Source: a virus. From it: 42,149 nucleotides of DNA. Where the stretch lies: positions 1-42,149 of the IMG/VR virus record IMGVR_UViG_3300030102_007769. One strand, given 5' to 3'. This document shows positions 1-42,149 of this stretch, piece by piece (positions within the stretch are counted from its first letter, which is position 1; each line of letters begins with the position of its first letter). The notes beneath the pieces were generated by a model, which worked only from the letters and a program-made list of their open reading frames with translations, searched no databases and was not told the DNA's origin. The translations under genes and the position numbers were made by a program.

Positions 1-614
1 ACTGTTATATTTCCAGGTCTTAGTAGTGATCCATAAATCTCATTGACTTTAGGATGTGGCCCCATCATTCCAAACTCAGTAACAGGATTGTTACCTCTGT
101 CCTCGACGATTGCCTCCATGTCCTCATAGATGTTCTCTGGGACATCATTACCAAGCTCATAAAGATTTATACGAGAATTATAAACATTATCTGCACTCTC
201 CACGATAGCCCTGTAAGAAGCCTCTGGAGGCATCGCTTTCATCTTTTTAACGATTTCTTGTGAAGACTCTAATATCTCGCGCCTGATAGAATATTTTTTT
301 AATTCTTTAGCTGTCTTGAGGGCGTTTCCTTTAGGAACCTTTCTCAAAGCTAATGACTTGATGTAATCAGCAGGATTTAAATTGTCTTCAAACGACAAGC
401 CTACCTCATTCACTCTCTGAGCTATGATAACTTCGTCTATCTCATCACCAGAGTCGATAGCTTGTTTTATAATCCTAAATATTGTCGAGTGAAGTGCGCT
501 CTGCTCAGAATAAAAATCTGAGTTTCCTATAAAGTTAGAAATCTCTGATAGGGCATCAGGCTCTTTGATGAGACCTGCCAATAATTGTTTTTCTAATTCA
601 AAATTATAGATCAT
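1..614 (-). CDS. dnaB: Replicative DNA helicase, DnaB-like, N-terminal part (partial)
   Basis: Runs off the left edge; 204 codons are present from an ATG at 614. The first 50 residues match the DnaB N-terminal domain pattern: an E-K-x-L-L-x-G-L-I-K-x-P segment (residues 8-19) and an F-Y-x-x-x-x-S-A-L-H-x-x-I-F segment (34-46). The last visible residues, L-L-R-P-G-N-I-T, correspond to the stretch just before the Walker A motif in DnaB, so the ATPase domain lies outside the window. DnaB forms a hexamer that unwinds DNA at the fork and recruits primase. The start overlaps the end of the preceding small gene by 11 bp, which suggests translational coupling in the recA operon. The family call is secure for the N-terminal domain; helicase activity is inferred. 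Confidence 0.85.
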   Translation of the reverse strand, partial: MIYNFELEKQLLAGLIKEPDALSEISNFIGNSDFYSEQSALHSTIFRIIKQAIDSGDEIDEVIIAQRVNEVGLSFEDNLNPADYIKSLALRKVPKGNALKTAKELKKYSIRREILESSQEIVKKMKAMPPEASYRAIVESADNVYNSRINLYELGNDVPENIYEDMEAIVEDRGNNPVTEFGMMGPHPKVNEIYGSLLRPGNIT

Positions 615-840
615 CCTGTGTCATTTCTGGTGGAGGTGAAGATAAATGATTCTCAAGAGCTTTCATTAAAGCAAACTCTGTCATCCCACAATCAAACTTA
701 CAATATATTAAAGGCTTACCATTCTCAGAGGATACAGCCATAATAACCCCTTTATATTTATCCACACCACCTGAGAGGTCATAGATCTTCTCTACTAATT
801 CAGATGGTATGCAAAATTCTTCTTCATCGTCTAAGTTCAT
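604..840 (-). CDS. Small acidic protein of unknown function
   Basis: A 78-residue ORF with an ATG start, between the nuclease gene (4-bp ATGA overlap) and the dnaB-like gene (11-bp overlap). It is acidic at both ends (D-D-E-E-E near residue 4, D-D at the C-terminus) and has two cysteines. No family was recognised. Its place inside a tightly overlapping replication operon makes it a real gene and suggests, without proving, a role alongside the helicase or recombinase. Confidence 0.7.
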   Translation of the reverse strand: MNLDDEEEFCIPSELVEKIYDLSGGVDKYKGVIMAVSSENGKPLIYCKFDCGMTEFALMKALENHLSSPPPEMTQDDL

Positions 841-1244
841 AAGTAAATATCTTGATCAGTGAATAGCGAGGCTTGTATTTCATCTTGAGGATAAACCTCT
901 GCCAGCTTTATACCGTTAGCCTCACAGAACTCAAGCTTTTTCTGATCTCTTTGTAATTGATCAGCGTAATTTAAACGATTTTTATGAAAATGTTTGACAT
1001 ATTTAGTGTGTTGAGCGCCTTGGACTTCAACAGCTACATTTTTACTAGCATTGTAAAAATCTAAGCTCAATCTAGTGCCCACAACCCTAAACTCTTCAAA
1101 AACAAAATCGTTCTCCCAGTAAGGCCGCAAAAATTTCTTAACAGAAGTTTGGAACTTACTCCTACTAGGTTTATCCCAATCAATTAAATATTTTTTAGGT
1201 TTTGAAAGAGTTCTATATCTTCCAAATGAATCATAAAACTTCAT
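837..1244 (-). CDS. PD-(D/E)XK-fold nuclease (DUF559/VSR-like)
   Basis: A 135-residue protein. The core reads L-S-L-D-F-Y followed by V-A-V-E-V-Q-G-x-Q-H, which gives the metal-binding set D62, E73-x-Q75, with E50/E51 as a possible upstream acidic residue. A later helix and strand (R-D-Q-K-K-L-E-F-C, then G-I-K-L-A-E-V) match the C-terminal half of small DUF559/VSR-like endonucleases. Glutamine in place of the usual lysine (E-x-Q) is common in this branch. It lies 5 bp downstream of recA and overlaps the next gene, so a role in recombination intermediates, repair or host DNA degradation is plausible. The substrate cannot be told from sequence; a stand-alone homing-type nuclease is an alternative. 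Confidence 0.7.
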   Translation of the reverse strand: MKFYDSFGRYRTLSKPKKYLIDWDKPSRSKFQTSVKKFLRPYWENDFVFEEFRVVGTRLSLDFYNASKNVAVEVQGAQHTKYVKHFHKNRLNYADQLQRDQKKLEFCEANGIKLAEVYPQDEIQASLFTDQDIYL

Positions 1245-1249
1245 TGAAG

Positions 1250-2434
1250 TTACTGATTAATAACCTCCACCTCTTCAGCATCCATCAATGCTTCATCTAT
1301 ATCATCTCCTGATAATATCTTTAAAAAGTGCGAGCAAACAACTTTAGAAAGGTCTGGGTTATCTTGAAGGTGCTCGAAAAACCTTTTCTCACCTTGAAAC
1401 TTGTCTGGTATTTGAATATCACAGCCTTCTAAAACTTTTTTGAAATCTTCTGATACAAACAACCAAGCTCCTTTTTGCACTAAATACTCCCAAGACAAAA
1501 GAGTAGGGTATATTTCTTTTTCTGTCCAAATAGATTTACCACCAGTCTGTCCATACTTGATTGGGTAACGCACAGTAGTCCCTGTATTTTCTGTGGGACA
1601 TTTTTTAATAGTTACTCTACAGTAATGACCAACTCTTGGATTCTTTACTTCATGAAATGCAATCCTATCATTCTCTAAAATATCATCTTGTTTCCATCTA
1701 GGTTCAAACTGCAACATAACATCTGTAATATGAAGTAGAGCATTACCACCTGTAGCGGTGGTTTGCCTTACTGGTGCTTTTGAGTAAGGGTCAATTTTTA
1801 TGTCAGCACGAACCTGACTAATCAACAGTAGTAAGTGACCATTTACAGCTAAAGGTATACCTGATTTTTTACAAAAATCAGATGCTACAACAGCTCCACC
1901 AGCAACTTTAGATGAATCATCAAGGCTTTTATGCAGATCATCTCTTCTAATTAAACCATCAATAGAATCAATTATGATCATATATTTATGATTATTAGGA
2001 TTATCTTTGACTAAAGTATCTACAAGTGTTAGTGCTGCTTCATATATGTTTGTGGAAAACACAAAACAAGATCCAACCTTTACCTCCTCCTCGCTCTTCA
2101 CAAGATTGACTCCAGATCTTTCTATAATTTCTTTAGATAATCTACCCTCTGCTTTTATAAATATGCCAATTGAATTAGGAACTGTTTCCAAGAAATTTTT
2201 CATTACAGCTAATGCTGCTGAAGTTTTTCCGCCCTCGTTCATCCCGACATAGCGGTTAACTCCAGGTTTTAAGCCACCATTTAGTAAAAAATCTAACTGT
2301 AATGATCCAGTGCTTACTGTGTAATTTACCTCATCAACATAGTTAAAATGATCTTTTTCATTTTCTTTAAGAAAAGACTTAAGTTGCTTTGACAATGGCG
2401 TTGGCTCTGATTCTGTTTTCTTTTTTGTTTTCAT
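1250..2434 (-). CDS. recA: RecA/UvsX-type recombinase
   Basis: A 394-residue RecA-family strand-exchange ATPase. Visible motifs: Walker A G-M-N-E-G-G-K-T-S (64-72), a catalytic-glutamate segment K-A-E-G-R-L (E96), Walker B Y-M-I-I-I-D-S (151-157), the S-Q-V-R segment (206-209) corresponding to the glutamine switch, and an L2-loop A-T-G-G-N-A-L motif (227-233). The Walker A loop differs from bacterial G-P-E-S-S-G-K-T but keeps GxxxxGKT. Length is somewhat above bacterial RecA (about 350). It would pair homologous DNA during phage recombination-dependent replication and repair. It starts with ATG and shares one base with the stop of the upstream gene. Confidence 0.93.
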   Translation of the reverse strand: MKTKKKTESEPTPLSKQLKSFLKENEKDHFNYVDEVNYTVSTGSLQLDFLLNGGLKPGVNRYVGMNEGGKTSAALAVMKNFLETVPNSIGIFIKAEGRLSKEIIERSGVNLVKSEEEVKVGSCFVFSTNIYEAALTLVDTLVKDNPNNHKYMIIIDSIDGLIRRDDLHKSLDDSSKVAGGAVVASDFCKKSGIPLAVNGHLLLLISQVRADIKIDPYSKAPVRQTTATGGNALLHITDVMLQFEPRWKQDDILENDRIAFHEVKNPRVGHYCRVTIKKCPTENTGTTVRYPIKYGQTGGKSIWTEKEIYPTLLSWEYLVQKGAWLFVSEDFKKVLEGCDIQIPDKFQGEKRFFEHLQDNPDLSKVVCSHFLKILSGDDIDEALMDAEEVEVINQ

Positions 2435-2781
2435 TATTCTTCTAAAAAATCTTTAATAGTTTTCTTTTTAAAATTGACTAAAGAGTCCTCCCCAGTCTTC
2501 TCACCTATATTATACACGATATATTTAGAAAAGTCCACATTAAAATTAAAAGCCCTGAATTTTTCATTTAATACCTCTTCTAATTTAGGACTTGCGTAGT
2601 AAGCTAAAGAATCTACCTTCTTGCTGAAACTTACTATTCTCATAAAATCCAAAGAGTAACGATCACAAAGATCGTTAAGTATCTTCATTTCTCTAGCGAA
2701 AAAAGGTCGCCTACCTTTGTCTGGCACTTCTACCAGACGGAATATTATGTCCCTCTTGTTAGGGCCTTTAGATTTTGCCAC
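2434..2781 (-). CDS. Hypothetical protein between gmd and recA
   Basis: A 115-residue protein starting with GTG at 2781, which overlaps the TAG stop of the dehydratase gene by one base; its own TAA overlaps the recA ATG by one base. This chain of one-base overlaps argues for coupled translation and supports the GTG start, since the next in-frame ATG is about 26 codons in. Basic N-terminus (K-S-K-G-P-N-K-R) and C-terminal lysines; no recognised domain. Its position suggests a replication or recombination accessory protein, but that rests only on context. Confidence 0.7.
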   Translation of the reverse strand: MAKSKGPNKRDIIFRLVEVPDKGRRPFFAREMKILNDLCDRYSLDFMRIVSFSKKVDSLAYYASPKLEEVLNEKFRAFNFNVDFSKYIVYNIGEKTGEDSLVNFKKKTIKDFLEE

Positions 2782-3830
2782 TATGGATACATGCTAGCAG
2801 ACGCGACATCGTAGTCAACCATCTTTTTGACTAATTGGATGAAGTTCGTCTTAGGGTGCCACCCCAGCTCTTCGCGAGCTTTAGTGGAATCTCCCAACAG
2901 TAAATCAACTTCAGCTGGACGATAAAAATCTTTATTAATTTCCACAAAGCAGTCTTTGCCATGAAAATACTTTTCCTCTAATCCTTCACCCCTCCACTCA
3001 GAAACACTTCGATGAAAACCAACAAAATTAAAAGCTTCAACCACAAACTCTCTAATTGTGTGTGTTTCGTTAGAAGATAACACATAGTCTTTGGGGTTCT
3101 CCCTATCTTGATTTAGCATCAACCAAACACCCTTAACAAAATCTTCTGCATCGCTCCAATCTCTTTTAGCATCAACATTGCCGAGTTGTAGAGGCTTGAT
3201 TGTTTTGCCCTGCTCAAAGTCTTTTAATATTCTAGCGACATTTTTTGTTATCTTTCTAGTAACAAACTCTTCTCCTCTCCTAACGCCTTCATGGTTGAAA
3301 AGCCAACCTTGAACAGCATACAAATCATATGAATCCCTGTAAACTTTTACAAGATGTCTAGCAGCACACTTAGCTGCTCCATACGGGCTTCTGGGGCGCA
3401 GTGGGTGCGTTTCATCCTGCGGCGTAGATACCACATCACCAAACTCCTCAGATGAGCCAGCATTGTAATATCGGCAATGTGGAGCGTGTTTTCTAATACC
3501 CTCTAATTGATGCAAAACCGCCATAGCGTTTGTCTGCATATGGTTGACAGGCATCTTCCAACTACTGCCTACAAAAGAATTAGCGGCAAAGTTAATAAAG
3601 TAATCTGGCTTGTGTTCAGAAATGACTCTCTCTGTGTTTTGAGGATCTGAAATATCTAGGTCAATTAGAAAAAATCTTTCGTTATTTTCTAGGTGCTTAA
3701 TATTTTTATGGTTTTTAACACTCAGTCTTCTAGCGCCCCCAATAATCGTGTGCTGTGTATGCTTTAGAAGATAATCAACCATGTGACTGCCATCTTGTCC
3801 TGTCACTCCTGTGATAATTATTTTTTTCAT
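2781..3830 (-). CDS. gmd: GDP-mannose 4,6-dehydratase
   Basis: A 349-residue short-chain dehydrogenase/reductase of the GMD family. The NAD(P)-binding motif T-G-V-T-G-Q-D-G-S-H (7-16) is the GMD signature. The catalytic set is visible as S-S-E (126-128) and Y150-x-x-x-K154 in S-P-Y-G-A-A-K. The family converts GDP-mannose to GDP-4-keto-6-deoxy-mannose, the precursor of GDP-fucose, GDP-rhamnose and GDP-perosamine. No fucose synthase or reductase is next to it. The nearby aminotransferase and acetyltransferase would suit a perosamine-type end product, though host enzymes could complete other routes. Last gene of the glycan cassette before the recombination genes. Confidence 0.93.
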   Translation of the reverse strand: MKKIIITGVTGQDGSHMVDYLLKHTQHTIIGGARRLSVKNHKNIKHLENNERFFLIDLDISDPQNTERVISEHKPDYFINFAANSFVGSSWKMPVNHMQTNAMAVLHQLEGIRKHAPHCRYYNAGSSEEFGDVVSTPQDETHPLRPRSPYGAAKCAARHLVKVYRDSYDLYAVQGWLFNHEGVRRGEEFVTRKITKNVARILKDFEQGKTIKPLQLGNVDAKRDWSDAEDFVKGVWLMLNQDRENPKDYVLSSNETHTIREFVVEAFNFVGFHRSVSEWRGEGLEEKYFHGKDCFVEINKDFYRPAEVDLLLGDSTKAREELGWHPKTNFIQLVKKMVDYDVASASMYP

Positions 3831-4552
3831 TTATTTATAAATTTTATTTTTGGTTCAAACATTGCTTCAACTGAAGTTATAATACAAGGATTTTTGCAAT
3901 CTCCGAGAAATCGGAATCCGTTTCCATCATGAAATATTGTGCAAAAATCTTTTGTGTGATCAAGGACTTCTCCATATTCAAAAAATAGATTTGTCTGATA
4001 TATTTGCCCTCCTCCGTAAGCTAAATCTAGATCCTTATCAAGAAAGGGTAGTTTACCGTGATCTGATATTATCCTTTTAAGTATTTCTTTAGAAGTTCCG
4101 TATATAGATACTGAAGCGTGTTTTGGATTGTGACCGTCATGGTTTTGTGATACGGCGGTGACCATAGATGCATTATCTATAGAATAGAATTTTTCTTTGT
4201 AAATTCTATCGAAGTTATTTTGAAGAAAAATAAAGTCGTCTTCCGAAAATATAAAGAAATCAAAATCATCTATAAAAGTATCAACAGCATGAGAGTATGC
4301 CCCGTAAGAGATTCCTACATTCTCTCTTGAAAGAGTGACAAGTTTAAATTTTTCTTTAAGAGCAAAAACCTCCTGTTCATAGCCATCGGGAATATCTCCA
4401 TTAACGACAAAAGTTATCTGATCGAGGTCGTGTTTTATCTTGCATAAATACTCTACTTGTTTTTTTAAGAAAAAAAACTTATCAGTTTTCGTTTCTTGAA
4501 TCTCCTTTCTTCTTTCTCCAAAGTAGAAAGCTTTTACAAGATTTGTTTTCAT
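3827..4552 (-). CDS. Glycosyltransferase family 2-like protein
   Basis: A 241-residue protein with a GT-A-type layout: a nucleotide-binding half with R-E-N-V-G-I-S-Y-G-A (76-85), similar to the R-N-x-G-x-x-x-G element of GT2 enzymes, and an acidic triad S-E-D-D (103-106) preceding F-I-F that fits the metal-binding DxD position. No membrane segment or signal peptide, so it is probably cytoplasmic. It overlaps gmd by 4 bp (ATGA) and the aminotransferase stop by one base. Donor and acceptor are unknown. Confidence 0.65.
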   Translation of the reverse strand: MKTNLVKAFYFGERRKEIQETKTDKFFFLKKQVEYLCKIKHDLDQITFVVNGDIPDGYEQEVFALKEKFKLVTLSRENVGISYGAYSHAVDTFIDDFDFFIFSEDDFIFLQNNFDRIYKEKFYSIDNASMVTAVSQNHDGHNPKHASVSIYGTSKEILKRIISDHGKLPFLDKDLDLAYGGGQIYQTNLFFEYGEVLDHTKDFCTIFHDGNGFRFLGDCKNPCIITSVEAMFEPKIKFINK

Positions 4553-5637
4553 TAAAAAATATTTAGAATTCTTGCTATTTGCGCTACTTCATCTTCTTCT
4601 ACCCACCACCCTACAGGAATGTTTAGTAATTTGGAATCAAACTCATTTAAGTTTTTAAGGCTTTCATCTTTACCTCCAAAAACAGAATACTCGTCGTTTC
4701 TAACATGCACTCTATCAGAGGCTATTCCGTGGTCAGCAAGATAAGATTTTAAATTTTCTCTATCTTCTGTTAAAATAGAATAAATCCAACTGGAGCTTAC
4801 GGTGTGATCGGGCTTTCTCATTTTTGTAATCTTAGGATTAGTAATATGCTCATCATAGTATGCTCTATTTCTCATGTGGCATCCTATGATCTCATCAATA
4901 TAGCTCATGTTTCTTAAGCCTATTGCAGCATTGATATTATTCATATGATACTTATATCCTGACTCTGTAATATCTTGGTCCCACCTGCTTTCTCCTTTAT
5001 ATTTTCTATCTAGCCCAAACCATCTTATTTTTCTCGCTCTTTCTGAATCTTCTTGGCTTTTACATGCAATCGCACCTCCGTCTCCACAAGTTAGGTGTTT
5101 TATAGCTTGAAATGAAAAACACACAAAGTCTGAATGAGATCCTATCCTTTTACCTTTGTATGATGAGCCAAAAGCATGAGCCGCATCTTCAATAACTTTT
5201 ATATTAAATTCTTTTGCTATATCATTAATTTTATCAATCTCTACTGGTTGTCCAGCCCAGTGAACAGCTACGATTGCTTTTGTTTTATCTGTTATCTTAG
5301 ACCTGATACTTTCGGGGCAAATATTACCTGTCGTAATATCAATATCTGCGAAAATAAGCTTGGCCCCCATATTGTAAAACGGCTCATTAGTAGCCATGCA
5401 GGTCATTGCTGTAGTTATTACCTCGTCCCCCTTTTCTATTCCAGACAAGATACCAGCCAAATGTAAGGCAGAAGTCCCACTATTTGTTAGAGATGTATTT
5501 TTATTACCAATATATTGAGATACTTTATCCTCAAAATCGTCTGAATATTCGCCTTCTGTGAGACATCCTTTTTCAAAAATATTAGAAAGCACCGAAGAAC
5601 AGTCTTCCGACATAAATGGTTTAAATAATGAAATCAT
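4552..5637 (-). CDS. DegT/DnrJ/EryC1/StrS-family sugar aminotransferase
   Basis: A 361-residue PLP-dependent aminotransferase. Family motifs: S-G-T-S-A-L-H-L (53-60), V-I-E-D-A-A-H-A-F-G (148-157; the Asp contacts the PLP ring nitrogen), and F-Q-A-I-K-H-L-T-C-G-D-G-G, where K180 would form the Schiff base. These enzymes aminate keto-sugars attached to nucleotides, typically using glutamate. The ATG at 5637 is preferred over an in-frame TTG at 5658, which would run 16 bases into the preceding gene and add an atypical N-terminus. Flanking 4,6-dehydratases supply 4-keto-6-deoxy sugar substrates and a GNAT protein could acetylate the product. Confidence 0.9.
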   Translation of the reverse strand: MISLFKPFMSEDCSSVLSNIFEKGCLTEGEYSDDFEDKVSQYIGNKNTSLTNSGTSALHLAGILSGIEKGDEVITTAMTCMATNEPFYNMGAKLIFADIDITTGNICPESIRSKITDKTKAIVAVHWAGQPVEIDKINDIAKEFNIKVIEDAAHAFGSSYKGKRIGSHSDFVCFSFQAIKHLTCGDGGAIACKSQEDSERARKIRWFGLDRKYKGESRWDQDITESGYKYHMNNINAAIGLRNMSYIDEIIGCHMRNRAYYDEHITNPKITKMRKPDHTVSSSWIYSILTEDRENLKSYLADHGIASDRVHVRNDEYSVFGGKDESLKNLNEFDSKLLNIPVGWWVEEDEVAQIARILNIF

Positions 5638-5642
5638 AAAAT

Positions 5643-6656
5643 TTATTCTTCTAACCAATGCTTGTTTTGTAGAGTCCAGTCAACTGTTTTTTGTAAGGTT
5701 TCATTAAAGTAAACTGGAACCTTCCATCCTAAATCTTCTAGTTTATCTCCATTAAGTGCATATCTTAAATCATGAGCGGGTCTTTTTGAGTGATAGTCAG
5801 TCATCTCATATATAGCTTTTTCTCCCATTATTTCGGAAATTCTTTGAACAACTTCTAGATTCGATAATTCTTCGCATCCTGATATATTGTATCTTCCTAT
5901 GGATGAATCATGACTATTTAAGATTTCATCTGTGTTTTTTAATACAAAAATAAAAGCATCGGCAACATTTCTGGCATGAATGTAAAATCTGCTTCCAGCT
6001 TTTTTGCCATCTGGATAGCAGTGAATATGTATTTTTTCTTTATTTAAAATTGATTTAATAACTTTTGGTATAAATTTTTCAGCGTGTTGCCTTTCTCCTA
6101 TAATGTTCATTGTGTTTGTAATGACAATAGGGATACCATATGTGTTGCAATATGATTCGCAAATGCTCTCGCTCGCAGCTTTTGAGGCTGAATAAGGGTT
6201 ACCACAATTAAATCTGTCTCCCTCTTTATAAGCAAATCCTTCTGGCGCGTTGCCGAAAACTTCGTCTGTAGAAAAATACATAAACTTTTCTAAGTTATCG
6301 CAATGCAATCTGGCGAATTCTAACAAATTTAAAGTAGAATCTACATTATTTTTGGTAAAGTTTTTTGGATTTGAAATAGAATTTTCTACATGTGACTCAG
6401 CGGCAATGTGTAAAATGTAATTTGTATCTTTTAATTCTTTTACTAAGCCATAAGGTATTTTTGAACACAAATCAAAAGTCAACATTTTTAATCTAGGATT
6501 ACTTAAAGCCGCAGTTTCTCTGAGTCTAGATAATCCAAAAGAAGCATAGCTTAACTTATCAATACAATAAATGTCCCAGTTGGTTTTTTTTAAGATATGG
6601 TCGATAACGTGGTGTCCTACAAACCCGCATCCTCCTGTTACAATGACTTTTTTCAT
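5643..6656 (-). CDS. rfbB: dTDP-glucose 4,6-dehydratase-like NAD-dependent sugar dehydratase
   Basis: A 337-residue extended SDR enzyme. Motifs: T-G-G-C-G-F-V-G-H-H (7-16), A-A-E-S-H-V (85-90), F-S-T-D-E-V-F-G (128-135) with the D-E pair used in dehydration, and N-P-Y-S-A-S-K (Y155/K159). This combination is typical of RmlB/RfbB, which converts dTDP-glucose to dTDP-4-keto-6-deoxyglucose. UDP- or CDP-sugar dehydratases share most of these residues, so the nucleotide is less certain than the reaction type. It overlaps the acetyltransferase stop by 4 bp. No rmlA, rmlC or rmlD genes are visible. Confidence 0.85.
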   Translation of the reverse strand: MKKVIVTGGCGFVGHHVIDHILKKTNWDIYCIDKLSYASFGLSRLRETAALSNPRLKMLTFDLCSKIPYGLVKELKDTNYILHIAAESHVENSISNPKNFTKNNVDSTLNLLEFARLHCDNLEKFMYFSTDEVFGNAPEGFAYKEGDRFNCGNPYSASKAASESICESYCNTYGIPIVITNTMNIIGERQHAEKFIPKVIKSILNKEKIHIHCYPDGKKAGSRFYIHARNVADAFIFVLKNTDEILNSHDSSIGRYNISGCEELSNLEVVQRISEIMGEKAIYEMTDYHSKRPAHDLRYALNGDKLEDLGWKVPVYFNETLQKTVDWTLQNKHWLEE

Positions 6657-7090
6657 AATTCAATTCTCATTTCAATACTCTCTTTGTTGCCTATCATTTC
6701 TCTTCTAATCTCTACAAAGCCCAACTTTCTGTATAAATTTAAAGCCACTTTATTTTTAGTTAGAACCTTAAGATAAGCTTCTTTTATATTAGCAATTTTT
6801 TTTATTTTATCTAAAAATATTTCATATGCAGTTGTAGCCAGACCCTTTCCTCTCCAGTTTTTATGAATATCTAAACCTATAAAAAAATTCGCACCCTCAA
6901 TGCTTGTTCTAAAATAGCCAATTTTTTCGCCATCAAATTCTAAAATAAAAAACTTTGGATGTTCTTTTTCAAACCATTCAAAAGATTCCTCTAACGAATA
7001 CTTTCTTTGATCGTGCAAAAAAGAAGAACACTCATTCCGCAAAGAATTAAAAAATGGAATGTCTTTTTTCCTCATGCGACGAATAGACAT
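6653..7090 (-). CDS. GNAT-family N-acetyltransferase
   Basis: About 145 residues from the ATG at 7090; an in-frame GTG at 7108 would give 151 residues and overlap the previous gene by 10 bp. The ATG is preferred because GNAT domains usually begin with a short strand like S-I-R-R-M-R. Motif A is clear: I-G-L-D-I-H-K-N-W-R-G-K-G-L-A, with R-G-K-G as the acetyl-CoA pyrophosphate loop, and the C-terminal A-L-N-L-Y-R-K-L-G-F helix is canonical. In this setting the likely substrate is the amino sugar made by the adjacent dehydratase and aminotransferase (inference). Other small-molecule or protein amines are possible. Confidence 0.85.
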   Translation of the reverse strand: MSIRRMRKKDIPFFNSLRNECSSFLHDQRKYSLEESFEWFEKEHPKFFILEFDGEKIGYFRTSIEGANFFIGLDIHKNWRGKGLATTAYEIFLDKIKKIANIKEAYLKVLTKNKVALNLYRKLGFVEIRREMIGNKESIEMRIEL

Positions 7091-7098
7091 TTTATCTT

Positions 7099-7872
7099 TT
7101 ATATCCACTTTAACGCCCTCTTTAAAATTTTTCTTCTAGCTTGAGTTGTTTTGCGATGGTTTCTGCAAGCATATTTCGCGTTATTCTTATTGACAATGTT
7201 TTGTTTGACAGTTTTTTTTGAGGCAGGACTTACTTCATGTATACCAAAGCTTTGATAAAAGTCTCTATCTGTATAAGCAAGATGTTCCGTGCAGAACATA
7301 GAGGCAACTTCAAAGGGAGCGAACTTTATACCCCTTGATTCTAGTTCTTTCCTAAGCAGATAACAAGATATTATGTCTTCTTGTTCATTGGGATTATCTA
7401 GTGATTTTATATAATTTCTAAATCGCAAATATAACTTTCTTAACTCTGTGCAAAACTTTTTAGATCTCAAAGAAAATCCTCCGTTTCCAGAGCAAATGTC
7501 ACGCTGATATCCACCTGCATCAAAAGGAGCACCAATATAATCATACCTTAAAAATATATCAGTCCAAGACTCTGGATTAGCTATAAAACCATCACAGTGA
7601 AAATTTAACATAAACTCAGAATCAAACATTTCTGGATAATATAGAATCACAAATTCTGAGAATTTGTCATAATCTATTTCTGGTATTTTTATAAATTCAA
7701 CATTTTCATAAGCCAAAGATGGAGATTTGTGAGTAAATATTCTTCTTTTGGCAAAATTAAGTATTCCCCCATCTGAATTAGATAGCTTAGATATGGAATC
7801 TATGTCAGAATTTATCTTTTTGCCAAGGTCGTTTCCGTAAACGCTTAGATATGTTACATCATTTATTGTCAT
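7099..7872 (-). CDS. DUF5672-like glycosyltransferase-associated protein
   Basis: A 257-residue protein matching DUF5672, a family common in surface-polysaccharide loci. Matching elements: F-H-C-D-G-F (91-96), Y-D-Y-I-G-A-P-F (110-117), G-N-G-G-F-S-L-R-S (129-137) and the acidic pair in E-Q-E-D (163-166). The arrangement resembles a GT-A fold with an acidic metal site, but the reaction is not established. The last 40 residues are strongly basic and perhaps bind membrane or nucleic acid. The start at 7872 overlaps the upstream GT4 gene by 14 bp. Confidence 0.72.
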   Translation of the reverse strand: MTINDVTYLSVYGNDLGKKINSDIDSISKLSNSDGGILNFAKRRIFTHKSPSLAYENVEFIKIPEIDYDKFSEFVILYYPEMFDSEFMLNFHCDGFIANPESWTDIFLRYDYIGAPFDAGGYQRDICSGNGGFSLRSKKFCTELRKLYLRFRNYIKSLDNPNEQEDIISCYLLRKELESRGIKFAPFEVASMFCTEHLAYTDRDFYQSFGIHEVSPASKKTVKQNIVNKNNAKYACRNHRKTTQARRKILKRALKWI

Positions 7873-8716
7873 GATACCGTTTGTATAAATTAATAATGTT
7901 CTTAGCTATGCTAAATTTAGAAAACTTATGCTGTATGTAAGAAGACCACTCATCTAATATAACTGATTGATAATGAGTGAAGTGTTTAACTAAGCTAGTA
8001 TATGTCTTTGTAATGGATTCAACCGTAGGTTCTGCTACACAAAAATCTGGACATAAATTTGAATTAGGGTTATCACTGCAAACAAGCGGCAGTGCCCCAG
8101 CTGCCATCGCTTCTAAAGCTGGCAAGCCTAAGCCCTCAAACTTAGAAGGAAGAGCAACTATTTTTGTAGAATTGTAAATTTGATTAAGAGATATATTGTT
8201 TACTAGACCTAAATATTTTTTATCTTCATGTAGTGGTGTTGGTCCTACAATATATTTTTCTAAGTTCTGAAGTAATCCAAATCTTTTATTAGGATCATTC
8301 CATCTTCCAACATAAAGACAATTTATATCTCTTTTCATGCTTGGATCATAAAAGACATCTTTTATAGGATTCCAAATAACTGGAGCTTTTACACCTATAT
8401 TTCTTAATTGCTCTCTTACTGGCTCACTAATGCATGTTACTATATCTGCCTTAGATAGTTGATCTTTGAGTTTTTGTATCGGGAAATCTGGTATGTGGGG
8501 AGGAATATCTAGAACATTAAATATTTTAAATCCCTTGTTTGATATTGCAGAGTCTTGATGCTCTGAATCAATATTACTGTAATCAAAATTGTTACAGTAA
8601 ACAAAGTCATAATCCTCTCCTGTTACTACCTCGCAACCTAGTCCTTGGAAGCCCTCTTTTATGCGAGGAACCTGACACCAATACTCTTTAGCACCATATA
8701 TTTTTACCTTAATCAT
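7859..8716 (-). CDS. Glycosyltransferase family 4 (GT-B fold)
   Basis: A 285-residue protein, short for GT4. The C-terminal Rossmann half holds L-Y-V-G-R-W-N-D-P-N-K-R (134-145), which opens the donor-binding domain, and the EX7E signature E194-G-L-G-L-P-A-L-E202, followed by A-A-G-A-L-P-L-V. These identify a retaining GT-B transferase using a nucleotide-sugar donor. The shortened N-terminal domain suggests an altered acceptor site. Likely cytoplasmic or peripheral on the inner membrane. It overlaps neighbours on both sides (8 and 14 bp). Confidence 0.88.
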   Translation of the reverse strand: MIKVKIYGAKEYWCQVPRIKEGFQGLGCEVVTGEDYDFVYCNNFDYSNIDSEHQDSAISNKGFKIFNVLDIPPHIPDFPIQKLKDQLSKADIVTCISEPVREQLRNIGVKAPVIWNPIKDVFYDPSMKRDINCLYVGRWNDPNKRFGLLQNLEKYIVGPTPLHEDKKYLGLVNNISLNQIYNSTKIVALPSKFEGLGLPALEAMAAGALPLVCSDNPNSNLCPDFCVAEPTVESITKTYTSLVKHFTHYQSVILDEWSSYIQHKFSKFSIAKNIINLYKRYHDNK

Positions 8717-9491
8717 CGTAAATACATCTAACTACAGGTATTTTCAAATTATTAGCCTTATGAAAATCTAAATCAAACTCTAAAGATTCTTTTTCACTAT
8801 TCCACCTATATCCGCAATGACCAAAATGCTTATGTTGATATTCGACTTTCCTTTTGCCTATTTTGTCATTCAGCCAAGTGAAATGTTTTATTATCGCTAC
8901 AGACTCTGGTATGACTGTTAGACTTTCAACATCGTCATATTTTATATACTTATTATCAAATATATAACAAATGTCATTATCCCAATAAAATTTATCTAAC
9001 TCAATAAAGTTTTCTAGTTCTGGGATAACTATTTTTGTTTTAAATATTCTTGGAGGACAAAAAGGTTCCTCTAAGTAGTGATCAGTATCGAATACATAAT
9101 TTCTTAAGCTTACTTTAAATAAGTTTTTGCTAGAACTTTCTACATACTTTTGTATTTCTTCAATATCTCGTTTAGTATAAAACTCATCAGAGTCAACTAG
9201 CCATACGTAATCTAAATTATATTTTTTTAGATTGTCTAGAGCTAAATTTCTAGCATCGGCTTCTGATATAAACTTAGGAGAGTCTACTAAATATTTAAGT
9301 TCACCAGAACTAACTAATTCTCTTAGTATATCAGTAGTGCCATCCTCAAATGAATCTATACTCTTATACTCAGCAAAAGGGACAGATACAGCAGAAACAA
9401 CACAGTTTTGATCCTGTAAGAATGGTCTTATTGAATCAAGGGTATAATCTTCTGTATTATACCCACAATATATTATCCCGTATTTTTTCAT
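8709..9491 (-). CDS. Glycosyltransferase family 2-like protein
   Basis: A 260-residue protein from the ATG at 9491, which forms an ATGA overlap with the stop of the upstream gene; an earlier in-frame TTG at 9503 is less likely. GT-A features: E-A-D-A-R-N-L-A-L (77-85), resembling the GT2 stretch that packs against the donor, and W-L-V-D-S-D-E-F-Y (97-105) with a D-S-D metal motif. The C-terminal half contains several His/Trp pairs near H-K-H-F-G-H. Donor and acceptor unknown. Confidence 0.7.
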   Translation of the reverse strand: MKKYGIIYCGYNTEDYTLDSIRPFLQDQNCVVSAVSVPFAEYKSIDSFEDGTTDILRELVSSGELKYLVDSPKFISEADARNLALDNLKKYNLDYVWLVDSDEFYTKRDIEEIQKYVESSSKNLFKVSLRNYVFDTDHYLEEPFCPPRIFKTKIVIPELENFIELDKFYWDNDICYIFDNKYIKYDDVESLTVIPESVAIIKHFTWLNDKIGKRKVEYQHKHFGHCGYRWNSEKESLEFDLDFHKANNLKIPVVRCIYDD

Positions 9492-10264
9492 AAAGTAGGC
9501 CAAAGTGGTATTGGTAAATTGTGTGGTTGTTTTCTGGGATCTCCAGATTTTATCTCTTCTGCTTTAAAATCTGCTGAGTCTGTGCCAGTTTTTCTTTTAT
9601 GCCAGATTTTACCCCAAAAGTTTCTATTTAAATTATTTTTATCTTCTAGGTCAAGGTATCCCAAGTGAATTATTTTAGGTTCATACTCGGAAAAAGGAAC
9701 TCTCCCTATGCATGGAATTAACTGACCCTTATCATCAATTAGTTCACAAGTATCGCTTTTTTCAGGATCAAAAGTGCCGTCTTTTTTTAATGAGAAGTTT
9801 ACAGCACCTCTGTTAGTTCCGTCTCTAGTATGAATATACCATTTATAACCTATATTAACAAAGCTATGAACGTCTTCATAGAGGTCTATTGTGGGCAACA
9901 TTATACTACAGGCAAAATCATGTCTGTTAATTTCGGCAAACAACTCTTGAAATGTATATTTCGATCCAGAGATTCTTTCGTCTAAATCTACTTGCATAAC
10001 ACAATTGTAACTGCACAATTTAAGACCCGCGTCTTTTAGTTCTCCATCCCAATATAAGTCTTTGTCTGGATCTATATCCGTAGAAGTGATTTTTACACGA
10101 TCAAAAAAAGTTGTTTTGTTTATTTCTGCCTTAACTTCTTCAGTTTGATTTTGCAGTGTGCTTATAACCACTTCGTCAACATAATAAAACCAATTCTCAA
10201 AAACTTCTTGTAGGCAGAAGTTAAAATTATGCAAATTAAATACTGTAGTATAAAGAGAAATCAT
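9488..10264 (-). CDS. Glycosyltransferase family 2-like protein
   Basis: A 258-residue protein. The N-terminus (I-S-L-Y-T-T-V-F-N) and the Y-V-D-E-V-V-I-S strand resemble the first beta-alpha units of GT2 enzymes. Q-V-D-L-D-E-R (91-97) supplies the D-L-D metal-binding motif. The C-terminus has a Trp-rich stretch (F-W-G-K-I-W-H-K-R). The ATG overlaps the stop of the upstream gene by one base. Family-level call only; substrate not inferable. Confidence 0.68.
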   Translation of the reverse strand: MISLYTTVFNLHNFNFCLQEVFENWFYYVDEVVISTLQNQTEEVKAEINKTTFFDRVKITSTDIDPDKDLYWDGELKDAGLKLCSYNCVMQVDLDERISGSKYTFQELFAEINRHDFACSIMLPTIDLYEDVHSFVNIGYKWYIHTRDGTNRGAVNFSLKKDGTFDPEKSDTCELIDDKGQLIPCIGRVPFSEYEPKIIHLGYLDLEDKNNLNRNFWGKIWHKRKTGTDSADFKAEEIKSGDPRKQPHNLPIPLWPTL

Positions 10265-11103
10265 TAAAACTTTATTTTTTTAAAGCAACTAAAGTCATGC
10301 CTGTCTACAATTCCAATTTTTTGACCCAATATTTTATATCTATACCAGTCATTTAAAAATTTATCAAAATTTATACACTCCCTAATCACTGAGCTTAACC
10401 TAGTAGTAAAACACTTTTCCACAGAATTTATATCATAAGGGTCAAATCCTAGTCTAAGTATTTCTTTAAATAGCTTTTCTCTATTTTCATATCTTTTAAT
10501 AACGAGTTCTTTGTCGTTTTCAAAACCTAACAACAAATGATTTGTATTAGGAAATAGATAATATTTCATATTGTGTTCCACAAAATGAAATGGGTTCATT
10601 CTTTTTTCAGATCTAATATTTTTTTGATATTCTTTTTTCCAGAAATTTTGATTGCTTAATTCAATCGTATTAGAACACCCTACTATACCTTCATGTGGAT
10701 TATTAACAAATGCTGTTTGTTCTTTTAGTTTGAACATAAATCTTTTATTGTAAAGATAAGTCCCATCTACTCCTAAATCATCTAAATCAGCGCATAATTT
10801 TTTTAGGGATTTTGTAAACTCAGGAGATAGTCTCTCAAGAGTATCTATAGTGAGAAACCAATCGCCAATTTTCATTGGGCCTTGATAAATGCAATGATTT
10901 CTACTGAAATCCATTCTATTGCACCATCTTGTGTAGATAATATCTCCCTCACCTTTTACTGAATCAAGGTATTCCGCACCTTCATCTATGGGGTAATGAA
11001 ATGTCCATACCAATCCATCAAAAGAGTCTTTGATAGGTTCAATCAGTTCCTCAAGATCATTTTTATGACCTTTGCTCGTTATACCTATCAGCCATAGTTT
11101 CAT
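10264..11103 (-). CDS. Putative glycosyltransferase, first gene of the glycan cassette
   Basis: A 279-residue protein and the first gene read after the hairpin at 11113-11145. It has a GT-A-like core with S-R-N-H (67-70) and D-W-F-L-T-I-D-T-L-E (81-90), where a D-x-D-like acidic cluster follows a hydrophobic strand. The match to GT2 is weaker than for its neighbours, so the call rests on this motif plus position in a cluster of transferases. Its ATG lies 9 bases from the hairpin, so the stem may influence its expression. Confidence 0.55.
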   Translation of the reverse strand: MKLWLIGITSKGHKNDLEELIEPIKDSFDGLVWTFHYPIDEGAEYLDSVKGEGDIIYTRWCNRMDFSRNHCIYQGPMKIGDWFLTIDTLERLSPEFTKSLKKLCADLDDLGVDGTYLYNKRFMFKLKEQTAFVNNPHEGIVGCSNTIELSNQNFWKKEYQKNIRSEKRMNPFHFVEHNMKYYLFPNTNHLLLGFENDKELVIKRYENREKLFKEILRLGFDPYDINSVEKCFTTRLSSVIRECINFDKFLNDWYRYKILGQKIGIVDRHDFSCFKKIKF

Positions 11104-11112
11104 AACGCATAA

Positions 11113-11145
11113 AAACCTCTGGGTCTAAAGGTGACCCAGAGGTTT
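11113..11145 (-). terminator. Perfect 13-bp hairpin, probable intrinsic terminator
   Basis: The arms 11113-11125 and 11133-11145 are perfect inverted repeats (AAACCTCTGGGTC / GACCCAGAGGTTT) with a 7-nt loop. Read leftward, the second arm is followed by a run of five T residues and then the ATG of the first glycan gene. This fits a terminator for the RNR unit coming from the right, or an attenuator setting expression of the glycan cassette. The plus-strand side has only a three-base T-run, so it is probably one-directional. Confidence 0.75.
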
Positions 11146-11211
11146 ACTATGACCTCAAGGAAATAAATCCTCGACCTGTCATATTGTAAGATAGAGACCT
11201 TATTATGTCAA

Positions 11212-11322
11212 CTATTCTTGAACAATCTCTTCACTAATTTTGCCTAATATATAGGCTAGGGTTTCATCAGTGTTTGTGTCAGGACTTATATCCTCCTCTA
11301 TTATAGTGTCTAGGTCAGTCAT
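11212..11322 (-). CDS. 36-residue acidic small protein at the end of the RNR operon
   Basis: A short ORF, ATG at 11322 to TAG at 11212, in the 256-bp gap between nrdA and the glycan cassette. The peptide is acidic (M-T-D-L-D-T-I-I-E-E-D at the start, K-I-S-E-E-I-V-Q-E at the end) and amphipathic. An AGAAAG stretch lies seven bases before the ATG and could act as a ribosome-binding site. Same strand as nrdA, 37 bases downstream of it and before the hairpin terminator, so it would be the last gene of that transcript. Function unknown; a modulator of RNR is only a guess. Confidence 0.45.
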   Translation of the reverse strand: MTDLDTIIEEDISPDTNTDETLAYILGKISEEIVQE

Positions 11323-11359
11323 AGTATGACTTTCTACACGCAAATTTTACAAAAGGGAA

Positions 11360-13006
11360 TTAACCCTCACAAGAAGAGCAATTTAAAATGGATCTAGCTA
11401 GCTCTTGACTAGGATTAGCACTTCTTTGGTAGTAAAAACTTTTCACTCCTTGCTCCCAGCCAAATATTAGTAATTCGCTAACTTGTTTCGCTGGACACTT
11501 AGGTGAAATCATTACGTTTAGGCTCTGACCCTGATCAATATATTTTTGCCTTTGAGCAGCTTGTATCACAATTTCTTTTTGAGATATCTCGCCAAAAGTC
11601 TTAAACACATCTTTCTCTTGATCAGAAAGAAAATCTAGATGTTGAACAGACCCCCCTTTAACTAATATAGATTTCCAAGTAGTAGCATTGTTTTTACCCT
11701 TCTGTTCTAAAAGGTCTTCTAGATATGGATTTTTGTATGTAAATTTACCCTTAGCTAAATCTTTAGTAAAATAATTACTATTTAAGGGTTCAATAGAAGG
11801 GGAAACTTGGCCCAGAATAAAAGAACTAGAGGTAGTGGGTGCTATAGCCATTGTAGTCATGTTTCTCCTACCATATCCTCTAAGATACTCTGGCTCGCCA
11901 AACTCTTCTGCTAATTTGTGAGTAGCTCTATCACATCTCTCTCTAATAATATTATGAACTTCTGCATTTAGGAACTGAGCCTCTAATCCTTCAAATGGAA
12001 TCATTTTGGATTGTAAGAGTGAGTGCCAGCCAAGAACACCAACTCCGATAGCTCTTTGTCTTTTAGCAAAATTATGGCAAGACTTCATGAACGGTATGTT
12101 TTCTGTCTTGTAGATATACTCTTCCATGACAGCATCTAAGAACTGAACTAAAGTCTCAACGGCATCAGTTTCTTTTATTTCATCCCATCTAAGCAAATTT
12201 AGGGAAGAAAGACAGCAGACAAAGGACTCATCCTCTGAAGAGTGCAATGATATTTCACTGCAAAGATTAGAGGCATGGATTTTGAGTCCCTTGTCTTTAT
12301 ATGCCTGTGGAGCATTGTTGTTGGCGTTGTCTGTAAAAAATATATATGGGTATCCTGTTTCAAATCTCTTTTTTATGATGTTGGCCCAAACTTTACGCTT
12401 GTCTTTGTCTCCATCAACCATCGACTGCATCCATTTATCATCAATACAAACAGCAAATGACATTTCTTGAATTGGATTACCTTCGCTCCTAATCATCAGA
12501 AACTCATCAATATCAGGATGATCAACAGGAAGATATGCAGCAAAAGATCCTCTCCTCACATGACCCTGCGATACTATGGAGGCGACTTTATCGAAAAGCT
12601 CCATAAAATAAACTGCCCCAGCAGAAGTCCCACCAACGCTGATAGCTTTTCCTCTCGCCCTAAGATCACCAAAGTAACCAGAGGTGCCAGAGCCATGCTT
12701 GGTCTGCATTCCAACTTCAGCCTGTTTTCTTAAAATAGAGTCCATCTTGTCATTGATGAAAACCCCATTGCAGGATATTGGAAGACCTCTATCTCTTCCA
12801 AAATTAGACCAAACAGGACTAGCTAGGGAATAGAACCCACGCTTCATGTAGTCCTCAAATTTATCTGCAAAGCCCCCCTGTCTGAGATATTTCTCAGCAG
12901 CTTCTGCTATGTTCCTAATCCTCTTTTTAGCTGTTTCTCCTTTTCTAAGGTATCCTCTTTCAAGAAATTGTTTTGAATCGTCGTTTAGCCAATAATAGTC
13001 TTTCAT
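11360..13006 (-). CDS. nrdA: Ribonucleotide reductase class I, large (alpha) subunit
   Basis: A 548-residue catalytic subunit reducing ribonucleoside diphosphates to deoxy forms. The active site is complete: C79 (P-I-S-C-N) and C264 (V-C-C-L-S-S-L-N-L) as the redox pair, N247-x-C249-x-E251 as the catalytic triad, Y525-Y526 for radical transfer, and a C-terminal C-S-S-C pair (543/546) for re-reduction by thioredoxin or glutaredoxin. It is about 200 residues shorter than E. coli NrdA; the missing part is the N-terminal ATP-cone, so overall-activity inhibition by dATP is probably absent. The ATG overlaps the nrdB stop by one base. Confidence 0.95.
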   Translation of the reverse strand: MKDYYWLNDDSKQFLERGYLRKGETAKKRIRNIAEAAEKYLRQGGFADKFEDYMKRGFYSLASPVWSNFGRDRGLPISCNGVFINDKMDSILRKQAEVGMQTKHGSGTSGYFGDLRARGKAISVGGTSAGAVYFMELFDKVASIVSQGHVRRGSFAAYLPVDHPDIDEFLMIRSEGNPIQEMSFAVCIDDKWMQSMVDGDKDKRKVWANIIKKRFETGYPYIFFTDNANNNAPQAYKDKGLKIHASNLCSEISLHSSEDESFVCCLSSLNLLRWDEIKETDAVETLVQFLDAVMEEYIYKTENIPFMKSCHNFAKRQRAIGVGVLGWHSLLQSKMIPFEGLEAQFLNAEVHNIIRERCDRATHKLAEEFGEPEYLRGYGRRNMTTMAIAPTTSSSFILGQVSPSIEPLNSNYFTKDLAKGKFTYKNPYLEDLLEQKGKNNATTWKSILVKGGSVQHLDFLSDQEKDVFKTFGEISQKEIVIQAAQRQKYIDQGQSLNVMISPKCPAKQVSELLIFGWEQGVKSFYYQRSANPSQELARSILNCSSCEG

Positions 13007-13977
13007 TAGAATAGATCGTCTGCGTCAAATGTTTGCGAGTTTTTCGCGTATTCTACGGGTCGAGTATGGAAAAAGTCTGTAGCATTATTGCCAAGCAATT
13101 CTTCCTCAAACCAGATTGTATTGACTAAGATTTTTTTGTCAACATCAAATGCTGGTCTAAATCCAATTTGTTCTAATGACTCATTGATTCTGTTCTTGAT
13201 AAATTCTTTTAAAATAGGCGCACTTATGCCTTTTTCATTATATCCGTTAACCATCCAATCAACAATTTGCGACTCTGCTTTAAATGCAGCATGAGATTCC
13301 TTAATTATTCTCTCCTCTAACTCCTCGTTAAAAAGCTCTGGGTGCTCATTTCTGATAGTATTGATAATCTTAATACCTGCCAAAGCATGAATATTTTCCT
13401 CGTTCCTAGTATATTTGACCTGCTGACCAGTATCCTTTAGCACGTTTCTATATCTATTGAACCAGTTGATTACATAAAACTGGCTAAATAAGGACACATT
13501 CTCTACAAAAAGAGTAAATAAAATAAGAGAGTAAACATACTGCTGCTTTGAGTCCTTGTAGAACTTATGGTTGTATTTTCTTAAATAATTAACCCTACCC
13601 TCAATAAAGTCTAGCTTAAGATTTTGCTCAAAAACATCCTCTAATCCTAAAACCTTGAGAAGCCTCTCATAAGCGTTATTGTGAATAACCTCAACATTAG
13701 CCATTACAAACCCAAGGTCTGAAAGACTAGGATGAGGCAGATTATCACCCAATTTACTCCAGAACTTCTTAACAGCGACCTCTATCTGCCCTATTGCAGA
13801 TAGCGTCCTGATAATCATTTCCCTCTCAGTGTCATTCAGCTCAACAGAGAAATCTTGCACATCGCTGGTAAAGCTAAACTCCTTATCTGTCCAAAACCCA
13901 TTATGCATCGCCTCAATAAACTCCTGCGCCCAAGGGTAGTGGTCAGGCTTCCTAGATACTTGTTCTTCAAAAATCAT
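13006..13977 (-). CDS. nrdB: Ribonucleotide reductase class I, small (beta) subunit
   Basis: A 323-residue ferritin-like radical-generating subunit. Ligand and radical residues can be placed: E66 (I-G-Q-I-E), E96-x-x-H99, Y103 as the likely radical tyrosine (E-V-I-H-N-N-A-Y), E159 (F-V-E-N) and E194-x-x-H197 (N-E-E-N-I-H). The first ligand appears to be Glu rather than the Asp of E. coli NrdB, as in some environmental lineages. The C-terminus, F-D-A-D-D-L-F, fits the tail that docks on NrdA. First gene of the leftward RNR transcript, facing the divergent control region; a GTGTAA motif lies 15 bases before its ATG. Confidence 0.95.
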   Translation of the reverse strand: MIFEEQVSRKPDHYPWAQEFIEAMHNGFWTDKEFSFTSDVQDFSVELNDTEREMIIRTLSAIGQIEVAVKKFWSKLGDNLPHPSLSDLGFVMANVEVIHNNAYERLLKVLGLEDVFEQNLKLDFIEGRVNYLRKYNHKFYKDSKQQYVYSLILFTLFVENVSLFSQFYVINWFNRYRNVLKDTGQQVKYTRNEENIHALAGIKIINTIRNEHPELFNEELEERIIKESHAAFKAESQIVDWMVNGYNEKGISAPILKEFIKNRINESLEQIGFRPAFDVDKKILVNTIWFEEELLGNNATDFFHTRPVEYAKNSQTFDADDLF

Positions 13978-13986
13978 TTCGTAAAG

Positions 13987-13992
13987 TTACAC
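13987..13992 (-). promoter_or_regulatory. GTGTAA motif upstream of nrdB
   Basis: TTACAC on the plus strand, GTGTAA on the coding strand, beginning 15 bases before the nrdB ATG. One of five exact copies found before minus-strand genes that have a 5' gap. Confidence 0.35.
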
Positions 13993-14064
13993 ATGTTAGA
14001 TTGAGCAAAGAACTGAGTCAATGCCTTTTTCTGAAAAAAATGTCGAAGACATTAAATTAATATG

Positions 14065-14130
14065 AACGTATCCTTAACGTATGGAATATTTATTTAATAA
14101 CGTATCCAATACGTTCGTATCCCATACGTT
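14065..14130. repeat. Array of six AACGTAT-type repeats
   Basis: Copies of AACGTAT or a one-mismatch variant lie at 14065, 14076 and 14099 (forward), within 14108-14115 (reverse), at 14114 (TTCGTATCC, forward) and within 14122-14130 (reverse). The first two are 11 bp apart, one helical turn. 14099-14115 is a perfect 7-3-7 palindrome (AACGTAT-CCA-ATACGTT), and 14114-14130 is a near-perfect one. This is the pattern of an operator or iteron cluster bound by a dimeric protein. Confidence 0.8.
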
Positions 14131-14220
14131 CTATAGAGTAGGGTAAATTACTTTTTTGAGGTGTCAAGAAGAAAATTTTACTTGATTTTTCTAATTTTTA
14201 TTTTATATTAATAATATCTT

Positions 14221-14817
14221 TTGATTGAAGACCTAACAGATTCAGCTCTGACAGAAATGATCAGGCAGGAAAGAAATGAAAAAGCGCTAAATGAGCTTAT
14301 TTCTAGGCATTCTGGCATATACATTGATATGCTTAAGAGATATGGAATAAATTGTCTTACTGAGAATCAAGTCTTTGATATTATGAAAGAAAAAGACTAT
14401 ACGATTTATAGAGCTGCTTTAGAGTATGACGAGAGAAAAGCTAAATTTTCTACTCATTTAGCAAATAAGACAAAATATCTCTGTCTTACGCAGAAGACAA
14501 AAAATAAAAAGAATCGAGTTGTTTCTAACTTTGATGAAATTAATTTTTGTCAAAAAGACAAATCCTCTACTCCTGATGAATCCTGCACAATGAACGACTC
14601 ATTTTCAAGAATACTGAATTTGATAAATAAGCATAAAGACAAGAGATTGAAAATAATTTTTCACGAAAGATATTTTTGTGGAGAAAGAGGCAAACTAAAA
14701 CCTTGGAAGGATGTGGCTAAAAAGATAAATCTTTCCGCACAGGGATGCATAAATATTCATGATAAAGCTGTGAGAGAACTTAATCAGAAAATTGATAATG
14801 AGAAAATTAAATTTTGA
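14221..14817 (+). CDS. RNA polymerase sigma-factor-like protein
   Basis: A 198-residue protein with two sigma-70-like parts. The N-terminal region has L-T-D-S-A-L-T-E-M-I (5-14), I-S-R-H-S-G-I-Y (27-34) and K-A-K-F-S-T-H-L (73-80), which resembles region 2 (F-x-T-Y/H-L). The C-terminal region has P-W-K-D-V-A-K-K-I-N-L-S (161-172), then a recognition-type helix, as in region 4. It would direct host polymerase to phage promoters. The TTG at 14221 is chosen because the conserved-looking N-terminus starts there and a stop lies three codons upstream; no Shine-Dalgarno is visible. An ATG at codon 12 would cut into the domain. Divergence is high, so a sigma-like DNA-binding protein without sigma activity remains possible. 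Confidence 0.65.
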   Translation: MIEDLTDSALTEMIRQERNEKALNELISRHSGIYIDMLKRYGINCLTENQVFDIMKEKDYTIYRAALEYDERKAKFSTHLANKTKYLCLTQKTKNKKNRVVSNFDEINFCQKDKSSTPDESCTMNDSFSRILNLINKHKDKRLKIIFHERYFCGERGKLKPWKDVAKKINLSAQGCINIHDKAVRELNQKIDNEKIKF

Positions 14818-15886
14818 AGGCCCAATAAATTCACTGAGCTTGGGAAATGTTACAGTAAACTTCTTAAGAGAGCTTGAAAAAAGAGATTTAGATATATCGC
14901 TTTATCCTATTGGGGATCAAGGAGATTTCACAGCGTATGATAAAATATCTGATGATTTTAAGTCGTGGGTTTCAAATATAGCAACGTCTAGATTGAAAAA
15001 CCTATGTTCAGAAAACCCATCGCTTAAGATCTGGCATATAAATGGATCAGAAAAACTCCTACCAAATCAATATTTATACACTTTCCATGAGGTTGACTCT
15101 CCTACAGAAGAAGAAGTAAATATTGTTAATATTCAAAAACATGTATTCTTTTCCTCGTCTGAGGCTGCGGAAAATTTCAAGAATAAAGGATGTGAGAATG
15201 TCTCTTACATACCATTGGGATTTGATCCAGATTTTCATGTAACAGAAAAGAAGCACCTTGAAGACACAATTCACTTTGGGTTAGTAGGAAAATTTGAAAG
15301 AAGAAAAAACACTCAAGCTATCATTCAGCTTTGGGCAGATAAATTTGGTAACAATCCTAAATATCAATTATCTTGCTTGGTTTCTAATCCGTTTCTTAAT
15401 CAAGAGCAGATGAATCAAGCAATACAATCATCACTCAGGGGTCAGAATTGGTCTAATATTAACTTTCTACCTCATTTGAAAACTAATTCCGAAATGAACG
15501 ACTTTATCAACTCTATTGATATTGATCTATCGGGGATTTCTAATGGAGAGGGATGGAATTTACCTTCATTTAATGCTACAGCACTAGGAAAATGGTCTAT
15601 AGTTAGTAACTGCACCGCACATAAAGATTGGGCTACAAAAGAAAATTCAATTTTAATTGAACCTGTAGGCAAACAACAATGTTACGACAACTATTTTTTC
15701 AAAGAGGGCCTTCCATTTAATCAGGGACAATATTACAAATTAAAAGGAGATGATATTATAAAGTCATTTGATGAAGCTGTATCCCGTGTGGGTCAACTTA
15801 ACACAGAAGGGACAAAACTTCGTGACAGTTTTACATATTCAAATACTATTGATGAGATTCTTTCACACATGTATAGCGATTCTTGA
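14798..15886 (+). CDS. Glycosyltransferase family 4-like
   Basis: A 362-residue GT-B protein from the ATG at 14798; a TTG two codons earlier is unlikely. It overlaps the sigma-like gene by 20 bp. The C-terminal domain begins G-L-V-G-K-F-E-R-R-K-N (161-171), typical of GT4. The signature region reads N-G-E-G-W-N-L-P-S-F-N, so the EX7E motif is EX7N: E251 is kept and the second Glu is N259. This form may still bind donor or may be less active. It is separated from the main glycan cassette by the RNR genes and lies on the other strand. Confidence 0.75.
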   Translation: MRKLNFEGPINSLSLGNVTVNFLRELEKRDLDISLYPIGDQGDFTAYDKISDDFKSWVSNIATSRLKNLCSENPSLKIWHINGSEKLLPNQYLYTFHEVDSPTEEEVNIVNIQKHVFFSSSEAAENFKNKGCENVSYIPLGFDPDFHVTEKKHLEDTIHFGLVGKFERRKNTQAIIQLWADKFGNNPKYQLSCLVSNPFLNQEQMNQAIQSSLRGQNWSNINFLPHLKTNSEMNDFINSIDIDLSGISNGEGWNLPSFNATALGKWSIVSNCTAHKDWATKENSILIEPVGKQQCYDNYFFKEGLPFNQGQYYKLKGDDIIKSFDEAVSRVGQLNTEGTKLRDSFTYSNTIDEILSHMYSDS

Positions 15887-15914
15887 TTGGTATAGAAATT
15901 GATAATAGATTATT

Positions 15915-16238
15915 ATGTATTATAAACTTAATAAAAAATTCATGGACTACTTTGATCAATTTGAAACTACTAAACACGCTAAAGTTAAAGATAGCGGTGA
16001 TGTTTACGTTGGTGAATTTGAACTAGCTGGCTTCTCAAAAGATGATATTGAAATTTTAGCTACTGATGAAGAACTAAAAATTCATGCAAAGAATAAAGAA
16101 AGAGAAAAAAGATTTAATTTAACATTATATAGCGCTGTATCTATCTCTGATATCTCCTCCGAGACAAAAGATGGATTACTTACAGTTACCATGCCTAAAA
16201 AATGTGTTAGTGAGCGAATAAAAATTAAAGTAAAATAA
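15915..16238 (+). CDS. Small heat shock protein, Hsp20/alpha-crystallin family
   Basis: A 107-residue protein with a compact alpha-crystallin domain: G-E-F-E-L-A-G-F-S-K-D-D-I (33-45), E-L-K-I-H-A (53-58), and the family signature K-D-G-L-L-T-V-T-M-P-K (85-95). The C-terminal extension holds an I-x-I motif (I102-K-I104) that links dimers into oligomers. The N-terminal arm is very short. Hsp20 proteins hold unfolding proteins without ATP, and are frequent in aquatic phages, where roles in capsid assembly or host-protein protection are suggested but not settled. Its stop shares bases with the next start (TAATG). Confidence 0.9.
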   Translation: MYYKLNKKFMDYFDQFETTKHAKVKDSGDVYVGEFELAGFSKDDIEILATDEELKIHAKNKEREKRFNLTLYSAVSISDISSETKDGLLTVTMPKKCVSERIKIKVK

Positions 16239-16618
16239 TGCCAATTTACGTCTACAAACACCCAACTGAGGAGAGATATGAGGAAATCATTCAGACTATG
16301 AGTGAACCTCATGTCTTCTCCAAAGACGGGGTAGAGTGGAAAAGAGTATTTTTACCAACTCGTTGTTCAATATCAGCAAATGCTGACCCATTTAATTCAA
16401 ACTCTTTTGTAGAAAAAACCGCAAATATGAAAGGCACGTTTGGAGATATGATGGATTATTCAAAAGAACTTAGCGAAAAGAGGGCTGAGAAAGCTGGGGG
16501 AGAAGATCCTATTAAGAGACAACACTTCAATAGGTATGAAAAAGAAGTTGGCAAAAAACACATTGCCGATAAGAAAACTTCTTACGAGAATAAATCAATC
16601 AAAATTGATTTTGATTGA
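16238..16618 (+). CDS. FmdB-like protein lacking the zinc-ribbon cysteines
   Basis: A 126-residue protein. The first 40 residues, M-P-I-Y-V-Y-K-H-P-T-E-E-R-Y-E and later Q-T-M-S-E-P, follow the FmdB/CxxC regulatory-protein layout (M-P-I-Y-E-Y plus a Met-Ser-Pro turn). Both CxxC knuckles are replaced (H-P-T-E-E and S-K-D-G-V), leaving one isolated Cys near residue 43. The rest is lysine/glutamate-rich and probably helical. A zinc-free derivative is likely. Function unknown; co-transcribed with hsp20. Confidence 0.6.
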   Translation: MPIYVYKHPTEERYEEIIQTMSEPHVFSKDGVEWKRVFLPTRCSISANADPFNSNSFVEKTANMKGTFGDMMDYSKELSEKRAEKAGGEDPIKRQHFNRYEKEVGKKHIADKKTSYENKSIKIDFD

Positions 16619-16620
16619 TT
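16593..16620. repeat. 12-bp AT-rich palindrome across two convergent stop codons
   Basis: AATCAATCAAAA (16593-16604) and TTTTGATTGATT (16609-16620) are perfect inverted repeats around TTGA. The TGA of the plus-strand gene lies in the right arm, and the TAA of the minus-strand gene begins in its last two bases. It may act as a weak bidirectional terminator, but it has little G/C. Confidence 0.6.
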
Positions 16621-17395
16621 ATGATGGAGTGGTTCCTATTCCAATATAACCCCATAGGTTAGTCCCAGTTTGAACCACTAAATTTGATCCAGAAATAGCT
16701 AAAGCACCAGTAGCTGTATTCGGTGCTGTTTGAGTTTCGGGATTTAGCCCTGTCCATGTTGGCAGTTCAAAACCAGTTTGAAATGTAACCAATTTACGAA
16801 ATACACTTGTTCCTATAACATCTAAATTTCCACTAAAGATTCCTGATTGAGAAAATGAAGCATGACTATCGAAGTAGTTGTCTCCACCTTCAAAATAATG
16901 ACCCTCACTAAATTTTGCATAAAATCTATTTGGATCAGCAACAGTTAAGCTTGATGCAGTCTGATCTTTTAATGCAACAGAGCCTGTTGCTTCTTTGTTA
17001 AATGTTATCAGATTGCCAGCTATAGCGGTATTTCTTTCACTTCCTGTTCTGAAATTTATTGAATCACCATTTATAGCTACATTTTGTATACCACTTATGG
17101 TGCTTGTGTTAACGGCTAGTGCTATATTGTTAAATCCAATAATTTGACTGTTATGACCTGCTAGTAAAACACATCCACTATCAGTGTTGAAGCTATTATC
17201 TCCTGTGCTAGCTGTAGCAAAAACTTGTTTGCCCCTATTTTTTAAAATACCAGAGAAATTAAAATTACCTGTCAAATTTCTAGATAAAACAAAACTAACT
17301 CCTGTAGAGGTAGATTGTCCTATGTGAAAGTCTCCAGAAGGCCCAAAAAAAGTTGGCATCTGGATCTGTTCAGGTTGAATTTTGTTAAATGGCAT
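16619..17395 (-). CDS. Probable tail fibre or beta-solenoid structural protein
   Basis: A 258-residue protein rich in Gly, Asn, Ser and Thr. The N-terminus (F-N-K-I-Q-P-E-Q-I-Q-M-P-T-F) resembles the start of phage fibre proteins that attach to a baseplate. The middle has short periodic strands such as N-N-I-A-L-A-V-N and N-V-A-I-N-G-D, suggesting a beta-solenoid or trimeric fibre. The C-terminal third is G/T-rich (T-G-A-L-A-I-S-G-S). It is the only minus-strand gene within the 14221-21574 plus-strand block and abuts its convergent neighbour without a gap. The structural call is compositional. Confidence 0.6.
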   Translation of the reverse strand: MPFNKIQPEQIQMPTFFGPSGDFHIGQSTSTGVSFVLSRNLTGNFNFSGILKNRGKQVFATASTGDNSFNTDSGCVLLAGHNSQIIGFNNIALAVNTSTISGIQNVAINGDSINFRTGSERNTAIAGNLITFNKEATGSVALKDQTASSLTVADPNRFYAKFSEGHYFEGGDNYFDSHASFSQSGIFSGNLDVIGTSVFRKLVTFQTGFELPTWTGLNPETQTAPNTATGALAISGSNLVVQTGTNLWGYIGIGTTPS

Positions 17396-17433
17396 AATAC
17401 AATAGATTATCTTTTATAAATTACACGAATTCA
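17396..17433. promoter_or_regulatory. 38-bp divergent gap between fibre and SSB-like genes
   Basis: AT-rich gap separating two outward-facing ATGs. It contains one GTGTAA copy on the minus strand (17421-17426), about 30 bases before the fibre ATG. Promoters for both genes may overlap here. Confidence 0.4.
17421..17426 (-). promoter_or_regulatory. GTGTAA motif upstream of the fibre gene
   Basis: TTACAC on the plus strand, starting 26 bases before the minus-strand ATG at 17395, followed by TTTATAA on the coding strand. Exact copy of the recurrent motif. Confidence 0.3.
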
Positions 17434-17994
17434 ATGAAATTTACTCTTTATAAGCCAAACTCTAAAAATACAGGGGCTGCTTTCAGTTTTGATCTAGCTA
17501 AGGACAAGAAGGGGAATGCAGTTATGTATGTCTCTATGATTCAGCAACACAGCTGGAACGATAAGACAAAAAGTGGCTCTTTTAAGGAAAATGCTAAGAA
17601 TCCTGAAAAATCTGGCACAATCAAACTATCAGTAAATGAGGCTGGAGAAGTCCTTTCTTCATTTAAGACCAGAATACCTTTCGTAGCCTTTCATAGAAGG
17701 AATGATGATACAACCATAATTAAATTTACTCCTTGGGATAAGAAAAGAAAGATTATGGGGAAAGATGGAGATACTTGGCACGAAACCCCTGCATTTGGAG
17801 TCAGTGTTACACGAAATTCGTCCATGACTTTCAAGCTTCCCTTAGAGGCTGGAGAAACGGAGGTCTTATCAGAGTTACTAAAAAAATATATTTTAGAATC
17901 CTTTATTGTGGCAGACGCATATAAACCTCAAGCTCCCAAAGAAGAAACTCAAGAAGATACCTTAGATACTGAAGACTCAGATGTCCCCTTCTAA
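17434..17994 (+). CDS. Single-stranded DNA-binding-like protein with SSB-type C-terminal tip
   Basis: A 186-residue protein. The body (1-150) is strand-rich with alternating charged and aromatic residues (M-Y-V-S-M-I-Q-Q-H-S, T-I-I-K-F-T-P-W-D, F-G-V-S-V-T-R). The last 25 residues are acidic and disordered and end D-S-D-V-P-F, closely resembling the bacterial SSB tip (D-D-D-I-P-F) that recruits repair and replication proteins. An OB-fold could not be confirmed by eye; a whirly-type fold is another option. It would coat ssDNA for the phage RecA and helicase. Its end overlaps the next gene by 14 bp. Confidence 0.65.
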   Translation: MKFTLYKPNSKNTGAAFSFDLAKDKKGNAVMYVSMIQQHSWNDKTKSGSFKENAKNPEKSGTIKLSVNEAGEVLSSFKTRIPFVAFHRRNDDTTIIKFTPWDKKRKIMGKDGDTWHETPAFGVSVTRNSSMTFKLPLEAGETEVLSELLKKYILESFIVADAYKPQAPKEETQEDTLDTEDSDVPF

Positions 17995-19690
17995 AAAACT
18001 AAGAGTGTTAGTTCACTCAAATCATAGCAGATTAGTAACTGGATTTGGCAAAAATGCTAAAAACATATTACTAGCTCTTCATGAAGATCCAGACATAGAA
18101 GTTATTGAAGCTGGAAATGGAGCTAAATCTGGAGCAGATCTACTTACTCCTTGGGAATCTTATGGGACTCACCCTTCAAATCCCAACATACTTCAACAGA
18201 TACAGGGAGATGGGCCAAAAGAAAGAATGGCTCAATATGGTTTTTACACCATAGATGAAATAGTTGAAAAATGTAAGCCTGACGTTTACTTAGGAATTGA
18301 AGATATTTGGGCGTTTTCAGAATATGAGAAGAAACCTTGGTGGAATAATATAAATAAAGTAATATGGACTACTTTGGATAGCTTGCCAATCTTAGATCAA
18401 GCAATACACATGGAGCCTCTTTGTGATAAGATGCTAGTCTGGGCCTCTTTCGCAGAAGAAGACATGAAAAGGCTTGGGCACAAAAATGTAGAAACCATAC
18501 ATGGAGCTGTTGACTATACAAATTTTTATCCTCTTGAAAATAGAAATGACATAAGAAAGAAATTTGGAATAGATGACTGTTTTGTAATAGGATTTGTATT
18601 TAAAAATCAGCTCAGAAAATCTGTTCCAAACTTATTGCAGGGGTTTAAAATATTCAAAGAGCAAAACCCAGACGTAAAAGCAAAGCTACTCCTGCACACT
18701 GATTGGGGTGAAGTGGGACAAGGGTGGGATATCCCTAGATATATCAATGAAATGGGCATTGATCCTAAAGATGTATTATCTACTTACGTTTGCCATAATT
18801 GTGATTTCTACTTTGTTTCTCACTATCAGGGAGAAGACAAAAATTGTCCTAGATGCAAAGCTGAGAAAACATTCAAAACAAAAAACAGTAACAAGGGCAT
18901 TGGTGAGATTGAGCTAAATGAGCTTTATAATTGCATGGATGTTTACTGTCATCCTTTTACAAGTGGAGGACAAGAGCTTCCAATCCAAGAAGCCAAATCT
19001 GTTGGACTTATAACACTAGTTACAGAATACTCCTGCGGGACAGACTGTTGCTATGAACATCAAGGAGGCATACCTTTAAAGTGGAATGAATACAGGGAGC
19101 CTCACACACAATTTATAAAAGCCTCTACTTGTCCTGAAGACATAGCTGATAAATTAAAACTTGTTTATGAAATGGACGATATAGAAAGACTTTCTTTATC
19201 TGCTAAATCAATCAAGTATGTGAAAGAAAACTACTCGGTTAAAAAAATAACTGATAAATTAAAAAAATGTCTTCTCGGTCTAGGCGAACCCAAAAAACAA
19301 AAAACCGAAGAAAAGCCAGATCAAAATATCGTAGATATAAACGATGTCCTCGATGATGAAGGTGCTGAGAACAGAATAGCCGTAGTGATGCCAGAGTCTG
19401 CTGGAGACATTCTTATATTGAATTCTTTAATGAATAATTTAAAAACACTTTATCCTGATAAAAATATTTATGTTTTCACAAAGCCTGAATTTTATCAAAT
19501 GATTGATGACAATCCAAGCGTTCATAAACTACTGCCGTATCAACCATCTTTAGAAAATCTTTTATTTTTAGAAGGAAGGGGCAATCATAAAGGATACTTT
19601 GATATGGCGTTCCTTCCAAATATTGGAACACAGAGGCATTTAAATTATCTTCACAATGGAAAAGATAAAACTCAATTTGAACTAAGATGA
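17981..19690 (+). CDS. GT4 glycosyltransferase with zinc ribbon, fused to the N-terminal half of a GT9 enzyme
   Basis: A 569-residue protein. Residues 1-430 form a GT4-like GT-B enzyme with a donor-site region at S-G-G-Q-E-L-P-I-Q-E-A-K (328-339). A zinc ribbon is inserted between its strands: C271-x-x-C274 and C289-x-x-C292. After an acidic linker (about 440-462), residues 463-569 (R-I-A-V-V-M-P-E-S-A-G-D-I-L-I-L-N-S-L) match the start of GT9 heptosyltransferase-like proteins, and the coding frame then stops. The remaining GT9 half is in the next gene, linked by ATGA. A two-domain transferase could add two successive sugars. Acceptor unknown. Confidence 0.75.
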   Translation: MSPSKKLRVLVHSNHSRLVTGFGKNAKNILLALHEDPDIEVIEAGNGAKSGADLLTPWESYGTHPSNPNILQQIQGDGPKERMAQYGFYTIDEIVEKCKPDVYLGIEDIWAFSEYEKKPWWNNINKVIWTTLDSLPILDQAIHMEPLCDKMLVWASFAEEDMKRLGHKNVETIHGAVDYTNFYPLENRNDIRKKFGIDDCFVIGFVFKNQLRKSVPNLLQGFKIFKEQNPDVKAKLLLHTDWGEVGQGWDIPRYINEMGIDPKDVLSTYVCHNCDFYFVSHYQGEDKNCPRCKAEKTFKTKNSNKGIGEIELNELYNCMDVYCHPFTSGGQELPIQEAKSVGLITLVTEYSCGTDCCYEHQGGIPLKWNEYREPHTQFIKASTCPEDIADKLKLVYEMDDIERLSLSAKSIKYVKENYSVKKITDKLKKCLLGLGEPKKQKTEEKPDQNIVDINDVLDDEGAENRIAVVMPESAGDILILNSLMNNLKTLYPDKNIYVFTKPEFYQMIDDNPSVHKLLPYQPSLENLLFLEGRGNHKGYFDMAFLPNIGTQRHLNYLHNGKDKTQFELR

Positions 19691-20811
19691 GCCACCTAGC
19701 AGAAGAATACGCCAAATCTTGTGGGGTCAAGATTGGTAAGCCAGTTTTAAATCCTCATTATTTCCCAGTTATGCATGACCAATACATAACTATTCATAAT
19801 GATAAAAAAGTTCAGTCGAAAGAATACGATATGTGGTCAGATGTTATCGAAATACTTAGACCACATTTAGGAGGGATCAAGATAATCCAAATAGGCGCTC
19901 ATGGTGAAGACAGAATAGAAGGTGTTGACGATCATTTATCTACCAACACACTAAAGCAATGTTCTTACATAATAAAAAATAGTCTTGGTCATGTTGGTAT
20001 TGATAGTGTTCCTATACATATAGCATCTGCATTAGACAAACCCGTTGTTGGAATATACGCGCACACTTACGCTAGCACATGCTCTCCACTTTGGAACGAT
20101 AAATCAAAAGCAATCACGATAGAGTCCGACAGAAACGGAAACAAACCTTCTTTTTCTCTACAAGAAAACCCCAAAACAATTAATTTTATTAAACCTGAGC
20201 AAATAGCTCAAGCTGTGCTTGATGTATTGGGCATTAATAAAACAATAACGCATAAAACATTACATATTGGAGACCTATATTCTTCTAATTTTGTTGAATT
20301 AATACCCAGCGAACTTTCAAATGTAACGGCAAATAACATTGATGTTAGAATGGATTACTGCCATAATGAAAAAGTTTTAACACATGTCTTACAAACCAAT
20401 AACGTCGAGGTGACCACCTCAAAGCCCATAGATTTAAATCTTGTTCGATCTGGCAAAATAAAAAAGATAATTTACAAAAGCGACTCTTTCGATATGGATT
20501 TCTGTAAAGGCGTGAAGGAGTCTGGAATTCCTCATGTTTTAATCTGTATGTCTTCAGAGAATCTTTCTAAGGAAAGATCTAAAAACTTTGACTATTTGAT
20601 AAACTATTTAAATCTACAAGACTTAATAAAACAAAATAAAAATAAAGTTAAGGTAAAAGACTTTGATAATATTAAGATAAAAAGCGGTAAAAAAGTAGTT
20701 TGTGGAAATAAAATCTATGACAGCTACTTTGACCTGACAGGTAGGAAAAATTCAGATCACTTTTTTATTGACCTTGAGTTCTTTAGAGTTTACTCTGATT
20801 CGGATGAGTAA
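19687..20811 (+). CDS. C-terminal half of a split GT9 glycosyltransferase with extra domain
   Basis: A 374-residue protein. Residues 1-185 continue the GT9 fold broken off in the previous gene: S-Y-I-I-K-N-S-L-G-H-V-G-I-D-S (93-107) and H-I-A-S-A-L-D-K-P-V-V-G-I-Y (111-124) correspond to the donor-binding G-x-D-S/T-G-x-x-H-x-A element of heptosyltransferases. Residues 190-374 form an unassigned alpha/beta domain. The ATG overlaps the upstream TGA (ATGA), in the -1 frame relative to the first half. The two products presumably assemble, unless a frameshift has inactivated the enzyme. Confidence 0.7.
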   Translation: MSHLAEEYAKSCGVKIGKPVLNPHYFPVMHDQYITIHNDKKVQSKEYDMWSDVIEILRPHLGGIKIIQIGAHGEDRIEGVDDHLSTNTLKQCSYIIKNSLGHVGIDSVPIHIASALDKPVVGIYAHTYASTCSPLWNDKSKAITIESDRNGNKPSFSLQENPKTINFIKPEQIAQAVLDVLGINKTITHKTLHIGDLYSSNFVELIPSELSNVTANNIDVRMDYCHNEKVLTHVLQTNNVEVTTSKPIDLNLVRSGKIKKIIYKSDSFDMDFCKGVKESGIPHVLICMSSENLSKERSKNFDYLINYLNLQDLIKQNKNKVKVKDFDNIKIKSGKKVVCGNKIYDSYFDLTGRKNSDHFFIDLEFFRVYSDSDE

Positions 20812-21574
20812 GAAAAAGATCTACGGACCAGATATCTACAAGCGTAACGAACACGGATTGCTTGAGAATGTAGACTATGAATTTAATGAGGACGGCTCTG
20901 TCAACTGGAGAGCTATGATTAAGGAAGAGTTTCTCTATCCTAATAAGGACTGGTTCACCTCAAGAAAGAAAGATATTCCTAATTCTGTAGAGGGCCTTTC
21001 TGATAAGCAGCTTCTCATCATGCTTGGAGGCATCAAAGAGCTGGCTAAAATGAGAGGATACTCCACGGTAGCTTTTGATGTTACTCAGCCTTCAGATGGC
21101 TATGTAACTGCTAAATGCACAATAAACTGGGATAAGAATTATGAGACGCAAGATGAAGTTGCATATCAAGACTATGCTAACGCCACTCTTGCAAATACAG
21201 ATAATTTCTGCGCTAAATTCCTAGAAACAATCGCTTGTAACCGAGCTTTTGTGCGCTGTGTTCGTAATTATCTTAATATCCACATTGTAGGTGCAGATGA
21301 GATTGATAAGTCAAAAGGTGCTAATAATTCAAACACCGTTGAATACGACTCATCTAGTGATGCAGTAATGCTGCCTCTGACCCCTTCAGGAGCGCTACAG
21401 AAGGCTTTGGGAGACAAGTTGGGGGACAGTTCATTTGATGGATTCAAGACGTTTCTCAGGCAATTGTGGAAGGATGACTCCTACAGAAATGAAGATGCAA
21501 AAGATTGGTCTTCTTATGAAGATATTCCAGCCAAAGAGTGCAGGAAAATAATTTCCATAATAAAGAAACTATAG
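20804..21574 (+). CDS. Possible Rad52/Erf-like single-strand annealing protein
   Basis: A 256-residue protein from the ATG at 20804; an in-frame TTG at 20768 lies deep in the previous gene and is rejected. Residues 60-170 include L-G-G-I-K-E-L-A-K-M-R-G-Y, a beta region, then E-T-I-A-C-N-R-A-F-V-R-C-V-R (141-154) and an acidic V-G-A-D-E-I. That helix resembles the A-E-T-x-A-x-x-R-A-L-R helix of Rad52- and Erf-type annealing proteins. The C-terminal part looks like a separate helical domain. Neighbouring an SSB-like gene adds some support. The match is weak and was not tested by search. Confidence 0.4.
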   Translation: MSKKKIYGPDIYKRNEHGLLENVDYEFNEDGSVNWRAMIKEEFLYPNKDWFTSRKKDIPNSVEGLSDKQLLIMLGGIKELAKMRGYSTVAFDVTQPSDGYVTAKCTINWDKNYETQDEVAYQDYANATLANTDNFCAKFLETIACNRAFVRCVRNYLNIHIVGADEIDKSKGANNSNTVEYDSSSDAVMLPLTPSGALQKALGDKLGDSSFDGFKTFLRQLWKDDSYRNEDAKDWSSYEDIPAKECRKIISIIKKL

Positions 21575-24211
21575 CCCAAGCACATTTCTCTGTGCAGCGG
21601 TAAGAGAGGTTGGGATAGTAGAGGGCGTTATTGCTTGCTGTCCTCTGTCCATAATAAGCTCTTGATCTGGCGGGACTAGCTTAATTGTAGACTCACTGAT
21701 TGTGGTCCTGATTCCATCTGATCCAACTGTCACAGAAATAGAGTTTAATGTTTCTTTGAAATCAGGTATATGTAATCCATATAATGTTCTAGTCGAAGAT
21801 TTTGGACTATCATTATTGTCTGTATAAGTTCCTCTTAAAGAATGAAGAATAGACATCTCTACAGTAGTGCCGCTTTTTTCTGATAATGTCAGATTGTTCA
21901 ATAAATTATACTCTGGCTTCTCTACTTTAAATAATTTTAAATCAAACCTATCAAACAGGTCTGATTCTTTTTGAGAGCCTTCTCCTCCTCTAGCGATATC
22001 CTTATCCTCCTCATCCTCGTCTTTTTCTTCATCTACCTTGTTGACTCTTGTTTTGCTCCTAGTGTATTCCAGCCTCATTATCTTCTTAAGATCCATAGCC
22101 GCATCAAAATTAACTTTAGATTGTTGAACCAAGTCAAAAACCTGCATAACAACGTCAGCACCAGTGGCTTCTTCATTACTGGGTTCTAGTTTCCCGCCAA
22201 TAAGTAGTTCATTCCTATACTCAAGTAATTCTATTTTATCCGTGAGAGTTTTGAAATCTAAAGCCTTATCTATTTTTTCAGCCTCGCCATCTTCTACTTT
22301 AGCATTTTTCTTTTCTAATTTCTTTATGGTCCTTTCCCCCAAGAAGTAAAAAGCATCCGCTTCTCCTACAGACTCTCCGTTAGTAGCCTCTTTTATATTA
22401 AAGATTGTTCTATCTTCTTTTTTCACCCCGACATGATCTAGAAAATCATTTATGTGTGATAAAGAATCAATATCTGCTACATTTTGAGTTCCTCTGAATG
22501 GTCCTTGTATAGATAAGTTGTTTGTATTAGCAAATTGCATCCTCTCTACTTTATATTTGCTATATCCATTTGAAACATACAATGTCCCAGCTATTTCAAA
22601 ATATGCTTTTAGCATTTCATGCAATTTTGAAGAAGAAGGCTTTGGAAAATTTGTTATAGGTTCGCCATCAGGTTTAAATCCTTTTTCTAAATCTCCTTCT
22701 AATTTTGTCACATGATCGCAGATCAACTTTCTATAAAAGAATCCATCTTCTCCACTTCTTCGGGATGATATCCTGTTACCATTTTTATCAAGAAATACTA
22801 ATTTTGAAGGATTGCGAACATCAAAGTTTACTCCCTCTGCGCTCATGAATATACTTCCCTTAGCGAATCTTTTGTCTTCACTTAAATCTAAAACAGGAGT
22901 CAGATCATTCGCTAAAAATAGCTCTATATCATTAACACTTGGACCAAAGGGAAATATGAGCCTAGTTTTAGGACTTCCGTAGGGCCATAGAGTAGACGGT
23001 ATATTTATATTTTTCTCGTATACTTTTGCTATTTCAGATTGCCTCTCACCCGCTTCTACCGTTCCATTATTTAAATGTAGAATACAATAAGTATAAAGGT
23101 CAAAAATATCATCACTAAGCTCTTGATTAAATATTGAAAACCAAAATCCTAAATCAAATTTAGTTAAGGGAAATGTTGCCTCCTCATCTTCGTCAAACAT
23201 TTCTGTTATATCTACCCTTTTAAAAAATACGGGTCTTGGTCTATCTTCACCAGTTGAGCTAGACTCAGATTCTTTTTTTTCTGCGCTCCCAACATAAGTA
23301 TTTACAATCTTGTTTGTGATTGTGCTTTCAGTAAAACTAGCACTTAATATATTTTCATTGGTTGTATTCGTAAAGTCCTCTACCTCCATTTGAGAAGCTT
23401 TTTCTGTAGATATAAATCTAATATTTAAATTTGTAGGATCAACAAACCAAAAATAACCAAGGTAACTAGCAACGGCTGTTACTATGCTGTCTAAAGATCC
23501 ACTCATATTAAACAAAACATCATCTGCTTCTGGTAGCCCCTCTACAGTTATTCCAGCTAAATTTAGAATCTCTTTAAATTCTGTTAGGGTGTAACCATAT
23601 TTTAATTCATACTGAGCCAAATCAGGAGAAGCTTTATATTGATCGCTAACGAAATCACTATTAACACATAGGTTTTCTATCAGTTCTTTATTTTGGTAGC
23701 ACAACGCAATTTTCACACCGTCAAATTTTGCGGCAGATTCTATATTGTAAATTTTACCAGCACTTATAATACATCCATTTTTTGTCGGTGGAGAACTTGG
23801 AAATTGACTTAATGGTGTGTTGATAACCTCTGAAAAGAATGGCACACCCTTGGGCCTCCCATCATCTGTTTGCCAATCAAGGCTTTCAGAAGACGGAGAA
23901 CAATTCACCCCTCTAACCAGAACTACATATGATTTTAAAATTAAGGAAGTTCTATCAATATATTTTCTGTTTATAACTTTTTTGTTCGGCCCAGCGTTTG
24001 TTGTAAAATCTGTGCAAACAAAATTTGTCATTATATTAGATATTTTCTCATTAGAAAAAACTCCTATTTCTCCCAATTCACCAATAACAGTCCCCAAACC
24101 ATTTTTCCCATCTAAGTTTTTTGCGCTTAAAATAGTATTAACAGAAGCTTTATGACCCCCTCCTGAATTAGTGAAGTTCAAATCTAATTGAGATATTGTT
24201 TCTTTTTTCAT
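21569..24211 (-). CDS. Tail tip or hub-like structural protein
   Basis: An 880-residue protein, the largest virion protein after the tape measure and last in the tail unit. Residues 205-270 hold a helix (L-T-E-F-K-E-I-L-N-L-A-G), then G-S-L-D-S-I-V-T-A-V-A-S-Y-L-G and N-L-N-I-R-F-I, the pattern of tail hub proteins where a short helix is followed by strands of a barrel domain. A highly acidic Lys/Glu/Asp stretch lies around 720-735, and the C-terminus is strand-rich. In siphovirus order the gene after tape measure and distal tail proteins is commonly the tip hub. It overlaps the convergent plus-strand gene by 6 bp. Confidence 0.6.
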   Translation of the reverse strand: MKKETISQLDLNFTNSGGGHKASVNTILSAKNLDGKNGLGTVIGELGEIGVFSNEKISNIMTNFVCTDFTTNAGPNKKVINRKYIDRTSLILKSYVVLVRGVNCSPSSESLDWQTDDGRPKGVPFFSEVINTPLSQFPSSPPTKNGCIISAGKIYNIESAAKFDGVKIALCYQNKELIENLCVNSDFVSDQYKASPDLAQYELKYGYTLTEFKEILNLAGITVEGLPEADDVLFNMSGSLDSIVTAVASYLGYFWFVDPTNLNIRFISTEKASQMEVEDFTNTTNENILSASFTESTITNKIVNTYVGSAEKKESESSSTGEDRPRPVFFKRVDITEMFDEDEEATFPLTKFDLGFWFSIFNQELSDDIFDLYTYCILHLNNGTVEAGERQSEIAKVYEKNINIPSTLWPYGSPKTRLIFPFGPSVNDIELFLANDLTPVLDLSEDKRFAKGSIFMSAEGVNFDVRNPSKLVFLDKNGNRISSRRSGEDGFFYRKLICDHVTKLEGDLEKGFKPDGEPITNFPKPSSSKLHEMLKAYFEIAGTLYVSNGYSKYKVERMQFANTNNLSIQGPFRGTQNVADIDSLSHINDFLDHVGVKKEDRTIFNIKEATNGESVGEADAFYFLGERTIKKLEKKNAKVEDGEAEKIDKALDFKTLTDKIELLEYRNELLIGGKLEPSNEEATGADVVMQVFDLVQQSKVNFDAAMDLKKIMRLEYTRSKTRVNKVDEEKDEDEEDKDIARGGEGSQKESDLFDRFDLKLFKVEKPEYNLLNNLTLSEKSGTTVEMSILHSLRGTYTDNNDSPKSSTRTLYGLHIPDFKETLNSISVTVGSDGIRTTISESTIKLVPPDQELIMDRGQQAITPSTIPTSLTAAQRNVLGL

Positions 24212-25041
24212 AATACTAAATTATCTCCATCTAAATTTTTTGGAAATTCTCCACTTATAATACAATTTACACCTGATCTAAGCATCGTAACTCCTGTATA
24301 TGTCTCTATATAATTAGATTTATACTGCAATATACCATTTATGTAAAAATTGGTTCTACCTTTTATAAAGGAGTGTCCATATAAATCAAAATTTAGACCA
24401 GTTACCGAATCCGTTCTTGGTCTTTTTTTGTAAGCTACATATTTAAAATTATCTTTATTGTTCGATGTTACCACGCCATTTGATTCTGAACTAGAGTCAT
24501 ATAATGGCGTGGTTAAAGTCCCGTCTTCTACGCCAACACCGAGTCCAGAATAAACCTTCTGGCCGTTTAAGAAATAATCCATACTACTAAAAGGAGTATC
24601 TGCGCCTAAGCTTCCGTCAATGCTATCTTTTAAACTCGTTCCTAAATCTCCAGTGGCAATAAAAGTTCCTGCGCTACCAACATTATAACTGATTTGTGAA
24701 GTCGCATTTTTTGAGTTTGTATCTGTAAAATTTAAAGTAGCGCTTTCTGAATTTGATATCAAAACACCAGTTCCTTTTACAAAAAAATCTCCAGTCTTTA
24801 CTTGAAAAATCAACTCATTTGTAGATTGAGTTTGCGATGGCACTTCTTGAGCATAAGCCATACCATTGACAGAAAGCATTATGTCGCTTTGACCAGTTGC
24901 TATTGATCTATCGTAAAAAAAATCTCCAGCAGAACCAACAGAATCTACATTAAACTTGTTAAAAGAATTTGTCTGCAACTCTACAGAATTACATCCTGAA
25001 ACAGTTATATCTCCTGTTGATATGTTAAATTCGTAAATCAT
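24208..25041 (-). CDS. Virion structural protein, tail tip or fibre-like
   Basis: A 277-residue protein rich in Ser, Gly, Thr and Asn. It begins with I-Y-E-F-N-I-S-T-G-D-I-T-V-S-G, a strand-and-turn start also seen in decorating fibre domains. It contains repeated G-T-F-I-A-T-G-D-like turns and F-Y-I-N-G-I-L-Q, which recalls carbohydrate-binding or fibre knob domains. Both ends overlap neighbours by 4 bp (ATGA). Function at the tail tip is inferred from position and composition. Confidence 0.5.
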   Translation of the reverse strand: MIYEFNISTGDITVSGCNSVELQTNSFNKFNVDSVGSAGDFFYDRSIATGQSDIMLSVNGMAYAQEVPSQTQSTNELIFQVKTGDFFVKGTGVLISNSESATLNFTDTNSKNATSQISYNVGSAGTFIATGDLGTSLKDSIDGSLGADTPFSSMDYFLNGQKVYSGLGVGVEDGTLTTPLYDSSSESNGVVTSNNKDNFKYVAYKKRPRTDSVTGLNFDLYGHSFIKGRTNFYINGILQYKSNYIETYTGVTMLRSGVNCIISGEFPKNLDGDNLVL

Positions 25042-26438
25042 GATTCAATAGAGTCTCCCAAATATTTTATAAAGTTCTTTTTAAAATCTAAAGATTCTCC
25101 AAGAAAATTAACTCCAGATGTTGGGACAGCAGCTTTGTCGATTACAGTTTCAAACAAAGGCTCTTGAACTATACCACTAACATCTGAGAGTATTCCAGTT
25201 TGCATTCTTGAGCCAAACAATTTTACTGTAATCGTATTAGAACCAGATAGACCTCTCGCTTCAATAAATTGGCTAACAGCCCCTTCAACATCTCTCAAAC
25301 CCAAGGTATCAAAAGCTGCTTCGCCTGTGGGCGTATACTGAGATCCTGAATTTGGATGCAAAAACCCAACTTCTTCTTTTGTGAATCCCGTGACACCATC
25401 TAAATTAAAAGTTTCATAAACAAAATATCTGTCTCCCTCTTTTACATTAGCGGTTCCGTTTTCAACTAGATTACCAGTAAACATTGGTCTGCCAGTAGCT
25501 ATTCCAACACTACCCGTGTCTTGATAATCATAACCAGTAATCCCCGTTTTAAATGTAACAGTTTGATTATATCCTGTTATTCTTTTTGTGAATGTTGTAG
25601 TGCCAGCATCTTCAAAATATGTGCCAGCCAAACCACTTCCCAATTGATACATTACGCTAGGTGGTATATATCCAGAAAATAGAGCAAAGTTATTTAAACT
25701 AACATTAGATGTTGCAAACTCTCCAGATGGCCCATTTGGACCTCCTCTAAAATAAACATCAGAACCTCCAATGAAAAACTCTGTATTATTAGCTATAAAA
25801 TTTGTATCTATTGGAAATGTAACTTGATCAAACCTATCATTCAAAAAATCACAATTTGTAAAAGATAATGTGTTATTGCCTACAGAAAAACCTAGAACAT
25901 TTCTTTTGCTCAACTCAATAAAACTACTAGATTTTATAAAATCCCCCTGCTTGTTAAAACCTTGAAAAAATAAATGCCCTCTTTTTGTTATTCCAAAATT
26001 GTAACCCTTGGCTCCTTTGACAACTTGGTCGTTTATAGTTTGTGATGTTTTACTTAATGATCCAAATAAAACACAATCACTAACTTCTGAATTAAATTCA
26101 AAATCAAACAAAACAGATGCAGAAGAAAAATTTAAAGTGTCAACATCTTTAACTTTTAAATTTGACTGACTTAAGTTTGCTTTATCTCCATTTAAAAAAG
26201 TTCCAGTGGTAAATTGTTTTGCAGCAGCTATGGTCCCGCCAACACCGACAACCACTCCGCTATACAAGCCTGTATCATTAGCTGGTTCACAATTTTCTAT
26301 AACTCCATAGTTTATACTCCCATCAAGTTCATTACCAATGTGTCTACCGCTCAATCCAGAAAAACTGTAATGAGCCAAAAGCCTTCGGTTGCTACCAATG
26401 GCTTCTCTCATCATAAGTTCTAGGGATTTATCGCTCAT
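25038..26438 (-). CDS. LamG/concanavalin-like domain tail protein
   Basis: A 466-residue protein. Residues 102-260 look like a LamG-type jelly roll: A-S-V-L-F-D-F-E-F, D-C-V-L-F-G-S, Y-N-F-G-I-T-K-R-G-H-L-F-F-Q-G and N-V-L-G-F-S-V-G-N-N-T-L-S-F-T-N, the strand series of a laminin-G fold that often binds sugars. The second half is strand-rich with G-I-T-G-Y and T-G-S-V-G turns. A likely role is glycan recognition at the tail tip, consistent with a host whose surface is rich in glycans. A one-base gap separates it from the upstream gene. Confidence 0.55.
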   Translation of the reverse strand: MSDKSLELMMREAIGSNRRLLAHYSFSGLSGRHIGNELDGSINYGVIENCEPANDTGLYSGVVVGVGGTIAAAKQFTTGTFLNGDKANLSQSNLKVKDVDTLNFSSASVLFDFEFNSEVSDCVLFGSLSKTSQTINDQVVKGAKGYNFGITKRGHLFFQGFNKQGDFIKSSSFIELSKRNVLGFSVGNNTLSFTNCDFLNDRFDQVTFPIDTNFIANNTEFFIGGSDVYFRGGPNGPSGEFATSNVSLNNFALFSGYIPPSVMYQLGSGLAGTYFEDAGTTTFTKRITGYNQTVTFKTGITGYDYQDTGSVGIATGRPMFTGNLVENGTANVKEGDRYFVYETFNLDGVTGFTKEEVGFLHPNSGSQYTPTGEAAFDTLGLRDVEGAVSQFIEARGLSGSNTITVKLFGSRMQTGILSDVSGIVQEPLFETVIDKAAVPTSGVNFLGESLDFKKNFIKYLGDSIES

Positions 26439-26439
26439 A

Positions 26440-28068
26440 CTAATAGTATCTACTCATATTATATGAAATTGTTTGCTCATCTATAGTGCTATTTTCACTA
26501 AAGACGAAAAATCCTGTTGAGTTACCACTAACAACATCTACCAATTGTTGCAATTTGCCAGTATCTCCTTCACAGGTAGCTGAAATTCTATATTCTCCAG
26601 CTGATCTGTTTTTAATTTTTTGTTTTGCGAAACCAGCTATGCTTGGCAAAATCCCACTTACCTCTATAGGTTTTTTATCAGATATAGACATTTTTAATCC
26701 AGACAGCGTTCCAGATGCCAAATCAATTCTATTATCAAACTGTAAACTATAAGAAATTTTTCCGTCTGCTGGTGTTTTTGTTATAGATTTAGATAAAGGC
26801 TCTGGATTAATGAAATCTCCACTAATGTGATATCCAGTTACAACTTGCCTAAAATCACTCATTGAGTCTACAGCCTGATTTAAAAACCCAGACTCTGAAG
26901 CAAATCCACTGAATCGAGCATCTACTTGAAGGAATCTTTGTCCAGTTGACGGATCTCCAGTAGTAAAAACATCAAATGGACTATTATAAATAAATTCTCC
27001 ATTTACATTAACTGTTACTTTAGAATTATCTTTACTGGCAGAAATAGAGGAGTTCTTTTTGTGAAGAACATTATCAACTTGATCAACATTAGATGGGTCT
27101 TGAAAAACGTAATTGAAATCTATTTTATTAGTCCCAGTGTCTATGTTATAATTAAAAGTTTTTGGCCCTCTGTTAATAAATGTGTAAGCACCACTTTCAT
27201 AATCAGATAATGAATTGGCTACCGCATTTACAGCTATGTCCGTAGCTTGTTCAGATGTAAACATTCCCGTTTCTATCATCCCAGAATTAGGCTGTCTTAT
27301 AGAGTCTATAGAGCCTTGAACTGATGCATTAACATTTACCGAGAGACCCGCTTGCTTATCAAATGATATTTGAGTTGTAGAATTAAAAATCCCAGACTCT
27401 GTTATAACAGGATTATCACTAGTTGTGTATTTGTAATTTTCTGTAATGCCATAAGAGCTAGCACTCTTGTTAACTTCTTCTGTCCTAGATATTAATACAG
27501 CATTTTTTACAAGCTCTCCATTTGAAGTCCCCGTTTGAAATAAACTTATATTTTTGCAACCTGTAGTTCTTCCAGTAACAAAATGTCTGGCATTATCTAA
27601 CGGTGATGTTGAGTCTACTTTAACTCCTACAGCAGAAACATTATGAGTTACGTTTGTGATTTTTCCGTCCTCTTCTTGATATTGCCAAGTGTCTACTGGA
27701 TTTTCTACGCCGAAATACTCTGAAAAAGTAGCAGATGAGTATGATTCAAATGTCACTGCATAAGGCAGTATTGTTGTTAAATCAGAATCAGAAAAACTTA
27801 CAGAAACAGGCTTGGTTGAGGTGAATGTTTTATCCTCTGTATCATTACTTATTGTTAGTGTCTGAAACTCAGATAACAAACCGCTTATTAATTGCATTTT
27901 CTGCAAGTGCAACCCAGCCAAGTTCGATCCAGTGAAATTACCAACTATAGATACATTATCTAAATAATGATCAAGTTTACCCTGAACATAAATAGTATCC
28001 GTAGATTGCCCCACTAAAGGCATAGGTTCAGGAAAAGAATAAGAACCATATGTAATGCTTTCTGCCAT
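26440..28068 (-). CDS. Tail structural protein, paralogue of the upstream gene
   Basis: A 542-residue strand-rich protein. It shares collinear motifs with the product of 28068-29615: Y-S-S-A-T-F-S-E-Y against Y-S-S-S-E-F-A-K-Y, L-D-N-A-R-H-F-V against L-D-N-A-K-T-F-L with nearly the same spacing, and T-E-S-G-I-F against T-E-R-G-F-L. The two genes therefore probably arose by duplication. It lies between the tape measure and tip genes, where distal tail proteins are usual. Its ATG overlaps the upstream stop by one base. Confidence 0.5.
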   Translation of the reverse strand: MAESITYGSYSFPEPMPLVGQSTDTIYVQGKLDHYLDNVSIVGNFTGSNLAGLHLQKMQLISGLLSEFQTLTISNDTEDKTFTSTKPVSVSFSDSDLTTILPYAVTFESYSSATFSEYFGVENPVDTWQYQEEDGKITNVTHNVSAVGVKVDSTSPLDNARHFVTGRTTGCKNISLFQTGTSNGELVKNAVLISRTEEVNKSASSYGITENYKYTTSDNPVITESGIFNSTTQISFDKQAGLSVNVNASVQGSIDSIRQPNSGMIETGMFTSEQATDIAVNAVANSLSDYESGAYTFINRGPKTFNYNIDTGTNKIDFNYVFQDPSNVDQVDNVLHKKNSSISASKDNSKVTVNVNGEFIYNSPFDVFTTGDPSTGQRFLQVDARFSGFASESGFLNQAVDSMSDFRQVVTGYHISGDFINPEPLSKSITKTPADGKISYSLQFDNRIDLASGTLSGLKMSISDKKPIEVSGILPSIAGFAKQKIKNRSAGEYRISATCEGDTGKLQQLVDVVSGNSTGFFVFSENSTIDEQTISYNMSRYY

Positions 28069-29615
28069 TAGTCTGATAAAAATAAATATGTTAAATTTCT
28101 AGTAGCCTTACCATCTCCAATATTTGTGTTACAAACATCAGCGACTATATGTGTGACATCTTCATCGACAAAATCTGTAAATTCTTGAGTTTTACTCTCT
28201 AATATTCTTTGAGCCTCATATATTCCCGCCCCTTGAGACACTGTAGCCTCTGCTGTGACAGAAGCTCTTCCTACTGTTTTTAAATCACTAACCACAACCT
28301 GTTCTTCCAAGTTAGACAAATCTAAGAATTTCTCTATTCTATTTATCTGCCTCTGTTTACTCAAAGTTTTTTTCAACTTCAGCAAGTTACTATCTGTTGT
28401 CGCGTATGCGGGGTCTGTTGTATAAACAATAGAATCTTGTATAGAACCTTCTGCTCTATTGAAATTAGACCTTCTTGATTTTTCATGGAATGCCTCTGTT
28501 GGATGAAATAATCTTCTTACTCTAAGGGGATTATCATCCTGTGTCTCATTCCAGAAATTTTTGCAATTATCAAATTTGTCAACATTGTTTTTCCCGTTTG
28601 AATTAAAGGTAATATTCAATGTATACTCTTTAAATTTATTTGCTTTTGCCTCTACCCCAGAATACGAAATATTATTGTCGCCTGACTTGGATGGATCAGT
28701 GGAAAAAACTAAACTTAAAGTTGCTCTTATAGAATCTTTTACTATACCCTTTGATATTGAAAAAGGAGATCCAAACTCAGCTTGTTCTTTTGTTTTTATC
28801 TCTTGTATTTTTTGAGCTATTGCAGAGGTTAAAGTCTTTTCAACTTCTTCTTTAAGAGATGTTAGTTCTATATTTACTGTCTTCTCTAAAAATCCTCTCT
28901 CTGTTAGTTGTATAGTTTGAGTTTCTTTTGTTGATACACTTTGGTTTGGATCAATAATAGAAGAATCAACTTTCTCATTTAGAGAAACAGAAAGATTGAT
29001 TAAATCATAAGTCTCTGATAAATATCCTTTAAAGTTTTTATTTATCTTTGCATTTTCAGATATCCCATCTTCTTGATACCCTAGATCTGGTCTGTTAGTG
29101 AAATAATAGTTTGTTAGAAATGTTTTAGCATTATCCAAAAACTGATCACCAGCTTCTTGATTATAAGATATACTTATGTCTCTGCTAGAGGAGTAATTAG
29201 CGCCGTTTCTAGAAAAATTGTAAGACTCACTAAAGCTCTCTAAAGCGTGAGGGTTTGGTATGTATTTTGCAAACTCGCTAGAAGAGTAGTCATCTAGCTT
29301 TCTGTTTTCAGCTATTGTTACAGTTACTGTTTCTGATCCAACTAAAGTCCCTGCATCAAAACTTATATCAGAAATTCTACCGTTTAGATAATCATCTGCA
29401 CCTATTCTAGCTACGATATTAGGTCTGCCATAGGCTTCTTTAATTGCATCTCTCCCAATCAAAAGAACAGTATCGTCCTGCTGAAATTCTATATCAGAAA
29501 TATCTATGACATAGGAACCTTGTATTTGATATCCAAAAAGTTCTTCTGTATCTAGATAATTGTAATTAACTTCTAAAGATGAAGATAATACATTATTTAC
29601 TATTAAAGCAGCCAT
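28068..29615 (-). CDS. Distal tail-like structural protein
   Basis: A 515-residue protein directly downstream of the tape measure gene, the usual place of the distal tail protein. The N-terminal 100 residues form a strand-rich domain (S-Y-V-I-D-I-S-D-I-E-F, T-V-T-V-T-I-A-E-N). A middle helical segment rich in K/E (E-E-V-E-K-T-L-T-S-A-I-A-Q-K) separates it from a C-terminal strand domain. Paralogous to its downstream neighbour. The call is based on position and fold-like pattern, not recognised homology. Confidence 0.5.
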   Translation of the reverse strand: MAALIVNNVLSSSLEVNYNYLDTEELFGYQIQGSYVIDISDIEFQQDDTVLLIGRDAIKEAYGRPNIVARIGADDYLNGRISDISFDAGTLVGSETVTVTIAENRKLDDYSSSEFAKYIPNPHALESFSESYNFSRNGANYSSSRDISISYNQEAGDQFLDNAKTFLTNYYFTNRPDLGYQEDGISENAKINKNFKGYLSETYDLINLSVSLNEKVDSSIIDPNQSVSTKETQTIQLTERGFLEKTVNIELTSLKEEVEKTLTSAIAQKIQEIKTKEQAEFGSPFSISKGIVKDSIRATLSLVFSTDPSKSGDNNISYSGVEAKANKFKEYTLNITFNSNGKNNVDKFDNCKNFWNETQDDNPLRVRRLFHPTEAFHEKSRRSNFNRAEGSIQDSIVYTTDPAYATTDSNLLKLKKTLSKQRQINRIEKFLDLSNLEEQVVVSDLKTVGRASVTAEATVSQGAGIYEAQRILESKTQEFTDFVDEDVTHIVADVCNTNIGDGKATRNLTYLFLSD

Positions 29616-29626
29616 TTTAAATAAAT

Positions 29627-32600
29627 TTATTCTACATCTTCTTCAGTTGCTCCTGTTGCAGTATCTTCTACATCTCCTTGCTCTCCAGAAATTCTCTCTA
29701 CCTTTTTCCTTAACTTAACTTGCTCTCTAGCTAATTGCTTCATCGTCCTTACAGAGTTTGCTGTAAATTTAGCTGTTTGTTTTAGCATGTCTCCCATCCC
29801 CTGTGCTGTAGGCAGTAAGTCGCTTATGGCATCTTCAATTTTTCCTATATTAGCATTACCAGCCTCAATCGCTTCTTTTTGTTGCAGTAATTCTTCTGCT
29901 ATAGCAGCTGTTTCTTCATCATTTGCAAATTGAAGAAATCTCTCAGTTGCTTTTCCCATTGCTTCATTTAAAGCTCTTTGTGTCGCTGTAAGATTGTCCA
30001 TCTCTTCCCCAGTTGCGCCTATACCTAAAGCTTTGTTAGATGCATTTTTAAATCTGCTATCAAAAACGGCATCATCGCCTCCTCCTCCAAACCGCCCTTG
30101 TGTCGATACGGCTTTCATAATCCTCTCAAGCATTGCTGGATCTATCTCTCCTAAGCCTTCAGATGAAAGTAATTTTTCAATAGTTACGCCAGTTCCCTCT
30201 AAGCTTGTCATTGTCTCTTCCAAGACTCTGCCTATTCTCTCAAGAGCTTCGGGGTCATCTTTGCCCAAGGTAAGAGGATCAAGACCCTTTATTAAACTGC
30301 TTAATTGATCGCGTTGAGATTTCACAACATCTAAATTAGTTTTAGTATTAGGACCGCCACCAAAAGCAGTTTTAATTGCATTAGCAGAAGCAGAAATAGA
30401 CGAAGATAACATATCAGCGATTTTAGTTTCTGTATCTAATCTAAGTTTTGATATTTCTCTTTCTGTTTTAAGTAAATTAAATCCAAATTTTCTAGCAGCA
30501 TCGTTGAAAGCTCCTTGAGCTTCTGTCTGTTTAGTTCTGGCTTGTTTAATCATATCAAAACCTTCGCTAAATCCAATCTTTCCTAGTGGGTTATCTCTAG
30601 CCACATTGGCAATAACTGAACCAACATTTGTCCTAGCTCTCTGAAGAGCACTTTGTGCTGTCGCCAAACCTACTTTATCTGTTTCAAAAGACGCAGTATT
30701 TTGCATTACTGTTTTGTTTGGCCCTTCAGCAAATGCATCAACTAAGCGTTGAAATGATGTTGTTTCTGATAATGCTGTTTTTAAAGCAACATCTTGTTCA
30801 GCAAATTTTTGTGCAACATCAGCTCTTACTGAAGATAACTTTTCTATAGATTGAACCTCTTCCGCTTGAGCAGCGCTCAATCTGTTTTCAAAATCCCTTT
30901 GTTTTTGAAGGTTAGTAAATCTATGACCAGCTTGCTGTGCTGTTATGTTCGCTAGCTTTTTTTGTTCATCTGTTAAGTTCTTTGTTACTTCGGCAAGTTC
31001 TGCCTCTGCTTTAGCTATTTGGCGTCGTTGTCGCTCCACAGCTCTGATGTTCCCTGAGTTTCTTGCGGTGGAGACCTTAAACAGTTTTAGCTCTTTTTCT
31101 TTTTGACTTTGCATCAGACGCTCAATCTCATCAATAGACTTGCTACTCTGTTTTGCTAATGTGCCAGCTTTGCCACCACCCATTTGATTAGCTTCCAGAT
31201 TTTTAGTTAAAAACCCTAAATCTCCACTTGTAGCTCCACTTGATTGAAGAATTACATCTTTAATTTCACTACTACTCAATTTTTTAGCCTCTTTGCCCCC
31301 AAAAAGACCTCCTACCCCTTCTCCCGCCATTCCTCCACCTAATCCTCCTAATACACCACCTATTATTGCTCCAACAACAGGTATTGGAATAAAAGCTTGT
31401 CCTAGCGCTGCGCCAGCAATAGCACCACCAGCACCACCTACTGCTCCACCTACACCCTTAGACTTTTCTCTCTTAGATAAACTATCATTTGTTAAAGTAT
31501 TAAATATATCAAATCCAGCTAAACCCACCGCAAGAGCACCTGACCCTCTTACAAGTTTAGCCCCTTTAGCAGATTTACTAAACGCCTCTTTACGTGCTGC
31601 TCCAGTCTTCCCTTTTGCTGCTCTAATTGTATTTCGCCCTTTTCCAGCAAAAAAGTCTTGAGTCTTCTTCCCTACCCTAGTAGCACCAAGCCCTCTTCCA
31701 ATTGACCCACTACTAACCATATTGACAGTTGCAATAGTAGCTAAAGCTATAGCTGCTGCGTTAGCCGCACTAGCTAATCTTTGTAATCGTGATGGTTGCT
31801 CTTTTAAGTTATTTATTAGAGTTTGTTGTTCTCTTATAAGAATTGATTTTGTTAATGCATCTTCATCACCAGCCTTAATGCTTTCTATAGTCTTTTGTAT
31901 CTCCTCTTCTTTTTTAGCAATAAGCTTATCGCTTATAGCAGTTACTTGACCCAACGCAATTTGAACCCCACCTACTATAAAGCTGAAACCCATCATGCTG
32001 TCTGATACTCTATCAAAAGTGCCAGCTAATTCCGTTCCTGAAGTATTTACAGAACTAGTTTTACTTGATGAAGTAGAACTAGCTTTACTTGATGGCGTTC
32101 TTCCAAAAGCTCCAGTCCCTCTAGCAAACTTAGGTATGAACCCTCCAGCTTTTTTAGGTATTCCTGATTTTACCTTTCTTCTATCCTCTCTACTTTGACC
32201 TTGGTTAATCAGCTTTTTAGCCATACTACCAACAGTTCCAGTTCTCATTTTTTGTCCTTTTTCATGGAACATAGAACTTCCAGTAGCATCATGCTTATAA
32301 TCTAAAAATACTTTATTAGGATTCTTGCCTAGCCCAAATAATTCTCTTATGGCCTTTATGGCAAATGCACTAACATTACTTCCTTTCTTTCCACCCTTGA
32401 TATCAAAATCTCCTCCTTCTTTTGATTGAGCAGGGCTAATCTCCAAACCTTGATTAACAGCAGCTTCAAATGCTGCACCAATAACACCCCTCAAAGCCCC
32501 TTTTCCTCCACCTTGTTTTTTTAGTATGGATTCTATCTTCTTAGGTTCAGGATTACCTAAAGCTGGATCTAACAAAGCAGCAAACTTCGCCGCATTTTTT

Positions 32601-34783
32601 GTGACAGATTCTGTTATATTCTTTTTTAACTGTTCGTCTTTAGGGTCAGCGGCTTGATCAACTGCTTTGGGGACTTGAGGGCCTTTTATTGGGAAACCAT
32701 TTTCAATTTCATATTTAATTGTTTTATTCCCTTGTCTAAAAGATCCAGTTACTCCCTTGTTAACCATGCTACTCATGCCAATATTAGGAACAAGCATTGC
32801 TGCTTTAGTCCCATCAATCATATTGATTGTTTCCATCGGTGTTGGCTTGGCAGCAGCTTTTTCTCTATCATCTTTTAACTGCCCCCTTTTTATACCAGCT
32901 GCAATTGCATTGGCATTAAAGCCTTCACGTTGAGCTTCTGCGGCACTTGTGATGTTTGTATTTTTTAGCTTTGTTGTCGCTGCCAAACTCAACCTACCCG
33001 TAGGGTATCTAGGAATTGATCCCGAAGCATACATGGGTATAACAGCAGAGTTCCCTCCTGCAAAATTTGGTATTTCTACCTCTTGGTCATTCATAATGAA
33101 CCTTCGTCCATTTATTCTACCCTGACCAAAATGAGCATTTACATTAGATGTTGCTCCAAGCATTTGTGCTGTAGCTTCTTCCTCTTGAAACCCTGTGGCA
33201 AAACCTCTTCCCCTTCTTCCTGAGAATAAGCCAGTATTTGAACTAAATCCTGTAACACCTCTAGCAGCAGCTGCTGTCGATATTTGTCGCATTAGAGCTG
33301 CTTGGCTTTTAAGTAGCGCGTTCTCTCTTCTAATAGCATCTATCACAGCTTGCTCTCTTTGAGCCTGTGTTAGCGTGGTATTTTCAATGGCTTTTCTAAG
33401 ATTTGAATCTCTTTGTAAAAGTCCAACTATACCGCCTTCAATTTGTTTTATTCTCTCTGCGGCTGTCCCCATTTGGAATAAAGATTTTATTCCATCGACT
33501 GCAAACTTAGCTATGAGCTTTGCTATTTTAGCAAATGCAGCAGTGAATATAACAATAGCTGGTCCAGATAAGAACGCAGATATTGATTTAAAAAATCCTT
33601 TGATAAAAGTGCTACCCTTTTCTGGGTCTAAAGCTTTATCAAGAAATTCTGTAAACTTTGTCGCAAGACTAACAATGTTTTCTAACAATGGAGCAAATGT
33701 TACTGTTCCTATTTTTTGTGCTAGACTTGTTACTCCTTGAACTAATCTATTGATTTGATCTGCCAAAGATTCACTAAGGGCCTTATTTTTTTCAAATGCT
33801 TCATTTGTAGCTTGTGAGGCGGTCTTCGCCGCACTAGCAAATATAGATGTATCACTTCCTATATCTTTTAAAGCAGCACTCACCACGTTGATTTGGAATA
33901 CACCACCAGCTAATTCTTTTATCTTTGCCGCTACAGTGGGATCACTAATATTTTCCAGTGCTGTAGATAAAGCTTGTAATTTCTGAACACCACTTTGAGT
34001 CGCATCTATTGCAACACCCAAATCTTGAAGCTGATTAATGGTTGTTCCTCTTTGAAGTCTTGTAAAAATTGATTTAAATGCGTTACCGATAACCGCTCCA
34101 CCCCTAGCCGTTCTTTGCTCCACTGCTGTCACAAGACCCAAAAGCTGATCAAAACTAACTCCAGCATCCTCTGCCGTTGAACCTGCTCGACTAAAAGCTT
34201 CTGCCAAATCTTGAGCTGATACAGCAAAAGCGGTATCAACAGCGACCATCTTATTGACAATCTCAGTGTGCTTCAATCCAGCAGACTGGAATCCGTTAAT
34301 AGCTGCTGTTAAGGCTTTCACAGACTTCTCTGCATCTAGCCCAGATATCCTAGTCAACACTAATGCTGATTTTAATCTTGATGCTGTCTCCTCTGCACTT
34401 AAACCCTGACGAGCCAACTCTGCTGCGCCCTCTGCTACAGTATTGAAAGACTGACCAGTTTCTTTAGCTACTTGAAAAATTGAATTTCTAAATTTATTAA
34501 AATTCGACGCGGTAGCTTGAAATATAGAGTTAATCTCTATTAACCTCTTTTCTACTTCTATAGTGGTTGAGAGCAATGCCTTGAATGACTGGCTTACACC
34601 ATTTAAAACAGCTGTAGTAGCTCCGAAAGCAAACACACGCGCAGTAGAAGCGTCTAGTGATTTTTGGAACTCTGAAGCTTGTCCTGTGATCCTACCTAGA
34701 GCCTGTTGAATCTGCTTTGTAGAAGCATTTAGACTCTGCGGATTTAGAGATACATTTAGGGAAGCATTTAAACTAGTAGGCAT
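29627..34783 (-). CDS. Tail tape measure protein with embedded nuclease-like domain
   Basis: A 1718-residue protein that sets tail length and is released during DNA entry; about 0.15 nm per residue predicts a tail near 250 nm. The N-terminal domain (about 45-320) matches TP901-type tape measures: F-A-F-G-A-T-T-A-V-L, A-A-E-L-A-R-Q-G, A-F-S-R-A-G-S-T-A-E-D-A-G. Hydrophobic segments lie near 405-430, and glycine-zipper segments at about 1110-1165, probably membrane-inserting. Residues 773-830 carry a PD-(D/E)XK-like set (E773, D792/D794, D828-Y-K830), and motifs IPNFAGG, IPMYASG, IPRYPTG and IPKFARG lie at 571, 582, 590 and 883. The C-terminus is long coiled coil. The gene starts 20 bp after the chaperone gene, behind a GTGTAA motif. 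Confidence 0.93.
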   Translation of the reverse strand: MPTSLNASLNVSLNPQSLNASTKQIQQALGRITGQASEFQKSLDASTARVFAFGATTAVLNGVSQSFKALLSTTIEVEKRLIEINSIFQATASNFNKFRNSIFQVAKETGQSFNTVAEGAAELARQGLSAEETASRLKSALVLTRISGLDAEKSVKALTAAINGFQSAGLKHTEIVNKMVAVDTAFAVSAQDLAEAFSRAGSTAEDAGVSFDQLLGLVTAVEQRTARGGAVIGNAFKSIFTRLQRGTTINQLQDLGVAIDATQSGVQKLQALSTALENISDPTVAAKIKELAGGVFQINVVSAALKDIGSDTSIFASAAKTASQATNEAFEKNKALSESLADQINRLVQGVTSLAQKIGTVTFAPLLENIVSLATKFTEFLDKALDPEKGSTFIKGFFKSISAFLSGPAIVIFTAAFAKIAKLIAKFAVDGIKSLFQMGTAAERIKQIEGGIVGLLQRDSNLRKAIENTTLTQAQREQAVIDAIRRENALLKSQAALMRQISTAAAARGVTGFSSNTGLFSGRRGRGFATGFQEEEATAQMLGATSNVNAHFGQGRINGRRFIMNDQEVEIPNFAGGNSAVIPMYASGSIPRYPTGRLSLAATTKLKNTNITSAAEAQREGFNANAIAAGIKRGQLKDDREKAAAKPTPMETINMIDGTKAAMLVPNIGMSSMVNKGVTGSFRQGNKTIKYEIENGFPIKGPQVPKAVDQAADPKDEQLKKNITESVTKNAAKFAALLDPALGNPEPKKIESILKKQGGGKGALRGVIGAAFEAAVNQGLEISPAQSKEGGDFDIKGGKKGSNVSAFAIKAIRELFGLGKNPNKVFLDYKHDATGSSMFHEKGQKMRTGTVGSMAKKLINQGQSREDRRKVKSGIPKKAGGFIPKFARGTGAFGRTPSSKASSTSSSKTSSVNTSGTELAGTFDRVSDSMMGFSFIVGGVQIALGQVTAISDKLIAKKEEEIQKTIESIKAGDEDALTKSILIREQQTLINNLKEQPSRLQRLASAANAAAIALATIATVNMVSSGSIGRGLGATRVGKKTQDFFAGKGRNTIRAAKGKTGAARKEAFSKSAKGAKLVRGSGALAVGLAGFDIFNTLTNDSLSKREKSKGVGGAVGGAGGAIAGAALGQAFIPIPVVGAIIGGVLGGLGGGMAGEGVGGLFGGKEAKKLSSSEIKDVILQSSGATSGDLGFLTKNLEANQMGGGKAGTLAKQSSKSIDEIERLMQSQKEKELKLFKVSTARNSGNIRAVERQRRQIAKAEAELAEVTKNLTDEQKKLANITAQQAGHRFTNLQKQRDFENRLSAAQAEEVQSIEKLSSVRADVAQKFAEQDVALKTALSETTSFQRLVDAFAEGPNKTVMQNTASFETDKVGLATAQSALQRARTNVGSVIANVARDNPLGKIGFSEGFDMIKQARTKQTEAQGAFNDAARKFGFNLLKTEREISKLRLDTETKIADMLSSSISASANAIKTAFGGGPNTKTNLDVVKSQRDQLSSLIKGLDPLTLGKDDPEALERIGRVLEETMTSLEGTGVTIEKLLSSEGLGEIDPAMLERIMKAVSTQGRFGGGGDDAVFDSRFKNASNKALGIGATGEEMDNLTATQRALNEAMGKATERFLQFANDEETAAIAEELLQQKEAIEAGNANIGKIEDAISDLLPTAQGMGDMLKQTAKFTANSVRTMKQLAREQVKLRKKVERISGEQGDVEDTATGATEEDVE

Positions 34784-34793
34784 ATAGTGTAAT

Positions 34794-34799
34794 TTACAC
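34794..34799 (-). promoter_or_regulatory. GTGTAA motif upstream of the tape measure gene
   Basis: GTGTAAATTACAC on the coding strand, itself a near-palindrome (34787-34799), ending three bases before the ATG. Exact copy of the recurrent motif. Confidence 0.35.
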
Positions 34800-34802
34800 C
34801 TA

Positions 34803-35684
34803 TCAGCTTAAAAAGTCTTCTGCTTTAAGATTACCATCTCTTGATTTAAGCTTCTGCTTTAGATCATCTATGCCATGAGATACTTTCTTATGTTCTCCCT
34901 GCTTAGACTCTTCATATTCCATCATTTTTACGGGGTCTCCATATATTTCCTCTGGAATACTAGTATTTTTCATTTTATTAAATAAAGCGTTAGACAGAGA
35001 TATTAAGGCTTTTTGAAATTGTGTTATCTTATGAATATTAGTATCTAATATTTTTAAAGAATTTTGCTCTTGTGTAACAAAAAGATCAAAAAAACCTCCA
35101 TGATAAGAGGCGTTTAGTATTCTTTCTTGAGATAGCAATTCATTATATCTAGAAAAAAGTATCATTGTCAAAGACCTCCTTTTTGTTTCATCTGGAGGGC
35201 TTGTAAAGTCTCGGTCTGTAAACACGCACTTATCAAAAGTTCTTTTTACTCTTTTGACTTCTGCTAGATGCTCTGCACTATAATTTGTTATTTGAGATCT
35301 TTTTTTTCTTAATTCAGATATTTCTTTTTCTTGATTTTTTATCTGAAGATTAAAAACTTTTCTTTGAGTCGGGTCTGATATTTTAGCTAAAGAAGAGTGT
35401 GATTTTTTAATCATCCACTCTAATGATTTTAGTTTTTCATCTTGTGCAATTGACCAAGAACCATTTTTAATAGCCGATTCAATCAACTCTTCACTAGATG
35501 ATATACCAGAGGAAATAGATTTTTTTATATCTATCTCTTGTTGAGCTTCGACCTCTATTATGTCTAAGAATAAAGGATGCTTAAAAAAGAAAGTCTTTTT
35601 TTCTAAGCTTAAAATACTAAATCCTTTTACTATATCGAATAGATCTGTAGAAGCGGTATCACTCTTCTTCTGATTCTTTTTCAC
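34803..35684 (-). CDS. Second tail assembly chaperone-like protein
   Basis: A 293-residue Lys/Glu-rich helical protein immediately before the tape measure gene, the standard position of the second tail chaperone. It starts with GTG at 35684, inside the end of the upstream gene (26-bp overlap), and a strong AAAGGAG lies seven bases ahead. Many siphoviruses make this protein by ribosomal frameshifting from the first chaperone. Here a separate start is better supported. No homologous family was recognised by eye. Confidence 0.55.
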   Translation of the reverse strand: MKKNQKKSDTASTDLFDIVKGFSILSLEKKTFFFKHPLFLDIIEVEAQQEIDIKKSISSGISSSEELIESAIKNGSWSIAQDEKLKSLEWMIKKSHSSLAKISDPTQRKVFNLQIKNQEKEISELRKKRSQITNYSAEHLAEVKRVKRTFDKCVFTDRDFTSPPDETKRRSLTMILFSRYNELLSQERILNASYHGGFFDLFVTQEQNSLKILDTNIHKITQFQKALISLSNALFNKMKNTSIPEEIYGDPVKMMEYEESKQGEHKKVSHGIDDLKQKLKSRDGNLKAEDFLS

Positions 35685-36465
35685 CGAAAAACTCCTTTAG
35701 GGCTTCTTCAATAGATTTTTGGTCTGTGCCTATTTTATTATACCAAATAGTTATTACCCTAATCAAAGTCTCAAATGACGAATCAAAAATTTTCTTAAGT
35801 CTAAGCTCATGAGGGTCTTCTATATCATCCTCCATCTCTTGTAGACTTAATAGTGACTCTCTTTTTTCGTTATATTCTTCTCCCTCAAACAAAGGAAAGA
35901 ATTCTTTCTTAGAGTCATCCTCTCCTTCTACAGAGTCCTCATAAAAAGAAAACTTCAATAAAAACCATTCAATAAGTTTTTGTTCTGCCCTTGCATCTGC
36001 TGTTTGATCGAACTGTGCCCTGAGCTGAGTTTCAAACTCATGAATTGCCGCCTGAGTTTCTGTAAATTTTATTTTAGCCTCTTTTAATTGTTCTTTTTGC
36101 TCTTCTGTTTTTTCTTTGGCACCGTCGAAAAATTCAATAACTTTAGCGGCCTCCATATTCTCAAGCATAACGCTTCCCATAAGATCTTCAGCTTGTTTAG
36201 ATTTCATGCCACCAATATCACCCATTTTTTTGGCTAACATGGCTTTTGTTAAAAATCCAGCGTTGATGTATGAATTAAATTTTTGACCATAGAAAAACTC
36301 TGCGTCCTCTACTTCAGCAATTGACGGTTTAGCAAAAACAACTCTGTTTTTAAGCTTAGTTTTTACTTTTTTTGTGCTTTCAACAGGACCGTTTTTGGTC
36401 TTCTTAATATAAGGGGTTTCCTTAGTGACCTCTCTCTCTACCACAAATGAATATAGTTCTTTCAT
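35659..36465 (-). CDS. First tail assembly chaperone-like protein
   Basis: A 268-residue protein, largely helical with acidic coiled-coil stretches (E-K-T-E-E-Q-K-E-Q-L-K-E-A-K) and an acidic C-terminus (E-K-E-S-E-E-E). A basic N-terminus (K-K-T-K-N-G-P, K-K-V-K-T-K) leads into V-F-A-K-P-S-I-A-E-V-E-D-A-E, a segment common in phage proteins that hold tape measure during tail assembly. The role is inferred from its place two genes upstream of the tape measure. Confidence 0.5.
   Translation of the reverse strand: MKELYSFVVEREVTKETPYIKKTKNGPVESTKKVKTKLKNRVVFAKPSIAEVEDAEFFYGQKFNSYINAGFLTKAMLAKKMGDIGGMKSKQAEDLMGSVMLENMEAAKVIEFFDGAKEKTEEQKEQLKEAKIKFTETQAAIHEFETQLRAQFDQTADARAEQKLIEWFLLKFSFYEDSVEGEDDSKKEFFPLFEGEEYNEKRESLLSLQEMEDDIEDPHELRLKKIFDSSFETLIRVITIWYNKIGTDQKSIEEALKEFFGEKESEEE
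35692..35698 (-). promoter_or_regulatory. Strong Shine-Dalgarno for the second chaperone gene
   Basis: AAAGGAG on the coding strand, seven bases before the GTG at 35684 and inside the first chaperone's reading frame. It is the clearest ribosome-binding site seen in the tail module and decides the start of the downstream gene. Confidence 0.7.
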
Positions 36466-36497
36466 TTAACTATATTATATAAAAATTTAATGTAAAT

Positions 36498-36899
36498 TCA
36501 AGTAGCTTTTATCCCATTTGCTACGATACTAACAGTAGATGTTCCGTGTTTTTCAAAAACCACAGAATTAATTGTTCCGTTATCTACAACACCTTGCCCA
36601 GTTGTATCTAGGTTAGCTATTAAATAATCATTATGGTAATATGAGAATCTTCTATTTGAATGATCAAATATTGTTTTCAACTTAAAAGACACCCCACTTT
36701 CATACCCAGCAAAAAAATTGCCGCTTTGATCAAATAAGTAACCACTTACCCCCGAGAAATTAATAATCTGACCCACATTTGTTGTAGATACTCCTGTTTC
36801 TCTAAGTGAAATATCAAATCCGCTTTCTGGAGAGTTAATAAGAAACTCCATATCATAGATGGAATTTTTAAACCCATCGAAACTGCCGCTTACAATCAT
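36498..36899 (-). CDS. Small LamG-like virion protein
   Basis: A 133-residue strand-rich protein following the second tube-like gene with a 4-bp overlap. The central part, G-V-S-F-K-L-K-T-I-F-D-H-S-N and R-F-S-Y-Y-H-N-D-Y-L-I-A-N-L, looks like the paired strands of a LamG/concanavalin-type fold. Such modules often decorate phage tubes or shells. The single domain suggests a decoration protein or adhesin. Function inferred. Confidence 0.45.
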   Translation of the reverse strand: MIVSGSFDGFKNSIYDMEFLINSPESGFDISLRETGVSTTNVGQIINFSGVSGYLFDQSGNFFAGYESGVSFKLKTIFDHSNRRFSYYHNDYLIANLDTTGQGVVDNGTINSVVFEKHGTSTVSIVANGIKAT

Positions 36900-37744
36900 T
36901 TTAATATTGGGAAATAGTAAGAAAATGAAACTGTTGTATTATCGTCTAAACTTGTTGATTCGTCCACAGATTCCAAACAACAACCACTTGTGGTAAAATC
37001 CATAACAGAGTCACCATCTATATCTTTTAATTCAATTTTAATTACACCGCTATCACACACAAGATTAGATAAATCAACACCTGTTATCTTATTTTTAATC
37101 GCTTCAAAATTTAATGTCCCAGCACTAGGCAATTCTGGATACCTAAATCTAGGAGTTCTCGACCCAAGCCTTGTCACTGGAGTCCTACTTAAATCTACGG
37201 ATAAAGAAAAGTTTTGTATATGTAAAGCAGAGGAATCCATTCCCTCTACACTATCAGTAGTCGTAATCTGTATATCTTGAGGTCTAAAGAAACCTCCGAA
37301 ATTATCATCAGTTCCGTCACTTAATGATAATGCTCCCGCACTAGTAAAAGTCGCTGCATTGCCCTCGTAAGTTGTAGACCCATTTACTAATTCACCAACA
37401 GATCCATTTAGCGAATATGAAGTCATTGAGGCTTCTGTTATGCTGGTAACTCCAACAGTATCTTTTAATTCAAATTTGAATTTACCTGTAGACAAAAAAC
37501 CAGAACCCTGCTCCTGAAAAGTATAAAAGGGATCTACACCCGTAGCGCCAGTTGTTAGTAATATACCTAACTGTATTTGAGATGTTTGATTTGCTCCTAG
37601 AACCTTGTCTGAAATGTGAGATACTCCTAATCTAGTTATGTCTTGTAAATTTTTAGATGTATTTACGGACAAAGAATTTATAGCTGGTATACGGTTTTCA
37701 TTAATAAAAACCTGAATATTACTAGAGTGAACTCTATCTGGCAT
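36896..37744 (-). CDS. Second tail-tube-like protein
   Basis: A 282-residue protein that is a collinear paralogue of the tail-tube protein encoded upstream. Shared signatures: Q34-D-I-x-x-L-G, S-Y-S-L-N-G-S-V-G-E-L, R154-P-Q-D-I, and H175-I-Q-x-x-S-L-x-V-x-L-S-R-x-x-V-x-x-L-G. It lies after the terminator at 37759-37790, so it is probably expressed at a lower level. It could form the tail terminator-proximal ring, a tip ring or a minor tube component. A GTGTAA motif lies 14 bases before its ATG. Confidence 0.6.
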   Translation of the reverse strand: MPDRVHSSNIQVFINENRIPAINSLSVNTSKNLQDITRLGVSHISDKVLGANQTSQIQLGILLTTGATGVDPFYTFQEQGSGFLSTGKFKFELKDTVGVTSITEASMTSYSLNGSVGELVNGSTTYEGNAATFTSAGALSLSDGTDDNFGGFFRPQDIQITTTDSVEGMDSSALHIQNFSLSVDLSRTPVTRLGSRTPRFRYPELPSAGTLNFEAIKNKITGVDLSNLVCDSGVIKIELKDIDGDSVMDFTTSGCCLESVDESTSLDDNTTVSFSYYFPILK

Positions 37745-37752
37745 ACTCTACT

Positions 37753-37758
37753 TTACAC
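37753..37758 (-). promoter_or_regulatory. GTGTAA motif upstream of the second tube gene
   Basis: GTGTAAAGTAGAGT precedes the ATG at 37744; it lies between the terminator stem and the start codon and closely resembles the GTGTAAATTACAC before the tape measure gene. A promoter here would restart transcription after the terminator. Confidence 0.35.
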
Positions 37759-37790
37759 AAAAAAGCCCCGCATTTCTGCGAGGCTTTTTT
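37759..37790. terminator. Strong bidirectional intrinsic terminator after the tail-tube gene
   Basis: Arms 37759-37772 (AAAAAAGCCCCGCA) and 37777-37790 (TGCGAGGCTTTTTT) pair over 14 positions with one G-U-type mismatch and a four-base TTTC loop. A6/T6 runs at both ends make it work in either direction. For the leftward tail transcript it would stop most polymerases after the tube gene. Confidence 0.9.
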
Positions 37791-37806
37791 ATAGTGATTT
37801 ACTGTA

Positions 37807-39072
37807 TTAGTAAGGCGCTTTACTGTTATTCTTTGCATACAATCTATTAAAAGGATAAACACTTACATCATCAAAGATCTTACTCTGAGGCGAAGCTCCT
37901 GAATAGAATAATCCCTGATCAGTAGTATCTGGACCACCAATTTGAGCAGAGAATGTCATGTCAATTGTCTCGTTATCATCAATACCGATAGCAAAGTTTT
38001 GACTATCCAACACAGCTTTTTGCAATGTAAATACATGCGATAAAGCCCCGCCATCATTGTTTGTAACATTAATTGTGGCATTGGTAGTTTGATCACCAGC
38101 GACTCCCGTAAGAACCATATCAAGAGCACCTTTATGAACATTCTTGAGAATAGCACTAATACTCATAGTAACATTAATTGGAAACTCAAGTGGCTTGGCG
38201 ACAGCTCTTTCTGCACCAAGAGCTGAGATATTACCCCTAGACATTGGAACTTCAATCGAAGCACTTTGGACATGCATGTCTGCTAAGTTAGTCCCTCCAA
38301 GATCAAATTCATCCCTAGAGAAAGATAAGGTAACGTCTTCTGGACGAAGAACCAAAACATCCATATCACCCGTGCTTGGAATAGGAAGAACTAACTGACC
38401 AGTATCTGCTCTAGCTCCATCTTTGTTAATAGATGGATTGTATAAGCCAGAACTACCGCCCTGAGAACCTTCTGTGAATTGAATGTTTTGAGCTTCTCCC
38501 TCAATATCTACTCTTGGTATTTCGCCAACGGCAAAATTAACTGTGTAGCTATTAATTGTGCAGTTTCCAAAAGATACCACATCATGAGTCGCAGATTGAG
38601 CTGGTGTGAATGTATCTCTTCCAGCAGCTCCAGCGGTTCCATCATCAAAAGGAGAAAAAGCATCCTGCCCCTCTGCTACAGTAAGTGCAAATAAATTCTT
38701 CTCTCTTTTCGCTTTATCTTCTGTTATTATACCAGAAATAAATTGAGACGAATTAGCCCCAGCAGTGGTGATACCATCTGTATCAAATCCTAATAAACCC
38801 TCGTTTTCTCCATTTCCCAAGAAATATCCTAGTGAGAAGGTTGGATTAAGTTCCGACATGGTTAGCGTCCCGATACGAGCGAGTTGTCCGAATTCTCTGA
38901 CATCTTGTCTTGCCCCAGCAAGGTCAATGTCAAAAGAGAACGTATCTACTCTGTGTAGCTGTTGCGCTAATATGCCAGACTCTGCCACGGCCAAGGGTGA
39001 TGACGGCAGTGTTCCAGTGGGTGTAACATACAAAGCTTTGCTTTGCGAAATAATTCTTGTTCTAGAAGCCAT
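37807..39072 (-). CDS. Probable major tail (tube) protein
   Basis: A 421-residue strand-rich protein in the tube position, after the neck genes and before the chaperones. Early motif F-S-F-D-I-D-L-A-G-A-R-Q-D-V-R-E-F-G (45-62) is followed by L-N-P-T-F-S-L-G-Y-F. A duplicated fold pattern is shared with the next gene (R243-P-E-D-V; H267-V-Q-x-x-S-I-x-V-x-M-S-R). The gene is set off by a 46-bp leader and a strong terminator, typical of an abundant structural protein. Homology to a named tube family was not established. Confidence 0.7.
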   Translation of the reverse strand: MASRTRIISQSKALYVTPTGTLPSSPLAVAESGILAQQLHRVDTFSFDIDLAGARQDVREFGQLARIGTLTMSELNPTFSLGYFLGNGENEGLLGFDTDGITTAGANSSQFISGIITEDKAKREKNLFALTVAEGQDAFSPFDDGTAGAAGRDTFTPAQSATHDVVSFGNCTINSYTVNFAVGEIPRVDIEGEAQNIQFTEGSQGGSSGLYNPSINKDGARADTGQLVLPIPSTGDMDVLVLRPEDVTLSFSRDEFDLGGTNLADMHVQSASIEVPMSRGNISALGAERAVAKPLEFPINVTMSISAILKNVHKGALDMVLTGVAGDQTTNATINVTNNDGGALSHVFTLQKAVLDSQNFAIGIDDNETIDMTFSAQIGGPDTTDQGLFYSGASPQSKIFDDVSVYPFNRLYAKNNSKAPY

Positions 39073-39108
39073 ATTTAAATAAGTTAAAAGTGAATTGTTT
39101 GCACTTTA

Positions 39109-39114
39109 TTACAC
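39109..39114 (-). promoter_or_regulatory. GTGTAA motif upstream of the tail-tube gene
   Basis: GTGTAAT on the coding strand, about 40 bases before the ATG at 39072, within the 46-bp gap after the upstream gene. Exact copy of the recurrent motif but farther from its start than most. Confidence 0.3.
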
Positions 39115-39118
39115 TCAT

Positions 39119-40021
39119 TTATGCTCTAGGGAAACGATAACTACACATTTCAAAGTCTAAAAATCCTATACAAATATTAGTATTTAAGTTTTCTCTTATC
39201 TTTTCAGATACTATTTTTGAAGCATTAACATTCTTAATGTGAGACTTCATAGGGGAAGATTGGTCTCCGACCAAGCCATTATAGGTGTAGGGAAAGTTCT
39301 TAATTGAAAAAGCAAAACCATAAGGAAAATCTTCATATGGTATATGAGTAATATCTTCTCTTACTGTGTCTCTAAAAAGCGATAAGATAGAATCTAAAAT
39401 ATAATTATCAAAAGAAAGAACCATCACTCTTACATTAGTTCTTGTGTCCTCTTCTCCTCCAAATGAAAATTCTGTGTTGTCTGAAGAAGCTAAAGAAATA
39501 AAACATGCTGGTAAAAAATAAGTCTTTTCATCATATTCTGAAGTTTTTCCATATTGATACGGCTGCTCTGTAGCACTATCCTTAAAATCAGAATGTAATA
39601 TTGTCTGTGCGTCAGCATCATTAGTAATGTAGGTGTTAACTTCTTTTACTGTAGAGTTTGCTGTCAAAGGGTTGCTTGCTATTTCAGCTCCTGAAGCTTG
39701 AGGAAATATTAATCTACCATTATCATAGTCTGTAAAAACACCCCCATTAACATCTGAATTTCCTGTTATAAAAGCATCTCCAATAAAAAAACCAGAGTTT
39801 GGAGCGGGATCGCCGTCTGAGTTAACAACTTGGTATTCTCCAACTAACTGCCTGAATTTACCTTGGAAAGCTATATGTGATGGAGGAATGTCTGGGAAAT
39901 CTCCAGATGTAAAAGCATTACTTAAGTCTGTTTGATAAGCTTGTGACTTAATATCAACAAGCTTGTTCTCAAACCATAAGTAAAAACTAGATAAAACTTC
40001 TTGGTCAAATTGTGCTTTCAT
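39119..40021 (-). CDS. Neck or tail-completion protein, unrecognised family
   Basis: A 300-residue mixed helix-strand protein (F-Y-L-W-F-E-N-K-L near the start, Y-F-L-P-A-C-F-I-S-L-A-S in the middle, I-G-F-L-D-F-E-M-C at the end). Its place between the head-tail genes and the tube gene suggests a tail terminator or neck role. The 4-bp overlap with the upstream gene indicates coupled expression. No family recognised. Confidence 0.5.
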   Translation of the reverse strand: MKAQFDQEVLSSFYLWFENKLVDIKSQAYQTDLSNAFTSGDFPDIPPSHIAFQGKFRQLVGEYQVVNSDGDPAPNSGFFIGDAFITGNSDVNGGVFTDYDNGRLIFPQASGAEIASNPLTANSTVKEVNTYITNDADAQTILHSDFKDSATEQPYQYGKTSEYDEKTYFLPACFISLASSDNTEFSFGGEEDTRTNVRVMVLSFDNYILDSILSLFRDTVREDITHIPYEDFPYGFAFSIKNFPYTYNGLVGDQSSPMKSHIKNVNASKIVSEKIRENLNTNICIGFLDFEMCSYRFPRA

Positions 40022-40656
40022 TTATCTAATCGTAGTAAAGATTTTTTAAAATCACCTATCAGCTTTGTTACATAAGGAGTATTTCTAAACTTTACACCAG
40101 AAGACCTGTTTTTGACTTGTATACCTGTTCCAGCTCTTGATTGACCAAATCCAGTAGAACTGTATAGATATTGACCTAAGTTTGTTAGGCCCTTTTCTAC
40201 ACCTTGAACCCAGCTTTTACCAGAGAGCCAAGGCATTGGGGTCAATCCGTAAATATCTTCTACAGAGGGCAGCGTGAATCTCACTTCATACTTTCCTTGT
40301 GTATTTATTCTTTTTACTTTAAAGTTTATTTTTTGACTAAATATTTGAGCTATCACACTGGTTGGGTCATCCCCAGAAGTAAATCCAATAAATGAAAACA
40401 AGTTACCATACCCTCCTAAAGTCCCGCTAGTATTACTAGCATTAGGACCAGCATTCAACTCAACTGTTATTGGGTGGACCTCAAAATTCCTAGCTAAGTC
40501 TTTTCTTCTCTCCTCTATTTTTGGCTCTATAACTCTTCTAAGAGCCATCCCCATTCTATTACTGTTTGGCCTATCTACAGTTAATTCTCTTAGAAGCTCT
40601 TTAGCATTAATAGTTACTACTGGCTTTGATACTGATATGAAAGCTTTTCTTGCCAT
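40018..40656 (-). CDS. Head-tail joining protein candidate
   Basis: A 212-residue basic protein. It contains a helix near residues 30-60 (R-M-G-M-A-L-R-R-V-I-E-P-K-I-E-E-R-R) and later W-L-S-G-K-S-W-V-Q-G-V-E-K-G, which resembles HK97 gp10-like head-tail joining or minor tail proteins. The match is loose. It sits in the neck cluster and overlaps both neighbours (1 and 4 bp). Confidence 0.5.
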   Translation of the reverse strand: MARKAFISVSKPVVTINAKELLRELTVDRPNSNRMGMALRRVIEPKIEERRKDLARNFEVHPITVELNAGPNASNTSGTLGGYGNLFSFIGFTSGDDPTSVIAQIFSQKINFKVKRINTQGKYEVRFTLPSVEDIYGLTPMPWLSGKSWVQGVEKGLTNLGQYLYSSTGFGQSRAGTGIQVKNRSSGVKFRNTPYVTKLIGDFKKSLLRLDK

Positions 40657-41102
40657 TAGTTCTCACGTTTTAAAAATATAGAATAAAACTGAGCGTCAAA
40701 TGGACCTATAACCTTAGCGTCTCCGTCAACAACAAATAATTCGTCATCAACTTCTATTTTAGAACAAATTTTAATTTTTTCGTAGGCATCAGATTTTACT
40801 TTTATTCTAACTTGACCTTCTGATGCTATAAGGTTCATTTGAGCATTACCATCAATTAGATCTTCTTTTTGTTCGTTTTTGTAAAAAATACGAGCAGAAA
40901 AAGAATGTTTAGTTAAAGTTTCCTCAGATGATATTTTGGAGACGTTTTTATTCCTACCGTATAATGGGTTGAAATTGAGTTCTGACGGCATGGTAGAGGC
41001 TTCCTCTACATAAACGTATATAGTCCTTGCAAACGTATCATGAACGTCACTGAGCGCTGAATTGATAGCAGTCTTTTCTGCGTCTGTTAGTAGTGAGGCC
41101 AT
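40656..41102 (-). CDS. Head-tail connector (stopper-like) candidate
   Basis: A 148-residue protein with a helical N-terminus and a strand-rich C-terminal half (K-I-C-S-K-I-E-V-D-D-E-L-F-V-V-D-G, then F-Y-S-I-F-L-K-R-E-N). A small beta-barrel of this type after a helix is the layout of head-tail stopper proteins. The call rests on size, pattern and neck position. It starts 2 bases after the upstream stop. Confidence 0.45.
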   Translation of the reverse strand: MASLLTDAEKTAINSALSDVHDTFARTIYVYVEEASTMPSELNFNPLYGRNKNVSKISSEETLTKHSFSARIFYKNEQKEDLIDGNAQMNLIASEGQVRIKVKSDAYEKIKICSKIEVDDELFVVDGDAKVIGPFDAQFYSIFLKREN

Positions 41103-41104
41103 TT

Positions 41105-41593
41105 TTAGACAAGCTTACCAGATAAATTAAATGTTCCGTCAGTCCCAGCGACTTGAATCGGAGAAGATTTTTGATAATTATACTGAAAAACAAGATTGTC
41201 TAACCTATTAGATGTCTCTTCTGAAAGATCTCTGTATGTTTTAGCAACAGAGTTTTTATTTTGTCTCTGTATTGTCGTGTCACCCTCTTTTATGGTAACC
41301 CAGTCAACTGAATCAGAATAAGTGAATGATCTAAGAGATTCTCTTGCTGACTTTTGATAATACCAAAGTTCATAAAGAGTGCTAAAGATATTAACTTCTA
41401 CATCAGCTAAACCTGTTGCACCCATTCTGATATCACCATCAGAATTAACTTCAAACTCTTCATGTATCAGCCCATTTAATTCTCCAATGTTTGTCTCTAA
41501 CCAACCAGAGACAAAACTAATATTATATGTGCCAGTATCGTTAGGGAAATCATATGTAACGATTCCACTAGCTATAACCCCAAGATCATTCAT
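41105..41593 (-). CDS. Head-tail adaptor-like protein candidate
   Basis: A 162-residue protein. The middle is helical with aromatic clusters (T-L-Y-E-L-W-Y-Y-Q-K-S-A-R-E-S-L-R-S), and the N-terminus has S-F-V-S-G-W-L-E-T-N-I-G-E-L-N. Head-completion adaptors are often helical proteins of this size immediately after capsid genes, as here. Family not recognised. Starts 3 bases after the upstream stop. Confidence 0.45.
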   Translation of the reverse strand: MNDLGVIASGIVTYDFPNDTGTYNISFVSGWLETNIGELNGLIHEEFEVNSDGDIRMGATGLADVEVNIFSTLYELWYYQKSARESLRSFTYSDSVDWVTIKEGDTTIQRQNKNSVAKTYRDLSEETSNRLDNLVFQYNYQKSSPIQVAGTDGTFNLSGKLV

Positions 41594-41596
41594 TAT

Positions 41597-42034
41597 TTAA
41601 AAACCTTCTTTAAATAACTTTACAGTAGATTCGTAGTCTGGGGAACTTGGATCTAAAATTGGTTTTGCGGAACCTTGAACAGTGACGTTATGTTTTTGCA
41701 CATAAAAGTCGAAAGACTTCATTAAAGATTTTCTAAGTAGATTCATATTTCTTTCCCTTGGTATACCTACTCTTGCAGCTAAATCCGTAAGATCTGAAGC
41801 CGCCATGCTTTCAAGTCTTTTTTTAAAAATGTCTCTATGTAGAGTCTCATAAGGGTTCATTCTAGGCATCCCTAAAAGATCTTCTAACTCTTTGACTTTC
41901 TCAATTTCTTGTTCTTTTTTACTTCGATCCTTGCCATCAGTAACATCAAATTCCTCTAGATGTTTTTTCTCAACGCCTTTCGATACAGGCATTTCAGGAG
42001 CTGTTTTTTTCTTTGATGGTTTCTTCTTACTCAT
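41597..42034 (-). CDS. Hypothetical protein, first gene of the neck unit
   Basis: A 145-residue protein with a lysine-rich N-terminus (K-K-K-P-S-K-K-K) and a charged helix, then a compact helical C-terminal region (L-T-D-L-A-A-R-V-G-I-P, R-N-M-N-L-L-R-K-S-L), resembling a SAP- or rho-N-type DNA-binding fold by pattern. It is the first gene after the 42074-42099 terminator. It may be a head completion or DNA-contacting protein. Function unknown. Confidence 0.45.
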   Translation of the reverse strand: MSKKKPSKKKTAPEMPVSKGVEKKHLEEFDVTDGKDRSKKEQEIEKVKELEDLLGMPRMNPYETLHRDIFKKRLESMAASDLTDLAARVGIPRERNMNLLRKSLMKSFDFYVQKHNVTVQGSAKPILDPSSPDYESTVKLFKEGF

Positions 42035-42073
42035 ACTAGATAATATGTAAAAGTGTTAAAATATCAATAAAAA

Positions 42074-42099
42074 AGAGCCGCCCCTTTCGAGGCGGCTCT
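42074..42099 (-). terminator. Intrinsic terminator at the right end
   Basis: AGAGCCGCC (42074-42082) and GGCGGCTCT (42091-42099) pair perfectly around an 8-nt loop. On the minus strand the stem is followed by a T-run (TTTTTT), so it would end the transcript of an upstream, probably capsid, gene. A shorter T-run is present on the plus side. Confidence 0.85.
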
Positions 42100-42121
42100 C
42101 TTTATGAGTAGCGTAAGCTGA

Positions 42122-42149
42122 TTACACAGCCAAGCCAACCAGAGCCTTA
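42122..42149 (-). CDS. Possible C-terminal end of an upstream head gene (partial)
   Basis: The last 28 bases, read on the minus strand, give K-A-L-V-G-L-A-V followed by TAA, then the terminator above. A hydrophobic end just before a strong terminator would suit the major capsid protein, which usually precedes the neck genes. Too short for a firm call; another frame stays open slightly longer. Confidence 0.3.

What the first reader, a model, noticed from the sequence alone, without database searches (positions are those of the whole stretch)
32117..33073. Nuclease-like domain inside the tape measure protein, bracketed by IPx[FY]xxG motifs
Seen: E773, G-G-D-F-D-I (791-795) and L-D-Y-K-H-D (827-832) follow the order of a PD-(D/E)XK nuclease core. 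Four copies of IPx[FY]xxG lie around it: IPNFAGG 571, IPMYASG 582, IPRYPTG 590 and IPKFARG 883. Inference: a nuclease or toxin-like cargo domain set into the tape measure and possibly freed by cleavage at the repeated motif, to be delivered into the host with the DNA. A purely structural insert is the alternative.
Basis: partly seen in the sequence, partly recalled or inferred. Interest (0 to 1): 0.75.

Follow-up and report, generated by a model that had tools for sequence, protein, structure and literature searches.

The report
Swappable cargo domains in phage tape-measure
The tail-length ruler protein of this uncultured phage carries an inserted domain whose only fixed residues are those of a DNA-cutting enzyme, and it belongs to a large, apparently undescribed set of phage ruler proteins in which many different enzyme-like domains are swapped in and out between copies of one short protein motif.

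Summary
The tape measure protein (TMP; 1718 aa, 29627-34783, minus strand) has four IPx[FY]xxG copies (0.0135 expected by chance) and an E773/D794/D828xK830 signature between the last two. I found 217 TMPs (or pieces) in uncultured viral contigs with two or more copies of the family motif A[AS]xG[FY][IV]PN[FY]A. Every one that was not cut at its 5' end has a TMP N-terminus. In 36 whole virus records the motif lies only in that gene.

Between motifs sit about 90 kinds of domain plus one dominant kind, the window's (148 of 217). In 146 non-redundant copies D794, D/E828 and K830 are invariant and E773 is E or D. Relatives gain, lose or replace whole domains exactly at the motifs.

Two confident AlphaFold models match no solved structure, so the PD-(D/E)XK fold is not confirmed. 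Cleavage at the motif is untested; the motif's restriction to TMPs and the lack of a recognised S78 protease argue against a general virion maturase. Best reading: motif-punctuated, interchangeable effector cargo in a TMP, probably injected with the DNA, a new variant of 'polyvalent' injected proteins. I found no mention of the motif in open papers and no cargo homologue in 50,697 phage records.

The parts
29627..34783 (-). tape measure protein gene, 1718 aa
   Evidence: PHROG tape measure 8.9e-41, PhageMin_Tail 1.7e-25
33905..34474 (-). PhageMin_Tail domain, residues 104-293
33053..33073 (-). IPNFAGG, residues 571-577: upstream linker element, not a cassette boundary
33020..33040 (-). IPMYASG, residues 582-588: upstream linker, 'SAVIPxY' conserved in close relatives
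32996..33016 (-). IPRYPTG, residues 590-596: N-terminal cassette-boundary motif (aligns with RGFVPNY of L002/L004)
32153..32821 (-). nuclease-like cargo domain, residues 655-877 (E773, D794, D828, K830)
   Evidence: A3 profile match 32123-32806, E 5.7e-34; invariance; AF2 pLDDT 81.5
32465..32467 (-). E773 codon
   Evidence: 141 E + 5 D of 146 homologues
32402..32404 (-). D794 codon
   Evidence: 146 of 146
32300..32302 (-). D828 codon
   Evidence: D 99, E 47 of 146
32294..32296 (-). K830 codon
   Evidence: 146 of 146
32117..32152 (-). KAGGFIPKFARG, residues 878-889: C-terminal cassette-boundary motif
   Evidence: motif directly follows the domain in 158 of 167 homologues
31295..31372 (-). glycine-zipper / hydrophobic segment C-terminal to the cargo (about residues 1138-1163)

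Best explanation
The window's TMP is a one-cassette member of a large group of uncultured-phage TMPs that carry interchangeable effector-like domains in a fixed slot: after the conserved TMP N-terminal region and before the C-terminal part, which often has a glycine zipper. Cassettes are separated by a short conserved protein motif (consensus A[AS]xG[FY][IV]PN[FY]A). The window's cassette is the commonest kind, a domain with the active-site signature of a metal-dependent PD-(D/E)XK-type nuclease. Shown: the motif, its restriction to TMPs, cassette modularity at motif boundaries, and invariance of the catalytic signature. Inferred: the cassette travels down the tail with the rest of the TMP, enters the host ahead of or with the DNA, refolds, and acts on nucleic acid early in infection (host, competitor or defence-related; the target is unknown). 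The motif is read at protein level as the junction mark. I think docking to a tail or chaperone partner and specific proteolytic release are about equally likely.
For: 299 motif copies in 105 ORFs against 0.65 in shuffles. Among ORFs with two or more copies, 153 have a TMP N-terminal match, 64 are cut at the contig's 5' edge, and none is complete without it. In 36 of 39 whole virus records all hits cluster in one gene on one strand; the reversed-pattern control has none. The nuclease-like domain is in 148 of 217 motif TMPs, and in whole records its matches lie in long TMP-sized frames. Catalytic columns are invariant in 43 sequences and nearly so in 146. There are 30 cassette-indel pairings and 164 replacement pairings bounded by motifs (overlapping pairs of TMPs); L006 and L020 share cassettes that are over 90% identical but differ by one replaced cassette and one 281-aa insertion starting exactly at the motif. 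216 other segments of at least 110 aa fall in 90 clusters, with Pfam hits to GNAT 7.3e-8, SNase 1.9e-9 and ART-PolyVal 1.3e-5. A glycine zipper lies after the last motif in 74 of 157 TMPs and before it in 1. Synonymous codon identity between motif copies is only slightly above expectation, 58% against 52%, so selection is mainly on the protein.
Against: No PDB or BFVD fold match to the domain, and no Pfam, PHROGs or NCBIfam family. No isolate carries homologous cargo, so nothing has been tested in a virion. Injection, refolding and target are inferred. A folded domain of about 25 kDa would not fit in a tail tube (general knowledge), so it must be unfolded or rearranged in the virion.
Confidence: 0.66

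Rival explanations
1. One reading: the motif is a protease site, and the nuclease cassette is cut free of the TMP before or during delivery.
For: Motifs stand at cassette boundaries; motif in a low-confidence flexible tail; sharp conservation over about 10 residues; polyvalent proteins are thought to be processed by built-in zincins (PMC5512222), and some cassettes here have HExxH-like stretches by eye.
Against: The motif occurs in no other gene of whole records, unlike sites of a general maturation protease. Peptidase_S78 found in 0 of 30 records (the S77 search was uninformative because its control did not ring). No protease was linked to the motif.
Confidence: 0.33
2. The motif is a docking or spacer peptide (binding the tail tube, tail chaperone or TMP partners) that holds non-TMP domains extended in the tube; the cargo stays part of the TMP.
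For: Restricted to TMPs; conserved mainly as protein, not DNA; aromatic-[IV]-Pro-Asn-aromatic core; more copies where there are more cassettes.
Against: No partner identified; nothing tested.
Confidence: 0.37
3. The insert is structural and not an enzyme.
For: No recognised enzyme fold in PDB searches.
Against: Invariant columns at about 20% identity are exactly the catalytic set; the cassette slot is variable and filled by enzyme families in relatives.
Confidence: 0.08
4. The motif is mainly a recombination hotspot, kept because its DNA lets cassettes be exchanged.
For: Exchange breakpoints sit at motifs.
Against: Codon identity between copies hardly above codon-usage expectation; copies persist in one-cassette TMPs such as the window.
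Confidence: 0.07

Closest known systems
Polyvalent proteins (Iyer et al. 2017, PMC5512222)
   Same: Many disparate effector domains (ART, GNAT, kinase, nuclease and others) in one injected phage polypeptide; domain shuffling; proposed processing. One cassette here matches Pfam ART-PolyVal.
   Different: That paper's text has no 'tape measure'. Here the carrier is the TMP itself, cassettes sit in one slot and are punctuated by one short motif.
TMPs with built-in enzymes (e.g. TM4 peptidoglycan hydrolase motif, PMC1796659; lytic transglycosylase domain in P1 Sit, PMC9024508)
   Same: Enzymatic domain inside a tape measure.
   Different: Those act on the cell wall and are single; here dozens of unrelated kinds in a swappable array.
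TMP-related contractile injection system effectors Sle1 (PMC13277306) and Tme (PMC11126660)
   Same: Tape-measure-related carrier with exchangeable functional domain, delivered by a tail-like machine (Sle1).
   Different: Bacterial contractile injection systems, Sle1's functional domain at the C-terminus; not virus TMPs, no motif-separated arrays described.
PD-(D/E)XK nuclease superfamily
   Same: E ... D ... (D/E)xK signature, essentially invariant.
   Different: A predicted helix lies between the D strand and the (D/E)xK strand; no fold match found.

Membership tests
Tail tape measure protein | homology to known TMP profiles | tested here: met
   PHROG tape measure 8.9e-41; PhageMin_Tail 1.7e-25
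Tail tape measure protein | length sets tail length | not testable with these tools
   needs virions
PD-(D/E)XK nuclease superfamily | E, D, (D/E)xK catalytic signature conserved in homologues | tested here: met
PD-(D/E)XK nuclease superfamily | restriction-endonuclease-like core fold | tested here: inconclusive
   AF2 models pLDDT 81.5 and 87.2; no Foldseek or VIA match; predicted order helix(E)-strand(D)-helix-strand(DxK)-helix differs from the canonical order
PD-(D/E)XK nuclease superfamily | metal-dependent nuclease activity | not testable with these tools
   bench assay needed
Polyvalent proteins | two or more domains of disparate biochemical activity in one phage polypeptide | tested here: met
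   met for the group; the window's own TMP has one cargo domain only
Polyvalent proteins | injected into host with DNA | not testable with these tools
   inferred from TMP biology
Polyvalent proteins | zincin-like metallopeptidase domain (common, not universal) | tested here: inconclusive
   HExxH-like stretches by eye in a few cassettes; no Pfam peptidase hit among cassette representatives

The most novel reading that the evidence does not exclude
These TMPs are polyproteins: a tail-borne delivery array in which GFIPNFA-type motifs are dedicated release sites, so one phage tail injects several separate, freely exchangeable effectors, most often a nuclease of a new family (possibly of a new fold).
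Probability: 0.3. Interest if true: 0.88.

Novelty: new variant of a known kind. Interest (0 to 1): 0.74.

Why it matters
It points to a natural modular cargo platform in phage tails, with a readable punctuation mark that makes cargo domains findable. It offers about 90 candidate families of early-infection effectors, most without a database match, and a widespread nuclease-like family. It also makes testable the open question of whether and how tape measure proteins carry working enzymes into the host cell.

Tried and rejected
Single-sequence searches with the insert in IMG/VR, phage records and PDB gave nothing; the way in was the full TMP and then DNA patterns for the motif. The profile search of A2 against PDB gave iron hydrogenases at E 0.003, judged chance (weak score, unrelated function, aligned region mostly before the catalytic columns). 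Foldseek and VIA on two models listed only unrelated chains; no restriction-endonuclease entry was listed, which is not proof of absence. The cassettes' Pfam hits below curated cut-offs (AAA_30, ParB_N, DUF6998) are leads only. hhalign between the nuclease family and other cassettes gave one clear relative (L140, 98%) and one moderate (L211, 85%); canonical-looking E-D-ExK cassettes were not significant. The five isolate TMPs checked (PMBT3, PokyPuppy, LC76P1, SPbeta YomI, Slash) have no [IV]P[NKR][FY] (PokyPuppy only partly covered). GTDB genomes gave one MAG contig with the extended motif. The paper library has no paper with 'GFIPNF', nor one with both 'IPNFA' and 'phage', but it holds open-licence papers only.

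Full report
Observation. The ORF at 29627-34783 (minus) encodes a 1718-aa tape measure protein. Shuffled TMPs of the same composition have 0.0135 such motifs on average. The window is an IMG/VR virus record of 42,149 bases with a tail module, ribonucleotide reductase, glycosyltransferases and nucleotide-sugar epimerases.

Relatives. The insert alone found nothing in IMG/VR, phage records, Pfam or PDB. The whole TMP found four close relatives. L004 and its twin L005 are complete and carry a homologous insert that keeps E, D and DxK, bracketed by RGFVPNY, ARGFIPNF and AGGFVPNY. This gave the true motif.

The motif. In 105 ORFs from the first scan there are 299 copies, 0.65 expected in shuffles; the consensus is A[AS]xG[FY][IV]PN[FY]A, with conservation falling off sharply on both sides. 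The pattern search fixed part of that consensus, so the conservation of the core is partly by selection; multiplicity and protein context are not. Of the unique ORFs from all scans with two or more copies, 153 match a TMP N-terminal profile, 64 are cut at the contig's 5' edge and none is complete without it. In whole records (39 searched, 36 with hits) hits always cluster in one gene-sized stretch on one strand, and the reversed control pattern has none.

The cargo. Between motifs lie 569 segments. The window's domain family is in 148 of 217 motif TMPs. In 39 whole records, 30 have a match at E below 1e-10, and all listed matches lie in very long single frames of TMP size. Another 216 segments of at least 110 aa form 90 single-link clusters. 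Pfam finds GNAT, staphylococcal nuclease, DUF7178 and ART-PolyVal among representatives; kinase-like, HAD-like, zincin-like and other E-D-ExK stretches are seen by eye or by simple pattern only. Cassettes move as units: 30 indel and 164 replacement pairings with conserved flanks (pairings overlap). L006 and L020 share cassettes that are over 90% identical, but one cassette is replaced and a 281-aa cassette is inserted starting exactly at a motif. Codon identity between motif copies of a gene is 58% against 52% expected, so the motif is kept mainly as protein.

The nuclease-like domain. The fully invariant columns of 43 sequences at 15-40% identity to the window are G769, E773, D794 and K830, with 828 always D or E. 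In 146 sequences culled at 85% identity, G769, D794, D/E828 and K830 stay 100%, and E773 is E in 141 and D in 5. This is the PD-(D/E)XK signature, and a structural role would not explain it. Two AF2 models are confident (window, pLDDT 81.5, pTM 0.77; family member L021, about 41% identical, with 113 sequences, 87.2, 0.80). Yet Foldseek and VIA-align found no solved relative, and the predicted order has a helix between the D strand and the DxK strand. The fold therefore remains open. The motif itself is in the low-confidence tail of both models (blocks at pLDDT 51-58).

How it most likely works. TMPs fill the tail tube and leave it at infection (established for several phages; discussed in PMC13277306). 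The cargo slot lies before a glycine-zipper, membrane-like segment (window about 1138-1163; found after the last motif in 74 of 157 TMPs and before it in 1). The simplest reading is that cargo is delivered with the TMP and acts early in the cell. What the motif does is not shown. Release by proteolysis is possible, but the motif is absent from other genes and Peptidase_S78 was found in 0 of 30 records (the S77 search was uninformative). Docking to a tail or chaperone partner fits equally well.

Known or new. The concept is closest to polyvalent proteins (PMC5512222), whose paper never mentions tape measures, to TMPs with wall-degrading domains (PMC1796659, PMC9024508) and to TMP-related CIS effectors with exchangeable domains (PMC13277306). 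A motif-separated, interchangeable cargo array within viral TMPs was not found in the literature searched, and cargo homologues are absent from 50,697 phage records at the sensitivity used.

Noticed in passing
last inter-motif segment of 126 TMPs, e.g. L008, L021, L004 (residues 860-916): A small conserved domain of about 70 aa (roughly PNFxxPLxxAIxREMxAGxxxSQI...NPxGLxVxNxxDEPxGxxQGIxR) closes many cargo arrays; it is missing from the window's TMP. Function unknown.
   Followed up: partly
window residues 560-577 (33053-33106); 44 of 121 TMPs upstream of the first motif: An upstream element Exx[VI]PN[FY]AGG resembles the GEAGxEAIIPL stretch of some ordinary TMPs (e.g. Slash); the cargo motif may derive from it.
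   Followed up: partly
L028/L043 between motifs: A cassette of about 800 residues looks like a GHKL-type ATPase by eye (ESLQNAVAHG...SDVGTGMSPEDVF).
   Followed up: no
L126, CAIKLP010000047.1: The only GTDB hit for the extended motif is a 3.5-kb contig of a Lake Erken MAG, with several cassettes including ART-like ones by eye; probably a phage contig binned with a bacterium.
   Followed up: partly
window 2784-6656 and 14792-20808: Nucleotide-sugar epimerases and several glycosyltransferases are carried by the phage, suggesting glycan or DNA modification.
   Followed up: no
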